Shown in pieces: positions 1 to 64,000 of a DNA stretch of 64,000 bases. Positions within the stretch are counted from its first letter, which is position 1, and the number at the start of each line of letters is the position of its first letter. The stretch is from Methanolobus sp. GTDB taxonomy: Archaea; Halobacteriota; Methanosarcinia; Methanosarcinales; Methanosarcinaceae. Position numbers and translations under genes: made by a program. The stretch is taken from the NCBI GenBank assembly GCA_029762595.1, contig JARVGJ010000003.1, forward strand, positions 1 through 64,000, written 5' to 3'. The notes beneath the pieces are model-generated. The model searched no databases and was not told where the DNA came from. It worked only from the letters and a program-made list of their open reading frames with translations.

Positions 1-359
1 TTCTACCCACAAGGCATATATAAAGAAAATACCTGTTTTACTATGTAGGCTTTTTACTGTGTTGCCTGCCCCCAACCTCGGCGTAAATAATTTACATAAA
101 ATATGTTCATAATTGATTGCGCTATCAGCTCAATATTTGTCATTAACTGATTATTCATTTATTCTTTTTTAGGTTTCAAGTATGTATAAAACCTTATATA
201 GAGGACACAATACCATTTCTAATTCCACTGATATATAATTACAATTGACAGGATATTATATTTGTATGAAAAATCGATACAAGATTTAAATATAAATAAT
301 ATTAAGCATAAAAATAATATAAGTATAATACATTTATATTGTACATAAACCATAACTGA
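1..359. other. AT-rich noncoding region upstream of first kinase
   Basis: No credible coding frame was found in this stretch. It is strongly AT-rich towards its right end, with many TATA-like runs between about 180 and 350 that could hold the promoter of the kinase starting at 360. No clear ribosome binding site precedes that start, which fits a short leader or leaderless message. Confidence 0.5.
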
Positions 360-2009
360 ATGGATAAACATAACGCTATTTTCCTGAAAATGATAGAAGA
401 ATACAAACCCGAAAATGGAAAGAATAGCCATGATCAGCAGGCTACCATAGAAGAACTGAAAGGAAAAATAGAAGAGCTGGAGTTCAGACTGGAATCTTCC
501 CAGACTGAACTAAAAAGGGTCAACGAATTTTGCACAGAGAGACTTGACAATCTCAATGATGTCCTTTTTGCCGTGGATGTGAAAGGCTATTTCACATACG
601 TAAATCCTGCCATAGAAAACATCACAGGATATGAGATCGAAGAAGTACTTGGCACACATTTTACAGAATATGTGCATCCTGATGATCTAAAGGGACTACT
701 GGCAGATATTGAAAGAACGGTCGCAGGCGAACATAAGCCATATATGTTCAGGATTATGAAAAAGGATGGAAAAATAAGTTACGTCCACACAACATCCCGC
801 CCCATTATCAGAAACGGAGAAATGATAGGCATCAACGGCCTGATGGTAGATATCGCCAGGTTGAAACATGTGGAATTCAAACTCATGGAAGAAAGAGACC
901 GGGCCCAGAGATACCTCGATATTGTAGGTGTCATAATCCTTGCACTTGACAGAGAAGGAAATATCAAACTTATAAATAAAAAAGGATGTGAACTGTTTGG
1001 ATACGATGAACATGAACTTTTATCAAAGAACTGGTTTGATATATGTGCCACAGAAGAGTTTCGTGAAAAAGCCAGGAGAGACTATGCAAAACTAATACAT
1101 GGAGATATAGAGCTACACCCCTATTTTGAAGCACCCATATGGATAAAAGAAGAAACAAGATATTTTGCATGGCACAATATCCTGCTTAAGGACAGAGAAG
1201 GAAAGATCACAGGTGTATTATCTTCAGGAAACGATATCACAGAGAGGAGAAAGGCCGAAGAAGCACTCGTTTTTGCAAAAATGGTATCTGATAATGCACA
1301 TCGCACCAAACGCCAGTTCCTTGCAAATGTCAGCCATGAGCTAAGAACACCCCTGAATCACATCATCGGATATTCTGAGATACTTCACGAAGACTATAGC
1401 AAAACCATAACAGAAGAGCAGAAAAGATACATTGACATAATTAGAAAGAGTGGTAACAATTTGCTGCTTCTTATCAATTCCATGATAGAGCTTTCAGCTA
1501 TTGAAGAAGGCAAGGCAGGGCTTGAAATAGAGCATTTCACCCTTCCAGATATAATTGAAGAGATAAGGAATTCAACGGCACCTATGGCAAAAAAGAAACA
1601 CATAACTCTTGAATTTGAAATTAAGGATAACGTAAATACCATACAGGCTGATAAGAATAAAATAAAGACCGTTCTTTATAACCTCATACACAACGGTATA
1701 AAATTCACCCCTGAATATGGAGATGTAAAAGTAAGCATATCAGAAGAAGGAAATACTTTAACTGTATCGGTGATGGATACAGGAATCGGAATATCAGAGG
1801 ATGATATGGAAAAACTATTCCAGCCATTCTCACAGATAGATTCATCACTAAGCCGTAAATTCGATGGTGCGGGTCTTGGACTTATAATAACTAAAGAATT
1901 CGTGGAAATGCATGGCGGTAACATACGGGTTGAAAGTGAAGTGGACAAAGGTAGCAATTTCACCTTTATGATCCCCATACGTCCTGAAGATGAGACAAAT
2001 AACCTTTAA
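360..2009 (+). CDS. soluble PAS-PAS sensor histidine kinase
   Basis: This 549-residue protein is a histidine kinase without any transmembrane segment, so it probably senses a cytoplasmic signal. A short coiled-coil-like N-terminus (about 20-55) is followed by a PAS/PAC domain (about 60-168) and a second PAS domain (about 180-295). The dimerisation and phosphoacceptor domain carries the H-box SHELRTPL, with His326. The ATPase domain shows an N-box around Asn441 and Asn445, the G1 motif DTGIGIS and the G2 motif GAGLGL. No receiver domain is attached. The nearest response regulator lies about 1.9 kb away on the other strand beside a second kinase, so the partner is uncertain. The first ATG of the frame was used. 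Confidence 0.88.
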   Translation: MDKHNAIFLKMIEEYKPENGKNSHDQQATIEELKGKIEELEFRLESSQTELKRVNEFCTERLDNLNDVLFAVDVKGYFTYVNPAIENITGYEIEEVLGTHFTEYVHPDDLKGLLADIERTVAGEHKPYMFRIMKKDGKISYVHTTSRPIIRNGEMIGINGLMVDIARLKHVEFKLMEERDRAQRYLDIVGVIILALDREGNIKLINKKGCELFGYDEHELLSKNWFDICATEEFREKARRDYAKLIHGDIELHPYFEAPIWIKEETRYFAWHNILLKDREGKITGVLSSGNDITERRKAEEALVFAKMVSDNAHRTKRQFLANVSHELRTPLNHIIGYSEILHEDYSKTITEEQKRYIDIIRKSGNNLLLLINSMIELSAIEEGKAGLEIEHFTLPDIIEEIRNSTAPMAKKKHITLEFEIKDNVNTIQADKNKIKTVLYNLIHNGIKFTPEYGDVKVSISEEGNTLTVSVMDTGIGISEDDMEKLFQPFSQIDSSLSRKFDGAGLGLIITKEFVEMHGGNIRVESEVDKGSNFTFMIPIRPEDETNNL

Positions 2010-2107
2010 GATACAAAAACAAGAATATCCACCACTCCAACAGCAATATTGCTTCGAAGGTACTAGGCCATACAATATGCCATGACCATACTATTGTCCA
2101 TTACAGA

Positions 2108-3853
2108 TCATTGTTCTTTCTTCAATGTGAAAACAAAAGTACTGCCCCTTCCGTATTCACTGCTCACAGTAATAGTTCCTCCCTGACCTTCGATTATACC
2201 TTTTACAATTGACAGACCAAGACCGCTTCCGCCAACCTTGCGGGTAGAAGTACTGTCTATCTGGTAGAATTTATCAAATATCCTACCCATCTCCTCCTGA
2301 GAGATGCCTATACCATTGTCACTGACACTTACTTTTATAAAGTCTGTTTCTTCCTCAACAAAGATAGTGACCTTGCCGCCTTTCTTACTGAACTTAATAG
2401 CATTGTTCAGAAGATTTACAAAGACCTGCACCAGTTTATCCTTATCAGTATAGATATGACCAATGTTCTCTGGTATATCAACCTGCACAGACATGTCTGC
2501 CTCTTTAAGTGGCAACTCCAGAAGCCCAATTGAGAACAGGATAGTGTCTTCAATGTCAACCAGATCCCTGTGGAATTTCATACGATTGGATTCGATCCTG
2601 GAAATATCAAGGAGGTCATCGACCATACGGGACTGGCGGTCAATATTCCTGATCACTATATCAAGCATCTGTTGTCTCAGGGCAGTATCACATTCATCAT
2701 TCTCCCTTAAGAACTCACTTGATGTTTTCATAGCTGTCAGAGGAGTCTTCAGCTCATGAGAAACTATGGAAAGGAACTCTGTCTTTAACCTGTCAAGCTC
2801 CTTTAGTTTCTTATTGGCTTGCAGGAGGGATGCATTTGACTCCTTGAGTTCCTGAGTCTTCCAGTCCACCTCTTTTTCAAGGCTCTTGCTCCAGTTGAAG
2901 AGAATCAGGACAATGAACGAACTCACAAACACTATGAATAGAACTGAAACAACAGCAACGATGAATAATTTAAGGTAGACCGAAACTATGAGCCTGTCAA
3001 CGTCAGAAGAAGGGCTTGTAATTGCCAGTGACCATTGCTGGTTATACCAGCTTATAGGAGAATAGGACACCAGCATCTCCTCAACAACACTTCCTTCATC
3101 AAGAAGTAGATATTTACCATTTCCTTCCATACCGTTTACCTGAGCTGCTATGATGTCCAGCAAACCGGAAGAACTGGAATTCATAAGTTCAGCATAATTG
3201 ACGCCTCTTTCATATGTCCCAGACTCATCATATAGCAATCTTCCCCTTTTATCAAGAAGATACGCATAACTTGAGGAATTGGATTCTACAACATATCTGC
3301 TCCTCAGGTCAGATTCACTGATTATTGCAATAAAGGTTCCTTTGAATTCATCACCATCATAGACCGGGACCCATATAAAAGAACCATAATTACCTTCCAT
3401 AAGCCTCAGTGGATCTGTGATATATACAACACCTGTCTCCTTCACACGCTCAAAGGCACGGTATTCGTTGTTCTCATAAAGATTTAAACCGTAAGGAACA
3501 TGTTCTTCCGGGTAACCTGATACTATGGTCCCATCCGCTGTGACATATTCCACCACATAGAACATGCCTGCCACATCATAGACACTTTTAAGATCAGAGC
3601 TGAAGTTATCAGGCGGTACACCACTATCCTTTTTTGCAATGACCTCAAGCAAAAGTACTTTCTCAGTCAGGGATCTTTCTATACTGTCAGATATCTGCCG
3701 GGTCAATAGCAACTGCTGGTTCTGGTACTGCTCTTCAACAACAGCTCTTATCTCCACATTTGTCTTCATCCACAAAAAGACAATAGAACTTATCAAAAGC
3801 AGGACTATCACGGCAAAAAGAATTATATTCCATCTGCTTCTCTGGTTCCACAT
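2108..3853 (-). CDS. membrane-bound sensor histidine kinase with Cache-like sensor
   Basis: This 581-residue kinase has a transmembrane helix at about 11-28, an extracellular region at about 30-288 that resembles a double Cache ligand-binding domain, and a second membrane helix at about 292-320. A short coiled coil leads into the kinase core. The H-box SHELKTPL carries His366, and an N-box (NLLNNAIKFS), G1 motif (DNGIGIS) and G2 motif (GSGLGLSI) follow. It lies 35 bases downstream of the response regulator on the same strand, so the two very likely form one operon and a cognate two-component pair. The ligand is not evident; Cache domains in this position commonly bind small organic solutes. 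Confidence 0.9.
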   Translation of the reverse strand: MWNQRSRWNIILFAVIVLLLISSIVFLWMKTNVEIRAVVEEQYQNQQLLLTRQISDSIERSLTEKVLLLEVIAKKDSGVPPDNFSSDLKSVYDVAGMFYVVEYVTADGTIVSGYPEEHVPYGLNLYENNEYRAFERVKETGVVYITDPLRLMEGNYGSFIWVPVYDGDEFKGTFIAIISESDLRSRYVVESNSSSYAYLLDKRGRLLYDESGTYERGVNYAELMNSSSSGLLDIIAAQVNGMEGNGKYLLLDEGSVVEEMLVSYSPISWYNQQWSLAITSPSSDVDRLIVSVYLKLFIVAVVSVLFIVFVSSFIVLILFNWSKSLEKEVDWKTQELKESNASLLQANKKLKELDRLKTEFLSIVSHELKTPLTAMKTSSEFLRENDECDTALRQQMLDIVIRNIDRQSRMVDDLLDISRIESNRMKFHRDLVDIEDTILFSIGLLELPLKEADMSVQVDIPENIGHIYTDKDKLVQVFVNLLNNAIKFSKKGGKVTIFVEEETDFIKVSVSDNGIGISQEEMGRIFDKFYQIDSTSTRKVGGSGLGLSIVKGIIEGQGGTITVSSEYGRGSTFVFTLKKEQ

Positions 3854-3888
3854 AGATTCTTTATTGGTACTTAATAAGATTATAGTGT

Positions 3889-4404
3889 TCAGATGTCCTG
3901 ATTCCTTCTCAGAACCATCTTTATGCGCGCTTTCAATTCCTTGAGGTTAAATGGCTTGGTCACATAGTCATCTGCTCCAAGCTCGATACCTTCAACCTTA
4001 TCATCGATCTCTCCGCGTGCAGTGAGCATTATCACAGGAATATGACTGTAGACAGGATCAGATTTAAGTTGCCTGCAAACCTCAAAACCGTCAATCTGCG
4101 GAATCATCAGGTCAAGCAATATAACATCCGGCAGCTCTGAATGCACTTTGACTATAGCTTCATGGCCATCTTTTGCCTCAACGACATTGTAGCCTTCTGT
4201 CTGCAGGGCTACCTTCAGGGCAAGAAGAGCGTCCATCTCATCATCAACTACAAGGACTTTCTGCCTTACATCGGACATAGCCTTCAAGACCTTTTCAACC
4301 TCATCAACGGAGACCGACAGATTATTCGAGATCTCCTTAATAGTGATCCCTGGATCGCTCTCCAAAAGTGAAAGGATTTTTCCGCGAATGTTTTCTTCGT
4401 GCAT
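3889..4404 (-). CDS. response regulator with N-terminal helix-turn-helix
   Basis: The 171-residue protein has an N-terminal winged-helix or helix-turn-helix segment (about 1-45, containing TIKEISNNLSVSVDEVEKVL) followed by a receiver domain (about 48-168). The receiver shows the acidic pair Asp54-Asp55, phosphoacceptor Asp98 in LLDLMIP, Thr128 and Lys150 of the TKPF motif, so it should be phosphorylated normally. The order is unusual: in most DNA-binding response regulators the receiver comes first. It is the first gene of an operon with the Cache-type kinase at 2108-3853. It could control transcription through its N-terminal domain, or that domain may mediate protein contacts. Confidence 0.87.
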   Translation of the reverse strand: MHEENIRGKILSLLESDPGITIKEISNNLSVSVDEVEKVLKAMSDVRQKVLVVDDEMDALLALKVALQTEGYNVVEAKDGHEAIVKVHSELPDVILLDLMIPQIDGFEVCRQLKSDPVYSHIPVIMLTARGEIDDKVEGIELGADDYVTKPFNLKELKARIKMVLRRNQDI

Positions 4405-4554
4405 GATAATTCTACCTGAAATAAGCTCATAAATTATAGAAGAACGATATTATTAAAACCTTTCTAAATATGAGAGGGTTTATGTTTTTGTAAACATACT
4501 ATCCAATAGAAGAAAATCTTATAAGCCATAACAGAATATCTAATCAGGATATAA

Positions 4555-4848
4555 ATGGATGCCCTTGAAGAGATATTTGGAAAGACAGCCCAGATGACAG
4601 TGCTTAAAAACCTTATTGCACACAAGGAAGAGTCAACGTACCTATCAGGAATTGCAGACGAGACCGGACTGTCGCATTCAAGTGTTGCAAGGGTGATAAC
4701 ACCCCTTATAAAAAGCAACATCGTAATCGAAAAACCCCTGGGAAAACAAATAAGGACATTCCGGCTAAACCTTGACAATGAAAAAACAAAGCTCATACTT
4801 GATTTTTACTACCGGCTCAACGATATAGGAAATAAGGACACCGTGTGA
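4555..4848 (+). CDS. small winged-helix transcriptional regulator
   Basis: The 97-residue protein is essentially a single winged-helix domain of MarR/ArsR-like type. The recognition-helix region TGLSHSSVARVITPLIKSN and the wing VIEKPLGKQIRTFRLN are both visible. A leucine- and tyrosine-rich C-terminal helix probably serves dimerisation. It is transcribed divergently from the response regulator operon and may act on that shared upstream region. No ligand-binding domain or metal site is apparent, so the effector is unknown. Confidence 0.8.
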   Translation: MDALEEIFGKTAQMTVLKNLIAHKEESTYLSGIADETGLSHSSVARVITPLIKSNIVIEKPLGKQIRTFRLNLDNEKTKLILDFYYRLNDIGNKDTV

Positions 4849-4883
4849 CCAACTTCAAGGTCAAAAGAGGACATGCCCTTATT

Positions 4884-5486
4884 TTAACTACTCCCTAACA
4901 TCTTTTTTGCAAAAGCACCCGACAGGCTCGCAAGCAGATTTAACACATGTAGTGAAGCAATCCCTACAAATATCCCCGATATTGACAAAAGCAACGCTTC
5001 CTGAAAAGTCCCGGCAGGACTGTTACCCAGTATATAGACAACAGGATTCATTATCAACCACAAGGTCAGGACGGACAAAAATGCCATGGTCACAAGTGAA
5101 AATATCCCCAGAGGGAACTTGACAAGCAAAAAAAGCAAGCTTTTCCATGTCACAGGGCTTTTTATCCTGCTGACTATCCTGCCAAGAATACTCTTTTCCC
5201 CGACTGGTTTCAAGGACATGGGGAGAATGTCTATCCCTAATAACCATATAGCCATCTGGCGCTCAAAAGATGCTATTTCCCACCAAGAAAGGAATAAAAG
5301 CACCAATACAGGAATACCTATCCATATGATCAAAAGTCCAAAACCAAGTGACAGACCAGTCACAAGGAATATGAAATAAGCCGTACCCAGCGGGAATGAG
5401 AATAACAGATACAATATATTCATGTATGTCTGTTTTTCAAAGACAACCTTTACAAATTCCCTGAAAGATGATTCCATTTCAACCAT
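4884..5486 (-). CDS. putative sensor-domain membrane protein
   Basis: The 200-residue protein has four to six predicted membrane segments arranged as two similar halves (about 20-70 and 115-190). The pattern resembles the 'putative sensor' membrane domain that is often fused to histidine kinases in actinobacteria. Here it stands alone. A gagga motif four bases before the chosen ATG supports the start. It lies among signalling genes, so a role in membrane sensing is plausible but not demonstrated. No catalytic residues are recognisable. Confidence 0.65.
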   Translation of the reverse strand: MVEMESSFREFVKVVFEKQTYMNILYLLFSFPLGTAYFIFLVTGLSLGFGLLIIWIGIPVLVLLFLSWWEIASFERQMAIWLLGIDILPMSLKPVGEKSILGRIVSRIKSPVTWKSLLFLLVKFPLGIFSLVTMAFLSVLTLWLIMNPVVYILGNSPAGTFQEALLLSISGIFVGIASLHVLNLLASLSGAFAKKMLGSS

Positions 5487-5631
5487 TTATCCTCGTTTTA
5501 TATTATTTTTCGTTTTATATTATTCTTGTTTATCACGGAATTATTCACTTTCCCATAAGATTTCAGTATCCAATGTTCAATGCCAAGCTAATCAAATTAT
5601 TTCAGAGGTCCACAATGCTCTCTGGGAAAAA

Positions 5632-5871
5632 TCATCTGCCATATTCCTGAATCCTTTTTGGCCTTCTAACAAAGAAGTATATAATAGCCCCAAGCAAATT
5701 AGCAAAGATGATGACAATTACCCATATGAGCTTATCGTTCCCTTCAGAAGGTTCTTTAGTAGCACAATCTATCAACATCCATAACCAGAATAAAGTCCCT
5801 ATAATCCCTATTCCAAAGAAAAGGAAAAAAATAAGGAATGAAAATGAAAATGCAAAGAACATATCATACAT
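5632..5871 (-). CDS. small PLDc_N-like membrane protein
   Basis: This 79-residue protein has two membrane helices separated by a short loop with the sequence WLWMLIDCATKEPSEGNDK, followed by a C-terminal basic tail. This matches the phospholipase D N-terminal-type two-helix domain that occurs alone in many small membrane proteins and does not itself carry phospholipase activity. Function is unknown. It is separated by about 90 bases from the ABC operon downstream on the same strand and may be independently transcribed. Confidence 0.7.
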   Translation of the reverse strand: MYDMFFAFSFSFLIFFLFFGIGIIGTLFWLWMLIDCATKEPSEGNDKLIWVIVIIFANLLGAIIYFFVRRPKRIQEYGR

Positions 5872-5961
5872 TTTTTCGTCTCCTTTTTATATTTGCATAC
5901 ATATATATTTACTAAGTGAGACCACATTGATTATTTTGTCATAACATTGAATAAGTTCATA

Positions 5962-7176
5962 TCATTCATGCCGAAGAGCATCCACCGGATTCATCCTTGC
6001 AGCCTTGTTAGCCGGGTATATTCCAGCAAGCAGACCTACAACAAGCGATACAAGCATACCTGCCAGGATCATATACATCGGGAACACATAGGGGAGATTC
6101 ATTAGAGTATCCACAACATATGCACCTGCCACACCAAGGATAATTCCAAGTACACCACCTAAAAGTCCCACAACCATGGATTCCACCATGAACAGGGATA
6201 AGACCTCGTAATTCTTATATCCAAGGGACTTCATGATACCAATTTCCCCGGTTCTCTCCGTTACTGTGACCAGCATGATATTCATAATACCTATAGAACC
6301 CACTATGAGAGATATCAGGGCAACTGAGGTGAGTAACGATCCCAGGGCAGCTGAGAGCTGGTCAACCTCTTCAAGTATCTCTGCCTGGTTTAAAAGAAGA
6401 TACGGTTTAGCATCCTCATTATCAAGATCCCTGAAAGGAACGCCCAGGTTTCGGGCAAGTCTTTTGTCTAGCTCATCTGTGACATCGTTAATAGATTCCA
6501 GGTTCTCAGCAGCCGCAAAGAATCCCCAGTAATAATCCTCACCCATTATCTCGTTCATGGTTGCTATGGGAATGAAGATCCTTTCATCCGGCTCGATCCC
6601 GCTTTGCACGAATGTTGATTCAGGGCTGGCCATAATTCCCTTGACCTTGAATTGCCTGGTTACTTTTTCCCCGTCGGCCCTTGTGAACGTCAGTTCTATG
6701 GTATTCTTATCCGAGATCTTACGATTGAACTTATCATATGCCACATCATGACCTATAACAGCCATGTACTGGTCTTTGTCATTGATAAAAGTCCCACTTT
6801 CCATCCTTATGTTGGCAACTTCCTCGTAGTCCTGCGAAACCCCCTGAACCTCTATCTGCCTTATAGTGGAAATATAACGGACCTGGGCCACCTCCTGACT
6901 CAGAGGAGATACACCTATTATACCAGGAGTGTTCTTCACTATATCCATCTCACTGTCATGGAACAGGTTTGCAGTCTTTCCCTGAATTATAATGAAATTG
7001 TTACCCACAGAACCTATCTCTTCAGTAAAGTACTGACTGAAGCTGGCACCCAGTGAAACATTGGCAATTACAGCAGCTACACCTATGACTATTCCAAGTG
7101 TGGTCAGCGCCGAGCGCAGCTTTGAACTTCCGATGCTTGCAACAGCCATCCTGAAGGAATGTTTCAGACTTAGCAT
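5962..7176 (-). CDS. MacB-type ABC transporter permease (system A)
   Basis: The 404-residue protein has the MacB/FtsX permease plan: one N-terminal membrane helix (about 20-45), a large extracytoplasmic domain (about 46-270) and three C-terminal helices. The hallmark SIGIMNIMLVTVTERT precedes the coupling segment, and the C-terminus is AGIYPANKAARMNPVDALRHE. Such permeases do not form a simple channel; in the MacB family they transmit force to an outer partner. It is the last gene of the operon ATPase (8451-9155), COG1361 protein (7210-8436), permease. It is a close paralogue of both system B permeases, with the same length. Only one permease is present, so a homodimer is likely. Confidence 0.9.
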   Translation of the reverse strand: MLSLKHSFRMAVASIGSSKLRSALTTLGIVIGVAAVIANVSLGASFSQYFTEEIGSVGNNFIIIQGKTANLFHDSEMDIVKNTPGIIGVSPLSQEVAQVRYISTIRQIEVQGVSQDYEEVANIRMESGTFINDKDQYMAVIGHDVAYDKFNRKISDKNTIELTFTRADGEKVTRQFKVKGIMASPESTFVQSGIEPDERIFIPIATMNEIMGEDYYWGFFAAAENLESINDVTDELDKRLARNLGVPFRDLDNEDAKPYLLLNQAEILEEVDQLSAALGSLLTSVALISLIVGSIGIMNIMLVTVTERTGEIGIMKSLGYKNYEVLSLFMVESMVVGLLGGVLGIILGVAGAYVVDTLMNLPYVFPMYMILAGMLVSLVVGLLAGIYPANKAARMNPVDALRHE

Positions 7177-7209
7177 AAATATCGCCTTACCCTGAGCAAT
7201 CTCACCTTA

Positions 7210-8436
7210 TTACTGCTTCCTGCGTTTCATGAATATAACAGCAGGTACAAAAAGAAATAATAAGATTGCAGCAACACTTACCAAAGCGCCATTGTTTTTC
7301 TTTCCCTCTGTAACAATGGAAAGTTCACGAACAGCCACATCATTGCTATGCTGGTTAATACCATTCCTGTAATCAACTGTAATGGTCACCGGAACCGATG
7401 ATAATTCACTGTCACTTTTTGCCTTGATCTCGATAGTAAAGAGTTCATCTGCACGCATAGAACCTACAAAATATTCCTCTGGAGAGAAAGTAACACCATC
7501 AGCACTCAGTTTCACACTCACAGAACTAAGGTCATTTGGGTGCATGTTGGCCACGTCAAATTCAAGGATACCATTGCCGTTTATAATATCGAGTGGTTTA
7601 GAAGGTATAACCTTGACAGAAGCTGAATCAACCTTTACAGGTATCCTCCAGTTATTATTGTAGGCATGGGAATTGCCCACCATGGACAGATCCAGATAAT
7701 GGGTCCCATCCCTGACATCATCTGCTATCCCAACATTATAGCTTAAAGTGATGGAATCCCCGGGACCTATAATACCGGAGCCTTCGTAGATCTTACTTGT
7801 CACATCTATACCCTCGACACCTTTTAACATCGCTGACTGCACGCGTGCATTATAATCGTAATCAACAGCATCCATGTTCACAGAACTCACCTTTGCCGTA
7901 TTGCTGAGAACAAAGCTTACTGTTCCGGTGTCCCCGGGCATGAATACTACAGGATCACAGACGATCTGGGTCAGTTCCATTGTCCCCTTGCTGTTGAATG
8001 TGCTGGAACCTACATTGAGTTTGAAGGAACTTTTATACCATACTTCACCTTCAGATACCTGATAATACACATCCACAGAACCAGTTCCAACTTTTGCATT
8101 CTCATCCACGTAAAGACGGAATTCGTGAACTGCAGCAGAATCCGGTGCAAGTATGCCTATGTATTTAATAGCATTCTTTTCAGAATCAAGAGCAAAAGGG
8201 TATCCAGGGTCCATCCTAAGGGACACTGCATCTGCCCTACCATAGCCAGTGTTTTCTATCTTCACCCTCACATCCACATATTCACCTATACGGGCCGGGA
8301 AAGGATCATAGTCTATTATGTCAACCTTCATGGTAGCAGGTGATGCTGCTGAAACAGGAACCATGAAAGATCCACTTAAAATTGCTGCACAAAGAAAAAT
8401 CCCTAAGTATCTTTTAATATCATCCATTAATCTCAT
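7210..8436 (-). CDS. membrane-anchored COG1361 S-layer-like protein (system A)
   Basis: The protein begins with a signal peptide (about 8-30, ending in VSAASP), continues as repeated immunoglobulin-like CARDB/COG1361 beta domains, and ends with one membrane helix and a basic tail (FMKRRKQ), so it is anchored outside the cell. The ATG at 8436 is preferred over an in-frame TTG 18 bases upstream, because a gggtgg motif sits just before it. It follows the ATPase stop by only 14 bases and precedes the permease, so it is built into the transporter operon. It is closely related to the system B protein (11765-12994). An adaptor or substrate-receptor role is inferred from this position. Confidence 0.85.
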   Translation of the reverse strand: MRLMDDIKRYLGIFLCAAILSGSFMVPVSAASPATMKVDIIDYDPFPARIGEYVDVRVKIENTGYGRADAVSLRMDPGYPFALDSEKNAIKYIGILAPDSAAVHEFRLYVDENAKVGTGSVDVYYQVSEGEVWYKSSFKLNVGSSTFNSKGTMELTQIVCDPVVFMPGDTGTVSFVLSNTAKVSSVNMDAVDYDYNARVQSAMLKGVEGIDVTSKIYEGSGIIGPGDSITLSYNVGIADDVRDGTHYLDLSMVGNSHAYNNNWRIPVKVDSASVKVIPSKPLDIINGNGILEFDVANMHPNDLSSVSVKLSADGVTFSPEEYFVGSMRADELFTIEIKAKSDSELSSVPVTITVDYRNGINQHSNDVAVRELSIVTEGKKNNGALVSVAAILLFLFVPAVIFMKRRKQ

Positions 8437-8450
8437 TATAAACCACCCGT

Positions 8451-9155
8451 TCAATTATTAACGATATAGCCGTCCCTGATGTAAACCACCCTGTCAGCAT
8501 ACTGTTCCATTTCAGGATCATGGGTTATCATCACAATTGTCCTTCCCTGCCTGTGCAGGTCAGAGAATATCTCCATGACTTCTTCTCCGGTCCGCGAATC
8601 CAGGTTTCCTGTTGGTTCATCAGCGAGTATGAGAGACGGATCATTTATCAAAGACCTGGCTATTGCAACCCTCTGCCTTTGTCCGCCTGAAAGTTCTGAT
8701 GGCCTGTGGCCCATGCGATCATCAAGACCTACCAGCTTCAGCAGATCCTGTGCACGCGAAGATGTGTCCATTCCCTTCTTTGTATTGGAATAAGTAGGTA
8801 ACATCACATTTTCGTAAGCACTCAGACGTGGGATAAGGTTAAAATTCTGGAACACAAAACCAATCTCAAATCCCCGAAGCTCTGCAAGTTCATTGTCAGA
8901 TATGGTGTTCGTGTCCCTGCCCATTAGCATGACATTGCCTGATGTAGGCCTGTCAAGACAACCCACCATATTCATCAGTGTGCTCTTGCCAGAGCCGGAA
9001 GGACCCATTATGGCAACAAATTCCCCTTTTTTGATGCACATGTCTATGCCATGCAAGATGGGGACTTCCATGTCACCAAGGAAGTAGCTCTTTTTCAGAC
9101 ACCTGATATCAATAACATTGTTACCATCAGGAACAGATCCATTGTAATCAGCCAT
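8451..9155 (-). CDS. MacB/LolD-type ABC transporter ATPase (system A)
   Basis: The 234-residue ATPase energises the system A permease. Walker A (GPSGSGKST) lies at 51-59, and a Q-loop (FVFQNFNLIP), the signature LSGGQRQRVAIARS, Walker B (LILADEPTGNLD) and an H-loop (MITHD) follow, all intact. It is the first gene of its operon. An aggtg ribosome binding site lies just upstream of the ATG. The promoter region upstream contains a TATA-like box and an inverted repeat, annotated separately. Confidence 0.92.
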   Translation of the reverse strand: MADYNGSVPDGNNVIDIRCLKKSYFLGDMEVPILHGIDMCIKKGEFVAIMGPSGSGKSTLMNMVGCLDRPTSGNVMLMGRDTNTISDNELAELRGFEIGFVFQNFNLIPRLSAYENVMLPTYSNTKKGMDTSSRAQDLLKLVGLDDRMGHRPSELSGGQRQRVAIARSLINDPSLILADEPTGNLDSRTGEEVMEIFSDLHRQGRTIVMITHDPEMEQYADRVVYIRDGYIVNN

Positions 9156-9178
9156 TGTAATTCACCTCTAATACACCA

Positions 9179-9200
9179 ACTTGACTATTAATCGTCAAGT
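9179..9200. promoter_or_regulatory. inverted repeat upstream of system A ATPase
   Basis: A perfect 7-base inverted repeat (acttgac, 8-base spacer, gtcaagt) lies 24 bases before the ATG at 9155. It lies roughly where the transcript should begin, given the TATA-like box at 9215-9226. It could be an operator, or a hairpin in the leader. Confidence 0.45.
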
Positions 9201-9214
9201 CGGACAATGCGCTG

Positions 9215-9255
9215 TATATACTTAAACCTTTCTATACATCGACAGATGCGACTAT
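9215..9255 (-). promoter_or_regulatory. candidate promoter of system A with upstream shared element
   Basis: On the minus strand the sequence gaaaggtttaagtatata resembles an archaeal BRE plus TATA box (TATA part at 9215-9226), with the start codon about 60 bases downstream. Immediately upstream, 9238-9255 holds atcgacagatgcgactat (plus strand). This matches 15 of 18 bases of 13989-14006, in front of system C. Confidence 0.4.
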
Positions 9256-9308
9256 GGTTTGCGGAATCCTGTTGGCAAAAATGCTAAAGGCAGAGGATCA
9301 GAATTACA

Positions 9309-10523
9309 TCACCCGTGCCTTAGAGCTTCCACAGGATCCAGATTTGCCGCCTTATTGGCAGGATATACTCCGGCCACCAGGCCTACAAGAACAGATATGA
9401 AAAATCCCAGAAAAATAAGATAAAATGGGAATACCGGAGGAATATTCAGGTAGACTTCCACCATATAAGAACCCACAAGTCCCAGGGATGTCCCGAGAAT
9501 ACCACCAATGACACCTATTATGATCGATTCCATTATGAATAGTGATAGGATCCCGGATCTTGTATATCCAAGAGATTTTAAAAGACCTATCTCCCTGGTC
9601 CTCTCGGTAACCGTGACCAGCATTATATTCATTATACCTATGGACCCCACAATAAGAGCAACAAGAGCTACAAGGGTGATCAATATTGTAAGTGTATTTG
9701 CAAGCTGGTCCAGTTGCTCGATTATCTCTGCCTGATTGAAGATACGATAGGGTTTAGCATCAGGATTATCAAGGTCCCTTGTCGGTACCCCAAGTGACCT
9801 TGCCAGACGTTTATCAACCTCCTCTGAGACTTCCCTTACAGATTCAGCGTTCCCGGTCCTGGCGGAAAAACCGCCATAATCAGTGACATTCAACATCTCG
9901 TTCAATGTCGCTATAGGAACATAGATCGTAGCATCACGGTCAGGACCGCCCTGCACAAAAGTATTGTCTTCCCCTTCAAGGATACCTTTGATCCTGAATT
10001 TGCGGGTAACACTGGTTCCATCATTACGTTTGATGGTTATATCGACATAGTTCTTAATGGAGACATCCCTGTCAAATTTATCCTCTGCTACATCTTTCCC
10101 CAATACTGCCACGTATTTATCCTTGTCTGTAAGGAAACTTCCCTCTTCAACAAGGAGGTTGGATATGTACTGGGCATCCCGGGATACACCTTGTACATCT
10201 ATCTGCCGGGTTACAGACCGATATGTAACAGCCGCTGTCTGCTGGTTGAACCCTGAAACACCTTCTATTCCCGGCGTGTTCCTTATCAGCTCCATCTCAT
10301 TGTCGTAGAATAAATTAACATCCTCACTGTAGATGATTATGAAATTAGAGCCCAGAGAACCAAGCTCATCTGTGAAATACTGGTTAAAACTGGCTCCAAG
10401 AGAAACGTTTGCAACAACTGCTGCAACACCTATTATTATACCCAGGGCTGTGAGAGTAGAGCGTAGTTTCGCACTCCTTATGCTTCCAAAGGCAATAACA
10501 AATGCATGTTTCAGGTCTATCAT
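9309..10523 (-). CDS. MacB-type ABC transporter permease 2 (system B)
   Basis: The 404-residue permease has an N-terminal membrane helix, an extracytoplasmic domain (about 46-270) and three C-terminal helices. It carries the family motif SIGIMNIMLVTVTERTREIG and ends AGVYPANKAANLDPVEALRHG. Its start lies one base from the end of the preceding permease (10525-11739), so the two are co-transcribed and may form a heterodimer. The sequence is strongly similar along its length to the permeases at 5962-7176 and 10525-11739, which points to local duplication. Confidence 0.9.
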   Translation of the reverse strand: MIDLKHAFVIAFGSIRSAKLRSTLTALGIIIGVAAVVANVSLGASFNQYFTDELGSLGSNFIIIYSEDVNLFYDNEMELIRNTPGIEGVSGFNQQTAAVTYRSVTRQIDVQGVSRDAQYISNLLVEEGSFLTDKDKYVAVLGKDVAEDKFDRDVSIKNYVDITIKRNDGTSVTRKFRIKGILEGEDNTFVQGGPDRDATIYVPIATLNEMLNVTDYGGFSARTGNAESVREVSEEVDKRLARSLGVPTRDLDNPDAKPYRIFNQAEIIEQLDQLANTLTILITLVALVALIVGSIGIMNIMLVTVTERTREIGLLKSLGYTRSGILSLFIMESIIIGVIGGILGTSLGLVGSYMVEVYLNIPPVFPFYLIFLGFFISVLVGLVAGVYPANKAANLDPVEALRHG

Positions 10524-10524
10524 G

Positions 10525-11739
10525 TCACTCCTTCCTCAAAGCTTCCACCGGATTAAGACGCGCAGCTTTCCTTGCAGGATAAACCCCTGCAAAAAGCCCT
10601 ACAAGCACAGAGATAGAGAAGCCCAGGAGTATAAGGCTCAATGGAAATATATTAGGCACACCTAGAAAACCGTTTGCGATCATGGCAATCCCTATCCCAA
10701 GACCCGTGCCAAGGATCCCGCCTATTAGCCCTACGATAATGGACTCGATTATGAAGAGGGAAAGAACATCCTTTTCACTGTATCCAAGGGATTTCAAAAG
10801 GCCTATCTCCCTTGTCCTTTCTGCAACCGTAACAAGCATGATGTTCATAATACCTATTGAACCGACTATAAGGGAGATAAGAGCAACCGATGTCAAAAGA
10901 GTTGCCAATGCACTTGAAAGCTGGCTGGTCTGCTCCAGGATCTCTATCTGATCGAACAGTACATATGGTTTTGCATCAGGATTATCCAGGTCTCTGCCAG
11001 GAACACCCAGACTGCGTGCAAGTCGCCTGTCGATCTCATCCGAAGTTTCTCTGACAGCTTCAAGGCTCTGGGCTTTTACATAGAAACCACCGTAATCATC
11101 CCTGCCAAGTATCTCGTTCATGGTCGCTATAGGAATGAAGATGCGAATCTCAGGTTCAGCACCTGTTTGTGTAAATGTGGTGTTCGGGTCCTGTATAACA
11201 CCCTTGACTATGAAGGTCCTTGTGACCACATCACCATCCTCTTTCCTGAAAGTTATATCAATAGGATTCTTGACAGAGACCTTCTTACCAAATTTCTCGT
11301 AGGCAACATCTGCACCTATAACCGCAACATAACGGTCCTTGTCAGAGAGAAAGGTTCCCGAATCCATATTGAAGTTTGCCACTTCAGCATATTCCTCAGT
11401 GACACCCTGAATATCGATCTGCCGGGAGGTCGACATGTAAGTGACCCTGGCCATTTGTTGTTTGATCGGGGAAACACTCTCAACTCCCGGAGTGTTCCTT
11501 ATAACCTCCAGTTCTTTATCGAAGAACACGTCTATGTTCTGGCTGAATATGACCACAAAATTAGAGCCTATGGCTCCGATCTCATCATCGAAGTACTGGT
11601 TGAAACTGACTCCTAGCGATACATTGGCTATCACAGCCGCCACGCCTATGATGATACCAAGAGTCGTAAGGGCAGACCTGAGCTTGGAACTGCTTATACT
11701 ACCCAGAGATATATTTACAGCCTGAGACAGACTTAACAT
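10525..11739 (-). CDS. MacB-type ABC transporter permease 1 (system B)
   Basis: This 404-residue paralogue has the same architecture as its neighbours: membrane helix at about 20-45, MacB-like extracytoplasmic core, then three helices around SIGIMNIMLVTVAERTREIG and the C-terminal GVYPARKAARLNPVEALRKE. It follows the COG1361 gene (11765-12994) by 25 bases and abuts the second permease. Having two permeases in system B against one in system A suggests that one was added by tandem duplication. Confidence 0.9.
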   Translation of the reverse strand: MLSLSQAVNISLGSISSSKLRSALTTLGIIIGVAAVIANVSLGVSFNQYFDDEIGAIGSNFVVIFSQNIDVFFDKELEVIRNTPGVESVSPIKQQMARVTYMSTSRQIDIQGVTEEYAEVANFNMDSGTFLSDKDRYVAVIGADVAYEKFGKKVSVKNPIDITFRKEDGDVVTRTFIVKGVIQDPNTTFTQTGAEPEIRIFIPIATMNEILGRDDYGGFYVKAQSLEAVRETSDEIDRRLARSLGVPGRDLDNPDAKPYVLFDQIEILEQTSQLSSALATLLTSVALISLIVGSIGIMNIMLVTVAERTREIGLLKSLGYSEKDVLSLFIIESIIVGLIGGILGTGLGIGIAMIANGFLGVPNIFPLSLILLGFSISVLVGLFAGVYPARKAARLNPVEALRKE

Positions 11740-11764
11740 GGAATATGCTTCCTGTCCTGCTTAC

Positions 11765-12994
11765 TTATTCTTTATTCAACTTCCTTTTGTACAGAACATA
11801 TGCCCCCCCGCCGATAATGATCAGCAGGAGCAATGCAATATAAACAGCTGAGCTATTGTCCTTTTCAGCCTGGTGATGTTGCAACTGACGAACACCTATC
11901 TGCTCTGTATGCTGATTCAGCCCGTTCCTGTAATCCGCATGTATTACAAGGTCTGAAGGAAATGATATGCCATCGTCCACAGCCTTTGCATTTATCTCGA
12001 TAGTGAAGAGTTCATCCGGATCCATTGAACCAATGAAATATTCAGCCGGAGAAAACTCAATGCCCTCTGATTCAAGTATTATACTGACAGAGGAAAGCAT
12101 GTTTGGATGAATATTAGCAACATCGAATTCCAGTGTCCCCACACCGTTCTCAAGGACCAGGGGTTTTGAAGGGATGACCCTGACAGAAGACGAATCCACC
12201 TTTAAGGGAATTCTCCAGTTATTATTATACGAGTGTGAACTCCCTATTATGGAAAAATCAAGGTAGTATGTCCCATCAAGGACATCATCATCCACCTGCA
12301 CATTATAGGTCAGGTCAACTGACTCACCGGGACCAACGACACCGTTACCATAGTATGTTCCAGTGGTCACTTTGATGCCGTCAACACCATCAAGGGAGGC
12401 GGACTGTATCCTTGCATTGGTATCATACTGATTGTCATCGACTGTGACCGTATACTGAGTGGCGCTGTTGATAAGTCTGAATGAGATGGTACCTCTATCC
12501 CCGGGCATGAAAACCTGGGGCTCTTTTACAGGAACTGATGCAAGCTGTACAGTCCCTTTGCTGTCAAATGTATCAGAACCCACCCTTAATTCGAACTTCT
12601 TTTTGAACCAGGCAACTCCTTCACTTTCCTGGAACCATACTTCAATGGCCCCTATACCTGGTTTAGCATCGGAGCTGGTATAGAGACGAAACTCATGAAC
12701 TGCAGCATTGTTTGGTGTCAGTATACCTATATTTACCTGAGAGTTCTCATCACTTATCGAAAATGGATAATCAGGAACTACTTTGATGGAAAGGGAACTT
12801 GCTTTTGCATATCCGAGGTTTTCCACCTTGACCCAGACATTTACATATTCCCCTATCTCTGCAGGCACAGGTTCGTACTTAAGTATACTTACCTTAAGGT
12901 CCGCCCCATCTGCTGCAAAAGCAGTTGGTGGTGATAGAAGTGATAACAACAATACGGAAACAAAAATAATGATTGATCTATTTTTCCCCAACAT
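11765..12994 (-). CDS. membrane-anchored COG1361 S-layer-like protein (system B)
   Basis: The 409-residue protein has a signal peptide (about 5-28, ending AFAADG), several CARDB/COG1361-type beta domains and a C-terminal membrane helix followed by a basic end (LYKRKLNKE). Long stretches match the system A protein, for example IPSKPL, then LEFDVANIHPN and the segment around SPAEYFIGSM. It sits between the ATPase and the two permeases in one operon. Most of it would lie in the pseudoperiplasmic space beside the permease outer domains. A receptor or adaptor role is inferred, not shown. Confidence 0.85.
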   Translation of the reverse strand: MLGKNRSIIIFVSVLLLSLLSPPTAFAADGADLKVSILKYEPVPAEIGEYVNVWVKVENLGYAKASSLSIKVVPDYPFSISDENSQVNIGILTPNNAAVHEFRLYTSSDAKPGIGAIEVWFQESEGVAWFKKKFELRVGSDTFDSKGTVQLASVPVKEPQVFMPGDRGTISFRLINSATQYTVTVDDNQYDTNARIQSASLDGVDGIKVTTGTYYGNGVVGPGESVDLTYNVQVDDDVLDGTYYLDFSIIGSSHSYNNNWRIPLKVDSSSVRVIPSKPLVLENGVGTLEFDVANIHPNMLSSVSIILESEGIEFSPAEYFIGSMDPDELFTIEINAKAVDDGISFPSDLVIHADYRNGLNQHTEQIGVRQLQHHQAEKDNSSAVYIALLLLIIIGGGAYVLYKRKLNKE

Positions 12995-13059
12995 ATTTAT
13001 TCCTCATTTTATTATTTCCCGTCCTCAATGTTTGAATATTTTCTAATACAACATAAAAT

Positions 13060-13770
13060 TCATTTCTCAATTATGCCGTCCTTAAGGTGTACGATCCTGT
13101 CTGCATATTGAGCAAGGTCCGGATCGTGGGTGATCATGACTATTGTCCTGCCTTTTTTATGTAGGTCTGAAAAGATCCTCATAATATCATCCCCTGTTAC
13201 AGAATCAAGGTTACCCGTTGGCTCATCCGCAAGTATCAGTGAGGGATCATTGATAAGTGCCCTTGCAATTGCAACTCTCTGCTGCTGGCCTCCTGACATT
13301 TCCGAGGGTTTATAGTTCATACGGTCTTTCAAGCCAACCATTTCCACAAGCTCCTTTGCCTTTTTTCTGGAATCAACACCGGGTTTTTTGTTAGCATAAG
13401 TAGGGAGTTCTATATTCTGCAGTGTTGTAAGCCTTGGGACAAGATTGAAATTCTGAAAGACAAAACCAATTTCCAGTCCTCGCAGTTTTGCAAGTTCGGG
13501 GTCGGGGAGAGTGTTCACATCCCTTCCCATTAAAAGAACCTGTCCGCAGCTTGGCCTGTCAAGGCAGCCTATCATGTTCATCAGTGTACTCTTTCCCGAA
13601 CCTGAAGGGCCCATTATTGCAACGAATTCCCCCGGCATTACCCTAAGATCCACACTTTTGAGTATGGGCACATCCATGTCACCCACATGATAACTCTTAC
13701 AGATGCTAACCAGCTCGATAACAGGAGCTTTGTTTAGAACCTTAATACCACCGTTATTATCCTCAGACAT
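13060..13770 (-). CDS. MacB/LolD-type ABC transporter ATPase (system B)
   Basis: The ATPase of system B has a complete set of motifs: Walker A GPSGSGKST, Q-loop FVFQNFNLVP, signature MSGGQQQRVAIARA, Walker B LILADEPTGNLD and H-loop MITHD. The ATG at 13770 (protein MSEDNNGG) is chosen over a longer in-frame extension because family members begin shortly before the first strand. It is the first gene of the operon that continues with the COG1361 protein and two permeases. A tandem repeat lies 26 bases upstream. Confidence 0.9.
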   Translation of the reverse strand: MSEDNNGGIKVLNKAPVIELVSICKSYHVGDMDVPILKSVDLRVMPGEFVAIMGPSGSGKSTLMNMIGCLDRPSCGQVLLMGRDVNTLPDPELAKLRGLEIGFVFQNFNLVPRLTTLQNIELPTYANKKPGVDSRKKAKELVEMVGLKDRMNYKPSEMSGGQQQRVAIARALINDPSLILADEPTGNLDSVTGDDIMRIFSDLHKKGRTIVMITHDPDLAQYADRIVHLKDGIIEK

Positions 13771-13796
13771 AATTTGCCACTCTAAAATGATAATAC

Positions 13797-13827
13797 ACAA
13801 CATTGAGAAGATACAATATTGAGAGAT
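13797..13827. repeat. adjacent direct repeat in system B leader
   Basis: Two adjacent copies, acaacattgagaagat and acaatattgagagat, differ by one base and one single-base gap. They lie 27-57 bases before the system B start codon. A TATA-like tract (tttttataag on the minus strand) is at about 13867-13877. The position suits a regulator binding site in the leader. Confidence 0.45.
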
Positions 13828-13988
13828 TTTCTATTTCCAGACTGTAAGGTAATTCGGAGCTGAACTTATAAAAAGTTATTTTCCATGACCCATATGAAAC
13901 AAAATTGTTCATACTGCTGGAAGACCAGTTTACACAATAAAGCAATAAACTATAAATATCGTAGAGTATATAGATTACATGACTAAAT

Positions 13989-14012
13989 ATCGACAAATCA
14001 GACTATATAACA
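13989..14012 (+). promoter_or_regulatory. candidate promoter of system C with shared 18-base element
   Basis: The sequence atcgacaaatcagactat (13989-14006) overlaps a TATA-like run (actatataa), about 40 bases before the first gene of system C. The same element, in the opposite orientation relative to transcription, lies upstream of the system A promoter at 9238-9255 with three mismatches. Shared regulation of the two systems is possible. Confidence 0.4.
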
Positions 14013-14053
14013 TATGACCTGTAGATTTACAACTTGGAAGGATGTAGAAAGCC

Positions 14054-14677
14054 ATGCTGGAAGTATTAACCGACCCTAACGGGTTCTTTAAAAGGAAGAT
14101 AAACGAAGAAAAAGAGTGGAAGACCCCGCTTATCATAGTAGCAGTTATGGCAATACTTGGTGCTTTAAGTGCTTATATGACAATGACGAAAGTAATGGAA
14201 TCACTGCCCCCGGAAGCGGCAGCATTTGCAGGAGTTGGCGCAGCTTTCGGCATAGTTGGTGCTATAATCGGCGTTATTTTTGCATGGGTCCTATATAGTG
14301 CAATATTTTACCTCATATCACTGGTATTCAACGGAGAAGGAAGTTTTAAGAGAGTCATGGAGTTTGTGTCATATGGTTTCATACCAAGCATAGCCAGCTC
14401 TGCTGTCAGTCTCTATTTCACCAACAAGGTTCTTTCAGGTATTGATTTTAGCATGGATGACCCCACAATGATAGCAGATATGATTCTGGCAGACCCTTCC
14501 ATGAAGATAGCAGGCATACTTGGAATAATCTTTACACTATGGAGTGCAAACATCTGGATATTCGCGATGATGTATGCAAGGAACCTGAGTTTCAAGAACG
14601 CTGCGATTGCAGTGGGTATCCCGGTAGGGCTTTATGTGCTGTATACATTATATACCCTTAAAATATTTGGCGTATGA
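14054..14677 (+). CDS. Yip1-domain membrane protein (system C)
   Basis: The 207-residue protein has five predicted membrane segments in the Yip1-family arrangement, with a cytoplasmic N-terminal amphipathic stretch (LTDPNGFFKRK) typical of prokaryotic members. Its stop overlaps the start of the COG1361 gene by four bases (atga), so translation is coupled. It is therefore the first gene of system C (Yip1-like, COG1361, ATPase, permease), an addition missing from systems A and B. Prokaryotic Yip1 proteins have no established function; a membrane assembly or accessory role is inferred only from the operon. A ggaagg motif lies upstream of the ATG. Confidence 0.82.
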   Translation: MLEVLTDPNGFFKRKINEEKEWKTPLIIVAVMAILGALSAYMTMTKVMESLPPEAAAFAGVGAAFGIVGAIIGVIFAWVLYSAIFYLISLVFNGEGSFKRVMEFVSYGFIPSIASSAVSLYFTNKVLSGIDFSMDDPTMIADMILADPSMKIAGILGIIFTLWSANIWIFAMMYARNLSFKNAAIAVGIPVGLYVLYTLYTLKIFGV

Positions 14678-15999
14678 ACATGAAAAACATGATGAAAGTA
14701 CTTATTGTGGCAGTACTTCTGACCACATTCTCTTTTTCCGGGGCTGCAAGTACAACGATCAGGCCTACGGTCTCCCTTGACTACGAGATGGAACCGGAGG
14801 TCTTCATGCCCGGAGATACAGGCACCATCACAGTAACCCTTAAGAACATGGCAACCGGGGAGATATATGTCAGGGAGGATGATGAGACACTGGATATGAA
14901 CGCTTATATTGCAAGCGGCAGCCTAAATGGTAATGGGAAGCTGGAGATCCTTGATAAGAGTTATACCAATGTTGGACTCCTGGGTCCCGGAGATAACCTG
15001 AAGCTCACATTCAATGTCAAAGTAAAGGATAACGTTGCCAATGGAGTCCATTATGCTGACCTTAAGCTAATTGGTGGCAGCAACATGTACGACCTTAACT
15101 ACCCCATACCTGTGAAAGTGGATGACAGGAGTGTAAAGCTTATCATATCCGATCTTCCTTCAACCCTCATGAACGAGGTTTCCATAATCAGCATAGATGT
15201 GGTTAACCGCAGACCGAATGATGTAAAGAGCGTCATTGTCACACCTTATGCAGAGGGCATGATCTTCACACCCTCCGATTATTTTGTAGGAGCAATCCAA
15301 GAGGGGGACAAGTCAACTGCCACATTCACTCTTAATACAATGTCCTCAGAGAAGGAACACAACACTGTTTCATTCTATACATCCTTTTTTAATGGAGACA
15401 ACCTGCACCACACAGAGAATACGTCAAAGGATGTAAGGATCATAAAACAATCCCCTCTTGTGTTCACAGGTATTGAGACAGTGAGTACAGGAAACAAGTA
15501 TACTATCACAGGGGACCTGAACAATTTCGGCATCACCGATGCCAGGAACGTGATGGTGTCAATAGCCAGCCGTGATGGACTTGAACCTGTGCAGCCTTAT
15601 GCAAATTACTTTATAGGAACACTGGAGGCAGACGACTTCAGCAGTTTTGAGCTCAGCGCCAGGGTGACATCCGGGAACATAACTGCAATACCAATACTCA
15701 TTGAATTCAGGGACCCTGACAATGCCTACACTGCGATCTCCCAGGAAATTCCAATCCATTCTGGAACAGGAGCTACTTTCTCTGTAAAAAACGATGAGAA
15801 CGAAAGTTCCACCGGCCTCTGGCTTATGGCCGGGATAATTGCCATAGGGATCATTGCAGTAATAGGTTATTCATGGAAAAAACGCAGGGATGAGGAGGAA
15901 GGAGAAGAAGAAGAAGGATATGAAGAGGAAGAGTATGAAGATCTGGAAGATGGCGAGATAACAGAGGACATAATTGATGAGGAAGAATTCCTGAAATAA
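14674..15999 (+). CDS. COG1361 S-layer-like protein with acidic cytoplasmic tail (system C)
   Basis: The 441-residue protein starts with a signal peptide (about 5-27), continues as CARDB/COG1361-like beta domains and has one membrane helix at about 383-402, with WKKRRDEEE marking the inner face. Unlike the A and B proteins it ends in a tail of nearly 40 residues, mostly Glu and Asp, that should lie in the cytoplasm. Its extracellular part is related to A and B, including the motif FMPGDTGT and the segment around FTPSDYFVGA. It overlaps the Yip1-like gene and precedes the ATPase by 11 bases. Confidence 0.85.
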   Translation: MNMKNMMKVLIVAVLLTTFSFSGAASTTIRPTVSLDYEMEPEVFMPGDTGTITVTLKNMATGEIYVREDDETLDMNAYIASGSLNGNGKLEILDKSYTNVGLLGPGDNLKLTFNVKVKDNVANGVHYADLKLIGGSNMYDLNYPIPVKVDDRSVKLIISDLPSTLMNEVSIISIDVVNRRPNDVKSVIVTPYAEGMIFTPSDYFVGAIQEGDKSTATFTLNTMSSEKEHNTVSFYTSFFNGDNLHHTENTSKDVRIIKQSPLVFTGIETVSTGNKYTITGDLNNFGITDARNVMVSIASRDGLEPVQPYANYFIGTLEADDFSSFELSARVTSGNITAIPILIEFRDPDNAYTAISQEIPIHSGTGATFSVKNDENESSTGLWLMAGIIAIGIIAVIGYSWKKRRDEEEGEEEEGYEEEEYEDLEDGEITEDIIDEEEFLK

Positions 16000-16010
16000 A
16001 CGGTGCTCAT

Positions 16011-16742
16011 ATGCAACAGGCAAAACCCTCGCCAAGTCCCAAAAAGAAGATAGTCCCTTCTGACAGGCCATATCCCATAGTATATCTGAAGGATGTTAAG
16101 CGCATATATACACTCGGAAATAACAGGATACATGCCCTGAACGGGGTCAGTCTTTCTATTAAGAAAGGAGACTTTGTAACCATCATGGGCTCATCAGGCT
16201 CGGGTAAGAGTACCCTTTTGAACATGATCGGATGTCTTGACCTTCCAACTTCCGGCAAAGTAAAGATCAATAACATCGACCTCTCAAAACTTGATGATGA
16301 CGGCCTTACGGCAATCCGCAGGAATAATATAGGTTTCATCTTCCAGCAGTTCAACCTGATACCGACCCTTACTGCCATCGAGAATGTTGAGATACCGATG
16401 ATATTCAATGGCCAGTCCTCCGAAAAAAGAAGAAGGAAAGCCCTCAGTATGTTGAAAAGAGCAGATTTGCCACTGGAATTTGCAAACCACAAGCCCAATG
16501 AGATGTCAGGTGGACAGCAGCAAAGAGTTGCAATTGCACGGGCACTGGCAAACGACCCTCCTATACTGCTTGCTGACGAGCCCACAGGTAACCTTGATAC
16601 CAGGACCGGAAACAATATTATGGAACTGCTAAAGCAGCTGAATGCCAGCGGAACGACGGTTATCGTTGTCACTCATGATCCTAAAATGGAAGAATATTCC
16701 AATACATCCATAAGGATACAGGACGGGGAGATCATAAAATGA
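16011..16742 (+). CDS. MacB/LolD-type ABC transporter ATPase (system C)
   Basis: The 243-residue ATPase has Walker A GSSGSGKST, Q-loop FIFQQFNLIP, signature MSGGQQQRVAIARA, Walker B ILLADEPTGNLD and H-loop VVTHD. A basic, proline-rich extension of about 22 residues precedes the conserved core. Its stop codon overlaps the permease start (atga at 16739), so the two subunits are translationally coupled. Together with the permease and the COG1361 protein it forms a third complete MacB-type system. Confidence 0.91.
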   Translation: MQQAKPSPSPKKKIVPSDRPYPIVYLKDVKRIYTLGNNRIHALNGVSLSIKKGDFVTIMGSSGSGKSTLLNMIGCLDLPTSGKVKINNIDLSKLDDDGLTAIRRNNIGFIFQQFNLIPTLTAIENVEIPMIFNGQSSEKRRRKALSMLKRADLPLEFANHKPNEMSGGQQQRVAIARALANDPPILLADEPTGNLDTRTGNNIMELLKQLNASGTTVIVVTHDPKMEEYSNTSIRIQDGEIIK

Positions 16743-17935
16743 AAATGAAGGACATATTCCCATCCATGCCTTCCATGCTCAAAAACAACATGTATGTGGA
16801 ACTGGCAAAGCGTAATCTTAAAAGGCAGTCCGTGCGCACCATACTTGCAGCCATAGGCATTATCATAGGAGTGATCGCAATATCCTCCATGGGCATCCTG
16901 GGTAACAGTCTCAAGCTCTCGGTCACAGACTCCTTTGCTGATGTGGGAGACAGGCTGGTGGTATCTCCTGCTCCTGGAGAAAACCAGATTACAGAGAGGC
17001 AGGTAGACCAGATGAGAAAGGTAGCGAATATAGAAAGCATAATACCCGTATCATCCAGTGGGGAGATCATCGAGTACAAAAAAAGCGGAGCTACTATCCA
17101 GTCTTTCGTATCGGTATACAGTATCAGCAAGGATGATCTTGAAAAACTGGCAGAACTTGAAGAGGGAAGATATTTCAAAGCCGGGTCCACGGACTGTGTT
17201 GTGGGTGCAGGCATAGCATCTAACCTTGAACTTACCCCTGGGCAGAAGATAGAGCTAGATGGCAATAAACTCAGGGTCGTTGGAATACTCAAGGAAAAAG
17301 GCATGGGGTTTGACATCAACACCGACAGCGGAGTATTCACTTCTCAAGAGATGTACAATAAATTATACCCGGATGCTGAAGAAGGGTATAACACGGTCAT
17401 AGTCATAGTAAAGGACATAGACAATATAGACGCAGTTTCAGATGAGATAGAAGAGCGCATCAACAAGAAAGAAGAGCTTGTGACGGTATTTGCCATGAAC
17501 GTCATTACAGATAGCCTGGATGATGTGTTCAGGTCCATTTCCATGTTCCTCATTGGCATAGGTTCCATATCACTTCTTGTTGCCGGTGTGAGTATACTCA
17601 ACGTTATGCTCATGTCCACCATGGAACGTACAAAGGAGATAGGTATCATGAAAGCAGTGGGTGCATCAAGGAAGGACATTCTTAAGATGTTCCTGCTCGA
17701 AGCTCTCTTCCTTGGAGTGATTGCCAGTACCGCAGGTGCAATACTGACGATCAGCGGCAGTTATCTTATAATGGCCCTGATTGTCAAGAACACCTCTTAC
17801 CTGTTAACGTTATCCAGTATGTTCTATGTTCTGGAGGGGTTCGTCTTCGGCATAGCTACAAGCCTTGTTGGTGGAATGTATCCGGCATGGAAGGCTTCGA
17901 GAATGAAGCCGCTGGATGCACTGAGATACGAGTGA
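16739..17935 (+). CDS. MacB-type ABC transporter permease (system C)
   Basis: The 398-residue permease has an N-terminal helix at about 35-58, a smaller extracytoplasmic domain (about 60-265) and three C-terminal helices, ending GGMYPAWKASRMKPLDALRYE. The motif LNVMLMSTMERTKEIGIMKA marks the family. It is clearly more divergent from the A and B permeases than these are from each other, so system C is an older paralogue or was acquired separately. It is the last gene of the divergent plus-strand operon. Confidence 0.9.
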   Translation: MKMKDIFPSMPSMLKNNMYVELAKRNLKRQSVRTILAAIGIIIGVIAISSMGILGNSLKLSVTDSFADVGDRLVVSPAPGENQITERQVDQMRKVANIESIIPVSSSGEIIEYKKSGATIQSFVSVYSISKDDLEKLAELEEGRYFKAGSTDCVVGAGIASNLELTPGQKIELDGNKLRVVGILKEKGMGFDINTDSGVFTSQEMYNKLYPDAEEGYNTVIVIVKDIDNIDAVSDEIEERINKKEELVTVFAMNVITDSLDDVFRSISMFLIGIGSISLLVAGVSILNVMLMSTMERTKEIGIMKAVGASRKDILKMFLLEALFLGVIASTAGAILTISGSYLIMALIVKNTSYLLTLSSMFYVLEGFVFGIATSLVGGMYPAWKASRMKPLDALRYE

Positions 17936-17942
17936 TACACTC

Positions 17943-18647
17943 TTATCCACGTGTTTTTTCCAGTTTTCCAATAACTTTTGCACTTTTCAGTTCCCTGAGG
18001 GCATCGGCAGCGATCCCTCTGGCACTGCCGTGGCTTCCATCTAGCAATTCTTCACATACTGTAATGGCACGTGCGTTAAGAGCGAGGTTTCTTTTACCGA
18101 TCTGCCGCAAAGCCCAGTTAATAGCTTTTTTTACACAGTTACGGGAGTCATCCGAACCATGAAGGATCAATGGAAAGAACTGTTCAAACTGCGCATCATC
18201 GGCTTTTTTATCACTCACGGCAAGCCTTGCCATCATAACATATCCAGCCCTTTTTACGTACTCCTCGTTCCTGCGACCCCATTCCATGGATTTATCATAG
18301 GCAAGCGGATGATCCTCAAAGAGATTCATGCAACAATGATCGCATATCTCCCAGTAGTCAAACTCCTGGACCCACTCGTCCATCTGTTCCCCGGTAACCC
18401 GGGATACATCATCCACCATTCCTGCAAGTATCCTTGTTTCACGGATATCGGTTTCCCAGAGTTTCATTGCGAGTTCATGGTCCCTGCCCACACCTTTTGC
18501 GATCCTGCGCAACACAGGTATGGAAACACCGTATACCTTCCCAGGGGTGATACCATACCTTGCCATCCCTTCAATTGCCTCAGGTCTTGAATTAGATTCC
18601 AATTCATGGATAATATTACTGTATATTTCTGAGACTGAAAGTACCAT
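17943..18647 (-). CDS. AlkD-like DNA alkylation repair protein
   Basis: The 234-residue all-helical protein fits the AlkD/HEAT-repeat DNA glycosylase family, which removes N3- and N7-alkylated purines without base flipping. Recognisable segments are YGITPGKVYGVSIPVLRRIAK near the N-terminus, FDYWEICDHCC with the expected Trp and Asp, KRAGYVMMARLA, and KKAINWALRQIGK near 180. It is convergent with the system C operon, separated by only seven bases, and is probably a single-gene unit. Length is normal for the family. Confidence 0.85.
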   Translation of the reverse strand: MVLSVSEIYSNIIHELESNSRPEAIEGMARYGITPGKVYGVSIPVLRRIAKGVGRDHELAMKLWETDIRETRILAGMVDDVSRVTGEQMDEWVQEFDYWEICDHCCMNLFEDHPLAYDKSMEWGRRNEEYVKRAGYVMMARLAVSDKKADDAQFEQFFPLILHGSDDSRNCVKKAINWALRQIGKRNLALNARAITVCEELLDGSHGSARGIAADALRELKSAKVIGKLEKTRG

Positions 18648-18753
18648 ATCATTACTCCTTATATCCAGTAGTCAGTATGAAGATATTAATTGAGCTCACA
18701 GATTGATATAAATAGTATCAAAAAAAATTTATTTTAAATATTGGAGCCTTTTC

Positions 18754-19419
18754 ATGAGAACTGCTTTTTTGTCCCTTTTATTGATCATCTTATCATTTGC
18801 TCCGTAGATCCATCATCAGGAATTGATTGCGAGTCTGAGATAAATTGCTTGTATATCACAGAGATCTATTCTGACCTTCAGACATACGACATAACATTAC
18901 AAAGCTCAGAGCATGTCAGCGGACTTAATCTTGATATAACCCTGGAGCATGCCGGTAGCATACTGGACAGACAGACCTTTTCCATTGAAAATATCCCGCC
19001 TGGAAAGAGTGTTACAAAAGCATTCAAATGGGACACTGACAACAAAGGTAGCGGGAAATATACCATTGTAACTGTTGTCAGCAGAGATGGATGCAAACTC
19101 ATTGAGAATACATACAATTTCGTATCCGGCAGAGAGATACTCTCACGGTTGGTAGTTAATGACATTGTCGCCAATTCCAAAGGTGCAATTATTATGATAA
19201 CTCCGATGAATGCAGTGCTCTTTGATGTAGAGTACATGCTGATAGAGGGATCAGATGTGATCTACTCAAGCACCAAAAAGAAAGTCTCCGTGCACACCCA
19301 GCCAATGGAAGTCAGCAGGGACAGGAACAACAGATTCCGATGATACCAGACAAAGCCCTGGATTCATTATCCCGGGAAGTCTGGCCATTGTTGCAATTGC
19401 TGTCCGGATGAAGACGTGA
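18754..19419 (+). pseudogene. decayed lipoprotein with PGF-CTERM-like tail
   Basis: Three pieces in two frames rebuild one protein of about 221 residues. The start MRTAFLSLLLIILS is frame-shifted near 18796-18798; restoring one T gives a lipobox-like LSFCSVD and joins the middle frame (to about 19318). A second shift in the GGG run at 19318-19320 returns to the first frame, which reads TGTTDSDDTRQSPGF, then a hydrophobic stretch and RMKT. That end resembles a PGF-CTERM archaeosortase signal. The body looks like a beta-rich secreted domain. It stands directly before a broken permease and was probably its surface partner. The TAG at 18805 in the first frame is a result of the shift. Confidence 0.65.
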
Positions 19420-19446
19420 CGGAAAGAACACTGAAAGGTGTGAACG

Positions 19447-20603
19447 ATGCGATATGAGCTTTTCATTGCACTACGCCATATAATAGCAAGAAAAAGACAG
19501 ACAATCCTCTCAGTTGCAGCCATAGGGATAGCTGTCATGATACTCATGGTGTCCCAGGCATTCATGGCAAGGTTCACCAAGGAGCTCTACGACAAGACTG
19601 TAAATAACCTGCCGCATGTTGTTATTTTGCCCAGGGAAGAGGATGAATACATCCACCTTTATAAAAATATTGTAGATATGATCAACGATATAGACGGCGT
19701 CGTAGCCTCATCACCCTACCTGATAGGAGAGGCCTCTTTTAATTTCAGGGATAATACAAAGAATGCCGTCCTTAAAGGGATAATACCCTGCAGGAAGACT
19801 ATGTAGCCCACACAGGAAATGATATAATAAAAGGTGATTACGACGAACTTACATATTCAAAAAAAAGCATAATCGTAGGAGATAAGTTCGCAGAGGATAT
19901 GGGGCTGGATGTTGGAGACAGGGTGGAGGCCTCTTTCCCCAATGCAAATCCCACATCCCTTAAAGTGGTAGCCATCTATGACACAGGCACATCACTTGAC
20001 ACAAGCCTGACATACACTTCACTTAAGACAGCCCAGGACTTCTACGGCACTGCGGATGTGATAAACGGAATATCTCTGCGCCTGGAGGATTTTAACAGGG
20101 ACAGGGAAATAGCCAGGATAATAGAAGACGACGGTTACAATGCTGCCGGATGGACAGTGAACAACCCTGAAATACTCAGGACCATTGCCATTGAGACCAT
20201 ATCAAACAATGTGACACTTGAATTCATTCTACTAATTGCATCCTTTGGGGTTGTGAGCACACTGAACATTGTGGTCATGGGAAAGGTGAAAGAGATAGGC
20301 ATATTAATGGCAATGGGAGACAAAAGATCAGAGATAAGATCTATCTTCCTGATAGAGAGTGCTATACTTGGCCTTGCAGGAGCAGCATTTGGAACTGCAG
20401 CGGGTATCGTGCTTGCGATGTCCATTGGAAGCTATCAGCTCCCTGAAGGTGTGTATGGCATTGGATCCATACCAGTGGTGGTGAGAACTACATATATAAT
20501 GTGGATTACCACAATTGTATTTTTGCTGAACCTCATAGCAGGCATATAATCAGCACAGAGGGCTGCCAGGCTTGATCCTGTGGATGCCATATCCACACGT
20601 TAA
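19447..20603 (+). pseudogene. decayed LolC/FtsX-type ABC permease (frameshift and nonsense codon)
   Basis: The N-terminal part (19447 to about 19788) reads MRYELFIALRHIIARKRQT and continues to LKGIIP. Adding one C to the CCC at 19786-19788 gives LQEDYVAHTGNDIIKG and joins the second frame, which runs to 20549. There an in-frame TAA (20547-20549) interrupts AGI-stop-SAQRAARLDPVDAIS at the point where the family has Tyr. The restored length is 385 residues, normal for LolC/LolE-like permeases. An aaaggtg motif precedes the ATG. It is related to the remnant at 21261-21807. No intact ATPase adjoins it. Confidence 0.8.
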
Positions 20604-20618
20604 TAGATACCGGTAATA

Positions 20619-21038
20619 TCATTTGTTTTTAGGCTGCTTATGGTACAAGATAATTCCTTTGAACCTGCAGGTTGTTAGTTTTCTTTTCAGTAAAAGGTAA
20701 TACATCATCTTGAAAGCTGCATAAAGATGAAAGTAGCAGCAAAGAACCGGAACTGAAAAGAAACCGCCTATGTAGATTATCTCCTTGTCATCTTCAAAAG
20801 AATCATCGATGAACCTTACAACACCGTTTGTCCGGGATACTTCCAGAACAGTTCCCTGAACCAGGCGCGGGCCTATTACAAGAACGTCTTTCTCCATACC
20901 ATCATCTGCAAGGCTTCCTTCAATGAAGCCGTAGTTGAAGATCGTAGGAATGGGAGACAAAAATTCCCTGTCAAAGTCGGAACCGTTTTTGTGATATTTA
21001 GAAAAACTGTACTTTGATGTTTCGATGACAATCTTCAT
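20619..21038 (-). CDS. divergent inorganic-pyrophosphatase-like protein
   Basis: The protein (139 residues from the ATG at 21038) resembles family I inorganic pyrophosphatase over about 90 residues, with KY near the start, DFDREFLSPIP, NYGFIEGSLADDG, KDVLVIGP and later DDSFEDDK. By eye the counterparts of E. coli Arg43, Tyr55, Asp65, Asp70, Asp97, Asp102 and Lys104 are kept. Asp67 of the DGDPxD loop is Met and Glu31 is His, and the C-terminal YKxLE motif is missing. It may therefore be a weak enzyme or a non-enzymatic relative. It lies between two decayed transporter genes but shows no disruption itself. Confidence 0.6.
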   Translation of the reverse strand: MKIVIETSKYSFSKYHKNGSDFDREFLSPIPTIFNYGFIEGSLADDGMEKDVLVIGPRLVQGTVLEVSRTNGVVRFIDDSFEDDKEIIYIGGFFSVPVLCCYFHLYAAFKMMYYLLLKRKLTTCRFKGIILYHKQPKNK

Positions 21039-21078
21039 GTTAAAGTTATTGGCGCGCCTCATAAAAAAGCATAAAGGA

Positions 21079-21161
21079 TGCGAACGGGCAAAGGGGATTG
21101 AATATACAGGTTGGTGACATTGGAGTGTATTGTAGAGGTACTATAGAACAACCCGTTCGCA
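21079..21161. repeat. 10-base inverted repeat enclosing 63 bases
   Basis: The arms tgcgaacggg (21079-21088) and cccgttcgca (21152-21161) are perfectly complementary and could close a stem around a 63-base loop. The stretch is intergenic, between the pyrophosphatase-like gene and a permease remnant. No known RNA family was recognised. Confidence 0.35.
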
Positions 21162-21210
21162 AGTGTACAAACGACATTTGAGAATATATATCTTTCGCCA
21201 ATGTACGAAC
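21157..21210. repeat. imperfect direct repeat in intergenic region
   Basis: The sequence tcgcaagtgtacaaac (21157-21172) recurs as tcgccaatgtacgaac (21195-21210), with 13 of 16 bases identical at a 38-base period. The two copies could be operator half-sites, or leftovers of a promoter for lost genes. Confidence 0.3.
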
Positions 21211-21260
21211 AAAACATCCCTATTTATCAGAATCACCATATACGACCATCATACAAGGTT

Positions 21261-21807
21261 TCAATCACTTTCAATAGCTTCAAAGGGATCAAGTACAGCC
21301 GCACGTCTTGCCGGATAGACACCTGCAAAGATATTGATAAGTAAAGGAAAAATGACTGCATAAGCATAGTTCATTATATCCGTCTTAAGAGAAAGGGTAG
21401 TCAGACCAAAGTACATCTCCTTACACCATATCCCCGGAAATTTGCATTACATTGTCTTGAGCAACGGGGTCGATGCCATTAAGATCCATACCTTCTGCCT
21501 TATCCCTGTAACTTATTGCCGCCTGACCTGTAAGTACCGGAGATACGGCAACAACCCCATCGATCATGGATATCTGTTCGGAGTAGTGATTGTAGAAATA
21601 GACATAATCCTCGCGTTTATCCGATGAGCTTACAACGATATGAGGAGAATTCTCAACTGTGGAGGATATTAGCTCATCGGTGAAACCGGACATCAGAGAC
21701 ATCAGTACAACGATAACAGCTATAGCCAGGGCTACTGCGAACACTGCAAAGAAAGTAAGACGCCTGAGAGCGCTTATATGCCTCAGGGCTATCCTCAGTT
21801 CATACAT
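21261..21807 (-). pseudogene. LolC-type ABC permease remnant with internal deletion
   Basis: The N-terminal 128 residues (start 21807) are intact and parallel the broken permease at 19447, for example YELRIALRHISALRR and the segment SPHIVV. The frame then stops at 21421. Shortly downstream, in another frame, the typical permease C-terminus appears: NIFAGVYPARRAAVLDPFEAIESD, with a stop at 21261-21263. Roughly 200 residues of the middle are missing, including two of the last three membrane helices. This is a deletion derivative and is unlikely to function as a transporter. Confidence 0.82.
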
Positions 21808-21885
21808 TGATGAGTACCGCCTGAATTAAGATTCAATTGTACCGATATAACTATTCCCTAAGATACAAAAGGATAAAACGAGCCT

Positions 21886-22512
21886 TCACTGGCGTGACAA
21901 TGCAAGCTCCACGGCAATGAACGAATATATAAGGGCCCTGGCCCTGTTGACATGTTTGCCTATTTTAGGCCTTTCTAGGACCTTGATGCCTATATAACCT
22001 GCAAAGAAAGACACTATGAAAAATACCGCAAGAGCCTGTACAAGGAACACACCTCCAAGGAAGAGCATCTGTAACGGAATGCTTCCTGCCCCGGCGTTTA
22101 TAAACTGAGGCAAAAAAGCCAGGAAGAACAGGGATACTTTGGGGTTTAAGAGATTCATGAAGATGCCTCTGCGATAAAGAAGTGAAAGGTCGGTCTCTTT
22201 TACATGTCCTGCCGATGCAAAGCTCCCACCTTCGCGCAGTGCTTTATATGCAAGATAGAGCAGGTACAATGCTCCTGCATATTTCAGGATAGAAAAGGCA
22301 AGCGCAGAACTGTACAATATTGCAGAGACACCTAGTGCTGCGGCGGCAGTGTGGAACAGCAATCCGGTACAAAGGCCCGAAGCAGTTAACATACCGGCCT
22401 TTTTACCCTGTGATATGCTCATCGTGATAACAAAGATGATATCAGGACCCGGTAAAAGTGTTAGGGCAATGGAAGCTGCAATGAAGTATAGAAGCTGCAC
22501 GGGTTCGATCAA
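21886..22512 (-). CDS. LysE-family amino acid exporter
   Basis: The 208-residue membrane protein has six predicted helices and the LysE/RhtB signature near the N-terminus (ALTLLPGPDIIFVITMSI), with a downstream NLLNPKVSLFFLAFLPQF segment. The family exports amino acids such as lysine, threonine or homoserine lactone-type compounds; the substrate cannot be read from the sequence. It is transcribed alone, divergently from the larA-like gene. Confidence 0.86.
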   Translation of the reverse strand: MIEPVQLLYFIAASIALTLLPGPDIIFVITMSISQGKKAGMLTASGLCTGLLFHTAAAALGVSAILYSSALAFSILKYAGALYLLYLAYKALREGGSFASAGHVKETDLSLLYRRGIFMNLLNPKVSLFFLAFLPQFINAGAGSIPLQMLFLGGVFLVQALAVFFIVSFFAGYIGIKVLERPKIGKHVNRARALIYSFIAVELALSRQ

Positions 22513-22608
22513 TTACTCACCTGTCTTAGAAAACCAGAGTCAAAAATAAGATAAATGGCATATATAATAATCTTTAATCAAGGAATGATATAAATAATAG
22601 ATCCCATT

Positions 22609-23919
22609 ATGAACATTGCTTTGAAAAGCAATCAAATAAAACAGGATCCGGAATCCGGAGGAATTACTATCAATATACAGATGCCCTATGGAAAAGATTT
22701 CGTTGACCTTGATGTGCATATACCCCATGAGGTAATAGCGCCTAACAATGTAATGGCAGGAGATGAGTCTGAGATTATCGACCAGGCCCTGCAGAATCCC
22801 GTAGAAATGGGTCCGCTGGAAAAGTTCGTAGAGAACAGCGACAGGCTTCTTATACTGGTAAATGATGCCACAAGACCTACACCTACAGCAAAGGTCCTTC
22901 TCAGGATGCGGGACATTCTCAGAGGTCACAGAGATGTGAGATTCCTGGTTGCCACAGGTGCACACAGGGGCCCTACAGAGGATGAGTTCAGTTACATTTT
23001 CGGGGAAATCTACGAAGAGTTCAAAGAAAGGATATTCGTCCATAATGCCCGGCGGGATGAGGATATGGAATACCTGGGGGTTTCATCCAACGGGACTGAG
23101 ATGTTCCTCAACAAAATGGTGAATGAGAGCAAAAACATCATCGTAATTGGAAGTGTGGAGCCTCACTATTTCGCCGGATACACAGGTGGAAGAAAGGCTT
23201 TCCTCCCTGGTGTGGCTTCATACAGAACAATTGAAATGAATCACAAGCACGCACTCTCAGATGCCGCACAACCCCTGGCCATCAAGGGAAATCCTGTTGC
23301 AGAGGATATGGATGATGCAATGGATGTTCTCAGGGACCTTAATATATTCTCCATACAGACTGTACTGACAGCAGACCACGGCCTTTATGCCATGGTTGCA
23401 GGCGATCTTTTCAGAACATTTGAGATCGCTGTGGAGAAAGCTAACGAGGTATTCTGCTCCAGATGCAGCCGTAAAGGGAATATTGTGCTTACTGCTGCCC
23501 CCTATCCAATGGACATCGATCTTTACCAGTCTCAGAAAGCTCTGGAGAATGGCAGGCTTGCCCTGGAAGATGGCGGGATAATGATCCTTGTATCCAAATG
23601 CAGAGATGGTATAGGAGATGATGCTTTCCTGAAGCTCCTGAGTTCTGCAAATAGTTGTCATGACGTTATGTGCAGGATAGAAGAAGGTTATAAACTCGGA
23701 TATCACAAAGCTGCCAAGATGGCACAGATAGGAGTGTATGCTGAGATGTGGGCGGTATCCGGCCTGGATGATGAAATTGTCAGAAAGGCAAAATTGCACC
23801 CGCACAAAGATATACAGAAAACCTTTGACATGGCAGTGGAAGCCATAAAGAGGAAGGGAAAGGAACCTTATGCGGTAATCCTTCCGCAGGGAAGCCTGAC
23901 CGTCCCCTTACTTGAGTAA
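22609..23919 (+). CDS. larA: LarA-family nickel-dependent lactate racemase homologue
   Basis: The 436-residue protein has the LarA (DUF2088) fold. It carries LVNDATRPTPTAKVL and VATGAHRGPTEDE in the N-terminal half, SVEPHYFAGYTGGRKAFLPG in the centre and DHGLYAMVAGD afterwards. His186 and Lys196 of the central motif correspond to the region that holds the pincer nickel cofactor; Lys196 matches the lysine that binds it covalently. Cofactor synthesis normally needs LarB, LarC and LarE, none of which is in this window. Archaeal LarA homologues may racemise or epimerise other 2-hydroxyacids, so the substrate is open. Confidence 0.83.
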   Translation: MNIALKSNQIKQDPESGGITINIQMPYGKDFVDLDVHIPHEVIAPNNVMAGDESEIIDQALQNPVEMGPLEKFVENSDRLLILVNDATRPTPTAKVLLRMRDILRGHRDVRFLVATGAHRGPTEDEFSYIFGEIYEEFKERIFVHNARRDEDMEYLGVSSNGTEMFLNKMVNESKNIIVIGSVEPHYFAGYTGGRKAFLPGVASYRTIEMNHKHALSDAAQPLAIKGNPVAEDMDDAMDVLRDLNIFSIQTVLTADHGLYAMVAGDLFRTFEIAVEKANEVFCSRCSRKGNIVLTAAPYPMDIDLYQSQKALENGRLALEDGGIMILVSKCRDGIGDDAFLKLLSSANSCHDVMCRIEEGYKLGYHKAAKMAQIGVYAEMWAVSGLDDEIVRKAKLHPHKDIQKTFDMAVEAIKRKGKEPYAVILPQGSLTVPLLE

Positions 23920-23949
23920 ATATCTGTCATTGGCTATTGATATAAGCTA

Positions 23950-25224
23950 TTATATCTGCATGTAACGTGCTGCTTCACCCAGGTCCTCTTCAATCCTGAG
24001 GAGCTGGTTGTATTTTGCAGTGCGTTCACTTCTTGCAGGTGCCCCGGTCTTTATCAGGTCTGCCCCAATGGCCACTGAGATGTCGGCAATGGTGGTGTCC
24101 TCGGTCTCTGCGGAACGATGACTTACAACAACACTGTAACCATTACGATTTGCCATGTTGGCTGCATCAAATGCCTCTGAGAGGGAACCGATCTGATTCA
24201 CTTTTAAGAGTAATGAGTTAGCTGCACCCATTTCAACGCCTTTTACCAGACGTTCCACATTGGTGACAAACAAGTCATCACCTACGATGAAAGTGTCCCA
24301 GGCATCGTTGGTAAGGGTCACGAAGTCCTCGAATGCTTCCTCATGGAATGGGTCTTCGATCAGGATAATAGGATATGTCTCTATGAGTTCAAGATAATAA
24401 TCTACAAGTTCTGCAGGTTTTAACAGTTTACCGTCTATTGAATAGTCATTACCATCAAAGAACTCTGAAGCTGCTGCGTCAAGACCAATGCTTATCTCGG
24501 ATTCGGTATAGCCTGCTTCTTCAATAGCAGTAACCAATGCATCAAGGGCATCATGTGTCATCTCAATGGAAGGTGCATAGCCTCCCTCATAACCAACATT
24601 GGTTGCCGAGGCGCCATATTTGGACTCCAGTATCTTGCCAAGGACATGATATGTTTCAGCACCCATGCGCAGTGCCTCTGAATATGAGCCTGCTCCCTTT
24701 GGCTGTATCATGAATTCCTGAATTGAAAGAGCATTGCCGGCATGTTTGCCACCGTTAAGCACATTCATTGTAGGAACAGGAAGGGTATATGAGTTGATAC
24801 CACCCAGATAGCGGTACAGTGGCATATTAAGGGAATCTGCGGCAGCCCTTGCAACAGCCATTGAAACTCCCAGAATGGCGTTGGCCCCAAGTTCCATCTT
24901 GTTCTCGGTGCCATCAAGTGCCAGCATCAATCCATCTATATCACGTTGTTTCCTTACATCCATGCCCAGCAGTTCACACTCTATTGTGGAGTTGACATTG
25001 TCAACTGCATCAAGTACGCCTTTTCCTCCGTAACGGTCCTCTTTATCGCGCAGCTCAAGTGCTTCATTGCTTCCTGTGGAAGCGCCGGAAGGCACGCTAG
25101 CTCTTCCAAATCCGCATGTAGTATATACATCCACTTCAACTGTAGGATTTCCCCGGGAATCCAGGATCTCACGTGCATGAACCCTTTTTATCTTATAGCT
25201 ATTGTCATCATCAATATACGGCAT
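23950..25224 (-). CDS. eno: enolase
   Basis: The 424-residue enzyme interconverts 2-phosphoglycerate and phosphoenolpyruvate. Typical motifs are AREILDSRGNPTVEVDV near the N-terminus, SGASTGSNEALELRD, NVLNGGKHAGN, the metal-binding EDPFHEEAF, LLKVNQIGS and VVSHRSAETED. The ATG at 25224 (MPYIDDDNS) is preferred because a 13-residue upstream extension is not expected in the family. The gene stands alone, convergent with the LarA homologue. In a methanogen it serves mainly gluconeogenesis and glycogen turnover. Confidence 0.96.
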   Translation of the reverse strand: MPYIDDDNSYKIKRVHAREILDSRGNPTVEVDVYTTCGFGRASVPSGASTGSNEALELRDKEDRYGGKGVLDAVDNVNSTIECELLGMDVRKQRDIDGLMLALDGTENKMELGANAILGVSMAVARAAADSLNMPLYRYLGGINSYTLPVPTMNVLNGGKHAGNALSIQEFMIQPKGAGSYSEALRMGAETYHVLGKILESKYGASATNVGYEGGYAPSIEMTHDALDALVTAIEEAGYTESEISIGLDAAASEFFDGNDYSIDGKLLKPAELVDYYLELIETYPIILIEDPFHEEAFEDFVTLTNDAWDTFIVGDDLFVTNVERLVKGVEMGAANSLLLKVNQIGSLSEAFDAANMANRNGYSVVVSHRSAETEDTTIADISVAIGADLIKTGAPARSERTAKYNQLLRIEEDLGEAARYMQI

Positions 25225-25388
25225 CCTATTCCACCTTGGCTTATATTTACACCTACTTTGCAATTACCGTATATATTGTTACCGTTCATTTCAATATATT
25301 CCATGATAAAACACTTCTCTAAAAAGAAAAACACTTTTTATTTATATATTCATAAATTATATAAACTTAAAAGTATTATAGTATACAA

Positions 25389-25775
25389 ATGAAAAGCGAT
25401 GATACCGATCTTTTAAGTGGCAAAGGGTATGATATAATAGAACTCTTACATGGCCTGGAAGTACCCAGGACAGAAGCCATTTCTATTGCCTGTCTTGTTT
25501 GCGGAGGAGAAATGACATCCCAGGACATCGAGCAGGCTTCCGGATTAAGGCAACCTGAGGTAAGTATTGCCATGCGTCCTTTAAGGGAAAGAGGCTGGAT
25601 AGAAGAAAGGAGCCAGAAGAAGAATACAGATAAAGGAAGGCCTGTTAAGTACTATAAGTTGATCGTTCCGTTTGATGATATCGTCAGGATGTTCGAATCA
25701 AAGGCACTTAAAAAGAACATGGAAATGGTTGAAGCCCTGGAACAGCTAAAAGGGCTTAGCAACAATGGGGTTTGA
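25389..25775 (+). CDS. TrmB/MarR-like winged-helix regulator
   Basis: The 128-residue protein carries a winged helix (about 25-100). The helix pair GEMTSQDIEQASGLRQPEVS and a wing ending in GRPVKYYKLIVP resemble TrmB-type or related archaeal regulators. A C-terminal amphipathic helix (about 100-125) probably dimerises. No sugar-binding domain is present. It is divergent from enolase across an AT-rich gap and could act there, but that is only positional inference. Confidence 0.78.
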   Translation: MKSDDTDLLSGKGYDIIELLHGLEVPRTEAISIACLVCGGEMTSQDIEQASGLRQPEVSIAMRPLRERGWIEERSQKKNTDKGRPVKYYKLIVPFDDIVRMFESKALKKNMEMVEALEQLKGLSNNGV

Positions 25776-25783
25776 AACCGGAC

Positions 25784-26221
25784 TTATCTGAAAGCCAGCG
25801 GTGAAAAACCTCTTTTGTGGTCGAATATCCTTGATGCCGATATTGAGCATATCTCCATGATGAATATCTCCGCAACCATGAAAACCTCGCTTTCCTTTCG
25901 CAAACAACCTGCTTTAACAGATAAACCTCTTCCGGCAACAGAATGAAGGTGGATCTTCGGCTTTCCTTCTTCCCGGAATATATTACCTATACCCAGGACC
26001 TCATGAGCATCGATTATCTTCTCCCATGAAGGGTCCGGTGGAACCTCATTTGTCTTCGGACCCACAACAAGGTTTGCCTCTTTCACCGCACCAAGCATAA
26101 TAAATGCAGCAGAATGCAGATCCTCTGCCACAGCAAGTCCTTCAAGCTCCCGGAGAATATCATCCCCGTGGTCCAGGCGAACTGTAAATACTCTGCCTAT
26201 GTTCCCTACTGAATAATCCAT
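25784..26221 (-). CDS. PPC (DUF296) domain protein
   Basis: The 145-residue protein is a single PPC/DUF296 domain, the fold found alone in prokaryotes and with AT-hooks in plant proteins. The N-terminal FTVRLDHGDDILREL, the central AFIMLGAVKEANLVVGP, the metal-site-like PKIHLHSVAGR and the C-terminal GCLRKESEVFMVAEIFIMEI all fit. Prokaryotic members form trimers, and no activity is firmly assigned. It is convergent with the regulator at 25389-25775 and lies downstream of the broken LolD-like ATPase gene. Confidence 0.82.
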   Translation of the reverse strand: MDYSVGNIGRVFTVRLDHGDDILRELEGLAVAEDLHSAAFIMLGAVKEANLVVGPKTNEVPPDPSWEKIIDAHEVLGIGNIFREEGKPKIHLHSVAGRGLSVKAGCLRKESEVFMVAEIFIMEICSISASRIFDHKRGFSPLAFR

Positions 26222-26243
26222 TTTCGCACCCTTTTACTCATCT

Positions 26244-26938
26244 TTAAATTGAATCATCGGATATTTTCCCATCGACGATCCTTATTATCCGGTCTGTCTT
26301 TCTGGCCATTTCCTCATCATGTGTGACGAGGATAAATGTTTGACCCTGCCACGATTCAGCTTCCTTAGAAGGTCGTATATCATGTCACTGGGCTTTGTAT
26401 CAAGGTTCCCTGTTGGTTCATCCCCGATAACTATAGCAGGATTATTTACAAGGGCCCTGGCAATAGCAACCCTCTGGGCCTGTCCCCCGGAAAGCTGGTT
26501 AGGCCGGTGATCCATCCTATCACCTAGCCCAACTTCCTCAAGTAAGGCAGCTGCTTTGTTTTTTGCATCCCTGTTCTTCATACCCCCTATTAAAAGCGGC
26601 ATCATTACGTTCTCAAGGGCATTGAAATCAGGCATGAGATGATGATACTGAAAAATAAAGCCCAGCAATCTATTACGTATACCGGACCTTTCCTTTTCCG
26701 ACATGCTGGTCACAACTTTTCCGCCCATGGTTATACTTCCGGATGTAGGAGTATCAAGAATACCAATCATATGCAAAAGGGTACTTTTTCCAGAACCAGA
26801 TGGACCGATGATAGAAATGAATTCACCTTTTTTAATATCAAGGTCAACATTGTCAAGGGCAAGCACCTCTACACCGTTCATATATATTTTGGAAAGCCCA
26901 CGCACCTGAATGATATTCAGATCATTGTCAGAAAGCAA
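26244..26938 (-). pseudogene. frameshifted LolD-type ABC ATPase
   Basis: The frame beginning at 26938 encodes an ABC ATPase with Walker A GPSGSGKST, signature LSGGQAQRVAIARA and Walker B IVIGDEPTGNLD. It then shifts in the GGG run at 26344-26346 (minus strand) and ends at 26285. Restoring one G gives QTFILVTHDEEMARKTDRII and an end at 26244, with the H-loop and a normal length of 231 residues. Without it the H-loop histidine is lost. No intact permease is adjacent. The two broken LolC-type permeases at 19447 and 21261 are the likely former partners. A sequencing error cannot be excluded. Confidence 0.8.
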
Positions 26939-27056
26939 AATTAAAAACCTCTGATACCTTAATCAAAGCTTAGACTATTTCAATGTATTTTATTTTGCCG
27001 ATATAAAGAAAAATAGCATTGAAAGATATTAAACAAAGAAAAGAAGATCAAATGGA

Positions 27057-28163
27057 TCAGTAAGAAGGATCCATTCCATCTATCTGGGAAAATGCCTTGT
27101 CAACTTCCTTTATAGTTGACACCCGCTCCTTTTTATCGCGTTCGTGTTTGATAGCATCCACAGCTACAGAATAAAGATTCTCCAGTTCTGATGCTGATTC
27201 CAGAGTCAGGACCGCCAGTACCTGGGGAAGTTCACCGTCCCTGACAATTATACCTTTGAAAACATGACCCACAGCACTGGATAATTTTTCCACCTCCGTG
27301 GAGATCTCATCAATGCTTAGACGCTCCCTGTCACCCCGTATGATGATCATTGCCCTGCTGGCTTCTTCATAAACATCACTGGAAAATAGAAGACCGGAAG
27401 GAGAAAGAGCCTTCTGGATAGCGCTCCTTACAGGTATATCCGCCCCGGCCTCGTAGAAACCGATCGTTGCAAGGCCTGCACCGCCATTCATGACAGTCTT
27501 GAAGTCACCAAGATCAGTGACCATCATCATTTCACTGTCAAGTGCATCGAGAAGGAAAAGTATGCGTCTGGCGATCATGTCATTTATGCCATTATAGGCG
27601 GATTCAACATTTCCACCCATCTGTTTGAGAAACTGATTATCTGCAAGTATAATCCCGTCTGAACCGCTTTCACGGATATCCCTGAGACAGAAGGCGGCAT
27701 TTTGAAGATAAAGAGTACCTTCCTCCCTGAATGGAAGGACCACTATGGAATAGACCGGATAATCATACTTGGACTTCATTTCCTTTATCAGCATCGGAGT
27801 AAAGGAGGAGCCGGTGCCTCCTGAAGCCGATGTTATAACGAAGCATACATCAAAGTCACCTCGTTCTTCTATCTGCCTCATGATATGAGTCTTGTTATCC
27901 TCAAAAACGTGTTTGCCCACATTTCGATTTGCACCGACACCATGAAGGTGAGGAATATGAATCCTGTCTTTTGCTTTTGTGAATTTCATCTCCTTAAGAT
28001 CATTCACAGCTGTGTTGATAGCAATTGTTTGCACATTGCTTTTATATTTTTGTTGGGACAGGTATTTGGCAAAGCGACTCTTTTTTCCAAAAGATTCCCT
28101 GTTAATAGCATCCAATATACGATTTCCACATTGTCCGTTCCCAACGATGAGTATGTTGAGCAA
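27057..28163 (-). CDS. CetZ-like tubulin/FtsZ-family protein
   Basis: The 368-residue GTPase-like protein belongs to the tubulin/FtsZ superfamily. It has the nucleotide-binding N-terminus ILIVGNGQCGNRI and the tubulin signature GGTGSS at 115-120. It differs clearly from cell-division FtsZ and looks closest to the archaeal CetZ group, which influences cell shape and motility. A TTG start at 28163 is supported by a ggagg ribosome binding site six bases upstream. The following gene on the same strand is a COG1361 surface protein, an association that could reflect envelope shape. Confidence 0.83.
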   Translation of the reverse strand: MLNILIVGNGQCGNRILDAINRESFGKKSRFAKYLSQQKYKSNVQTIAINTAVNDLKEMKFTKAKDRIHIPHLHGVGANRNVGKHVFEDNKTHIMRQIEERGDFDVCFVITSASGGTGSSFTPMLIKEMKSKYDYPVYSIVVLPFREEGTLYLQNAAFCLRDIRESGSDGIILADNQFLKQMGGNVESAYNGINDMIARRILFLLDALDSEMMMVTDLGDFKTVMNGGAGLATIGFYEAGADIPVRSAIQKALSPSGLLFSSDVYEEASRAMIIIRGDRERLSIDEISTEVEKLSSAVGHVFKGIIVRDGELPQVLAVLTLESASELENLYSVAVDAIKHERDKKERVSTIKEVDKAFSQIDGMDPSY

Positions 28164-28239
28164 GTAATTCCTCCAAGCGATAATATAATTATGATTAGAT
28201 AAATCTTATGACAGGTTTGCTTTAATTCTAAATCTAGTA

Positions 28240-29502
28240 TCAGAACTTATATTGTTTGTGCCTGTAATAGATCCAGCCAGCTATTAGCCCGATTATGAGC
28301 AATGGTACGAGATACACATATATAGGCTGCTCGAAAAGGTAATCGTACTTCCCCTTGGAAACATATATATTTTCAGTTACAGAACTTGAACTGACCTGTT
28401 GCAATTGGGCATCAACACCATTATTGAAACGGTAACTGTTCTGGACAGAAAGCGTATAAGTCCCTACTTCCTGCGGTTTTAGGGTAAATGAGAATTCTCT
28501 TTCCTGCTGGACACCAAAGGATTCCAGATATATGGTTGGGACCCCGGAGATTGTCTCAATATCCGAACTGCCTATTAATTCCATACCATCCGGAACCTGC
28601 ACAGATACAGTGACACCTGTAGCAGGGGCATCCCCTGTATTCTTGATCCTGATAGTTCCTTGGATATCTTCATTCCTGCTGACAGCATATCTATCCAGGA
28701 TTGTTGTGACTTCAAGTTCGGCATTTACAAGGTCCTCACTGGCCCCTACGGTAACAACCGGGGAATTGGAAGAAGCCAGAGGGAACTTCTGACCCGCAGT
28801 GTTTGAAAAACTCGCAGTTGTGGGTGAAAGTGTATATGTACCTGCCTCTGTTGCCTTTAACTGGTAAACATAAAGGGTCTTGGATTCACCAACATCGACT
28901 GTTGTCTGGCCGGAATGCGTCACAAAAGTCTCATAAAGCAAGAACCTTGCCTGTTGAGGATCCTGAAAGATCACATCCACTGCCTTGTCGTCCCCCACAT
29001 TCTCAACAGTCACTGTAACACGTACAATATCGCCGACACCTATCTCAGACTTATCTATTGTCTTTGACATCCGGAGTTCAGGAGTGCCGGAATATGTTGC
29101 AAACTCGTGCCCTCCGTTAACGATATCGTTCTTATAGAGACTTTGATAGTTATAGTTACTCAGAACTATTGATACGCCTGCCCTTGGGATTATCCCACTG
29201 CTGACGGTGCGTAATGTGACCTTTACTTTACCCCGGCCTTCAAAATCGAACTCAAAGAAGTCACCCGTATTTAACAGGATATTCTTTACCTCTTTGTTCT
29301 GTTCATAAACATAAAAAGATGCACTATTTGCACTTACAAAGACATCTGTAACATCTATCACGTAATTGTTTATCTGATAACCATTGCCCATTTCAATGCT
29401 GGAGTTATAGACCTCTACTGCCGCGGAGGCACTCCCTGCAAGGGCGATACATGAAAGGATCATGCATAAAGAAATAATGAATAAGCGAGTGGGTTGAACC
29501 AT
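28240..29502 (-). CDS. secreted COG1361 S-layer-like membrane-anchored protein
   Basis: The 420-residue protein has a signal peptide (about 8-28, ending SASAA), a beta-rich N-terminal domain, and CARDB/DUF11-like domains with KSEIGVGDIVRVTVTVENVG-type repeats (around 145 and 270). A single C-terminal membrane helix is followed by YYRHKQYKF. It is exported and anchored. Unlike the other COG1361 proteins here it has no transporter gene beside it. The CetZ-like gene starts 77 bases downstream of its stop. Confidence 0.8.
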   Translation of the reverse strand: MVQPTRLFIISLCMILSCIALAGSASAAVEVYNSSIEMGNGYQINNYVIDVTDVFVSANSASFYVYEQNKEVKNILLNTGDFFEFDFEGRGKVKVTLRTVSSGIIPRAGVSIVLSNYNYQSLYKNDIVNGGHEFATYSGTPELRMSKTIDKSEIGVGDIVRVTVTVENVGDDKAVDVIFQDPQQARFLLYETFVTHSGQTTVDVGESKTLYVYQLKATEAGTYTLSPTTASFSNTAGQKFPLASSNSPVVTVGASEDLVNAELEVTTILDRYAVSRNEDIQGTIRIKNTGDAPATGVTVSVQVPDGMELIGSSDIETISGVPTIYLESFGVQQEREFSFTLKPQEVGTYTLSVQNSYRFNNGVDAQLQQVSSSSVTENIYVSKGKYDYLFEQPIYVYLVPLLIIGLIAGWIYYRHKQYKF

Positions 29503-29693
29503 GTTTTCCTCAGGGATCAGATTTTGTTTTGTTTTTCAGGTAAGATACGCTATTTTTGATATAAAGCTTATGATTTAATCGCTTTTATAATTTTGTGCAC
29601 AAATAATAGACCTCGTCGCAAAGATACCTCACCCAACAGCCGACGTTCCTATTAACCATTGATTTTTATATATACATATATATAATGTTACAT

Positions 29694-30521
29694 TTATTTC
29701 ATGATCTCGAGACTGACATCTATCCAACGTGACCCGTGAATAAGAGAGCCCATGGATATCACATCCACACCAGTTTTTGCATACTCTTCCAGATTGCCTG
29801 CATTGATCCCGCCGGAAACCTCTATTATCATAGGGCCGGGAACTGATGAGCTCTTCAGCAACCCTAACGTATCGATAACCTCCCCGGGATCCATGTTATC
29901 AAGCATAATGATATCCACTCCGGCTTTTGCAGCCCTTAGGGCATCTTCAGATGACTCGACTTCCACCTCTACCTTCTGAGTAAAACTTGCCTTCTTTCCT
30001 GCAGACATGATCGCACCTTCAATGCCCATCAGCTTCACATGGTTGTCCTTTATCATTATAGTATCTGAAAGATCGAACCTGTGGGGATCACCACCTCCAG
30101 CTATTACCGCCATCTTCTCATATTTACGAAGTCCTGGGGTCGTCTTCCTGGTACAGGCAATCCTTACATCCGAATACTGCCGTGCTATATCCACACATCT
30201 TCTGGTATTAGTCGCTATGCCACATAGATGACCCAGGAAGTTAAGGACAATCCGTTCAGTCCTTAAAACAGAATGAGAGCTGCCATGTAAGAAAAAGATT
30301 ACATCATCCTTTGAAAGCCTATCTCCATTGCAACGATCTGTGCTATACTGAAGACCAAAGTAATCGAAAAAAGCTTTTGCCACATCAAGACCTGCCAGTG
30401 TACAATCCTCCTTTGTGAAAATAATGGCATGAACAACCTTTTCAGGAACAAGGGTACAGGAAATATCATTATAACCCAGGTCCTCTTCAAGAAAGGACTC
30501 TATTTCATTAGTAAACATCAT
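29694..30521 (-). CDS. nadC: nicotinate-nucleotide pyrophosphorylase (carboxylating)
   Basis: The enzyme converts quinolinate and PRPP to nicotinate mononucleotide, the third step of de novo NAD synthesis. The family motifs HLCGIATNTRR, ACTRKTTPGLRKYEKMAV and GGGDPHRFDLSDTIMIKDNH are complete, and the C-terminal barrel segment ISMGSLIHGSRWIDVSLEI is normal. The start at 30521 or 30518 is preferred because the protein then begins MMFTNEIESFLEED. It is divergent from nadX and nadA, so the three NAD genes form one locus, probably with shared control. Confidence 0.92.
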   Translation of the reverse strand: MMFTNEIESFLEEDLGYNDISCTLVPEKVVHAIIFTKEDCTLAGLDVAKAFFDYFGLQYSTDRCNGDRLSKDDVIFFLHGSSHSVLRTERIVLNFLGHLCGIATNTRRCVDIARQYSDVRIACTRKTTPGLRKYEKMAVIAGGGDPHRFDLSDTIMIKDNHVKLMGIEGAIMSAGKKASFTQKVEVEVESSEDALRAAKAGVDIIMLDNMDPGEVIDTLGLLKSSSVPGPMIIEVSGGINAGNLEEYAKTGVDVISMGSLIHGSRWIDVSLEIMK

Positions 30522-30651
30522 ATTATCTAAAGGATATCTACACAATAAAGGCATTTATATGCTTTTAACATATAAGCAAAACATACTTAAATAATCAATA
30601 TATGCAGTATCCAACAAATCTACTAATCAGCTCATTGACCAGGGATGAACA

Positions 30652-31467
30652 ATGTTTAAGATAGGACTTGTCGGCTGCGGCACAATTGGTACCACCATCT
30701 GCAAAGCGATCGATGACGGGACCGTTGAAGCACAGCTTTTTGCTATTTATGACAGGAACACCGAGGATGTGGAAAGGCTCCTGTCCACCCTCAGGAAGGA
30801 AAAACCCTTGTTAATGGAAACTTCCGAAATGATCCAAAATATAGACCTTCTGATAGAATGCGCTTCACAGGAGGCAGTCCCGGAAGTGATACCTTTGGCC
30901 CTAAAGGCACACTGTGATGTAATGATCATGAGTGTAGGTGCTTTTGCCGATAATGGATTATTCACTGACATCAGAGAACTTGCAAAGGATAATAATTGCA
31001 AGGTATATCTTCCTTCAGGAGCTATCGTTGGCCTGGATGGGCTCAAGTCTGCATCTGTAGAGGATATATACTCTGTCACGCTCACCACAAAAAAACCACC
31101 ACAAGGGCTTGAAGGTGCACCATATATCACCATGAACGATATAGACCTTGAAAGCATAGAAGAGGAAACCCTTCTTTTTGAGGGAGCTGCCATTGAGGCA
31201 GTCAGGGCATTCCCGGCAAACGTGAACGTCGCTGCCACCATCAGCATTGCAGGTATCGGTTTTGAGAAAACGAGAGTACGCATAGTGGCCGATCCAAAAC
31301 TTACACGTAACATACATGAAATTTGCGTTGAAGGAGCATTCGGGAAGTTCACAACAAGGGCAGAGAACCTTCCATCACCGACAAACCCAAAAAGCAGTTA
31401 CCTTGCATCCCTTTCTGCCATCGCAACACTTAAAAGGATAACTGACCCCTTCCAGACAGGCACATGA
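30652..31467 (+). CDS. nadX: L-aspartate dehydrogenase
   Basis: The 271-residue protein oxidises L-aspartate to iminoaspartate with NAD(P), replacing the oxidase NadB in this organism. The N-terminal Rossmann motif [12 protein letters not shown], the segment [15 protein letters not shown], and the C-terminal [14 protein letters not shown] plus VRIVADP are characteristic. It is followed 59 bases later by nadA, which consumes the unstable product. The nicotinate-nucleotide enzyme is encoded divergently upstream. Confidence 0.93.
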
Positions 31468-31525
31468 ACCAAATAACACTCAGGTTCTGGTAAACGCAAA
31501 AGGGAAGTTTAACCTCGTTAAAAAA

Positions 31526-32470
31526 ATGCTGGACACAAAAGGTTTTGATTACATGCGGGATACTCAAAAAATCATTGAAATGATTATGGAACTAAAGGAA
31601 GAACGTAATGCTGTCATCATTGCACATAACTACGAGCGTGGGGAAATACAGGATATTGCGGATTTTACAGGGGACTCGCTCGGACTTAGCAGGCAGGCAA
31701 TGGAGCAGGACAAAGATGTCATTGTCTTTTGCGGAGTGCATTTCATGGCGGAAAGTGCAGCGATCCTGAGTCCTGAGAAGACTGTACTCCTGCCAGAGAT
31801 ATATGCAGGCTGCCCAATGGCATCCATGGTTACGGCTGAGGCTTTACGCGCAGAAAAGAAAAAATACCCGGATGCTGCAGTAGTATGCTATGTGAACTCA
31901 ACTGCCGATGTAAAGGCACAGAGCGATATTTGCTGTACGTCTGCAAATGCGGTGGAGGTTGTAAACTCCTTAGAAGAGGACGAGATACTTTTCGTTCCCG
32001 ACAGGAACCTTGCAGATTTCGTATCAAGGTACAGTACAAAGAAGATAATTCCCTGGGAAGGATATTGCCCCACACATAACCAGATACTTCTCACAGATGT
32101 CATCAAAGCCAGAGAGGAACATCCCAATGCAGAGGTGCTGGCACACCCCGAATGCCGCAGGGAGGTCATAGACCTGGCAGACCAGGTATTCAGTACCACG
32201 GGAATGATAGAATACGCAAGACATGCAGGTGATGAGTTCATCATTGCAACTGAAACTGGTATACTCCACAAACTTAAGAAGGATAATCCCCAAAAGCGAT
32301 TCTACAATGTATCAGAATATACCGTATGCCCGGAGATGAAGGCAATAGACCTTGATTCTTTATTGCTTTCACTTGAGAATATGCAGTATGTCATCACCGT
32401 TGATGAAGACATCAGGATCAGAGCCAGGCTTGCACTTGACAGGATGCTGGAAGTGAAACGAAACAGGTAA
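31526..32470 (+). CDS. nadA: quinolinate synthase
   Basis: NadA condenses iminoaspartate with dihydroxyacetone phosphate to quinolinate using a [4Fe-4S] cluster. The three expected cysteines are seen in [18 protein letters not shown] and [10 protein letters not shown]. The substrate motif [22 protein letters not shown] is intact. Length (314 residues) is normal for the short archaeal type. It is in an operon behind nadX and seven bases before the prenyltransferase gene. Confidence 0.95.
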
Positions 32471-32477
32471 TCACGCC

Positions 32478-33341
32478 ATGCAGACATATCTGAAACTGAT
32501 GCGTCCGGGCAATTGCCTGATGGCTGCTATTGCCGCGGTAATTGGAGTCTTTATCGCATATAACATAGTTACGGCCAACATTCCTGAGCACATTCCATTC
32601 CCTATCCCGTTCCCTGTGATCGATGCTTTGAAAGTATCAATTGTAGTATTTCTTGTAACCGGTGCAGGAAATGCCATCAATGATTATTTTGATATCGATA
32701 TCGACAGAATAAACAAACCTCAAAGACCCATCCCTTCCGGAGAGATCGGGCTTGGAACAGCTTTGTATTTTTCCCTTGCACTCTTTTTTGCCGGTACATT
32801 CCTGGCAGTCTCAATTAACCTTATATGCGGTGCCATTGCCCTTGTAAACTCCCTCCTTCTCATATATTATGCAAGCACCCTTAAACGTACTCCACTTCTG
32901 GGAAACATTGCCGTGGGTTACCTTACAGGGTCTACATTCCTTTTCGGAGGAGCTGTTTTCTATGCAAGCGGCGGTATTGGCGGGGTATTTGTGCTTTTTC
33001 TCCTGGCAACCCTGGCAACCCTGGCCCGGGAGATCGTCAAGGACATAGAGGACATTAAAGGGGATAGAGAAGACGGGGCACGCACACTGCCCATTATCAT
33101 CGGGAAGAAAAAAGCTGCTTATGTGGCATCATTAATAGGACTTGTTGCAGTACTTGCAAGCCCGATACCATACCTGCAGTCATTAATGAGCATACGCTAC
33201 CTGTTCCTGGTAGGTATTGCAGACATACTCTTTGCAGTTGCTGTTTATTATATACTTATAAGGGATGAGCCCGCCAGATCCTCACGCATGTTCAAGATGG
33301 CAATGGCCCTGGCACTGATATCGTTCATTGCAGGGACCTGA
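32478..33341 (+). CDS. UbiA-family geranylgeranylglyceryl phosphate synthase
   Basis: This 287-residue membrane enzyme has about eight helices and both Asp-rich motifs of UbiA prenyltransferases, [20 protein letters not shown] and [19 protein letters not shown]. It most likely adds the second geranylgeranyl chain to geranylgeranylglyceryl phosphate, an essential step of archaeal ether lipid synthesis (digeranylgeranylglyceryl phosphate synthase). It follows nadA by seven bases and is probably co-transcribed, without an obvious functional link. Confidence 0.88.
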
Positions 33342-33343
33342 TA

Positions 33344-34573
33344 TCAGCAGACAGGTATCATGCCCCTGGCAAGCTGCATGCAGAAATCCCGGATGTGCTC
33401 AAGTTCAAGGTCAATTACCTCTTCCACTTCTTTTTCCACAGATGCAACTGTTCCTTTCTCCATTATTATCTGGGCAGCAGCGACCTTGGGTGTGTCAATG
33501 GGAACGCCTATGTCACTCAAAAGCCATACATAGGCCTCTTTCACATCAGGTACCTTACTTACGATCTTTCCTGCAATGTGATGAGATAGCACGTTGTATA
33601 TCTTACCCACATGGCTCACCGGATTCTTACCTGCCGCTGCCTCACTGCTCACAGGCCGGTTCAGAGGGATTATACCATTAACACGGTTTCCACGACCAAC
33701 CTGCCCACAGTCCGCATCTTCAGCAGACGTACCAGTGACACTTGTATAAATGCCGCCCATCCCACGACCCACAACATCCAGATTATTGAACGAAATTGAT
33801 GCATTCATGCAAACACCTCTCTCTTCCATATAATCGGCCAGGTATCCGTTCATTGCTCCAAAAATATCCTGTTTCATATTGAAATAATGCTGTTCAGAAT
33901 CCACAAATGAATCAATAAAAGGCATGGCAACTGTAAGGTCAAGTTTGCTGCCTCTTCTGACCCCCATGACCTTTACATCCTCTCCTGATTCAGGATATTC
34001 CGCCTTGAAAGCATCAGAGTTAAGATGTTTTTCCATATCAAGCACAGCTTTTTCTGTGAAGGACAGAGGTGCATAGCCCACTGCTGCTGAGGTGTCATTG
34101 GAGCCAAGTATGTCCTTTTGTCTGCGGAAGATGTCAGTCAGTTCTGCAGAGCCATGTTTAAGCTCGATCTGGTATTCAACGAAGTCCGGTTCTACAAAAC
34201 GCAGCTTCTCATCAAACCACCTTTTTGCAGTGTCCGTTGCTATATTGGCAACATCTACCTCGATATCTTCAGACCTGAAGGTTGCACGGTCACCAATTAC
34301 AAGGAGCATGGGTTCAACTACAACACCTCCGCCAAAGATACCTGCTGTCTCTCCGGCAACCAGCAGGCATTTATCTATATTATGATGAAGAATTGTGTCG
34401 AACTTCTCAATATATTCGGTGCACAGATCCACAGAGATCCGGTCCATGATAGCATCGCATATGCTGTCAGGATGACCCAGACCCTTCCTCTCCACTATCT
34501 CAAGATGCTGCTCAGGTGCACTTGAAGAACTGAATTCCTCTACTGTTATGTTTCTCAATCTACCCCTTCCCAT
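33344..34573 (-). CDS. mat: archaeal-type S-adenosylmethionine synthetase
   Basis: The enzyme makes S-adenosylmethionine from methionine and ATP and belongs to the archaeal MAT family, distinct from bacterial MetK. Motifs include ERKGLGHPDSICDAIMDRIS, GGGVVVEPMLLVIGDRA, NNLDVVGRGMGGIYTSVTGT and AGKNPVSHVGKIYNVLSH. The start at 34573 (MGRGRLRNITVEEF) is preferred over a longer frame. It supplies the methyltransferases and radical SAM enzyme also found in this window. It converges with the prenyltransferase gene, two bases apart. Confidence 0.95.
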   Translation of the reverse strand: MGRGRLRNITVEEFSSSSAPEQHLEIVERKGLGHPDSICDAIMDRISVDLCTEYIEKFDTILHHNIDKCLLVAGETAGIFGGGVVVEPMLLVIGDRATFRSEDIEVDVANIATDTAKRWFDEKLRFVEPDFVEYQIELKHGSAELTDIFRRQKDILGSNDTSAAVGYAPLSFTEKAVLDMEKHLNSDAFKAEYPESGEDVKVMGVRRGSKLDLTVAMPFIDSFVDSEQHYFNMKQDIFGAMNGYLADYMEERGVCMNASISFNNLDVVGRGMGGIYTSVTGTSAEDADCGQVGRGNRVNGIIPLNRPVSSEAAAGKNPVSHVGKIYNVLSHHIAGKIVSKVPDVKEAYVWLLSDIGVPIDTPKVAAAQIIMEKGTVASVEKEVEEVIDLELEHIRDFCMQLARGMIPVC

Positions 34574-34660
34574 GATAGTATTTTGTTGATAACAATGACA
34601 GGATATCAATCAATGATAATTGTCATGTTGAATAGTATTATGACAGTAGCCTGTTAATAA

Positions 34661-35410
34661 CTATTCCTTTTCCGATCTATCCTGCACATATGAGTCAGCA
34701 TGTTTTAGATACTCCTGTAGTATCATTGGAAACGTATTTGCAGGCACAAACCTTACACCAAGTTCCTCGGCCCATTTCTGTATCCCAAAGTCGCTTGCTA
34801 CGACCGCAGCATCCAGTTCCTTTGCAAGTATGAGCACATCAATATCAGGAGCACTATCCAGAATCCCATATCTAAGGGCTGAACGGTATTTGTTCCTGAA
34901 TTTCCCGATCTGACCGCCTATGACCCTTCTCTCGGTGTCAAAATCAATATCTTTTTTTGTTTCTGCCTTTGTATCGATGAACAGGCATTCCGTAGCAGCA
35001 GCCCATATAGTTTCCTCGGCAATGACCATTCCCTTGTTGATGCGTTCACGCATGTGCGACACATATTCATGGAAGACCTTTGAAGGTATCTGCACATTGT
35101 AACGGTCAGGAGCCTTCTTAACAAGCCATGTATCTATCTTTGCAATGACCTCTGTATCACAGCCATTATTCTTGGCAAACTCCTGGAGCTCATTATAGAC
35201 TGAAGGAAATGGCACATAACAACTTATACCAAGGCTCAGTCTGGAACTGGCTATCAGTGCAAGAACTTCCCTCATTCCCTCACATACACCATCAATCCCA
35301 AGTCTCTCTCTTGCCTGCAGATCGGTCAGTGCAGTTGTATCCAGAACAAAACGCTGTCTTAGTATGAGATCACCTTCATATAGGAACAGTTTATAAGCTC
35401 CGTCCCACAT
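34661..35410 (-). CDS. RNA ligase partner protein (PIN domain)
   Basis: The protein belongs to the archaeal 'RNA ligase partner' family, a PIN-like nuclease fold usually encoded beside an Rnl3-type RNA ligase. The conserved start [41 protein letters not shown] and the C-terminal [27 protein letters not shown] (split motif) are visible, with Asp residues in positions typical of PIN active sites. The ligase gene is not within this window. The only ATG (35410) lacks a ribosome binding site. A strong aaggtgatc occurs just before codon 16, which is ATA, so the true start is uncertain. Confidence 0.85.
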
Positions 35411-35473
35411 ATAAAAGGGCAGAATAAGCTTAAGTATTTTTGGTAGTCATTGATCCAAATTCACATCTGCTTA

Positions 35474-35491
35474 TAGTAGTAGTAGTAGTAG
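35474..35491. repeat. (TAG)6 microsatellite
   Basis: Six perfect TAG units lie 64-81 bases upstream of the RNA ligase partner start, in the gap after cdc48. Slippage could alter promoter spacing, but a functional effect is only a possibility. Confidence 0.9.
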
Positions 35492-35543
35492 GCATTTGAT
35501 TTTTTAATGGAACCCATTTATTCCTGATGCCACGGAGTTTTCT

Positions 35544-35551
35544 AAAAAAAA
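35544..35551 (-). terminator. poly-T termination tract after cdc48
   Basis: On the minus strand a run of eight T lies 24 bases after the cdc48 stop codon. Archaeal RNA polymerase commonly terminates at such tracts. No hairpin was noted. Confidence 0.5.
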
Positions 35552-35574
35552 TGGAAATCAGGAACTAATATAAT

Positions 35575-37812
35575 TCACTGATATGCCCGCTCATCCTCTA
35601 ACGAACTTTTTTCTTCCTCGTTTGCAGCGTACCTGGCAAAAGCTTCAGCCGCCTGTTCGTAGAAACTCATGGCACTGCGGGAAGTGGTTGGCTTGACGCG
35701 TTTTTTGGCTTTATGGAAATGCAGGGCTGTGACCTTCAAAACAGCGGCTCTAGCCATGACTTCCTCCTGGCTCAGCCCAGGGCTGATCACCTCACGCAGA
35801 GCCAGCATAGAGGCTTCGCGGCAGATGGATTCGATGTCTGCACCCACATAACCTTCGGTCAGCTCCGCAAGTTCATGGACATCCACATCAGGTGCAAGAG
35901 GCTTATCTGCCAGATGGATGTTGAATATCTTTTCACGACCTGGACTGTCCGGCGGGCGCACGTATATCAGACGGTCAAAGCGCCCCGGTCGAAGCAGGGC
36001 AGGATCAACAATATCCGGCCTGTTGGTGGCTGCGATGATCACAACATCCTTCAGTTCCTCCACTCCGTCTATCTCGGTGAGTATCTGGCTTACCACACGC
36101 TCTGTTGTATGTGTATCTATGCTTGAACCACGTTCTGAAGCCATAGAATCTATCTCATCGAAGAAAACAATGGTCGGAGCTGCCTGTTTTGCTTTACGGA
36201 AGGTCTCACGCACGGCCCTCTCGGACTCCCCTACATAACGACTGAGAAGTTCGGGACCCTTTATACTGATGAAATTGGCCTCACTCTCCGTTGCCACAGC
36301 CTTTGCAAGCATAGTCTTACCGGTTCCCGGAGGGCCGAACAACATGATCCCGCGAGGGGGCTTGGTACTGACCACATCGAACAGGTCCGGATATTTCAGG
36401 GGCCATTCCACAGCTTCCACCAGCTCCTGTTTGGCACCCTCCAGCCCGCCGATATCCTCCCAGTTTACATGTGGCACTTCCACAAAGACCTCTCTCATGG
36501 CAGAAGGTTCAATGTTCTTCAGCGCCTCATCAAAGTCCTTGCGGGTAACTTCCAGCTTTTCCATGAACTCCGGGGGTATCTCATCCTCAACATCATCGAT
36601 CTTAAGCTCAGGAAGCAATCGCCTTAGTGCATGCATTGCAGCCTCCTTGCACAAAGATGAAAGATCGGCTCCCACAAAACCATGGGTTGTGGCTGCAATC
36701 TCCTTCAGCCCCAGTCCCTCCTCCAGAGGCATGCCCCTTGTATGCACATAAAGGATCTGCAGCCTGCCCGCAGAATCCGGGATACCTACCTCTATCTCCC
36801 TGTCAAACCTGCCACCCCGGCGCAGTGCCTCGTCTATGGAATTGGGACGGTTTGTAGCAGCGATGACTATGACCTTACCCCTTGAAGCAAGGCCGTCCAT
36901 AAGGGAAAGCAACTGGGCAACGATCCTGCGCTCCATTTCCCCGATGACCTCATCACGCTTTGGAGCGATCGAGTCGATCTCATCGATAAATATGATAGAC
37001 GGTGCATTGTGCTGGGCTTCCTCGAATATCTCACGCAGCTTCTGCTCACTCTCCCCATAATACTTGGACACGATCTCCGGACCGCTGACGGATATGAAAT
37101 TGGCATCTGTCTCACTTGCCACAGCCCTTGCTATCATGGTCTTGCCAGTACCTGGGGGACCAAACAGCAACACTCCCTTTGGTGGGTCGATACCAAGCTT
37201 GTTGAACAGTTCCGGATGTTTCAGGGGAAGCTCGATCATCTCGCGCACAAGCCCCAGTTCCCGCTGAAGGCCACCGATATCCTCATACGTGACCTGACCT
37301 GCAGTAGTTTCGGCGATAGCAGCTTTTTCACGAAGCTGTATCTGGGTGTTGCGGCTCACAACCACAGGACCGGATGGTTTGGTGGAAAGCACAACAAAAG
37401 AAATAGGATTGTTTACCGTTTCTACACGGATGTTCTGCCCCTTTGCAACAGGACGGCCTTCCAGTATCCTTAGAATGAAACGTGCCCCTCCCACAAGATG
37501 AGTCTCCCGGGTAGGAGCAAGGGTCACAGAGTCCGCCTCTACTATCTGAACCTTGCAAAGAGTGACCTTTTCATCAATACCCACCCTGGCATTGTTGCGC
37601 AGGTTCCCGTCAATACGTACAAGCTCCTTACCAGCATCTTCAACATAGCCGGGCCAGACTATAGCATAGCATTTCTCCTTTCCCTGGATCTCGATGATGT
37701 CACCGCTTATGGCACCTATCTGTTGCATAAGAGTCTTATCAAGCCTGGCAATCCCCCTGCCTGCATCCCGCGGATAAGCCTGACCAACACTGACGATGAT
37801 CTCTTCAGTCAT
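35575..37812 (-). CDS. Cdc48/VAT-type AAA ATPase
   Basis: The 745-residue protein has the N-terminal double-psi barrel substrate domain (about 1-180) and two AAA modules. Each module carries Walker A GPPGTGKT and Walker B with DEIDS, plus arginine-finger regions in [10 protein letters not shown] and [10 protein letters not shown]. It unfolds proteins for degradation or remodelling, in archaea together with the 20S proteasome. The C-terminus ends -AYQ, with Tyr in the penultimate position as in HbYX motifs that dock to the proteasome, although Ala is a weak hydrophobic residue for that motif. It appears to be transcribed alone. Confidence 0.95.
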
Positions 37813-37982
37813 TGCATCACCAATATATTCCAGCTTATTGCATCAATAGTCTTCATTTGCAATACATTGAGCAGACCTATGATTTAATATTTTGGAATTT
37901 CACGGAAAATAAAAGAAAAAATATGAACGTTAAAGGATGTCAGCGTTAAAGAATATAAGAAAAATATGTCACATAAATTCAG

Positions 37983-38681
37983 TCACATCTCATTTTTCAA
38001 CCTGGCAACAAGTTCTTCCTGTATGCAGGATGAGCGATCGCCGCCGCAGACCATGCCGCGCACACCGATGATATCAGGCTGTATACGCCTGAGCATGGGA
38101 AGGTCCTCGAACTTGAGGGTTCCGGCAAGTGCGGACTCAAGACCTACCGCACGGATGGCTGTTGTGAACTGTGTGAGCTCTTCCTCGGTCATGAACTCAA
38201 AGGTTGAGCGACCGTCTTTGATACCGGTGTCCACCATAACAACATCAACACCTGCCTTAGCGCCTATAGCTGGAAGGAGTTGAGGATCGATGGAATTGAT
38301 ACGCTCGTAATCGGAGTAACCCGATGCTACAACCTTCTTCTCAGGATCCATGTCCTTTACGGCCTTTGTGATATTTACAAGCATCTCCAGCGCCTGCTCC
38401 TCGGTCTGCACATCATAGAGACCCACCTTTATATAATGGGCACCGGCTGTTGCCGCACCCAGGGCCGCAAGAGAAGCAGTTCCCGGTTTGAAATTGAAAT
38501 CACCTATCGTGGCGCTGATGGGTTTTTCCGAATTGATGGCTTCTTTCACCGAGCTTATGACCCAAGGGAAATTAGCACCCAGGGAGCCTTCTTTAGGGTT
38601 TTTCACATCAATGATGTCAGCACCTCCTTTGTGTGCTGCAATTGCCTCTTCAGGGCTGATCGGACTGATAAGTAATTTCAT
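37983..38681 (-). CDS. mfnB: 5-formyl-3-furanmethylphosphate synthase, methanofuran pathway
   Basis: MfnB (DUF556 family) joins two glyceraldehyde 3-phosphate molecules to make the furan ring of methanofuran, a C1 carrier of methanogenesis. Starting at 38681 (MKLLISPISP), the key lysines fall exactly at Lys27 (DVKNPKEGS) and Lys155 (DTGIKDGRST), matching the characterised enzyme. Length is 232 residues. A 13-residue upstream extension is possible but unlikely. It is transcribed divergently from a HisA-like TIM-barrel gene with only 45 bases between starts. Confidence 0.93.
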   Translation of the reverse strand: MKLLISPISPEEAIAAHKGGADIIDVKNPKEGSLGANFPWVISSVKEAINSEKPISATIGDFNFKPGTASLAALGAATAGAHYIKVGLYDVQTEEQALEMLVNITKAVKDMDPEKKVVASGYSDYERINSIDPQLLPAIGAKAGVDVVMVDTGIKDGRSTFEFMTEEELTQFTTAIRAVGLESALAGTLKFEDLPMLRRIQPDIIGVRGMVCGGDRSSCIQEELVARLKNEM

Positions 38682-38726
38682 AGTATTGACCTCTTTTTTA
38701 TAGCATGACAGATGTATCAATTATAT

Positions 38727-39437
38727 ATGTTTCGTATCATTTTCGTTCTTGATATATTCAACCGTACCGTAGTTCATGCGCAGGGTGGTACACGCAGTGA
38801 GTACAAGCCCATACATTTCTCCAGCCATATATGCAATACCTCTGATGCCGTGAGGATAGTCGAAACTGTAAAACCGGCAGAGGTATACATCGCAGATCTC
38901 AATCTTCTTGAGAATATAGGCAAGAGGGAAAAGAACTTTGACATAATACAGAACGTTGCCGGAAAAGCAAAAGTGATGCTGGACCCGGGTGTTACAGCTG
39001 TTTCCGAAACAGAGGATATAATGGAGATAGTGAACTCAGTTGTCCTTGGAACAGAGACCGCATCCCTTGATACGATAGAGCAGGTAAGTTCACTGTATCC
39101 CGGAAGGGTGAATGTCAGCATTGACAAGAGGAAGGGAAAAATACTGACAAACGACCTTTCCATACCTGAAGACCCTTTCATGATAGTAGAACTTTTAAAT
39201 GATTATGAACTGGACGACATAATCATCCTTGATCTTGACAGGGTCGGGACATCCAGTGGCGTGGACTCACAATTCTTAAGTAAGATAGTTGATATCTCAG
39301 ACCACAATATACTTCTCGGTGGCGGTGTACGCAACGTAGAGGATATCGAAGCATTGGGTGAGATCGGTTTGAAGGGAGCTCTAGTGGCAACTGCATTGCA
39401 CAATGGCTCAATACCCCTGCAAATGGTTCAGCAATGA
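38727..39437 (+). CDS. HisA/HisF-related TIM-barrel protein
   Basis: The protein resembles the archaeal group of proteins related to ProFAR isomerase (COG1411). A beta-strand start (FRIIFVLDIFNRTVVHAQGG) carries the Asp typical of the first HisA strand, and the phosphate-binding end motifs DLDRVGTSSGVD and NILLGGGVRNVEDIEAL are clear. True HisA and HisF are longer in key loops, so histidine synthesis is not its likely role. The ATG at 38727 is preferred; an in-frame upstream ATG at 38712 would add five residues. Sharing a promoter region with mfnB makes a cofactor-related role worth testing. Confidence 0.8.
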   Translation: MFRIIFVLDIFNRTVVHAQGGTRSEYKPIHFSSHICNTSDAVRIVETVKPAEVYIADLNLLENIGKREKNFDIIQNVAGKAKVMLDPGVTAVSETEDIMEIVNSVVLGTETASLDTIEQVSSLYPGRVNVSIDKRKGKILTNDLSIPEDPFMIVELLNDYELDDIIILDLDRVGTSSGVDSQFLSKIVDISDHNILLGGGVRNVEDIEALGEIGLKGALVATALHNGSIPLQMVQQ

Positions 39438-39466
39438 TTTAATAATGATATAATACCGGTGTTATC

Positions 39467-39709
39467 ATGGCAGACAAGGAAGAAACAGAACAGATAGTAG
39501 ATGTAGGCGAAAACTATGCAGAGATAAAGATGGGAGCCGGTTGGTTCCTGACCATCACCCTCGCCTCAAGTGAAAGATACGAAAAAGAATACATAGAGAT
39601 CGCCAAGGAAAGAAGCGGACAGAAAAAGGGACGTTTCAATCTCAATCCCAAATATGCCCGTGTGCTTGGTGAGGCACTTATCCGGTTCTCTGACGAGAAC
39701 GGATTATAA
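39467..39709 (+). CDS. small conserved protein of unknown function
   Basis: The 80-residue acidic protein lies 29 bases downstream of the HisA-like gene on the same strand and is probably co-transcribed with it. The sequence has an Asp/Glu-rich N-terminus, a central strand-like GAGWFLTITLA and a C-terminal helix (KYARVLGEALIRFSDEN). No family was recognised and no metal site or membrane helix is seen. Codon use looks ordinary, which supports that it is a real gene. Confidence 0.65.
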   Translation: MADKEETEQIVDVGENYAEIKMGAGWFLTITLASSERYEKEYIEIAKERSGQKKGRFNLNPKYARVLGEALIRFSDENGL

Positions 39710-39713
39710 TCCT

Positions 39714-39745
39714 TTTTATTTCGTCCTTTTGCTTTTTAGTCTTTG
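39714..39745 (+). terminator. T-rich termination region after the 80-residue gene
   Basis: Several T runs follow the stop codon closely (ctttttatttcg, then ctttttag). Clustered T tracts of this type end transcription in archaea. Confidence 0.4.
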
Positions 39746-39823
39746 AAAAAATGAACTATTAGTTCTTTTTTCGAATAGATCCTAATGTAGCAATCTTTCC
39801 CGACATCTTAACGGTATCTCTGA

Positions 39824-40420
39824 TTAATTATCTGATCCAACAGGGATGCTTTCAAGATCGGGGCTCAACTCTTCACTTTTCTCAATTGAGACTACTGTGA
39901 TATAAAATACCAATGTTTCACCTGCAAGGGGAGAGTTTGCATCCAGCAGGATATGAGTTTCATTGACATCTGCCACAGTTAACGGGCCCGTCGGGGTCAT
40001 CAACATCTCTCCTGTATGAGGGATTTCAGTTGTGTTTGTAGCTTCCTGGTATTCAGGTATAGTTATAGCCTGTACAAGATCTTCCCTGTAAGGTCCGAAA
40101 GCCTCTTCAGGTGACAAAGTCAGTGATTTCCGTTCACCCTCAACCATTCCTAGAACAGCTTCGTCTACCGCGGCAAGCATCTGACCAGCTCCCACTTCAA
40201 AAACAAGTAATTCTGCAACAACCTCCATGTCATTACTTTCTGCAGTTGCGGGATTTGATGTTTCAATAACTGTTCCATCCTCGTACATTAAAGTGTAATC
40301 CAACGTTACAATGTCTCCATTTTCTACTGAAACCTCATGTGCAGAATCATTGTCTACACAACCACTGAGAAGGAGGACACTTCCCAATATCAGTATCATT
40401 GATAAATTTTTAATATTCAT
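39824..40420 (-). CDS. FKBP-type peptidyl-prolyl isomerase lipoprotein
   Basis: The 198-residue protein begins with a lipoprotein signal (ILGSVLLLSGCVDND), so it should be lipid-anchored outside the membrane. The rest is an SlyD-like FKBP domain with an inserted flap: GDIVTLDYTLMYEDGTVIETS, LAAVDEAVLGMVEGERKSL and SPEEAFGPYREDLV are diagnostic. It would assist folding of exported proteins by cis-trans isomerisation of proline bonds. The start at 40420 places the signal peptide at the N-terminus; ATG 40429 is an alternative. Confidence 0.88.
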   Translation of the reverse strand: MNIKNLSMILILGSVLLLSGCVDNDSAHEVSVENGDIVTLDYTLMYEDGTVIETSNPATAESNDMEVVAELLVFEVGAGQMLAAVDEAVLGMVEGERKSLTLSPEEAFGPYREDLVQAITIPEYQEATNTTEIPHTGEMLMTPTGPLTVADVNETHILLDANSPLAGETLVFYITVVSIEKSEELSPDLESIPVGSDN

Positions 40421-40731
40421 CACAGACATAAGGAATTGGAAACTATTTAGTTGTTTTCCAACGAATAAGAGTATATAATGCCCTGATTGACAATTAAGGC
40501 CTATATAAGGATTATATAGCTCACTACTTGAGAAAGTACCTGCCATACTAACAATTAGATTTAAATGCAACTGTTGGAAAACAGCATGTGTGATCGTATA
40601 TGCGATGACTCACAAAAGCCTCCTAATACTAAATTATCTCTGGATCGCAATATTAGTGATATTCTACAGAACGTTTTTTACCATGCTTTTTGCTGTATAT
40701 GGTAGTAAATGATAGTCATAATTTTTTGCAA

Positions 40732-41346
40732 TCAGTCCTGCTGGATACCTGCCAGGGAAAATATAGCATCCAGAACATCCTCTTCAACAATATCCACCGG
40801 CCTGTCGGTGTTTATCACCAGGAACCTTTCGGGATCTTCTTTTGCCAGACGCAGGTAATTGGACCTTACTTCCCTGAGAAAGTCAGTTTTCTCAAATTTA
40901 GTCTGAGCACCACGATTCCCGCATCTTTCAACTGCAATTTCCGGGTCAATATCAAAAAGTATTGTCAAATCAGGAACTATTGTCCAGCCTTCGTGTATGC
41001 CCTGTATCCATCTGAGAGGGTCCAAAAAGCGGCCTTTCAGTGTCACGGCCTGGTAGGCATAACGGCTTCCTGAATACCGGTCGGATATAACGTGGTTTCC
41101 ACTTTTAAGAGAAGGAACAATAAGTTTTGATATATGCTCGGCATGGTCTGCTGTAAAAAGCAAAAGCTCTGCAAGGTCATCGGTATCCGAATGTATTGCC
41201 CGGTTCACCGCCTCACCTATCCACCCGGTAGTTGGCTCCCTTGTGAAAACAAAGCCAGATAACTTAGGATTAGAATTCAACCGGGCAGTTATCGTGGATT
41301 TCCCACAACCGTCTATACCTTCCAGTGTAATGAGCTTCCCTTTCAT
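40732..41346 (-). CDS. tmk: thymidylate kinase
   Basis: The enzyme phosphorylates dTMP to dTDP. The P-loop EGIDGCGKST is near the N-terminus, followed by the DR(E)-type motif FTREPTTGWIGEAV and the base-binding SDRYSGSRYAYQA; the LID region lies around 145-160. The start at 41346 (MKGKLITLEG) or 41352 is preferred over the longest frame. A 42-residue zinc-ribbon gene lies 69 bases upstream on the same strand, and a DUF166 gene is divergent beyond it. Confidence 0.93.
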   Translation of the reverse strand: MKGKLITLEGIDGCGKSTITARLNSNPKLSGFVFTREPTTGWIGEAVNRAIHSDTDDLAELLLFTADHAEHISKLIVPSLKSGNHVISDRYSGSRYAYQAVTLKGRFLDPLRWIQGIHEGWTIVPDLTILFDIDPEIAVERCGNRGAQTKFEKTDFLREVRSNYLRLAKEDPERFLVINTDRPVDIVEEDVLDAIFSLAGIQQD

Positions 41347-41415
41347 TGACATCAACAATGAAAGCAAGGGGATACTATTTAGAGTATTTGTTCCGGACTA
41401 AATGTGGGATTTTGA

Positions 41416-41544
41416 TCATGTCCTTGAAACATTCTCACTGCCGCACTGGGGACACGTGACAGGAAAAAGGTCAGGATTCTCCATAAATATGAATTCACAT
41501 GTATCGCACCTGAAATATACTTTTGTGGGATCATAGCCTTCCAT
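41416..41544 (-). CDS. 42-residue zinc-ribbon protein
   Basis: A small frame encodes MEGYDPTKVYFRCDTCEF, then a linker, then PVTCPQCGSENVSRT. The paired CxxC knuckles 15 residues apart (Cys13, Cys16, Cys31, Cys34) match a rubredoxin- or ribbon-type zinc site. The second knuckle, CPQCGSENVSR, is typical of real zinc ribbons, which makes a chance frame unlikely. It lies upstream of tmk on the same strand and may share its transcript. Function is unknown; such miniproteins often bind RNA or partner proteins. Confidence 0.75.
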   Translation of the reverse strand: MEGYDPTKVYFRCDTCEFIFMENPDLFPVTCPQCGSENVSRT

Positions 41545-41652
41545 TATAGCACCTAATACAGAGTATATATGTTATTACAAATATACTAATTGGTAATATA
41601 TTACCCCGGCAGGCATATATGTAAAGGAAAATAACCCTGAGAAGGATAATCA

Positions 41653-42324
41653 ATGACAACGATAGGTGTGATAACCCGGGGAAAATATGGGAAACGTCTG
41701 ATAGAGACCATCATTGCAAAGACCCGGCTGCAGGTACTCCATACTGAAGTGCCTCAGATACTACCTGACCTTATTGACGAGCCTGAAGAGTTCCTGAGAG
41801 GACTTGACATAGACGATTCTGTTTTCATGGCTGACATAGTTATCACATATTCACTACACCCGGATCTTACAGTGGCAATAGCCCACCGGGCAGGAAAAGC
41901 AGGTGTTAAAGCCCTCATAGTCCCCGGAGGAGACTCAAAGGCACCGGTTGTGGAACTGGAGAGGATCTCCAAACAATATGAAATGCTCATTGAAATCGAG
42001 GAAATATGCTGCACGCTTAAGGAAAAACCGGAAACGAAAGATCTTTGCTCCTGTCTTTCAACCCCTGTGCTTGAGATCCAGATTGACAATGGAGTAGTAG
42101 GGTCTGTGGAAGTATTGTGCGGGGCTCCATGTGGAAGTACCTGGCATATGGCAGGGGAACTTGTGGGGACAAAGGCAGAAGATGCACCTGCCAGGGCCGG
42201 CCTTCTGATACAACAATACCCATGCAGGGCTGTCAGGGGAAACACTGGAGGCATCCACAGATCCGGGCAAATACACAAAAAAGCTGTGGAAGAAGCCCTT
42301 AAAAAGAAAAATGAAAAAAGCTGA
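41653..42324 (+). CDS. DUF166 (PF02593) family protein
   Basis: The 223-residue protein matches the archaeal DUF166 group, annotated in Pfam as a possible dTMP synthase-like family without firm proof. Conserved pieces include IGVITRGKYGKRLIETI, the segment SLHPDLTVAIAHRAGKAGVKALI, and two cysteine-containing regions, EEICCTLKEKPETKDLCSCL and GAPCGSTWHMA, that could bind metal. It is divergent from tmk and is followed 12 bases later by polX. The nucleotide-metabolism neighbourhood is suggestive but not proof. Confidence 0.82.
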   Translation: MTTIGVITRGKYGKRLIETIIAKTRLQVLHTEVPQILPDLIDEPEEFLRGLDIDDSVFMADIVITYSLHPDLTVAIAHRAGKAGVKALIVPGGDSKAPVVELERISKQYEMLIEIEEICCTLKEKPETKDLCSCLSTPVLEIQIDNGVVGSVEVLCGAPCGSTWHMAGELVGTKAEDAPARAGLLIQQYPCRAVRGNTGGIHRSGQIHKKAVEEALKKKNEKS

Positions 42325-42336
42325 ATATGGTGGGAT

Positions 42337-44067
42337 ATGGATAACGTTCAGATAGCCGAGATGTTCAGCCAGATGGCAAAGATTCTGGAATTCAAAGGTG
42401 AGAACCCTTTTAAGATCAGAGCCTACGTAAATGCCGCAAGAAGCATAAAAGGATTAGATGAAGAGCTGGCACTATTGTACACCAGTGGAAATATGGGCAG
42501 CATTCCCGGGGTCGGCGAGACACTTCAAAAAAAGATTGTTGAAATGCTTGAAACCGGTGCATTTGAAGCTTATGAGAGAACTACAGGAGAGATACCTCCG
42601 GGGATCATAGAGATCATGGAGGTTCCCGGAATAGGGCCTAAAATGGCAAGGCTCTTTTACGAGAAACTTGGCATCATATCTATTGATCAGCTGAGCAAAG
42701 CTGCCAGGGAACACAGGATAAGAAGGCTACCCAGAATGGGAGAGAAGCAGGAAGATCGGATCCTCAGGTCTCTTATACGCCTGCAACAGAACAGGGACCA
42801 TGGAAGACATCCAATAGCGCTTGCAATGGAGATTGCCAGGGAAATAAAGCAGGAACTGGCTTCAAATCCACATATTGAATCTGTTTTCATAGTCGGGAGC
42901 CTGCGCAGAAAGATGGATACTGTAGGCGGCATAGATCTCATAGCTTTTTCCAATGAGCCGCAAAAAGCAATCATTTCTTTTACAGGCCTTGATAATGTGA
43001 TTGAGATACTTCAGACCAGTACAACAAAAGCTTCGCTTATATATAAGGGAGATATAAAAGTAGAACTGAGAATCGTTGATAAAGAATGTTGCGGTTCAAT
43101 GCTGCAGTATTTCACAGGTTCAAGGGAACACAATATACATCTAAGGAAACTTGCCCTCTCCAGAGGTTACATCCTTAATGAATACGGTTTCACGGATGTG
43201 AGCAGTGGCAGACAAACCTTATGCACTAAGGAAAAAGAAGTATACGATTTCCTTGGACTCCAATATTTCCCACCTGAGCTTCGTGAAGACAGAGGAGAGA
43301 TAGAAGCCAGCCTCACAGGAAAACTTCCACAATTGATAACTAAAGAGGACATCAAAGGTGACCTGCATATCCATTCCAACTGGAGTGACGGGGTAAATTC
43401 CATTGAAGAGCTTGTACAGGCTGCAATACAGAGAGGATATGAATACATTGCAATCACCGATCATTCACCATCAACAGGCATTGCCAACGGTCTATCTGAA
43501 AGAAGGCTCCTTGAACATATAGAAGAGATAGAACATCTTCAGGAAATATATGATGATATCAGGATATTTTCCGGGACCGAATGTGACGTACGTACTGACG
43601 GAAAGTTAGATTACAGTAATGACATCCTTGAAAGACTAGATATTGTCATAGCGGCGGTTCATTCCGGACTTGAACAGGACCGGGCCAAGATGACAAGAAG
43701 GATAATTGCTGCACTTGAGAACGAGCATGTGGACATACTTGCCCATCCCACCGGGAGGAAATTCGGCAGGCGCCCTGCATATGACCTGGACATGGACAGG
43801 ATAATGACAGTAGCAAAAGAAAAAGGAAAGGCTCTTGAGATCAATTCCTCCCCCTGGAGACTTGACCTTGATGACATCAATGCTAGAAAAGCAAAAGAGC
43901 ATGGTGTTATGATTGCCATCAGCACAGATACGCATACAATAGAACATTTTGACAACATTTCTTTTGGAATAGATGTTGCAAGAAGAAGCTGGATAGAGCC
44001 GGATGATGTGCTTAATGCCATGAACCTGAAAGAGATATGTGCGTGCTTGGGTGTTCCAAAGGAATGA
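42337..44067 (+). CDS. polX: PolX-family protein: degenerate polymerase domain plus PHP exonuclease
   Basis: The 576-residue protein has helix-hairpin-helix DNA-binding segments (about 50-135), a polymerase X palm (about 150-300) and a C-terminal PHP phosphoesterase (about 330-575). In the palm, GSLRRKMDTVGGIDLIA shows Gly198 where the first catalytic Asp is expected, Asp200 as the second, and Glu243 (KVELR) at the third. Nucleotide addition may therefore be lost or weak. The PHP motifs DLHIHSNWSDG, ITDHS, AAVHSG, ILAHPTGR and STDTH look complete, so 3'-5' exonuclease or AP-site processing is expected. It follows the DUF166 gene by 12 bases. Confidence 0.9.
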   Translation: MDNVQIAEMFSQMAKILEFKGENPFKIRAYVNAARSIKGLDEELALLYTSGNMGSIPGVGETLQKKIVEMLETGAFEAYERTTGEIPPGIIEIMEVPGIGPKMARLFYEKLGIISIDQLSKAAREHRIRRLPRMGEKQEDRILRSLIRLQQNRDHGRHPIALAMEIAREIKQELASNPHIESVFIVGSLRRKMDTVGGIDLIAFSNEPQKAIISFTGLDNVIEILQTSTTKASLIYKGDIKVELRIVDKECCGSMLQYFTGSREHNIHLRKLALSRGYILNEYGFTDVSSGRQTLCTKEKEVYDFLGLQYFPPELREDRGEIEASLTGKLPQLITKEDIKGDLHIHSNWSDGVNSIEELVQAAIQRGYEYIAITDHSPSTGIANGLSERRLLEHIEEIEHLQEIYDDIRIFSGTECDVRTDGKLDYSNDILERLDIVIAAVHSGLEQDRAKMTRRIIAALENEHVDILAHPTGRKFGRRPAYDLDMDRIMTVAKEKGKALEINSSPWRLDLDDINARKAKEHGVMIAISTDTHTIEHFDNISFGIDVARRSWIEPDDVLNAMNLKEICACLGVPKE

Positions 44068-44527
44068 TATGGTAAATAATATTGAATAATTATGTTAAAA
44101 AATAACTCTCATAGAAAGAATTGTTATTAACATACACTAAAATGTGGAAAAACAGAGGGTACTTATTTCCCAATAAGTAAAAAGCAAAAAATATAAATTC
44201 CTGTGATGTGGATTTTAATTCAATTGATACAAAAAAGAGAGCTGCTCACTTAAAAATAAAAGTTCTGTAGACTATGTTTTCGAGATTTTAGACGCTTTAT
44301 GCTTTGAAGGTGGTTAAACGCATCATCCATGACTGGTTATGAGGTGCAATTTTGAAAAGTAAAACACCCAACAGGCATGACAGACCTGTGAAAAGACATG
44401 AAATAGAGTTCCAGAAAGAGATAAAAAGACAGCAAAAAAGACGAGCATGAACTTAGCACTTTTTGGACCAGATGAAAATGTTTATTAATGGCAGGAAGAT
44501 CCTGCCAATTCCTATTATCGTTTTTTG
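44068..44527. other. AT-rich intergenic region with one tiny candidate gene
   Basis: This 460-base gap separates convergent polX and marker 14 genes. It has T- and A-rich tracts near 44085-44230 that may terminate polX. The only coding candidate is the 32-codon frame at 44352-44450. No tRNA or known RNA family was recognised. Confidence 0.5.
44352..44450 (+). CDS. possible 32-residue basic peptide
   Basis: A TTG-initiated frame encodes a strongly basic peptide beginning MKSKTPNRHDRPVKRHEIEF and ending QQKRRA. A gaggtg motif matching the archaeal anti-Shine-Dalgarno sequence ends five bases before the TTG, and a TGA lies just upstream in frame. The composition suggests nucleic acid binding, but the peptide is short and no homologue was recalled. 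It may be spurious. Confidence 0.35.
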   Translation: MKSKTPNRHDRPVKRHEIEFQKEIKRQQKRRA

Positions 44528-45964
44528 TCACTTATTCTGTAACTTTATACGTTGCCCAAGTATGCATTTCCCCCCCCTGTGTCCTCCAAGGGGATTGAAG
44601 GTGGTTCCAAGGGAATTCATGCACCTTGCCATAACGGCAGCGCCCCGGGCAAGACCATCATCCACAAAGACAACATTCTCATCGATCTTATGATTGATCC
44701 CCAGTTCATGCAGATATTTCAGTATGAGCTTTGGCTTGTTACCGGTTATACCTGCCCTTCCTGTGACACCTATTGCAGTATCCTCATAGACAAGACCTTC
44801 ATCCTGTGCAACTTTTACAAGGCGCTGTACCACACGTGCCATGACCTCGTCAATAACCGCAAACAATACCTTCATGTTGTATTTTTCATAAACCTCAGCG
44901 CCCAGTGATGAGAGTCTGGCCATATCAGAACCGTTATCGCCCACGTCACAACCGATCAGGACCACATTTATAGCATCTGCAGCCTCAGAGTTCACAGGTA
45001 CGCTACCATATCTTTTACGACCTGTGGGTACTTTTTCGATAACAATGCAGTCCAACACCTTCTCTGAATATTCACGGATGACCTTTTTATTAAATATAAA
45101 GGAGAGACCGCCAAGAGATGTCCGATCTGAAATATCAAGTGCTGTACCCTTTTTGCTATCCACAAGACCTGTGCCCTTGATTATTGCATCAGGTATTGCA
45201 CCTGCATAACCACAGAAGTTTCCGATGGTCCTTGCATAGGGAAGATCCGGACTTATTATCCTGCCATCAAGCGTAGTACCGAAGTCCATAGATATACAGG
45301 GATTACGGAAATCCACATCCACCCATTTTGCACCTTCCTTTATTCCGGCTGTTGCAAGTTCACCTTCCATCTCGTTGGCAACTATCTCAACACCAGTTGA
45401 ACCGGTTGGTGGGGTCACACTTGCTACTGCACCATCAAATATTACCTTTTCAAGCTTGGAATATTTACGAAATCTCTGTGGGATATTTGATATAGACATT
45501 GGAGGAGTCATACGGTTTGGTGGCACACCCGCCATCAGGCACCCATCTGCAAGTGCCTTGATGAACTCACCAACCTCATCAGGGGAGTCAAAGCCCGCTA
45601 CAACACCTGTGGACCTGACAACAAAATGAATATCGGTCTTGATATCTAGATTTGCCTCTTTTACAGCCCCCAGAAGGGTATCCCTAACAAGTTCACCAAC
45701 CGAGTCCCTGGTCAGTTCAACACCGTTGAGTGTCTTTCCAAAGATCTCTTCCCCCTGTTTTGGCGGACGGACGTCCCTTGTCATACTTACGGTCTTCTTT
45801 ATTAGCCGTGTTTTGCCATCTTCGAGGTTTGTGGCAGTAAGTATACACTTGGTAGTGGTGTTACCCACTTCCACCGATGCCACGATGAAATAGGATTTGG
45901 ATTTATCCTTAAGGTCAAGTAAGCGGACAGAAGGGCTTTCTGCAATTCTGGGTTTGTGTGCCAT
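44528..45964 (-). CDS. methanogenesis marker protein 14
   Basis: The 478-residue protein belongs to the methanogenesis marker 14 family, found in methanogens and related archaea that carry methyl-coenzyme M reductase. The N-terminal VASVEVGNTTTKCILTATNL resembles an actin/ASKHA-type phosphate-binding loop, as in activators that use ATP to reload metal centres; that resemblance is by eye. Further conserved pieces are NPCISMDFGTTLDGRIISPD and VLIGCDVGDNGSDMARLSSL. Exact function is unknown. It is followed on the minus-strand transcript by nothing recognisable and preceded two bases away by thioredoxin. Confidence 0.9.
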   Translation of the reverse strand: MAHKPRIAESPSVRLLDLKDKSKSYFIVASVEVGNTTTKCILTATNLEDGKTRLIKKTVSMTRDVRPPKQGEEIFGKTLNGVELTRDSVGELVRDTLLGAVKEANLDIKTDIHFVVRSTGVVAGFDSPDEVGEFIKALADGCLMAGVPPNRMTPPMSISNIPQRFRKYSKLEKVIFDGAVASVTPPTGSTGVEIVANEMEGELATAGIKEGAKWVDVDFRNPCISMDFGTTLDGRIISPDLPYARTIGNFCGYAGAIPDAIIKGTGLVDSKKGTALDISDRTSLGGLSFIFNKKVIREYSEKVLDCIVIEKVPTGRKRYGSVPVNSEAADAINVVLIGCDVGDNGSDMARLSSLGAEVYEKYNMKVLFAVIDEVMARVVQRLVKVAQDEGLVYEDTAIGVTGRAGITGNKPKLILKYLHELGINHKIDENVVFVDDGLARGAAVMARCMNSLGTTFNPLGGHRGGKCILGQRIKLQNK

Positions 45965-45965
45965 T

Positions 45966-46373
45966 TTATTCCCTCAGGTAAGGCTTAAGTTTTTGGATGA
46001 TATTCTGTTTTGGAACAGCACCTATTAAACGGTCAACGAATTTTCCTTCGCTGAATATGAGCATCGCTGGAATGCTGCTTATCCCAAAGGACATTGATGT
46101 CATTTTTTCCTCGTCTACGTTCAACTTACCAAAAACCACTTTCCCCTGCATTTCCAGAGCCAACTCATCAAGAACAGGAGAGAGCATTCTGCAGGGACCA
46201 CACCAGGGTGCCCAGCAGTCCACCAGAACAAGAGGATATTTTGATATGAGCTCATCAAACGAAGCATCTGTAACTGATACCGTACTTGCTGGATAGTCCT
46301 TTTTCACAAGAGATGTTTTGAGTTCTTGCATCCTTTTTTGCCTGATAGATTCTAATTCATCCATTAGATTCAC
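45966..46373 (-). CDS. thioredoxin with N-terminal extension
   Basis: A 100-residue thioredoxin fold with the active site WCGPC (Cys58 and Cys61) follows a charged N-terminal extension of about 30 residues. An extra cysteine (Cys53) lies close to the active site. The cis-Pro region ISSIPAMLIF is normal. Its stop lies two bases before the marker 14 start, so the two genes are probably co-transcribed with thioredoxin first. This may indicate redox control of a methanogenesis-related protein. Confidence 0.9.
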   Translation of the reverse strand: MNLMDELESIRQKRMQELKTSLVKKDYPASTVSVTDASFDELISKYPLVLVDCWAPWCGPCRMLSPVLDELALEMQGKVVFGKLNVDEEKMTSMSFGISSIPAMLIFSEGKFVDRLIGAVPKQNIIQKLKPYLRE

Positions 46374-46609
46374 CCTTGATTCACCCTTATTAGTGTATAG
46401 TTATGTCAAGTTATGTTTATTGTGGGTTATATATAGATACCAATAAACTGACTTAATAGATTTATGCCATTTTTCCTTAATTTCTTCATATTCTGCCCTT
46501 AACGCATTTAATTGTTTGTATGGTTGTGCAATAACTAGACACTACCATATGTTGACAAATTATAACGGGGAAAAAGTATTAACTTAAAATGATAGATAAG
46601 GTGCATAAA

Positions 46610-47647
46610 ATGACTAAATGGACAATCGAGACTCTGCACCGTATAGACCCTAAAGATTTTGAGACACTGCTTTCAGGACTTTTTTCTAAAATGGGCTACA
46701 AAACTGAACTCACACAGTACTCAAGGGATAAAGGGGTCGATATTGTTATCAGGATAGAGAATTTCGGACTGTCGCACACCTGGCTGGTACAGGCAAAGAG
46801 ATATACAGGACCGGTGGGCGTAAGAGACGTGAGGGAATATAGCAGTCTCAGGTACAGGGATCGGGTGGATGGAGTGATCATGGTCACAACCTCTTCTTTT
46901 ACAAAAGAGGCAATTGAAGAAGCTGCAGAACATAACCTTAAGCTCATAGATGGAAAACTGCTTGTGGAAATGCTTAACCATTACCTGCCTGATGTATGCA
47001 AAGAAGCGGACCATGATGGAAAAACACATGGTAAAAAAACATATGCCGGAAGGGAAATGAACGATATTGGCAATGGCACTATATTAAAAAGAGGAGAACA
47101 GGTGCTTGCAAGGGAAGTTGTGATGATAGGCTGCGAAAAGTCCAGCATTACACTGACAAACAGGAACATTTTCATTAAGAAGGAAAGTTCAGGCCTGTTT
47201 ACAACGAATTCCAATGTTGACCAGCGCATAGAGATAAAGGAAATACTGGGCATACATTGTGAACCTAACAGGATGATACTCATAACAGGCAAGAAGAAGC
47301 TCAGAATATACCCCATCAGCTCCGGAAACATTTCCCTTCTTAGAGAGACACTTGAGACCCTTCGCCCCGAATACCTGAAAGGTGAATACCTTACACTTTC
47401 ATCAAGAAAAGGCACTGAAATTATAATTCTCACTAACAAACGCATAATTATTACCGATGTTACACAGGGCATAAAAGAGGAGATAATCAACACTAAGATC
47501 ATTGGTGTTGAACTTAAAGGGGGCTTTCTCAAAAAAGAAATGTTGACAATCACAGAAGATACCGGGGTAATGACAAAACACCATCTTGATGTCGATGTTC
47601 CTGCCAGGTGGAAAGAAATGATAGAAGAACATGTGAGAATTTACTGA
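46610..47647 (+). CDS. Mrr-like nuclease fused to two PH-like domains
   Basis: The N-terminal domain (about 1-115) is a restriction-endonuclease-like Mrr_cat fold. GVDIVI has Asp44, QAKRY has Gln61 and Lys63, and an upstream FE supplies Glu18, together forming a PD-(D/E)xK site. Two beta-rich segments follow (about 145-255 and 258-340), each with the repeating pattern of a bacterial PH-like domain (LTNRNIFIKKE and LTNKRIIITD). The ATG at 46610 is preferred over 46589 because an aaggtg motif lies six bases before it. No methyltransferase is nearby, so a type IV-like or stress-related nuclease is possible. Confidence 0.75.
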   Translation: MTKWTIETLHRIDPKDFETLLSGLFSKMGYKTELTQYSRDKGVDIVIRIENFGLSHTWLVQAKRYTGPVGVRDVREYSSLRYRDRVDGVIMVTTSSFTKEAIEEAAEHNLKLIDGKLLVEMLNHYLPDVCKEADHDGKTHGKKTYAGREMNDIGNGTILKRGEQVLAREVVMIGCEKSSITLTNRNIFIKKESSGLFTTNSNVDQRIEIKEILGIHCEPNRMILITGKKKLRIYPISSGNISLLRETLETLRPEYLKGEYLTLSSRKGTEIIILTNKRIIITDVTQGIKEEIINTKIIGVELKGGFLKKEMLTITEDTGVMTKHHLDVDVPARWKEMIEEHVRIY

Positions 47648-47738
47648 ATTTTTCCTGGAACTTCACACGCGTGAAAACTATATATTGAAGAGTCAAATAA
47701 AGAACAAAGCTTTTTAAATGTGTATTGGAGGAAAATCA

Positions 47739-47945
47739 GTGAGAATAGATACAATAAATATAGAAGGTATGATGTGCGGTCACTGCCAGGCAAACGTGGA
47801 AAAAGCCATAGCTGCAATAAACGGCGTCAGTAAAGTTGAAGTAGACCTCTCTGGAAAAAAAGCCACCATCACCTTTGACCCTGAAACTGCAAATCTTGAT
47901 TCCATCAAAAAAGCAGTAACTGACGCAGGATATAAAATCATCTGA
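47739..47945 (+). CDS. copZ: copper chaperone (HMA domain)
   Basis: The 68-residue protein is a single heavy-metal-associated domain with the binding motif GMMCGHC (Cys13 and Cys16) and the usual beta-alpha-beta pattern ending VTDAGYKII. It should pass Cu(I) to the P-type ATPase encoded 41 bases downstream. The GTG at 47739 is chosen as start because ggagg lies seven bases upstream; a longer frame from 47718 would place that motif inside the coding region. Confidence 0.88.
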
Positions 47946-47986
47946 AAGCAGCAGGATATGGGTTCTTTACTTCATTAGAGGGCAAC

Positions 47987-50767
47987 ATGAAAGCAGATAT
48001 CAAAATATATGGCATGACCTGCATGCATTGCCACAAACGCGTGGAAGATGCCATATTATCCCTTGAAGGAGTGACATCTGTGGAAGTCAGCCTTGAAGAG
48101 GAGAAAGCATCGGTGGAATTCAATGCTGACAGGATAAATATTGTCGATATTAAAAAGGCAGTCACAGATGCCGGATACGAAGTCGGGGAAGAAGTCTGTT
48201 CGGTTCCTGACACAGACGAAAAAGAGGCTGTGTGTCCTGTCCTAATTGATGATGTCGGGATAAGTGATGTAACAATAAATGAAGCGGACCCTGTAAAGAA
48301 TATTGTTTTCAAGATATCAGGGATGCAGTGCTCTGCCTGTGCACAGAACATAGAAACGACACTCAAAAGACAGGATGGTGTAATATCTGCATCCGTTAAC
48401 CTGCCTATGGAAAGGGCAGCTGTGGATTTTAACCCGGCACATATCACACCCGAAGAGATGGAAAAAGCCATCGAAGGAATTGGGTATAATGTTGTAAGGG
48501 ACCGGGTCGTGCTAGATATAGGAGGAATGAAGTGTGCAGCATGCTCCCGGAATGTGGAGAAGGTGCTCAGCAAATTGAAAGGAGTCAGTTCTGCAAATGT
48601 GAACATTACTACAGGAAAGGCAACTGTAGAGTACAATTCATCCCTTGTCACAGTAGATGATATGAAAAAAGTCATCGAAGGGATCGGATACTCAGCGTCG
48701 CTTCCGGTAAGCAGGTCTGAAACACAGGACAGGGAAAGAATTGAAAGGGAGCGTGAGATCAGACAGCAGAGGAACAACCTGCTCATCTCGATCGCAGTAA
48801 TGATCCCTGTTATGCTCGGGCACATGAAAATGATGGTTCCCGCATATTTCGCTTTTGTGCCGGAACTCTTCCTGGACAGGAACATGCTTTTCCTGCTCAC
48901 TACAATTGTGATGGTTTTCCCGGGGAGACAATTCTTCGTCGGAACTTACCGGGGCCTGAAACATGGGGTCACAGATATGAACCTGTTAATTGCCACAGGA
49001 ACCGGGGCTGCCTATGTTATTAGCGTTGCTTCAAGCTACCTTGACCTTGGACCCGGCTACGACCATCTGTACTACGATACTGCGGTCATGCTTATCGCTT
49101 TCATAGTACTTGGAAGATACCTGGAGGCAAAAGCAAAGGGCAGGACATCTGAATCCATCAAAAAGCTCATCGGCCTGCAGGCAAAAACGGCCCGCATAGT
49201 AGTTGACGACCGGGAAAAGGAAGTACCTGTGGAAGAGGTACAGGTAGATGATATAGTCTTTGTGAGACCTGGGGAGAAGGTGCCTGTTGACGGTGTTGTC
49301 ATCGAAGGTGCCTCTGCAATGGACGAGTCAATGATAACCGGTGAGAGCATCCCTGTGGAAAAGAATGTTGGGGACATGGTCATCGGCTCAACCCTTAACA
49401 GGTCGGGTGCACTTAAGTTCAGGGCAACAAATGTTGGAGCTGACACTGCCCTTGCAAGGATAATCGAACTTGTGGAAAATGCACAGACTTCAAAGGCACC
49501 TATACAGCGTATAGCTGATGTTGTTGCAGGTCATTTCATCCTGGCAGTGCATGTTATCGCCCTGACAGCATTCTTCTTCTGGTATTTCATCGGCTACGAG
49601 AGATTTGCTGTTGCACTGAATTCCACAATGGCCAGTCCATTCCTCTTCTCAATGCTCATCTCAATTACGGTTCTTGTGATATCCTGCCCCTGTGCAGTGG
49701 GACTTGCAACACCTGCAGCCATAATGGTAGGTACAGGCAAAGGTGCAGAGAACGGGATACTTATCAAAGGAGGAGAAGCACTTGAGAGGACATTGAAAAT
49801 AGACACTATTGTCTTTGACAAGACAGGGACCCTCACAAAAGGCAAGCCCGAACTTACTGACATCCTGCTTGCCCCGGGCGGAGAGATGGATAGTAATGGA
49901 GTACTTTCTATCGCTGCAAGTGCGGAAAAAGGCTCTGAACATCCCCTTGGTGAGGCCATCGTGAAGGCTGCTGAGGAGAAAGGGCTTGAAATAAGGGATC
50001 CGCAAAACTTCAGGTCCATCGCAGGGCATGGTGTTGAAGCCACCACAGGTGGCAGCAGGATACTGCTTGGAACCCGCAGGCTAATGAAAGACAATGACAT
50101 TGACATCTCAGCACTCTATGCAGACATGGAAAGAATGGAAGCAGAAGGTAAGACTGCAATGATAGTTGCAAAGGAAATGGATGCTATCGGTCTTATTGCC
50201 GTTGCAGATACGCTCAAAGAGAACTCCCCTCAGGCCGTGAAAAAACTGCAGGAGATGGGAATTAAGGTCGTGATGATAACAGGGGACAACCAGAGGACAG
50301 CTGATGCGATTGCAGCGCAGCTTGGTATTGACAGAGTACTGGCAGAAGTACTTCCTGGTGACAAGGCTTCTGAGATCATGAAACTGCAGAAAGAAGGCAG
50401 GATAGTTGCAATGGTGGGAGATGGGATCAATGATGCTCCAGCACTTACACAATCGGATATCGGCATTGCAATGGGAGCAGGTACCGATGTTGCAATGGAG
50501 TCTGCACAGATAGTCCTTATAAAGAATGATCTTCTGGATGTGCTGGCATCCATCAGACTGAGTCGTCTTACAATGAGAAAGATAAAACAGAACCTATTCT
50601 GGGCATTTGCCTACAACAGCCTCGGTATACCACTTGCAGCAGGAATACTCTATCCTTTCATCACAAAGATAGTCATCACCCCCGAGCTGGCGGCGGCTTT
50701 TATGGCTATGAGCTCGGTGTCTGTCACAACGAACTCCCTGCTAATGAAAAGGAGCAGGATAAAATAA
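47987..50767 (+). CDS. copA: copper-translocating P1B-type ATPase with three HMA domains
   Basis: The 926-residue pump has three N-terminal metal-binding domains (TCMHC at Cys12/15, QCSAC at Cys115/118, KCAAC at Cys183/186) and the P1B membrane core. The CPC ion-site motif is at 567-569, the phosphorylation motif DKTGT at Asp611, HPLGEAI in the nucleotide domain and GDGINDAP in the hinge. It exports Cu(I) or Ag(I) with ATP. Three HMA domains is more than the one or two usual in prokaryotes. It is preceded by its chaperone and followed by a small membrane protein in one apparent operon. Confidence 0.95.
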
Positions 50768-50786
50768 TAAAGGAGGAGATGTCCGC

Positions 50787-51029
50787 ATGGAAAGAAAAGC
50801 TTACAATACAGGTAAATATGCACTTATAGCCAGTGTGGCCTCTTCATTTATACTTGTGACCATATTTGCAGGGCTTTCGCTCGTGGTGAACAGCTCCAGA
50901 ACAATACCACTGTACAGTCAGGTGGATATCATTGCAGGTATGATCTTTGTATTCATCCTCAGCATGATAGTTGCGGCTTCGGTCTGGCCCGGGTTAATAG
51001 AAAAGACAATGGAAAATAGACAGAGATAA
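50787..51029 (+). CDS. small two-helix membrane protein downstream of copA
   Basis: The 80-residue protein has two predicted membrane helices (about 12-33 and 48-70) with a short polar loop and a basic C-terminus. A strong ggagg site precedes the ATG, and it starts 20 bases after copA, so co-expression is very likely. It has no metal-binding cysteines or methionine motifs. It may be an accessory of the copper pump, which is inference from position only. Confidence 0.65.
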   Translation: MERKAYNTGKYALIASVASSFILVTIFAGLSLVVNSSRTIPLYSQVDIIAGMIFVFILSMIVAASVWPGLIEKTMENRQR

Positions 51030-51071
51030 CAAAAAGTAAGTAAAGAAGGAAAAAGAAATGGCTGGGGGCCA

Positions 51072-52052
51072 TTATATAATATCTACGTGCGGATTGATGT
51101 CGCACCCCGTACAGGGCAGGCACATCGTCTTAAAGGTATCAGCACGCAGGCCGTACTCATCCAGTTTTTCACGGAGGAAATTATTCAGCATAAGCAGCCT
51201 TTCTGCGGACGGGCGCTCTATAAATACTTCCCCTTCCCTCAATGGATGCCTGGCGGCTGCCCTGAGGATAGGGACAACCCCCATGGAAACAAGCTCTTCT
51301 ATGCCTTTTTTATCAGATTCTTCTGTTTCCCCCAGACCGATGATGAAATTAGAGCAGACCTTATTCCTGCCAAATACATTTACACCTTCCCTGAGTGCAT
51401 CAAGCAGGAATTCCAGATCCTGGTCCGGGCATAAAATAGCATGCAATTTCCTATCCATGGTCTCGACATTGTATTTTAGCTCGTCAGCACCCGCAGCCCT
51501 GAGCCTGCGTGTGGAATCTCCTGTGGGATAGACGGAAACACCTATTGGGACATTATATAGCTCCCTGAGCCTGCGAATAAGTTCTTCAGCCCGGTCTACC
51601 TCATGTTCTGCTGATATCTCAACACCGGAGGTGATAGATATTGCCTTCATACGGCCGGTATCATGTGCATCTGCTATCATCTTAAGCATCTGTTCCATGC
51701 TCTTGACATTTCCGGAGAGTTTGGGGACAGGACAGAACTTACAGTCAAAGATACACTTCTCACACATTGTGATGAAGGCCTGGTCCGGGCAGTGGATCAG
51801 CTCCTCTTCAATAATGCCTCTTGCAATCTCGATACCATCTTTCCTGATCACAAGCTCAGTACCTTGCATTGTGGCTTCAAGAGAGGATTCTTTTTTAACA
51901 GCAAGACGTACACGATGTCCTCCCGAACTGAAGAAGAAGGCTACGTTCCCGGCCCCAGGTCCTGCTGTGGGAATTGTCAGCCTGCGGATGAGAGAGGGGT
52001 CCATATTGACCGAACCTGCGGAGATAAGTTGAGCTTTTGTTTCTGCGTTCAT
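51072..52052 (-). CDS. radical SAM protein, biotin synthase-related
   Basis: The 326-residue protein has the radical SAM cluster motif CIFDCKFC (Cys100, Cys104, Cys107) inside a TIM-barrel-like core and resembles the archaeal 'biotin synthase-related' group (COG2516). A long N-terminal domain (1-85) precedes the barrel, and the C-terminus has an extra cysteine set, CLPCTGC, that may bind an auxiliary cluster. The reaction is unknown. It converges with the copper operon and appears to be a single-gene unit. Confidence 0.82.
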   Translation of the reverse strand: MNAETKAQLISAGSVNMDPSLIRRLTIPTAGPGAGNVAFFFSSGGHRVRLAVKKESSLEATMQGTELVIRKDGIEIARGIIEEELIHCPDQAFITMCEKCIFDCKFCPVPKLSGNVKSMEQMLKMIADAHDTGRMKAISITSGVEISAEHEVDRAEELIRRLRELYNVPIGVSVYPTGDSTRRLRAAGADELKYNVETMDRKLHAILCPDQDLEFLLDALREGVNVFGRNKVCSNFIIGLGETEESDKKGIEELVSMGVVPILRAAARHPLREGEVFIERPSAERLLMLNNFLREKLDEYGLRADTFKTMCLPCTGCDINPHVDII

Positions 52053-52146
52053 GAGTGCTCCGATACCAGATAACTTGCCTTTTTTTTATTTATCTGGCAA
52101 CTGTTGCCTTAATATAACCTATTTTGCAGGAGATACATTATATTTT

Positions 52147-52170
52147 CCCCGGGAGCCATCAATTCCGGGG
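52147..52170. repeat. small GC-rich hairpin
   Basis: The arms ccccgg (52147-52152) and ccgggg (52165-52170) can pair across a 12-base loop in an otherwise AT-rich intergenic gap between the divergent radical SAM and YHS-FrhB genes. Its role is unknown. Confidence 0.35.
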
Positions 52171-52294
52171 TGACCTATGACAGTATCGGCAAAGTGCTCA
52201 GGGTTTTTAATGATTATACGATTCAAATTTCATTATATATCAGAGCATGTATATAGCAATTCCACAAGGACATCCGCGATCCTGGGAGATTAAG

Positions 52295-53455
52295 ATGCCT
52301 ATTGACCCTATATGTAAAAATAAAGTGCATGAAGAGACCCCCTATTATACGGAATATGGTGGGAAACTCTACCGGTTCTGCTCTTATGAATGTAAGAACA
52401 AGTTCGATCTGCTTGAAAAAAGAGTCATCCGCCTTAAAAGGTCCATTGCAGAGCAGGAAAAGATATCTTTTGGGAAACTCAGGAAGGACATAATCAAGCC
52501 CGGAATATGCACTCTCTGCGGAGCTTGCGCCGCATCATGTGAATCTATTGTTATAAAGGATGAGCAACCCAGTCTGATCGGCAAGTGCACAGCCTGCGGT
52601 GTCTGTTATAACCAGTGCCCAAGGACAATTACAACAGAGGAAGGGCTTGTCGGAAGGATACGCAATGCCTATTGTGCAAGAACGGCCATACCTGAGCTGA
52701 AGGGACAGGACGGAGGAGTGGTCACATCCATGCTGGCCTATGCCCTGGAAGAAGGACTCATCGACTGCGCCATTGTAACCACCCGGTCAGATGAGGAGCC
52801 CTGGAAACCTGTTCCTATTGTGGCAAAGACCTATGATGATATCCTTGAAGGAACAGGAAGTATCTACAGCCATAGTATGACAATGGAGGCCTTGATGAGC
52901 GCTATCAAACAGGGTATGCGAAGCATTGCCTTTGTTGGCCCAAGCTGTAATATCGATGCCGTGACCAAGATGCAGAAAAGCCCCTACGGATTCCTGCACC
53001 TGTTCATGAGGGCGAATATCCTGAAGATGGGGCTATTCTGCATGGACACCTTCTATTATGAGGGAATAAAGGAATTCGTAAAAAGCAAGGATATGGAACT
53101 TGCTGATGTCGAGTGGATGAAGATACGCAAGGGTAGGTTCGAGTTCCAGACCAGGGATGAACTTAAGGTGTTCCCGCTGAGTGAGCTTGACCAGTACAGG
53201 AGCAGTTCGTGCAAGTACTGCACCGACATGGCCTCTGAGAGTGCAGATCTGTCATTTGGCGGTGTGGGCACCCCCAGGGACTGGACCACTGTGCTTGCAC
53301 GTTCCGGAATTGGATACGAGATATTCAACGAGGCGGTGGATAACGGATACATCGAGTCCCGCCTGCTTGAGGAAAACGAGATGAAGAATGTTCTCAACCT
53401 CGCAAAGATGAAGAAGATACAGATGTATTCACTTAATCGCAGGCAGAATATCTGA
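52295..53455 (+). CDS. YHS domain-ferredoxin-FrhB fusion protein
   Basis: From the ATG at 52295 (gggagat just upstream) the protein starts with a YHS/TRASH metal-binding domain (1-43; Cys7, Cys29, Cys33). A 2x[4Fe-4S] ferredoxin follows (Cys72-75-78-82 and Cys98-101-104-108). The C-terminal part (about 120-386) is of the coenzyme F420 hydrogenase/dehydrogenase beta-subunit type. Such FrhB-like modules bind flavin and exchange electrons with F420 or ferredoxin. Joining a metal-sensing YHS domain to this module is unusual. Its substrate is not evident. Confidence 0.85.
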   Translation: MPIDPICKNKVHEETPYYTEYGGKLYRFCSYECKNKFDLLEKRVIRLKRSIAEQEKISFGKLRKDIIKPGICTLCGACAASCESIVIKDEQPSLIGKCTACGVCYNQCPRTITTEEGLVGRIRNAYCARTAIPELKGQDGGVVTSMLAYALEEGLIDCAIVTTRSDEEPWKPVPIVAKTYDDILEGTGSIYSHSMTMEALMSAIKQGMRSIAFVGPSCNIDAVTKMQKSPYGFLHLFMRANILKMGLFCMDTFYYEGIKEFVKSKDMELADVEWMKIRKGRFEFQTRDELKVFPLSELDQYRSSSCKYCTDMASESADLSFGGVGTPRDWTTVLARSGIGYEIFNEAVDNGYIESRLLEENEMKNVLNLAKMKKIQMYSLNRRQNI

Positions 53456-53470
53456 GGACAAAAAACTCCT

Positions 53471-54310
53471 GTGTTTTTAAACACTTACGCACAATATACA
53501 AGCATGTACTCCAAAGATTATGTCCATGGCTATTCCGAAAGAGAAGCACTCCGCCTCTGCGACCAGGCTAGCACACTGGAAGAGCTCCTTCACAGCGATA
53601 CAAAATACCCTCCGGGCAGCAAGGTACTGGAAGCCGGATGCGGCATCGGTGCCCAGACAGTAATCCTCTCAAAGAACAGCCCCCAGGCACAGATTACATC
53701 CATTGATATATCAGAGGATTCCCTGAACAAAGCTAAAGAACGTGCCGCAAAAGAGGGAGTCGGGAATGTGGAGTTCCGTGTGGAAAGCATATTCGACCTC
53801 CCATTTGAGGATGAGAGTTTCGACCACGTTTTTGTCTGCTTTGTGCTGGAACACCTCAAAGAACCAGTTCAGGCCCTTGCAAACCTGCGCAGAGTGCTAA
53901 GAAAAGGTGGCACAATAACAGTTATCGAAGGCGACCACGGCTCATGCTTCTTCCACCCCGAAACCGAAGCAGGAGTGAAAGCCTGGCACAGCCTTGTGGA
54001 AGTGCAGGCAAGGCTTGGCGGCAATTCGCTCATCGGCAGGCAGGCCTACACGCTCCTGAAAAAAGCAGGCTTCAGTGACGTTGCAGTCTCACCCCGCATG
54101 GTCTACAGCGATGCAAGCCGTCCGCACATGGAGGAAGGTTTTGTGAGAAGGACGATCATACCGATGGTTGAGGGCGTCAGGAAGAGTGCCATTGGGATGG
54201 GAATAATCGATGAGGATACCTTTGACAGGGGAATTAGGGACCTGCACAGGACAGCGGGAGAGGAAGGGGCTTTTTCTTATACCTTTTTTAAGGGATTGGG
54301 AAGGAAATGA
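53471..54310 (+). CDS. SAM-dependent class I methyltransferase
   Basis: The 279-residue protein has the Rossmann methyltransferase core with motif I VLEAGCGIGAQT, an acidic strand 2 end (ITSIDIS) and FDHVFVCFVLEHL for motif post-II. A helical C-terminal region (about 180-279) follows and may select the substrate. The frame opens with GTG at 53471; an ATG at 53504 is an alternative that would remove 11 residues. It follows the YHS-FrhB gene by 15 bases and is probably co-transcribed with it. Confidence 0.87.
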   Translation: MFLNTYAQYTSMYSKDYVHGYSEREALRLCDQASTLEELLHSDTKYPPGSKVLEAGCGIGAQTVILSKNSPQAQITSIDISEDSLNKAKERAAKEGVGNVEFRVESIFDLPFEDESFDHVFVCFVLEHLKEPVQALANLRRVLRKGGTITVIEGDHGSCFFHPETEAGVKAWHSLVEVQARLGGNSLIGRQAYTLLKKAGFSDVAVSPRMVYSDASRPHMEEGFVRRTIIPMVEGVRKSAIGMGIIDEDTFDRGIRDLHRTAGEEGAFSYTFFKGLGRK

Positions 54311-54420
54311 AAAGTAGACCTTCAATACTAACTTTTTTGTATAAATTGGAAGACTGTCTTAGATACCTAATTCTTTCTGATGAAAAAATGCTACTTGTAA
54401 GATCCACATCTGATTCATAT

Positions 54421-54452
54421 CCGATTTACATCCAAAATCCCGATTTACATCC
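54421..54452. repeat. 14-base perfect direct repeat
   Basis: Two copies of ccgatttacatcca (54421-54434 and 54439-54452) are separated by four bases, between the convergent methyltransferase genes. They give an 18-base period. No function is apparent. Confidence 0.8.
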
Positions 54453-54463
54453 ACAATTATTGT

Positions 54464-55150
54464 TCAGGATTTCCTCCCCACCACAACAAACCCATTGACC
54501 CGGTTACCGGTCCTTGTCACAAACGTATCCCTCTTGAAGAACACGACCTCAAAACCGTTCTCGATCAGTAAAAACACCAGTTCCTTCTCAGTAAAGTGAT
54601 GAGCAACATAATCACACTCACCGGTTTTCTCATCACATGCCAGAAATGAACCCTCCTCCTTTGTTACCGGCAGGTCATTGATGTAACGTTCACGATAGAT
54701 CTTTGAATGCCAGGTCTGGCCGAAATCGGCAATGTATAGACAGCTCTGCGGTTTGAGAACCCTGCATGCCTCCCGGATGATCCTGTCACGTTCTTCTTTT
54801 GAGACCACTGTGGTCAAAAAGGCCTGCATCACGGTGAGATCGAAGGTTTCATCGGGAAAGGGAAGAGCTGTGGCATTGCCCTTCAAAAAAGAAGGTGACG
54901 GGGACCAGTCTGGGCCTGATGAGTCCTTTGCCAATTCCAGCACATCTGTGTTAATGTCAATACCTGTAACCGAATAGCCATGCTTTGAAAGGGGAATGCT
55001 TACCTTTCCACAGGCACAACCAATATCAAGAACCATGGCACATGTAGGTGCATAATTATAGATAACAGGATCAAGGTCGATGGTTGCCGGAATATCCTTG
55101 CCTTTTATGCAGGGCCATGGATTCATTCGATCGTTCACTAGCTTTTTCAT
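54464..55150 (-). CDS. SAM-dependent class I methyltransferase
   Basis: The 228-residue protein has motif I VLDIGCACGKVSIPL, strand 2 ending VTGIDIN, and DLTVMQAFLTTV downstream, giving a complete small-molecule-type methyltransferase fold. It ends FVVVGRKS. It is not closely similar to the methyltransferase encoded convergently next to it. A tetranucleotide repeat lies 66-89 bases upstream of its start. Confidence 0.85.
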   Translation of the reverse strand: MKKLVNDRMNPWPCIKGKDIPATIDLDPVIYNYAPTCAMVLDIGCACGKVSIPLSKHGYSVTGIDINTDVLELAKDSSGPDWSPSPSFLKGNATALPFPDETFDLTVMQAFLTTVVSKEERDRIIREACRVLKPQSCLYIADFGQTWHSKIYRERYINDLPVTKEEGSFLACDEKTGECDYVAHHFTEKELVFLLIENGFEVVFFKRDTFVTRTGNRVNGFVVVGRKS

Positions 55151-55215
55151 ATATCCTCAGATCCGCTTTAATCCCCACCCACATGAGGAGACTTCTGGTT
55201 TTATGAAAGATCCAT

Positions 55216-55239
55216 ATTCATTCATTCATTCATTCATTC
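55216..55239. repeat. (ATTC)6 microsatellite
   Basis: Six perfect ATTC units lie upstream of the minus-strand methyltransferase start (55150), in the 106-base gap before it. Slippage there could alter promoter spacing. Confidence 0.9.
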
Positions 55240-55256
55240 ATTTAATCTTAGTCGGT

Positions 55257-56369
55257 TTAGATCACAAACCCGGAAGTATCTTCAACCATACCCAGGCCAC
55301 TTCCTGTTTCTTCCAGTGTTATGATCTTATCCTCAGTCTCGATCCTCAGGTCCACCACGTCCACAAGGTTCTCTATATAGCTGAAATTGAAATTCTTCGT
55401 GAAACTGAAGGATTGCCTGCAATAACTCCTGGTAACCACAAAAACACGGAAGTCCTCAGTGGTGATGACCCATCTCTTATCACCTTTTTCAGAAGGATAC
55501 TCGTGCACCATTGCCTTTTTGAAATTATGCATTTGCTTTGTAGTTGCATCGTAAAAGCTCATGAAATTCCGTATCTCATATTCCAATCCTATGACGCCTA
55601 TGTTTGATGTGTAGTAGGTCAGTACAGACCCATTGGTAAAAATGATCCGTGACCATTTCCAGGGAAGCAAAGGGCCAATAACGATCACTTTCTGTACATA
55701 GCACTTCCCGGAGAAATCCTTCCCGAAAAGTTCACCATTGAAATCAAAATACAGATTTGCCACCCTGTATCCGAAAAGACCCTTGAAGTTCTCCATCAGT
55801 TCCGTATTGTATATGTCCTCTTGAGGCTCATCTATATCCAGAGAACAGATAATCCCATCGGCATTGGTGATCTTAAGCTTATATTTAGGAAAAGAACCAT
55901 GGAAACATGCCTGAATATTCTTGTTTGAACAGGAAACTCTATTGTTTTTCACCTTAATTGACCCAAGATCATCTGTGATCTTCCTGTAAACTTCATCGTA
56001 TGCCCAACAAACGCAATAACCCTCTATTCTGTCATCTACTATCCGACTACCCTCCACATACCTGCCATTGACCTCTATATCTCCGGTGCTTCTACCGAAC
56101 ATGTAGAAGAACTGGCGTCTTGAACCGTCATCGGAAGTGAATTTCATGAACCAGTACTCTTTCCCGAAAAGAGGAAGGTTCTCAAATGAAAAAAGAAGGT
56201 CGTCTACACCTTTATTATCCCCTTTCTTAAGTAATAGCTTTTCTACATTATTCTTGCTTTCTTTAATTTTCTCAATTGATGCAACAAATGCTTTCTTTTC
56301 AGGCTCAGGTAACTCTGTGATGTAGTCATTCCTTTCCTTCGTGAAACCTGGAAGCCTGCCCTTTTGCAC
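55257..56369 (-). CDS. unknown protein, possible lipocalin-fold CrtC/AttH type
   Basis: The 370-residue soluble protein has no signal peptide or membrane helix and is rich in beta-strand patterns. Segments such as GRYVEGSRIVDDRIEGY, GKCYVQKVIVIGPLLPWKWS and the terminal GMVEDTSGFVI faintly recall the lipocalin-like halves of the CrtC/AttH group. The match is weak and by eye only. The N-terminal 60 residues are charged and helical. No catalytic motif could be identified, so the function is unknown. Confidence 0.55.
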   Translation of the reverse strand: MQKGRLPGFTKERNDYITELPEPEKKAFVASIEKIKESKNNVEKLLLKKGDNKGVDDLLFSFENLPLFGKEYWFMKFTSDDGSRRQFFYMFGRSTGDIEVNGRYVEGSRIVDDRIEGYCVCWAYDEVYRKITDDLGSIKVKNNRVSCSNKNIQACFHGSFPKYKLKITNADGIICSLDIDEPQEDIYNTELMENFKGLFGYRVANLYFDFNGELFGKDFSGKCYVQKVIVIGPLLPWKWSRIIFTNGSVLTYYTSNIGVIGLEYEIRNFMSFYDATTKQMHNFKKAMVHEYPSEKGDKRWVITTEDFRVFVVTRSYCRQSFSFTKNFNFSYIENLVDVVDLRIETEDKIITLEETGSGLGMVEDTSGFVI

Positions 56370-56569
56370 TATAAGAACACCCCGCTGTTCTTATTTTCAG
56401 TCGGTTTGATATGGTTTTTCATGTTTGCTATATTAATGCAGCCAGTACTTAATTATATATGCTGAGCCCATTGAAATTACAAATTTCCTAATACGTACTA
56501 TAGACTGAAACTGTATTAATAATGACTTGTGAATAAAAAAACAGATAATAAAAAAACAAAGTACATATC

Positions 56570-56914
56570 TTACGCTTCTGCACTGACCGTTGTATTGTTT
56601 TTAGATAACAGCATCTGCTCAGCCTGGTTCCGGCACTCGTTCATGATGTGCTTTGGAATCATTTTCATGACAAATATAAATCCCAGCGGGATAAGGATAA
56701 TATCATCAATAATACCCAGAACAGGAACAAAGCAGGGAATGAGATCAATGGGACTTAAGACATAAATGACCACAAAAGCTGCAAACAGTCTCGTATAAAG
56801 AGGCAGGTCAGACCTTTTACTGGCCAGGGATAATGTCTTTGTGTGTAATTGAAGCTTGTAGAACCTTCCTTTCAACAGAGCTTTCAGGACCATTGTAATA
56901 ATGCCCATTGCCAT
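56570..56914 (-). CDS. DUF1232 (YkvA-like) membrane protein
   Basis: The 114-residue protein has the DUF1232 core, a membrane-embedded motif YVLSPIDLIPCFVPVLGIIDD with two helices. Its function is not known in any organism. It is the last gene on the strand of the RND, COG1361 and TrmB group, 58 bases after the regulator, and may belong to that operon. Confidence 0.85.
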   Translation of the reverse strand: MAMGIITMVLKALLKGRFYKLQLHTKTLSLASKRSDLPLYTRLFAAFVVIYVLSPIDLIPCFVPVLGIIDDIILIPLGFIFVMKMIPKHIMNECRNQAEQMLLSKNNTTVSAEA

Positions 56915-56972
56915 ACCTCCTTAAAATCAACTTATCAGTTAAAGTCTTATTGCACATATTGAAATTAACGAC

Positions 56973-57767
56973 TTAAATATCGATCGGAGATGAAGCTTCC
57001 CATTCAGTATCAATGAAATGCTTGAATATCTGGACATGCTCTTTCCCGTTATACCACGTTGCATTAAGGTTAATGGGGACAACATCTTCCTTGATTGTAA
57101 TGACAAGTATTTCCCTGTTGTCGATGACAAGTATTCCACCTTTAAGAGGATTAGATTTGCTGTCATTGCTGTATGTTCTGACCTGCACCCCGGGTAACTC
57201 CCCCACAATTTCTTTTACGTTGCTTTTGTCACGTCCGGTTAACTTGATATTTACACCCTGGCCTATCTTTTTGCGGACTGTTTCTTTTATATTGTCCATA
57301 ATGGGATAGATTTTTGTCACTTCATACAAAGAAGGGTATGAAGAAGCGAATATGATCTCATTTTCAGCCGATTCCAGCATATGGATGATTTTATCATTCA
57401 CATTCTTCACACCACTTATGTTCCACACAGAATCTTCTTCCTTTTCTACCTCCCTGGCATTATATATAGTCTTTAACTGTTCCAGGGAATATTCAATTGC
57501 CTCTTCATAATCTGCCTTCAGCTTATTGATAATGACATTCGGGGCCAGTGCTTTATAACGCATAGGCTTGGTATTCTGGGTCTCGATCACTCCCCTGTCA
57601 TCAAGCCTGTTGATCACTCCGTACACAGCAGAGCGAGGTATCCCTGAAAGCGCATGTATATCCGCTGCAGTTCCACTTCCGTACTGAGTGAGTGCAATAA
57701 GCACCTTTGACTCGTAGGAAGTAAGACCAAGTTGCTGGAGTGAGTCTATCAATTCTTTCATTGTCAT
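56973..57767 (-). CDS. TrmB-family transcriptional regulator
   Basis: The 264-residue protein has the TrmB winged helix at the N-terminus (LGLTSYESKVLIALTQYG, then SGIPRSAVYGVINRLDDRGV). A helical linker leads to a C-terminal effector-type domain (about 110-264). In related proteins that domain binds sugars or other small molecules. It is encoded 20 bases after the COG1361 gene of the RND operon and probably controls it in response to an unknown ligand. Confidence 0.9.
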   Translation of the reverse strand: MTMKELIDSLQQLGLTSYESKVLIALTQYGSGTAADIHALSGIPRSAVYGVINRLDDRGVIETQNTKPMRYKALAPNVIINKLKADYEEAIEYSLEQLKTIYNAREVEKEEDSVWNISGVKNVNDKIIHMLESAENEIIFASSYPSLYEVTKIYPIMDNIKETVRKKIGQGVNIKLTGRDKSNVKEIVGELPGVQVRTYSNDSKSNPLKGGILVIDNREILVITIKEDVVPINLNATWYNGKEHVQIFKHFIDTEWEASSPIDI

Positions 57768-57787
57768 ACTTACGTGTCACCAATCTA

Positions 57788-58867
57788 TTAATGATTTCTC
57801 TTCTTCTTCCTTATCATATATGCTGGTGTTCCGATGATACCCACCATGAACAATAGTCCCACCATTAATGATGCATTGTCTTTCACTTTTTCACTCATAG
57901 ATACGGCAGGCTCTACATCAATTGGTACCTTCATACCTTTTGAATATCTGGTGCTATCTTGTATGTCTTTATATTTGACCTCGCTATTGACCGAATATTC
58001 CTTTACTGTTGCATCATCTGCTACCTTTACTGTGAATAATGCAGTCCTGGATTCTCCGGGGTAGATATCACCCAGATAAGCCTGATCATCTGTTGTGGAA
58101 AATGGGTCTACAGCACTGATCCTGGCAACACACTCACGTGCAACTTGTTCTCCACTGTTGGTATAAGTGACCTTAATGATGTCTTTGTTTCCTGCATTAA
58201 GCTCAGATACAACATCTGTGACCTTAAAGTAAGGCTCTTCCTTAACAACGATATTAAGGAACATTGTCTGGTTCATTTCCTCATACCAATAATATGTATC
58301 TCCATAGGGAGGAGTTACTGCAGAATCCTTCTGATACCTATAAGAGATATGCAGCATTAAGGGATAAGTGCCAGCTTTTGCATTATCTTGCACCTTTATA
58401 GGAAAGCCTGCAGGCATTCCCAGGGATTTGCCTGCGCTCAACGAGCCCAGAAGAAGGGTATCAAGTTTAATATCTACAGGAGTATTTGGATCTGCAACGG
58501 AAAGTGTTGCAGTCATAGAATCTGCCTTTGTGATGGTCCTGTCAGATAGCAGTTCATTAGCTACAAAAGTCCGGGTGAGGGTTTCTCCATATTGGGCAAT
58601 ATCATCGTCTATCTGTTTTGTATTGGCTTCAAACCCAGTGATCTGTCCATCGTTCATTATATTGATATTGAGGACTGCGTCTTCTCCCCTATTGAACACA
58701 TTATCACAGGCAATATTGGCTTTAAGGTCTGCAGACCCATATACATCATAATAATCGTTCTTTATTGCATGTATAACGTCCTCATCTATACCTGCAGAAA
58801 CGATCTGCACACAACTTAACAATATGATAGTAACCAGAAGTAGCTTTGTTCTTTTATTTATGATCAT
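57788..58867 (-). CDS. COG1361 surface protein paired with RND transporter
   Basis: The 359-residue protein has a signal peptide (about 5-26), two or three CARDB/COG1361-like beta domains and a C-terminal membrane helix followed by RKKKRNH. Its start overlaps the RND gene by four bases, so the two are translationally coupled. This repeats the arrangement seen in the MacB-type systems of this window, with a different transporter class. A bridging or substrate-capturing role is inferred from context. Confidence 0.82.
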   Translation of the reverse strand: MIINKRTKLLLVTIILLSCVQIVSAGIDEDVIHAIKNDYYDVYGSADLKANIACDNVFNRGEDAVLNINIMNDGQITGFEANTKQIDDDIAQYGETLTRTFVANELLSDRTITKADSMTATLSVADPNTPVDIKLDTLLLGSLSAGKSLGMPAGFPIKVQDNAKAGTYPLMLHISYRYQKDSAVTPPYGDTYYWYEEMNQTMFLNIVVKEEPYFKVTDVVSELNAGNKDIIKVTYTNSGEQVARECVARISAVDPFSTTDDQAYLGDIYPGESRTALFTVKVADDATVKEYSVNSEVKYKDIQDSTRYSKGMKVPIDVEPAVSMSEKVKDNASLMVGLLFMVGIIGTPAYMIRKKKRNH

Positions 58868-61164
58868 GTACTCACCATTTTATTTTCAATTTCTTTTTCA
58901 GATGCTTTGCGTGCCGTTCTCCATTTGTCCAGATTGACCATTATAGGTGGTAGAACCACGATGGTACTGAACAACGAGAATGCTACAGCTATTACTGTAA
59001 CGATCCCGAAATCGCGGATCATTGGGAAGGATGAGATAATAAGGGCTGAAAACCCGAATATTACAGTGAAGCCTGATGCAAGAATTGCTTGGCCTATCCT
59101 GGATGCAGCAGTTTCCATGGCTTCAAAAGGATCCATTCCCTTCTCCCTTTCCTCAAAATACCGCTCAAGCATAAGTATAGTGAACTCTGCACCAATACCG
59201 ATAGCAAGTGCACCAAGTGTAGCTGTCAGTGGATTGTATTCCATACCCAGTAGATGCATCACGCCTCCCAGCCAGCCCGTGACCATGACAATAGGCAGTA
59301 TTGTTGCGACCGTCTTCAGCCAGTCCCTGAAGACCAGTAGCATACCTCCAAAGATAATGGCTATTCCCAGATGGTGCATAGTAGTCCTTCCGGATGTGAG
59401 AGCATCTATTACAGATGTTGTCGCAACTTTTGGTCCTGTGATAGTAACAGATACCCCGGGTGGCGGTTCATACCACAACAGATCACTCTCGACTGAGTCT
59501 ATAAGGCTGGCTAACTCTTTGGTTTTAAGTCCTTCTTCAAGATTGAGATTCAGAACTCCCAGATTGCCGCCTTCTATATACTGGTCAATGACAATGGAGG
59601 GCATAGTACCAGTAACAGTGAGGATCGTATACTTGTCAGATGGTATCGAGCCATATATAGAATAAATAAATGAGCCAATGCTATCGGATGACTTGATATG
59701 GCTGTGGCTTTCCTCTGCCACATACCCGAAATCTACCATCCATTGCACCACACCAGGATCAAGTATATCTTCTGCTTTGATGATTATATTGAGCTGGTCT
59801 GAACCGCCGGTGATCCTGTTCAGCTTGTTAAGATCCTGCAGGGCCTGCATGTCAGGAGGGACAAAGTCCTTTGTATCTGTCTGTACACCCACACGCTCAT
59901 CTGCATATAATCCTGCAACAGCCAGGACAGTTGCAAGTACGATAATGATCATTGGATTCCTTGCCATGAATAAAGAAACCCTGACTATGGACTTGCCCAG
60001 GGGAGAGTCATCATTACCTTGTTTCATTTCGGGCTTTTTTGCTATGCCCTTCTTCCTGTTTAAGGCCCTTCTGTCAAGAACATATAACAGAGGCACAAGG
60101 ACGAAGACCGAAACAAGATAGCAAAGAACAGTCCCTACAATGCTCATTTTACCAAAGTCCGCCACCATTGGAACCGGGGATATTAGAAGGGCAACAAACC
60201 CAAGCAAGGTAGCTACAACCGCTGTCCCTACTGCTGGACCGGTATGCTTAACGGTATTGATTATGGCCTCTTCTGCAGACTCCCCTTTTGCAAGCTCTTC
60301 TTCCGCACGATTATGGAACTGTATCGCATAGTCCACTCCCAGACCGATCAGAATAGGGAATACTGCCATGGAAGCCATGGTCATGGGAATGCTCATGAGT
60401 CCCATTGCACCAAAGGTCCATATAAGACCCACAAGGACAACTGGCACCGGAAGCAGACACCACCTTACATGGCGGAATACCATGAGCAGAGCAAATACCA
60501 TAAGGATAAAAGCCAGCATTAACATATACATAAGACTGGCAGTCATCTCCTCTTCCATTGCGATCATAAATGCCGGTTCACCGGTAGCTGTAACCGTTGT
60601 GCCTGGAGGAAAGTCCACCACTTCCAGGGTCCTTTGGATCTCATGAAGTAATCTTTTCTTATTCGTATCACTGATGCTTCCAGGCATCTGGATTATGATT
60701 AGGGTATGCTGTTCATCGGGCATCAATTGTTTGACATATGACTCTGGCAGTTTGTCGATCAAAGCAACTAAGGCAGGATCAGCAGGTATTTCAGAACGCC
60801 CTGTTGCTGAATAGGCTGCACTTTTGATAAGTGATGCCATGCTCATTACATTCTCAACATCCTTGTCCCGCTCAATGATCTGGGCAAAGTCATTAATTGA
60901 CCCCAGTATATGAGCATCCATCACGTTGTCCGATCCCACAAGAACTACAAGCACCTCATTGCCGAAGTTTTTCTTGTACAGGTGGTCTTAGTCCTGATAG
61001 ATCAATGAATCCTTTTTGACGAATGTGTCTATACCGCTCTTGTGTTCGATCATGCCTGCGCCATAAAGTGATACGAACATCATGGCTATAGCTATCAAAA
61101 TGATGAGCTTGGGGCTTTTCTCTATGAAAGTACCGATTTTACTATAGATTGTTTTTGCAGACAT
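58864..61164 (-). pseudogene. HAE3-type RND transporter interrupted by an in-frame TAA
   Basis: A single frame of 766 codons encodes an RND/MMPL-like exporter with two sets of six membrane helices and two large outer loops, the archaeal HAE3 type. It starts at 61164 (MSAKTIYSKIGTF), and codon 59 is TAA (60988-60990), between IYQD and DHLYKKNFGNEV. Both flanks read naturally, so one base change in an original codon, probably Tyr, is enough. Reinitiation at a downstream GTG (60954) could yield a truncated protein that lacks the first helix. Without the stop the gene would be intact and first in the operon. Confidence 0.8.
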
Positions 61165-61457
61165 CTTTGTTAGTATAACAATACTAACAAAATATATAGT
61201 TAATGGGTGACAACAATTAAGAAATAGCAAATGAAATAAATAGAAGCTACATTGCACATCATAGATCCAATTACCCAAAAAAGCAATCCGAGAAAAGTCA
61301 TCTGCATTTCAATTACCAGTTTCATTGGAATATCGAAATGAGAGATTATCAGAACTTAATAGAAAGCTTGTAACCAACATTTTTAATATAATCGTCTGCT
61401 TTTCTAACACTTAAATATCTACAGACCTTAGCATATTTCAAATCCGAGGAACTTACG

Positions 61458-61739
61458 ATGATCACCAAAGAAGAAGTAGAACACGTAGGCTGGCTCTCAC
61501 GTATCGAGATTGACGCAAAACAGTCCGATTCTTATGCAGAGAAGCTTAACTCCGTACTGGACTATTTCGGACAGCTCGACGAGGTCGATACCGAAGATAT
61601 AGCACCCACATACCACATAGCGGACATTGTTAACGTTTTCAGGGAAGACGAAGTAACAGAATCACTGTCGCAGAAAGAAGTACTTGCAAACACCGAAAAC
61701 AAGCAGGAAGGCAACTTCAAGGCCCCGAGGATCATGTGA
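61458..61739 (+). CDS. gatC: aspartyl/glutamyl-tRNA amidotransferase subunit C
   Basis: The 93-residue GatC subunit stabilises the amidotransferase that converts Asp-tRNA(Asn) or Glu-tRNA(Gln) to the amidated form. The family pattern EEVEHVGWLSRIEI near the N-terminus and the C-terminal LANTENKQEGNFKAPRIM are clear. A gagga site precedes the ATG. It is followed ten bases later by gatA. Confidence 0.93.
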   Translation: MITKEEVEHVGWLSRIEIDAKQSDSYAEKLNSVLDYFGQLDEVDTEDIAPTYHIADIVNVFREDEVTESLSQKEVLANTENKQEGNFKAPRIM

Positions 61740-61748
61740 GGTTTGCAT

Positions 61749-63176
61749 ATGGCAGCATGGACAGATATTTCAGTCATCAGGCAGAAGATCACAGACTCTT
61801 CAGCAGAAGAGGTCACATCTTCTTATATTGAAACCATTGGCAAGAGCAAGATAAATGGCTTCACGACCCTCTGGGATGAAGCTATCAACGTAGCCCGCAA
61901 GATCGATGCAAACGGCCATGATGGGGCCCTGGCAGGCATACCGATAGCTATCAAGGAGAACATATCCACAAAAGGACTATCCACCACCTGCTCATCAAAG
62001 ATACTTCAGGGATATGTACCGCCATACGATGCACATGTCATCGAGAGATTAAAGGAGGCAGGTGCAGTGATCCTTGGAAAGACAAATATGGACGAGTTTG
62101 CCATGGGCACATCCACAGAATCCAGCTATTACGGACCCACTTTAAATCCGTGGGACCATGAAAGGGTGCCCGGGGGTTCTTCAGGAGGTAGCGCCGCTGT
62201 GGTTGCGGCAGGTGAGGCACCGGCCTCCCTTGGATCTGACACCGGAGGATCGGTCAGATGTCCGGCAGCATTCTGTGGCGTGGTAGGACTAAAACCGACA
62301 TATGGATGCATCTCAAGGTATGGACTCATCTCCTATGCGAACTCACTGGAGCAGATTGGTCCCCTGGCAACAAATGTGGCAGATGTAGCAGCACTTATGG
62401 ATGTAGTTGCAGGATATGATCACAGGGACAGCACATCCATCAACCGGGATAACACTTACAGCGATGCCCTGAAGGATGATGTCAAAGGACTGAAGATCGG
62501 CGTACCTGAGGAGTACTTCGCAGAGGGTATCGATGAGAAGGTTAAAGCTGCAGTATGGGACAGCATCTCAAAATTCGAGGAGATGGGAGCTACTTATGAA
62601 AAGATATCCATGCCACATACAAAATACGCCCTTGCAGCATACTACATCATAGCCATGAGCGAGGCTTCTTCAAACCTTGCACGTTTTGACGGTACAAGAT
62701 ACGGCTACCGTGCAGATGGTGAGAACTGGCATGTCATGGCATCAAAGACACGTGCACAAGGATTCGGTGCAGAGGTCAAGCGCAGGATACTGCTTGGGAC
62801 CTACGCACTTTCGGCAGGTTACCATGACAAGTACTATCTTAAGGCTTTGAAAGTTCGCACCCTTGTAAAACAGGACTTTGACAGGGCACTTGCAAACGTT
62901 GATGTGCTCATGGGACCGACAATGCCTGCACCAGCTTTTAAGATAGGGGAAAAGATAGAGGATCCGCTTTCACTCTATCTTACAGATGTTAACACCGTGC
63001 CCATAAACCTGGCAGGCGTGCCCTCCATCTCAGTACCATGCGGACTTGCAGACGGAATGCCCGTGGGACTCCAGATAATCGGTAAGCACTTCGATGAGAA
63101 CACTATCATCAGGGCAGCCTACAGCTTTGAGCAAAATACAGACCATCACAACAAAAGACCTCCGGAGGTGGCATAA
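61749..63176 (+). CDS. gatA: aspartyl/glutamyl-tRNA amidotransferase subunit A
   Basis: GatA is the glutaminase of the GatCAB complex. The amidase signature region carries the catalytic Lys-Ser-Ser triad ([10 protein letters not shown], then [12 protein letters not shown] and [12 protein letters not shown]). Length is about 475 residues. The ATG at 61749 is chosen because gaggt lies just upstream; an in-frame TTG at 61743 would add two residues. Its TAA overlaps the gatB ATG (taatg at 63174-63178), so the operon is tightly coupled. Confidence 0.96.
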
Positions 63177-64000
63177 TGGTTTACGAGAACCCTGACGGAG
63201 TAAGGATTGGACTGGAGGTACACGTCCAGCTGAACAAGCTGAACACAAAGCTATTCTGTGGCTGTTCCACAAAGTACCACAACTCCGAACCGAACACACA
63301 TGTATGCCCTGTATGCCTGGGGCTTCCCGGCTCATTGCCGGTCATCAATGAAAGGGCTGTGGAATTTGCCATGAAGATCGGCCTGGCCCTTAACTGCAGC
63401 ATCGTTGAGCAGACCCAGTTCCACAGGAAGAACTACTACTACCCCGACCTTCCAAAGGGTTTCCAGACAACCCAGTATGACTATCCTATCGCCGGACAGG
63501 GAAAGATAATGATAGAAGGTGAGGACGGAGAACGTGTGATAAGGATCACACGTGCCCATATGGAAGAGGATCCCGGCAGGCTGCAGCACATGGGAAGTAT
63601 AGACAGGTCCAAGGGTACGCTCATAAATTACAATAGATCCGGTATGACACTTATTGAGATCGTCAGCGAGCCGGACATGAGAAGCCCAAAGGAGGCAAGG
63701 CGCTACCTGGACAAACTCAGAAGCATCCTCGACTACCTTGACGTTTTTGACGGCGACCTGGAAGGAGCAATGAGGGTGGATGCAAATGTCTCTGTGTTTA
63801 ACGGAGAGCGCGTGGAGGTCAAGAACATATCATCCTTCAAGGGAGCTGAGAGGGCCCTGCTCTACGAGATAATGAGACAGAAGAACCACATCAGACGTGG
63901 TGGCACTATTACTTTGGAGACCAGGCACTTTGATGAGGCAAGGGGTGTGACACTTTCCATGCGTACCAAGGAAGAAGAACATGATTACCGCTACTTCCCC
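63176..64000 (+). CDS. gatB: aspartyl/glutamyl-tRNA amidotransferase subunit B, partial
   Basis: The gene begins with ATG at 63176 and is still open at the window end after 275 codons. The start [20 protein letters not shown], the zinc site CGCST...[27 protein letters not shown] and [10 protein letters not shown] are all typical of GatB, the kinase/transamidase subunit that recognises the mischarged tRNA. The C-terminal helical and tail domains lie outside the window. Confidence 0.96.

Follow-up and report, generated by a model that had tools for sequence, protein, structure and literature searches.

The window analysed here, that is, the whole 64,000-nucleotide stretch of Methanolobus sp. 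DNA, carries at 52295-53455 (+) a gene that encodes 386 aa plus a stop and that joins a YHS domain to ferredoxin and FrhB modules. The open reading frame itself extends somewhat further upstream (52247-53455, +; 402 aa); because the start of the homologues falls on the ATG at 52295, the shorter coordinates fit the gene, and the Pfam domain residues given below have been renumbered from the 402-aa ORF to the 386-aa protein. From its N-terminus the protein consists of (i) a YHS domain (residues 3-40; 52301-52414, +), which scores 45.7 bits against a Pfam cut-off of 30.3 and contains Cys7, Cys29 and Cys33; (ii) a linker (52415-52501, +), which is partly helical in a low-confidence model; (iii) a ferredoxin domain (52502-52630, +) with Cys72/75/78/82 and Cys98/101/104/108; (iv) an FrhB_FdhB_N domain (residues 126-200; 52670-52894, +; 87.8 Pfam bits, cut-off 22); and (v) an FrhB_FdhB_C domain (residues 209-359; 52919-53371, +; 137.5 Pfam bits, cut-off 23.3), which holds Cys218/249/306/309 and an IRKGR turn (residues 277-281). 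The spacing Cys7-X21-Cys29-X3-Cys33 matches the TRASH/YHS pattern. The two CxxCxxCxxxC motifs between YHS and FrhB_N are both complete, and the Fer4 models score below their cut-offs. Hence the fusion of YHS, ferredoxin and FrhB parts, first described in an earlier note on this DNA, is borne out both by Pfam matches above cut-off (YHS and FrhB_FdhB_N/C) and by two complete, invariant cysteine motifs. Within the window's genome this gene gives the sole YHS match and one of four FrhB_C matches, and a separate FpoF (679.9 bits) is encoded as well; the closest named relative, at 91%, is from Methanolobus psychrotolerans.

This fusion is not a chance one, since 41 of 60 genomes (the window's own included) carry the gene at 62% identity or more. 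Within the order Methanosarcinales it is matched in 112 of 185 genomes (E<=1e-80, broken copies counted), with an intact copy in genome G407, and the 35 of 294 genomes of the phylum that match at 1e-70 all belong to that same order. A search of viral contigs with two peptide patterns gave 19 stretches that fit one or the other, with no relative encoded in any of them. A tree was built from 46 rows, of which 25 were drawn from the 66 distinct family rows and 21 are paralogues; in it the 22 subfamily rows form their own clade with support 97/98, and three Asgard proteins devoid of YHS group beside it (joint group 95/89); the placement of several paralogues is unsure because of long branches. As judged from sequence, the YHS-ferredoxin-FrhB proteins are a distinct, unnamed FrhB subfamily. 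Many FrhB paralogues are described in the accessible parts of PMC9012536, one clade of which may correspond to the YHS-FrhB protein; a literature search over partly accessible sources found no paper on this protein.

The redox core of the protein is strictly conserved: all 12 Fe-S cysteines (eight in the ferredoxin domain and four in the FrhB domain) are invariant among 50 aligned sequences, which comprise the window's own and 49 of 59 named loci. (Loci that are truncated, broken or interrupted by an in-frame stop, namely L053, L069, L075, L080 and L085-L090, were left out of this alignment.) The top solved relative by sequence is 8riu_B, a subunit of an F420-reducing CODH (E 1.1e-52), and Fsr (7np8) and Frh (3zfs/6qgr) are likewise found; Foldseek agrees with these relatives, with a weak predicted model as its query (mean AlphaFold pLDDT 66.5, and below 50 for residues 41-78 and 100-121, so that the ferredoxin region is poorly modelled). 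A point against an F420 role is that the FrhB-fold relatives also include plant HCAR (5dqr), and enzymes of this kind work with ferredoxin in place of F420. In FrhB, the counterparts of Cys218/249/306/309 are Cys104/134/192/195, and that of the IRKGR turn is IGKGK, which, according to the part of PMC3591093 available, is thought to lie close to F420. These features indicate that the YHS-ferredoxin-FrhB protein is very probably an F420-linked oxidoreductase.

Known systems share some features with the protein and differ from it in others. FrhB of the F420-reducing hydrogenase shares the core fold, the four cluster cysteines and the F420-side turn; the protein studied here, however, reaches only 196.6 bits against the NCBIfam frhB cut-off of 331.5 and has additional ferredoxin and YHS domains. 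The best match in both sequence and fold is 8riu_B, the zeta subunit of the CODH of the ethane oxidiser Ca. Ethanoperedens; it joins ferredoxin and FrhB parts and docks to a partner, but the match does not include YHS and amounts to 34% identity in the fold alignment; there is no CODH gene among the named neighbours of the YHS-FrhB gene. The N-terminal half of Fsr (7np8) has the same parts in the same order--two ferredoxin [4Fe-4S] clusters followed by an FAD/[4Fe-4S] F420H2-oxidase domain--and electrons there pass from FAD to cluster 1 and on to clusters 2 and 3, as stated in the accessible text of PMC10229431. Unlike Fsr, the protein has an N-terminal YHS domain, falls in a separate clade and is without the fused C-terminal siroheme domain, its 386 aa including no NIR_SIR among the Pfam matches. 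FpoF, finally, has the same ferredoxin and FrhB layout, which raises the possibility, though an unlikely one, that the gene encodes a soluble ferredoxin:F420 oxidoreductase that, like free FpoF, has no fixed partner. Such an enzyme would suit the scattered gene contexts described below, and a soluble activity of FpoF is cited in the portion of PMC9012536 at hand. On the other hand, it would leave the YHS domain unexplained, the genome already encodes its own FpoF elsewhere, and similarity to that family is low (118.5 bits against an NCBIfam cut-off of 475).

The preferred interpretation, and on balance a probable one, is instead that the gene encodes a free-standing F420H2 oxidase or F420 reductase module, similar to the N-terminal half of Fsr, that acts with a separate partner and in which YHS is an accessory domain. 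Electrons would pass between F420(H2), FAD, the [4Fe-4S] cluster of the FrhB domain, the two ferredoxin [4Fe-4S] clusters and a separate redox partner, a path whose layout would be that of the N-terminal half of Fsr and whose direction could be either of the two. The Methanosarcinales clade probably gained the YHS domain at its base, and the three cysteines of that domain would form a putative metal site that is most likely structural or used for docking, rather than a catalytic end point. F420 is the main hydride carrier in these methanogens and in their methane-oxidising relatives; an F420 module that is retained this widely and has no assigned partner represents a testable gap in the electron flow of these archaea.

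The accessory character of the YHS domain is suggested by its patterns of conservation and loss. The earlier note had staked its reading on the YHS cysteines being kept in homologues, and a general loss of them did not occur: all three cysteine columns are occupied in 59 of the 66 distinct rows, and 54 of these 59 keep the full set of cysteines. Among the exceptions, the third cysteine is replaced by Gly in Methanolobus profundi (L038), the motif is gone from Methanomethylovorans (L058, L059), and L088 and L089, the frames of which are broken or partial, are without the full cysteine set. Gaps at these columns occur in seven rows, namely the three Asgard proteins, L057, L087, L090 and L027. 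In L090 the YHS codons are split over two frames. In L027 (from G030) the whole YHS motif lies in open frame with no ATG, GTG or TTG before it; because no usual start codon precedes the motif, the domain was cut off by the ORF caller, and an unusual start codon is possible.

Among 12 Methanolobus genes, for which synonymous sites are near saturation, the median dN/dS is 0.104 for YHS, 0.063 for the linker, 0.039 for ferredoxin, 0.051 for FrhB and 0.114 for the C-terminal tail, so that the rate for YHS is roughly double that for the ferredoxin and FrhB core. For the decayed L038 compared with L048, pN is 0.21 in YHS and 0.04 in FrhB; the corresponding control values are 0.09 and 0.03 (L033 with L048) and 0.04 and 0.04 (L034 with L048). 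The YHS-less L057 and L058 are nested in the subfamily clade with moderate support (91/84 and 89/86), and the redox core is retained where YHS has been lost or has decayed (L038, L057, L058 and L059). By alignment and tree, the domain has thus been lost or has decayed several times within the subfamily. Cysteine retention, the dN/dS of the domain and the nesting of YHS-less rows together make YHS look ancestral in the subfamily, subject to selection and yet dispensable.

Upstream of the gene lie a copZ-like ORF (47718-47945, +), named from its sequence and place; copA (47987-50767, +), identified by Pfam and NCBIfam profile matches; and a small membrane ORF, the three spanning 47718-51029 (+). 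The copper genes that the earlier note placed about 1.5 kb away are therefore real: copA ends 1,531 bp before the start of the YHS-FrhB gene. Because of this distance, and because an opposite-strand radical SAM gene (51072-52052) intervenes, the YHS-FrhB gene lies outside the copper operon, and these nearby genes are judged not to be part of the system. Among the 41 carriers, CopA is encoded within 10 kb in 26: 24 Methanolobus (the window's included) and, from two other genera, G029 and G030. For the remaining 15, copA is 0.76-0.90 Mb away in three (G028, G033, G036), on another contig in eight drafts (whose assemblies do not give the true distance) and missing from the list of strong hits in four. 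That list left out weaker, partial and split hits (a contig-edge piece in G020, hits in G031, G034 and G041, a split one in G050, and G052) as well as second, weaker ATPases, such as one at 38% that is 1.5 kb from the gene in G058 (and goes with L069). Conversely, copA persists where the YHS-FrhB gene is missing, both in G017 and in G018, whose gene block also keeps a Dsr-like gene, and the Methanohalophilus loci have much of the gene block without copA. In three of 21 Methanoperedens-like loci (L069, L073, L077) a copA-cluster gene lies within 1.4 kb; of these three neighbours, the one in L077 was scanned and proved to be an ATPase with a CPH motif that belongs to the copper subfamily (619.8 bits).

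From this pattern it appears very unlikely that the protein is a metal-gated or metal-reducing F420 oxidoreductase of copper handling, as the earlier note had proposed. The retention of three YHS cysteines in most rows speaks for such a role, as does the linkage just described, and YHS-less paralogues that adjoin nickel-cofactor (lar) genes are consistent with a metal role in general. The domain also scores above the curated cut-off of YHS/TRASH (PF04945), with the expected Cys-X21-Cys-X3-Cys; here, however, it is joined to an F420 module and shows no constant association with a metal operon among carriers. Moreover, linkage is confined to Methanolobus, G029, G030 and three Methanoperedens-like loci, and YHS can be lost while the redox core stays. 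The linkage to metal genes elsewhere that this proposal called for largely fails, as none of the other 15 carriers has the gene near a listed copA. A general copper link was rejected, given that 15 of 41 carriers have copA unlinked or unfound and that copA persists without the gene. What stands of the earlier reading is an F420-family flavin/Fe-S enzyme with a mostly conserved three-cysteine YHS domain under purifying selection; the link to copper handling is not supported, and the closeness of copA in Methanolobus would seem to reflect gene order passed down by descent and not a functional link.

Nor do other neighbours point to a constant operon partner: none was found in the window, in 59 named loci or in 25 further genome stretches, and no partner is fixed because no neighbour is common to all carriers. 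The radical SAM gene (51072-52052, -), the family of which is unnamed (Radical_SAM 52.1 bits; below all NCBIfam cut-offs listed), is a divergent neighbour in the window, in several other Methanolobus, in Methanohalophilus and in G030, which could suggest that the YHS-FrhB protein donates electrons to it. This is highly improbable: the radical SAM gene occurs in 55 of 60 genomes and YHS-FrhB in 41, the two are unlinked in G028 and G036, and radical SAM clusters are poorly served by F420H2 as a donor. Downstream in the window is a class I methyltransferase gene (53504-54310, +; the listed ORF runs from a GTG at 53471, with an ATG at 53504), which neighbours the YHS-FrhB gene in some Methanolobus; in Methanosarcina and Methanohalophilus it is GatCAB genes that are found downstream. 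In four of five family f2 loci (L103-L106, of which L103 alone was scanned) a peptidase U32-like gene divergently adjoins the gene.

For the free-standing module favoured here, one candidate partner is a Dsr-like siroheme protein, which scores 125.6 bits for NIR_SIR, has two further Fe-S motifs, gives sulfite_red_C as its best NCBIfam match (169.7 bits, cut-off 324.1) and is assigned to group III by features set out in the available part of PMC3448663. Of the 24 Methanolobus that carry YHS-FrhB, 14 have its gene as the divergent neighbour, 124-277 bp away; a relative is found in G037, at a distance of 5.4 kb, and in L043, about 6.3 kb from the second YHS-FrhB copy, and both of these sites adjoin genes read as a PAPS reductase and a CysP-type permease (a sulfate-assimilation cluster), with a TusA-like gene also at the G037 site. 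In several Methanococcoides genomes the two genes are some 22-26 kb apart. The YHS-FrhB protein might thus be the dedicated F420H2 donor of the group III Dsr-like protein, the two forming a split F420-dependent sulfite or nitrite reductase, as its Fsr-like architecture would also allow. The accessible portions of PMC6286981 and PMC3448663 respectively describe the free-standing group III Dsr-like group as biochemically uncharacterised and mark the electron donors of Dsr-like proteins as unknown, so that, if YHS-FrhB drives these proteins, the question of the reductant of an uncharacterised family would be answered.

A dedicated donor is nonetheless rather improbable, because the two genes often occur apart. 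At a threshold of 1e-60, seven of the Methanolobus carriers, among them the window's genome, show no Dsr-like protein; in G009 and G011, which belong to these seven, a distant Dsr-like match inside a frame of 645-654 aa is all that was found, and the single siroheme-family gene of the window's genome encodes a 222-aa NirB-like protein. Across 185 genomes, 79 have both genes, 33 YHS-FrhB only, 22 Dsr-like only and 51 neither, counts that ignore kinship, for which reason the Fisher value for co-occurrence is not taken as proof. G018, noted above, has the Dsr-like gene without YHS-FrhB. Within family f5, 32 genomes have either gene, Dsr-like being present in 31 and YHS-FrhB in 21. The group III Dsr-like protein is the best-supported candidate acceptor in about half of Methanolobus, and not in the window's genome. 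A broader and quite doubtful proposal is that of a modular F420H2 donor whose YHS domain picks the partner: with YHS, electrons would go to the Dsr-like protein (sulfite or nitrite) and to other acceptors, and YHS-less paralogues would serve lar nickel-pincer assembly or a DUF2193/aquaporin pair, which would make the module the missing donor of free-standing group III Dsr-like proteins.

Some observations on individual copies may be added. At L057 6947-11032, at L058 1972-4452 and in L059, the YHS-less copy is preceded on its own strand by the nickel-pincer cofactor genes larB-larC, and in L057 a larE-like gene stands between these and the copy; in Pfam terms these neighbours match Ni_insertion (LarC), AIRC (LarB) and, for the LarE-like protein, NAD_synthase only. 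(The labels copZ, PAPS reductase, TusA, CysP and LarE are readings of the sequence and not family matches.) Genes for DUF2193 and an aquaporin-like MIP channel adjoin YHS-less copies in L145 (5434-8949) and L146 (4689-8227) and lie near a YHS-bearing copy in L079 (6272-8560), three genomes of the Methanolobus group in all.

In Methanococcoides (genus g3), six loci (L030, L053, L093, L094, L096, L100) share a conserved in-frame TAG in place of a Tyr codon at codon 339-341 or so; it is found in six of ten carrier genomes (G028, G096, G110, G152, G297, G395) and is absent from G254, G394, G396 and G398. Past the TAG the frame continues for 45 more codons to a TGA, with 95 synonymous versus 24 nonsynonymous pairwise codon differences among five loci, two of which are alike, and PylS was looked for in eight genomes, which do not include G395, and occurs in each. 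The TAG probably encodes pyrrolysine; the pyrrolysine literature, in the parts accessible, does not mention the YHS-FrhB gene. Broken copies (L114, L115, L152, L090) also occur: the gene is divided into two ORFs in G208, reduced to a remnant in G327 and interrupted by an in-frame TAA in G058, and in L090 the YHS domain is split.

Follow-up and report, generated by a model that had tools for sequence, protein, structure and literature searches.

The genes for HAE3-family RND exporters and for COG1361 proteins form a conserved, tightly spaced unit in which partner and pump evolve in step, and the two likely encode one export machine, composed of an HAE3 RND pump and a dedicated, membrane-anchored Ig-like partner. 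Much like MmpS in mycobacteria, the antibody-fold partner, labelled 'S-layer protein' in databases, probably belongs to the pump as a functional component. The locus described here lies in the window, by which we mean the whole stretch of 64,000 nucleotides of Methanolobus sp. DNA that was analysed.

A pump gene and its partner gene overlap by four bases

On the minus strand of the window, the HAE3 RND gene (61164 to 58864) is followed by the COG1361/NEW3 gene (58867 to 57788) and by a TrmB gene (57767 to 56973). The locus has the following features:

58864..61164, minus strand: HAE3-family RND (MMPL superfamily) exporter gene with one in-frame stop (TIGR00921 575 bits; PF03176 E=3e-55)
58864-60954, minus strand: RND open reading frame downstream of the stop, 696 aa from GTG 60954
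60988..60990, minus strand: premature TAA at RND codon 59 (Tyr in 12/13 relatives, Phe in 1/13)
60331..60333, minus strand: codon of invariant Asp278 in the TM4 'DY' motif, a candidate proton-relay residue judging from the MmpL/RND family
59185..59187, minus strand: codon of invariant Glu660 in TM10, a candidate relay partner
57788..58867, minus strand: COG1361/NEW3 partner gene, ATG start, 359 aa (PF10633 over cut-off; AF2 pLDDT 87; Foldseek, VIA)
58864..58867, minus strand: ATGA overlap of the RND stop TGA and the partner start ATG, read from the sequence and the commonest spacing in the family
58238..58750, minus strand: partner Ig-like domain 1, residues 40-210 (AF2 secondary structure)
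58529-58621, minus strand: helical hairpin insert in partner Ig-like domain 1, residues 83-113 (AF2)
57905..58237, minus strand: partner Ig-like domain 2 (NEW3), residues 211-321 (Pfam, AF2)
58085-58108, minus strand: DPFSxxDD motif inside partner Ig-like domain 2
57794..57898, minus strand: partner C-terminal TM helix, residues 324-358 (AF2; hydrophobic segment counts)
56973..57767, minus strand: HTH regulator of the TrmB family, encoded as the third gene in the unit (PF01978 E=2.5e-19)
61166..61191, minus strand: 26-bp palindrome with 11-bp arms, a candidate operator

The sequence-only reading had described a four-base overlap between the partner start and the pump end, and the overlap is indeed exactly ATGA (58864-58867), because the RND stop TGA falls within ...AGTACATGATCATA.... 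Among named records, the closest relatives of the window pump are from Methanolobus. A second HAE3 gene, intact and accompanied by two partners, is found on another contig (C27) of the same genome. The homologous pair in Haloarcula and Salinigranum carries the PGAP names 'COG1361 S-layer family protein' and 'RND family transporter'.

Pump and partner are paired across the phylum

To count the pairing, 203 distinct HAE3 genes were gathered from whole genomes within the window's own phylum, and their neighbours were searched with an iterated partner profile; neighbour genes were simple longest-ORF calls, and phylogeny was taken into account only by means of the tree and of the paralogue test. 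A COG1361 gene on the same strand was present one or two genes away in 150 of the 203 cases, and at least one pair occurred in 11 of the 14 sampled families. Occupancy by COG1361 genes was 148/395 at the adjacent positions (+/-1) and 82/199 at +2, compared to only 4/915 at +/-3 to 5, so that the adjacency, for which the sequence-only reading had proposed a count against random expectation, is far above chance (Fisher test for +/-1 versus +/-3-5, p ~6e-81, with shared ancestry ignored). Nearly all adjacent COG1361 genes lie on the strand of the pump (147/148), and the four-base overlap is the modal spacing (82 of 148 adjacent pairs).

The partner gene follows the pump gene in Methanosarcinaceae and the nearest family and precedes it in most of the remaining families, among them the haloarchaea, where COG1361/NEW3 stands directly before RND/MMPL in Haloarcula marismortui, Salinigranum, Haloplanus, Halorubrum, Haloferax lucentense and Salinibaculum. 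As the gene order flips between lineages, the linkage has survived or was remade after rearrangement. Pairwise distances among pumps and among partners are strongly correlated (r=0.91 over 142 pairs). For the 20 genomes with two pairs the correlation was 0.90, compared to a mean of 0.55 and a maximum of 0.885 when partners were swapped within a genome (0/2000). This matching of paralogues is joint inheritance of each operon; contact between the proteins does not follow from it alone. The genome of the window contains three genes of the partner subfamily (E<1e-100), all of them beside its two HAE3 genes. HAE3 genes that are only rarely found next to COG1361 genes would have marked the window pair as incidental, as had been pointed out from the sequence, and the frequency of pairing, its spread over families, the reversals of gene order and the paralogue matching all show that it is not.

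The window pump copy carries a premature stop

The sequence-only reading had not reported that the RND frame starting from ATG 61164 is broken at codon 59 by TAA (60990-60988), for which reason the gene caller begins the 696-residue protein at the downstream GTG. The frame after the stop scores well above the TIGR00921 (HAE3) cut-off of 351.9 bits, and reading through the stop raises the score to 612 bits over positions 4-732. Among the relatives compared the frame is open, and in the window gene it is not. Read-through by pyrrolysine is ruled out, as the codon is TAA and not TAG. Asp278 and Glu660 are both present in the window pump and are invariant across a 15-sequence alignment.

This raises the question of whether the window locus is a pseudogene remnant in which the pairing has no present function. 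Such a reading draws on the in-frame stop and on a terminal branch longer than those of close relatives, and would be compatible with a working pump-partner machine in the rest of the family, as it concerns the window copy alone. Against it stand the single stop in 2.3 kb of otherwise open frame, the intact partner frame, regulator frame and palindrome, and a dN/dS of ~0.1 on the window branch, indicating purifying selection (a rough value, since synonymous sites are near saturation); the stop may equally well be a sequencing error or a very recent mutation. We therefore regard a remnant as rather unlikely. The open remainder of the frame together with the low dN/dS indicates that the stop is a recent change or an error, and the window pump copy, having only this one premature stop, is accordingly either freshly inactivated or misread.

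A common regulator and a candidate operator

A TrmB-family gene lies within four genes of 82/150 paired pumps and of 24/53 solo pumps, so the regulator is common rather than specific to the pair. The perfect palindrome at 61166-61191 lies immediately upstream of the window pump's start codon, after a TATA-like box, and occurs once in the genome; most close relatives of the pump have degenerate versions of it in the equivalent position, and we suggest that it could serve as the operator. A scan for promoters and terminators of the bacterial type gave results at chance level and is uninformative for archaea.

The partner is predicted to be an anchored tandem of Ig-like domains

The window partner matches NEW3 (PF10633) with 26.9 bits against a cut-off of 24.4, and 71/83 relatives match this family at E<=0.01. 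An AlphaFold2 model built from 83 partners (pLDDT 87) predicts a signal helix, a first Ig-like domain into which a helical hairpin is inserted, a second one (NEW3) that bears a DPFSxxDD loop, and finally a C-terminal helix. Nearly all partners have hydrophobic segments at both the N- and the C-terminus; among the RND-linked ones, 219 of 226 have the C-terminal segment. In other families, the larger partners encoded upstream match both Ig-like domains in their terminal regions (hhalign E=1e-58). Structure searches with the partner model (Foldseek, VIA) returned generic Ig-like matches only, for instance transglutaminase C-terminal domains, integrins and TRAP-beta, and no solved structure related by sequence to the partner was found. 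In the L049 locus of a Methanosarcinaceae genome, the two stops between pump and partner could be read as residues because the genes share one frame there; in the resulting single-chain model, for which the relatives were mostly unpaired, the partner is not confidently placed (pTM 0.56, mean pLDDT 75).

An alternative role for such a protein would be substrate binding and delivery, in which the partner catches or passes on an amphiphile outside the membrane instead of bridging or stabilising the pump. Precedents are BstB for BstA and LppX near MmpL7, and the kinship of HAE3 to the lipid and sterol transporters HpnN, BstA and MmpL3 fits this role, as do the tandem Ig-like sandwich with its helical hairpin insert and the presence of two partners per pump in many Methanosarcinaceae. 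As no binding fold was recognised in the partner and the conserved C-terminal anchor suits a fixed subunit equally, we consider a delivery protein unlikely. Still less probable is an S-layer or envelope protein that is co-regulated with the pump without contacting it, as its PGAP label and passages of PMC10694973 and PMC10354927 that treat COG1361 as S-layer related would suggest, given that every subfamily gene of the genome adjoins HAE3, that paralogues match one-to-one and that the protein has a single-helix anchor and two small domains.

MmpS is the best analogue of the partner

The reading that pump and partner form one machine finds its closest parallel in mycobacteria, where the mmpS5 and mmpL5 genes overlap by ATGA, the proteins form a 3:3 complex and the anchored beta-domain MmpS5 locks the MmpL5 pump protomers together (PMC12346298). 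The profile of the archaeal pump matches the structures of MmpL5, MmpL4 and MmpL3, and MmpL5 is related to it in sequence. Both systems combine an MMPL-type RND pump gene with an adjoining gene for a single-pass, all-beta extracytoplasmic partner, linked through the same ATGA overlap. MmpS has an N-terminal helix anchor and one beta domain, whereas the archaeal partner has a C-terminal helix and two Ig-like domains; the N-terminal helix of the latter resembles a signal peptide. The partner thus shares with MmpS the beta-rich domain and the adjacency, but its lasting anchor is C-terminal. In addition, the archaeal gene order varies, the envelope consists of one membrane plus an S-layer, and the Pfam matches of the 83 partner members included no MmpS family. 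We take MmpS of the MmpL-MmpS systems as the nearest analogue, not as a homologue by sequence match.

A parallel with bacterial periplasmic adaptors, which the sequence-only reading had drawn, turned out to be weak. HlyD/MFP adaptors such as AcrA and MacA are likewise extracytoplasmic partners encoded beside RND and ABC exporters, but the Pfam families matched by the 83 archaeal members at E<=0.01 included no HlyD/MFP (HlyD/biotinyl-lipoyl) domain, and the predicted fold is an Ig-like tandem with a C-terminal anchor. MFP-type adaptors, with their barrel-sandwich fold and coiled-coil hairpin, were not among the structural matches listed for the partner model either, an absence that does not amount to exclusion. 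TRAP-beta of the Sec61 translocon likewise combines an Ig-like domain and a C-terminal TM helix next to a membrane transporter, and VIA aligned it with partner residues 209-359 (Z ~10, rmsd 5-6); it is eukaryotic and belongs to a different machine, and since Ig folds are common the likeness is an analogy only. A search of the open-access literature found no paper tying COG1361 to RND pumps, which is not proof of novelty.

Related proteins accompany ABC exporters

The sequence-only reading had also placed COG1361 partners with two unrelated exporter classes, and the association with several classes is supported. The three ABC cases that it listed in the window are present: the COG1361-like genes (7210-8454, 11765-12994 and 14674-15999) share operons with permeases and ATPases of the MacB type. 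Together these three operons span 5962-17935, and the one at 14054-17935 begins with a Yip1-domain gene. To call the MacB-linked proteins the same partner type was an overstatement. They share with the RND partner a signal peptide, Ig-like repeats, a C-terminal TM helix and an overlapping position in the operon, but lack the DPFSxxDD motif and are distant relatives (hhalign probability 96%, E=4e-9, 15% identity).

The association is strengthened by a closer relative, a clade of COG1361 proteins of ~342 aa in Methanosarcinaceae that are ~40% identical to the RND partners and adjoin an exporter of the ABC-2 type. In 13/13 distinct loci, and in a further truncated one (L383), the gene adjoins the end of an ABC-2 permease gene; the loci are L384-L397 (e.g. 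L384:1462-3562), with L384 and L385 being one and the same. On the partner tree the clade is nested within the RND partners of Methanosarcinia, its exact position being uncertain because the tree program warns of long branches. In contrast to the RND partners, all members have lost the C-terminal TM helix and have a conserved short ending, ..FFQRLFGWI, instead.

About a quarter of HAE3 pumps lack a neighbouring partner

About a quarter of the HAE3 genes (53/203) have no COG1361 gene on the same strand within two genes, and a few of these lie at contig edges. The solo pumps are clustered on the tree, in a clade of 14 and as most members of some other families. With so many pumps lacking a neighbour, among them this Methanosarcinaceae clade, the pump fold can evidently work without a partner. 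Ten neighbours of solo pumps were inspected for missed partners and none was COG1361-like; nine belonged to unrelated families and one had no match. The 14-member clade (L076-L096, Methanosarcina and near relatives) has the highest TIGR00921 scores, and the one member that was checked, L076, has a MarR gene upstream and no COG1361 partner.

Several haloarchaeal MMPLs without a COG1361 neighbour (L371:1452-5213, L372:2427-5459, L373:1878-5237, L341 and L339) contain an insert of 150-500 aa between TM1 and TM2, for which L371 gives weak Pfam matches of the coiled-coil type. One may speculate that this insert replaces the partner in the long haloarchaeal proteins. Fusions of pump and partner were not among the forms recovered: the large haloarchaeal MMPLs (895-1253 aa) have no COG1361 domain, their extra length lying between TM1 and TM2, and an apparent fusion of 1337 aa in one genome (G080, locus L109) is an open frame formed by a run of N in the scaffold. 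Plasmids of beer lactobacilli also carry an HAE3-family pump with a TetR neighbour and no adjoining COG1361 gene (L368, Loigolactobacillus backii plasmid L11988-8, 2595-5237).

A model for the export machine and its implications

For the paired systems, we propose that the HAE3 RND pump sits in the cytoplasmic membrane and the anchored Ig-like partner beneath the S-layer, where the partner helix would pack beside the pump and its Ig domains would bind the extracytoplasmic porter domain. There the partner might hold an oligomer together or make the exit path longer, in the manner of MmpS5 with MmpL5. An ion gradient would drive the pump via the invariant TM4 Asp and TM10 Glu, and the TrmB-type regulator may repress the operon until it binds a substrate, which is probably hydrophobic or amphiphilic.

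More tentatively, the membrane-associated Ig-like proteins labelled 'S-layer' may constitute a set of archaeal exporter subunits with a separate branch for each of the RND (HAE3), ABC-2 and MacB-type pumps, at least one branch having moved from RND to ABC-2 with loss of the anchor; such a set would be a counterpart, of separate origin, to the bacterial adaptors. The pairing is usual in many methane-making and salt-loving archaea. If these proposals are correct, many archaeal genes annotated as S-layer would be pump subunits, HAE3, a poorly studied branch of the RND superfamily, would gain a defined partner, and archaea with one membrane and an S-layer would appear to have their own way of equipping exporters.
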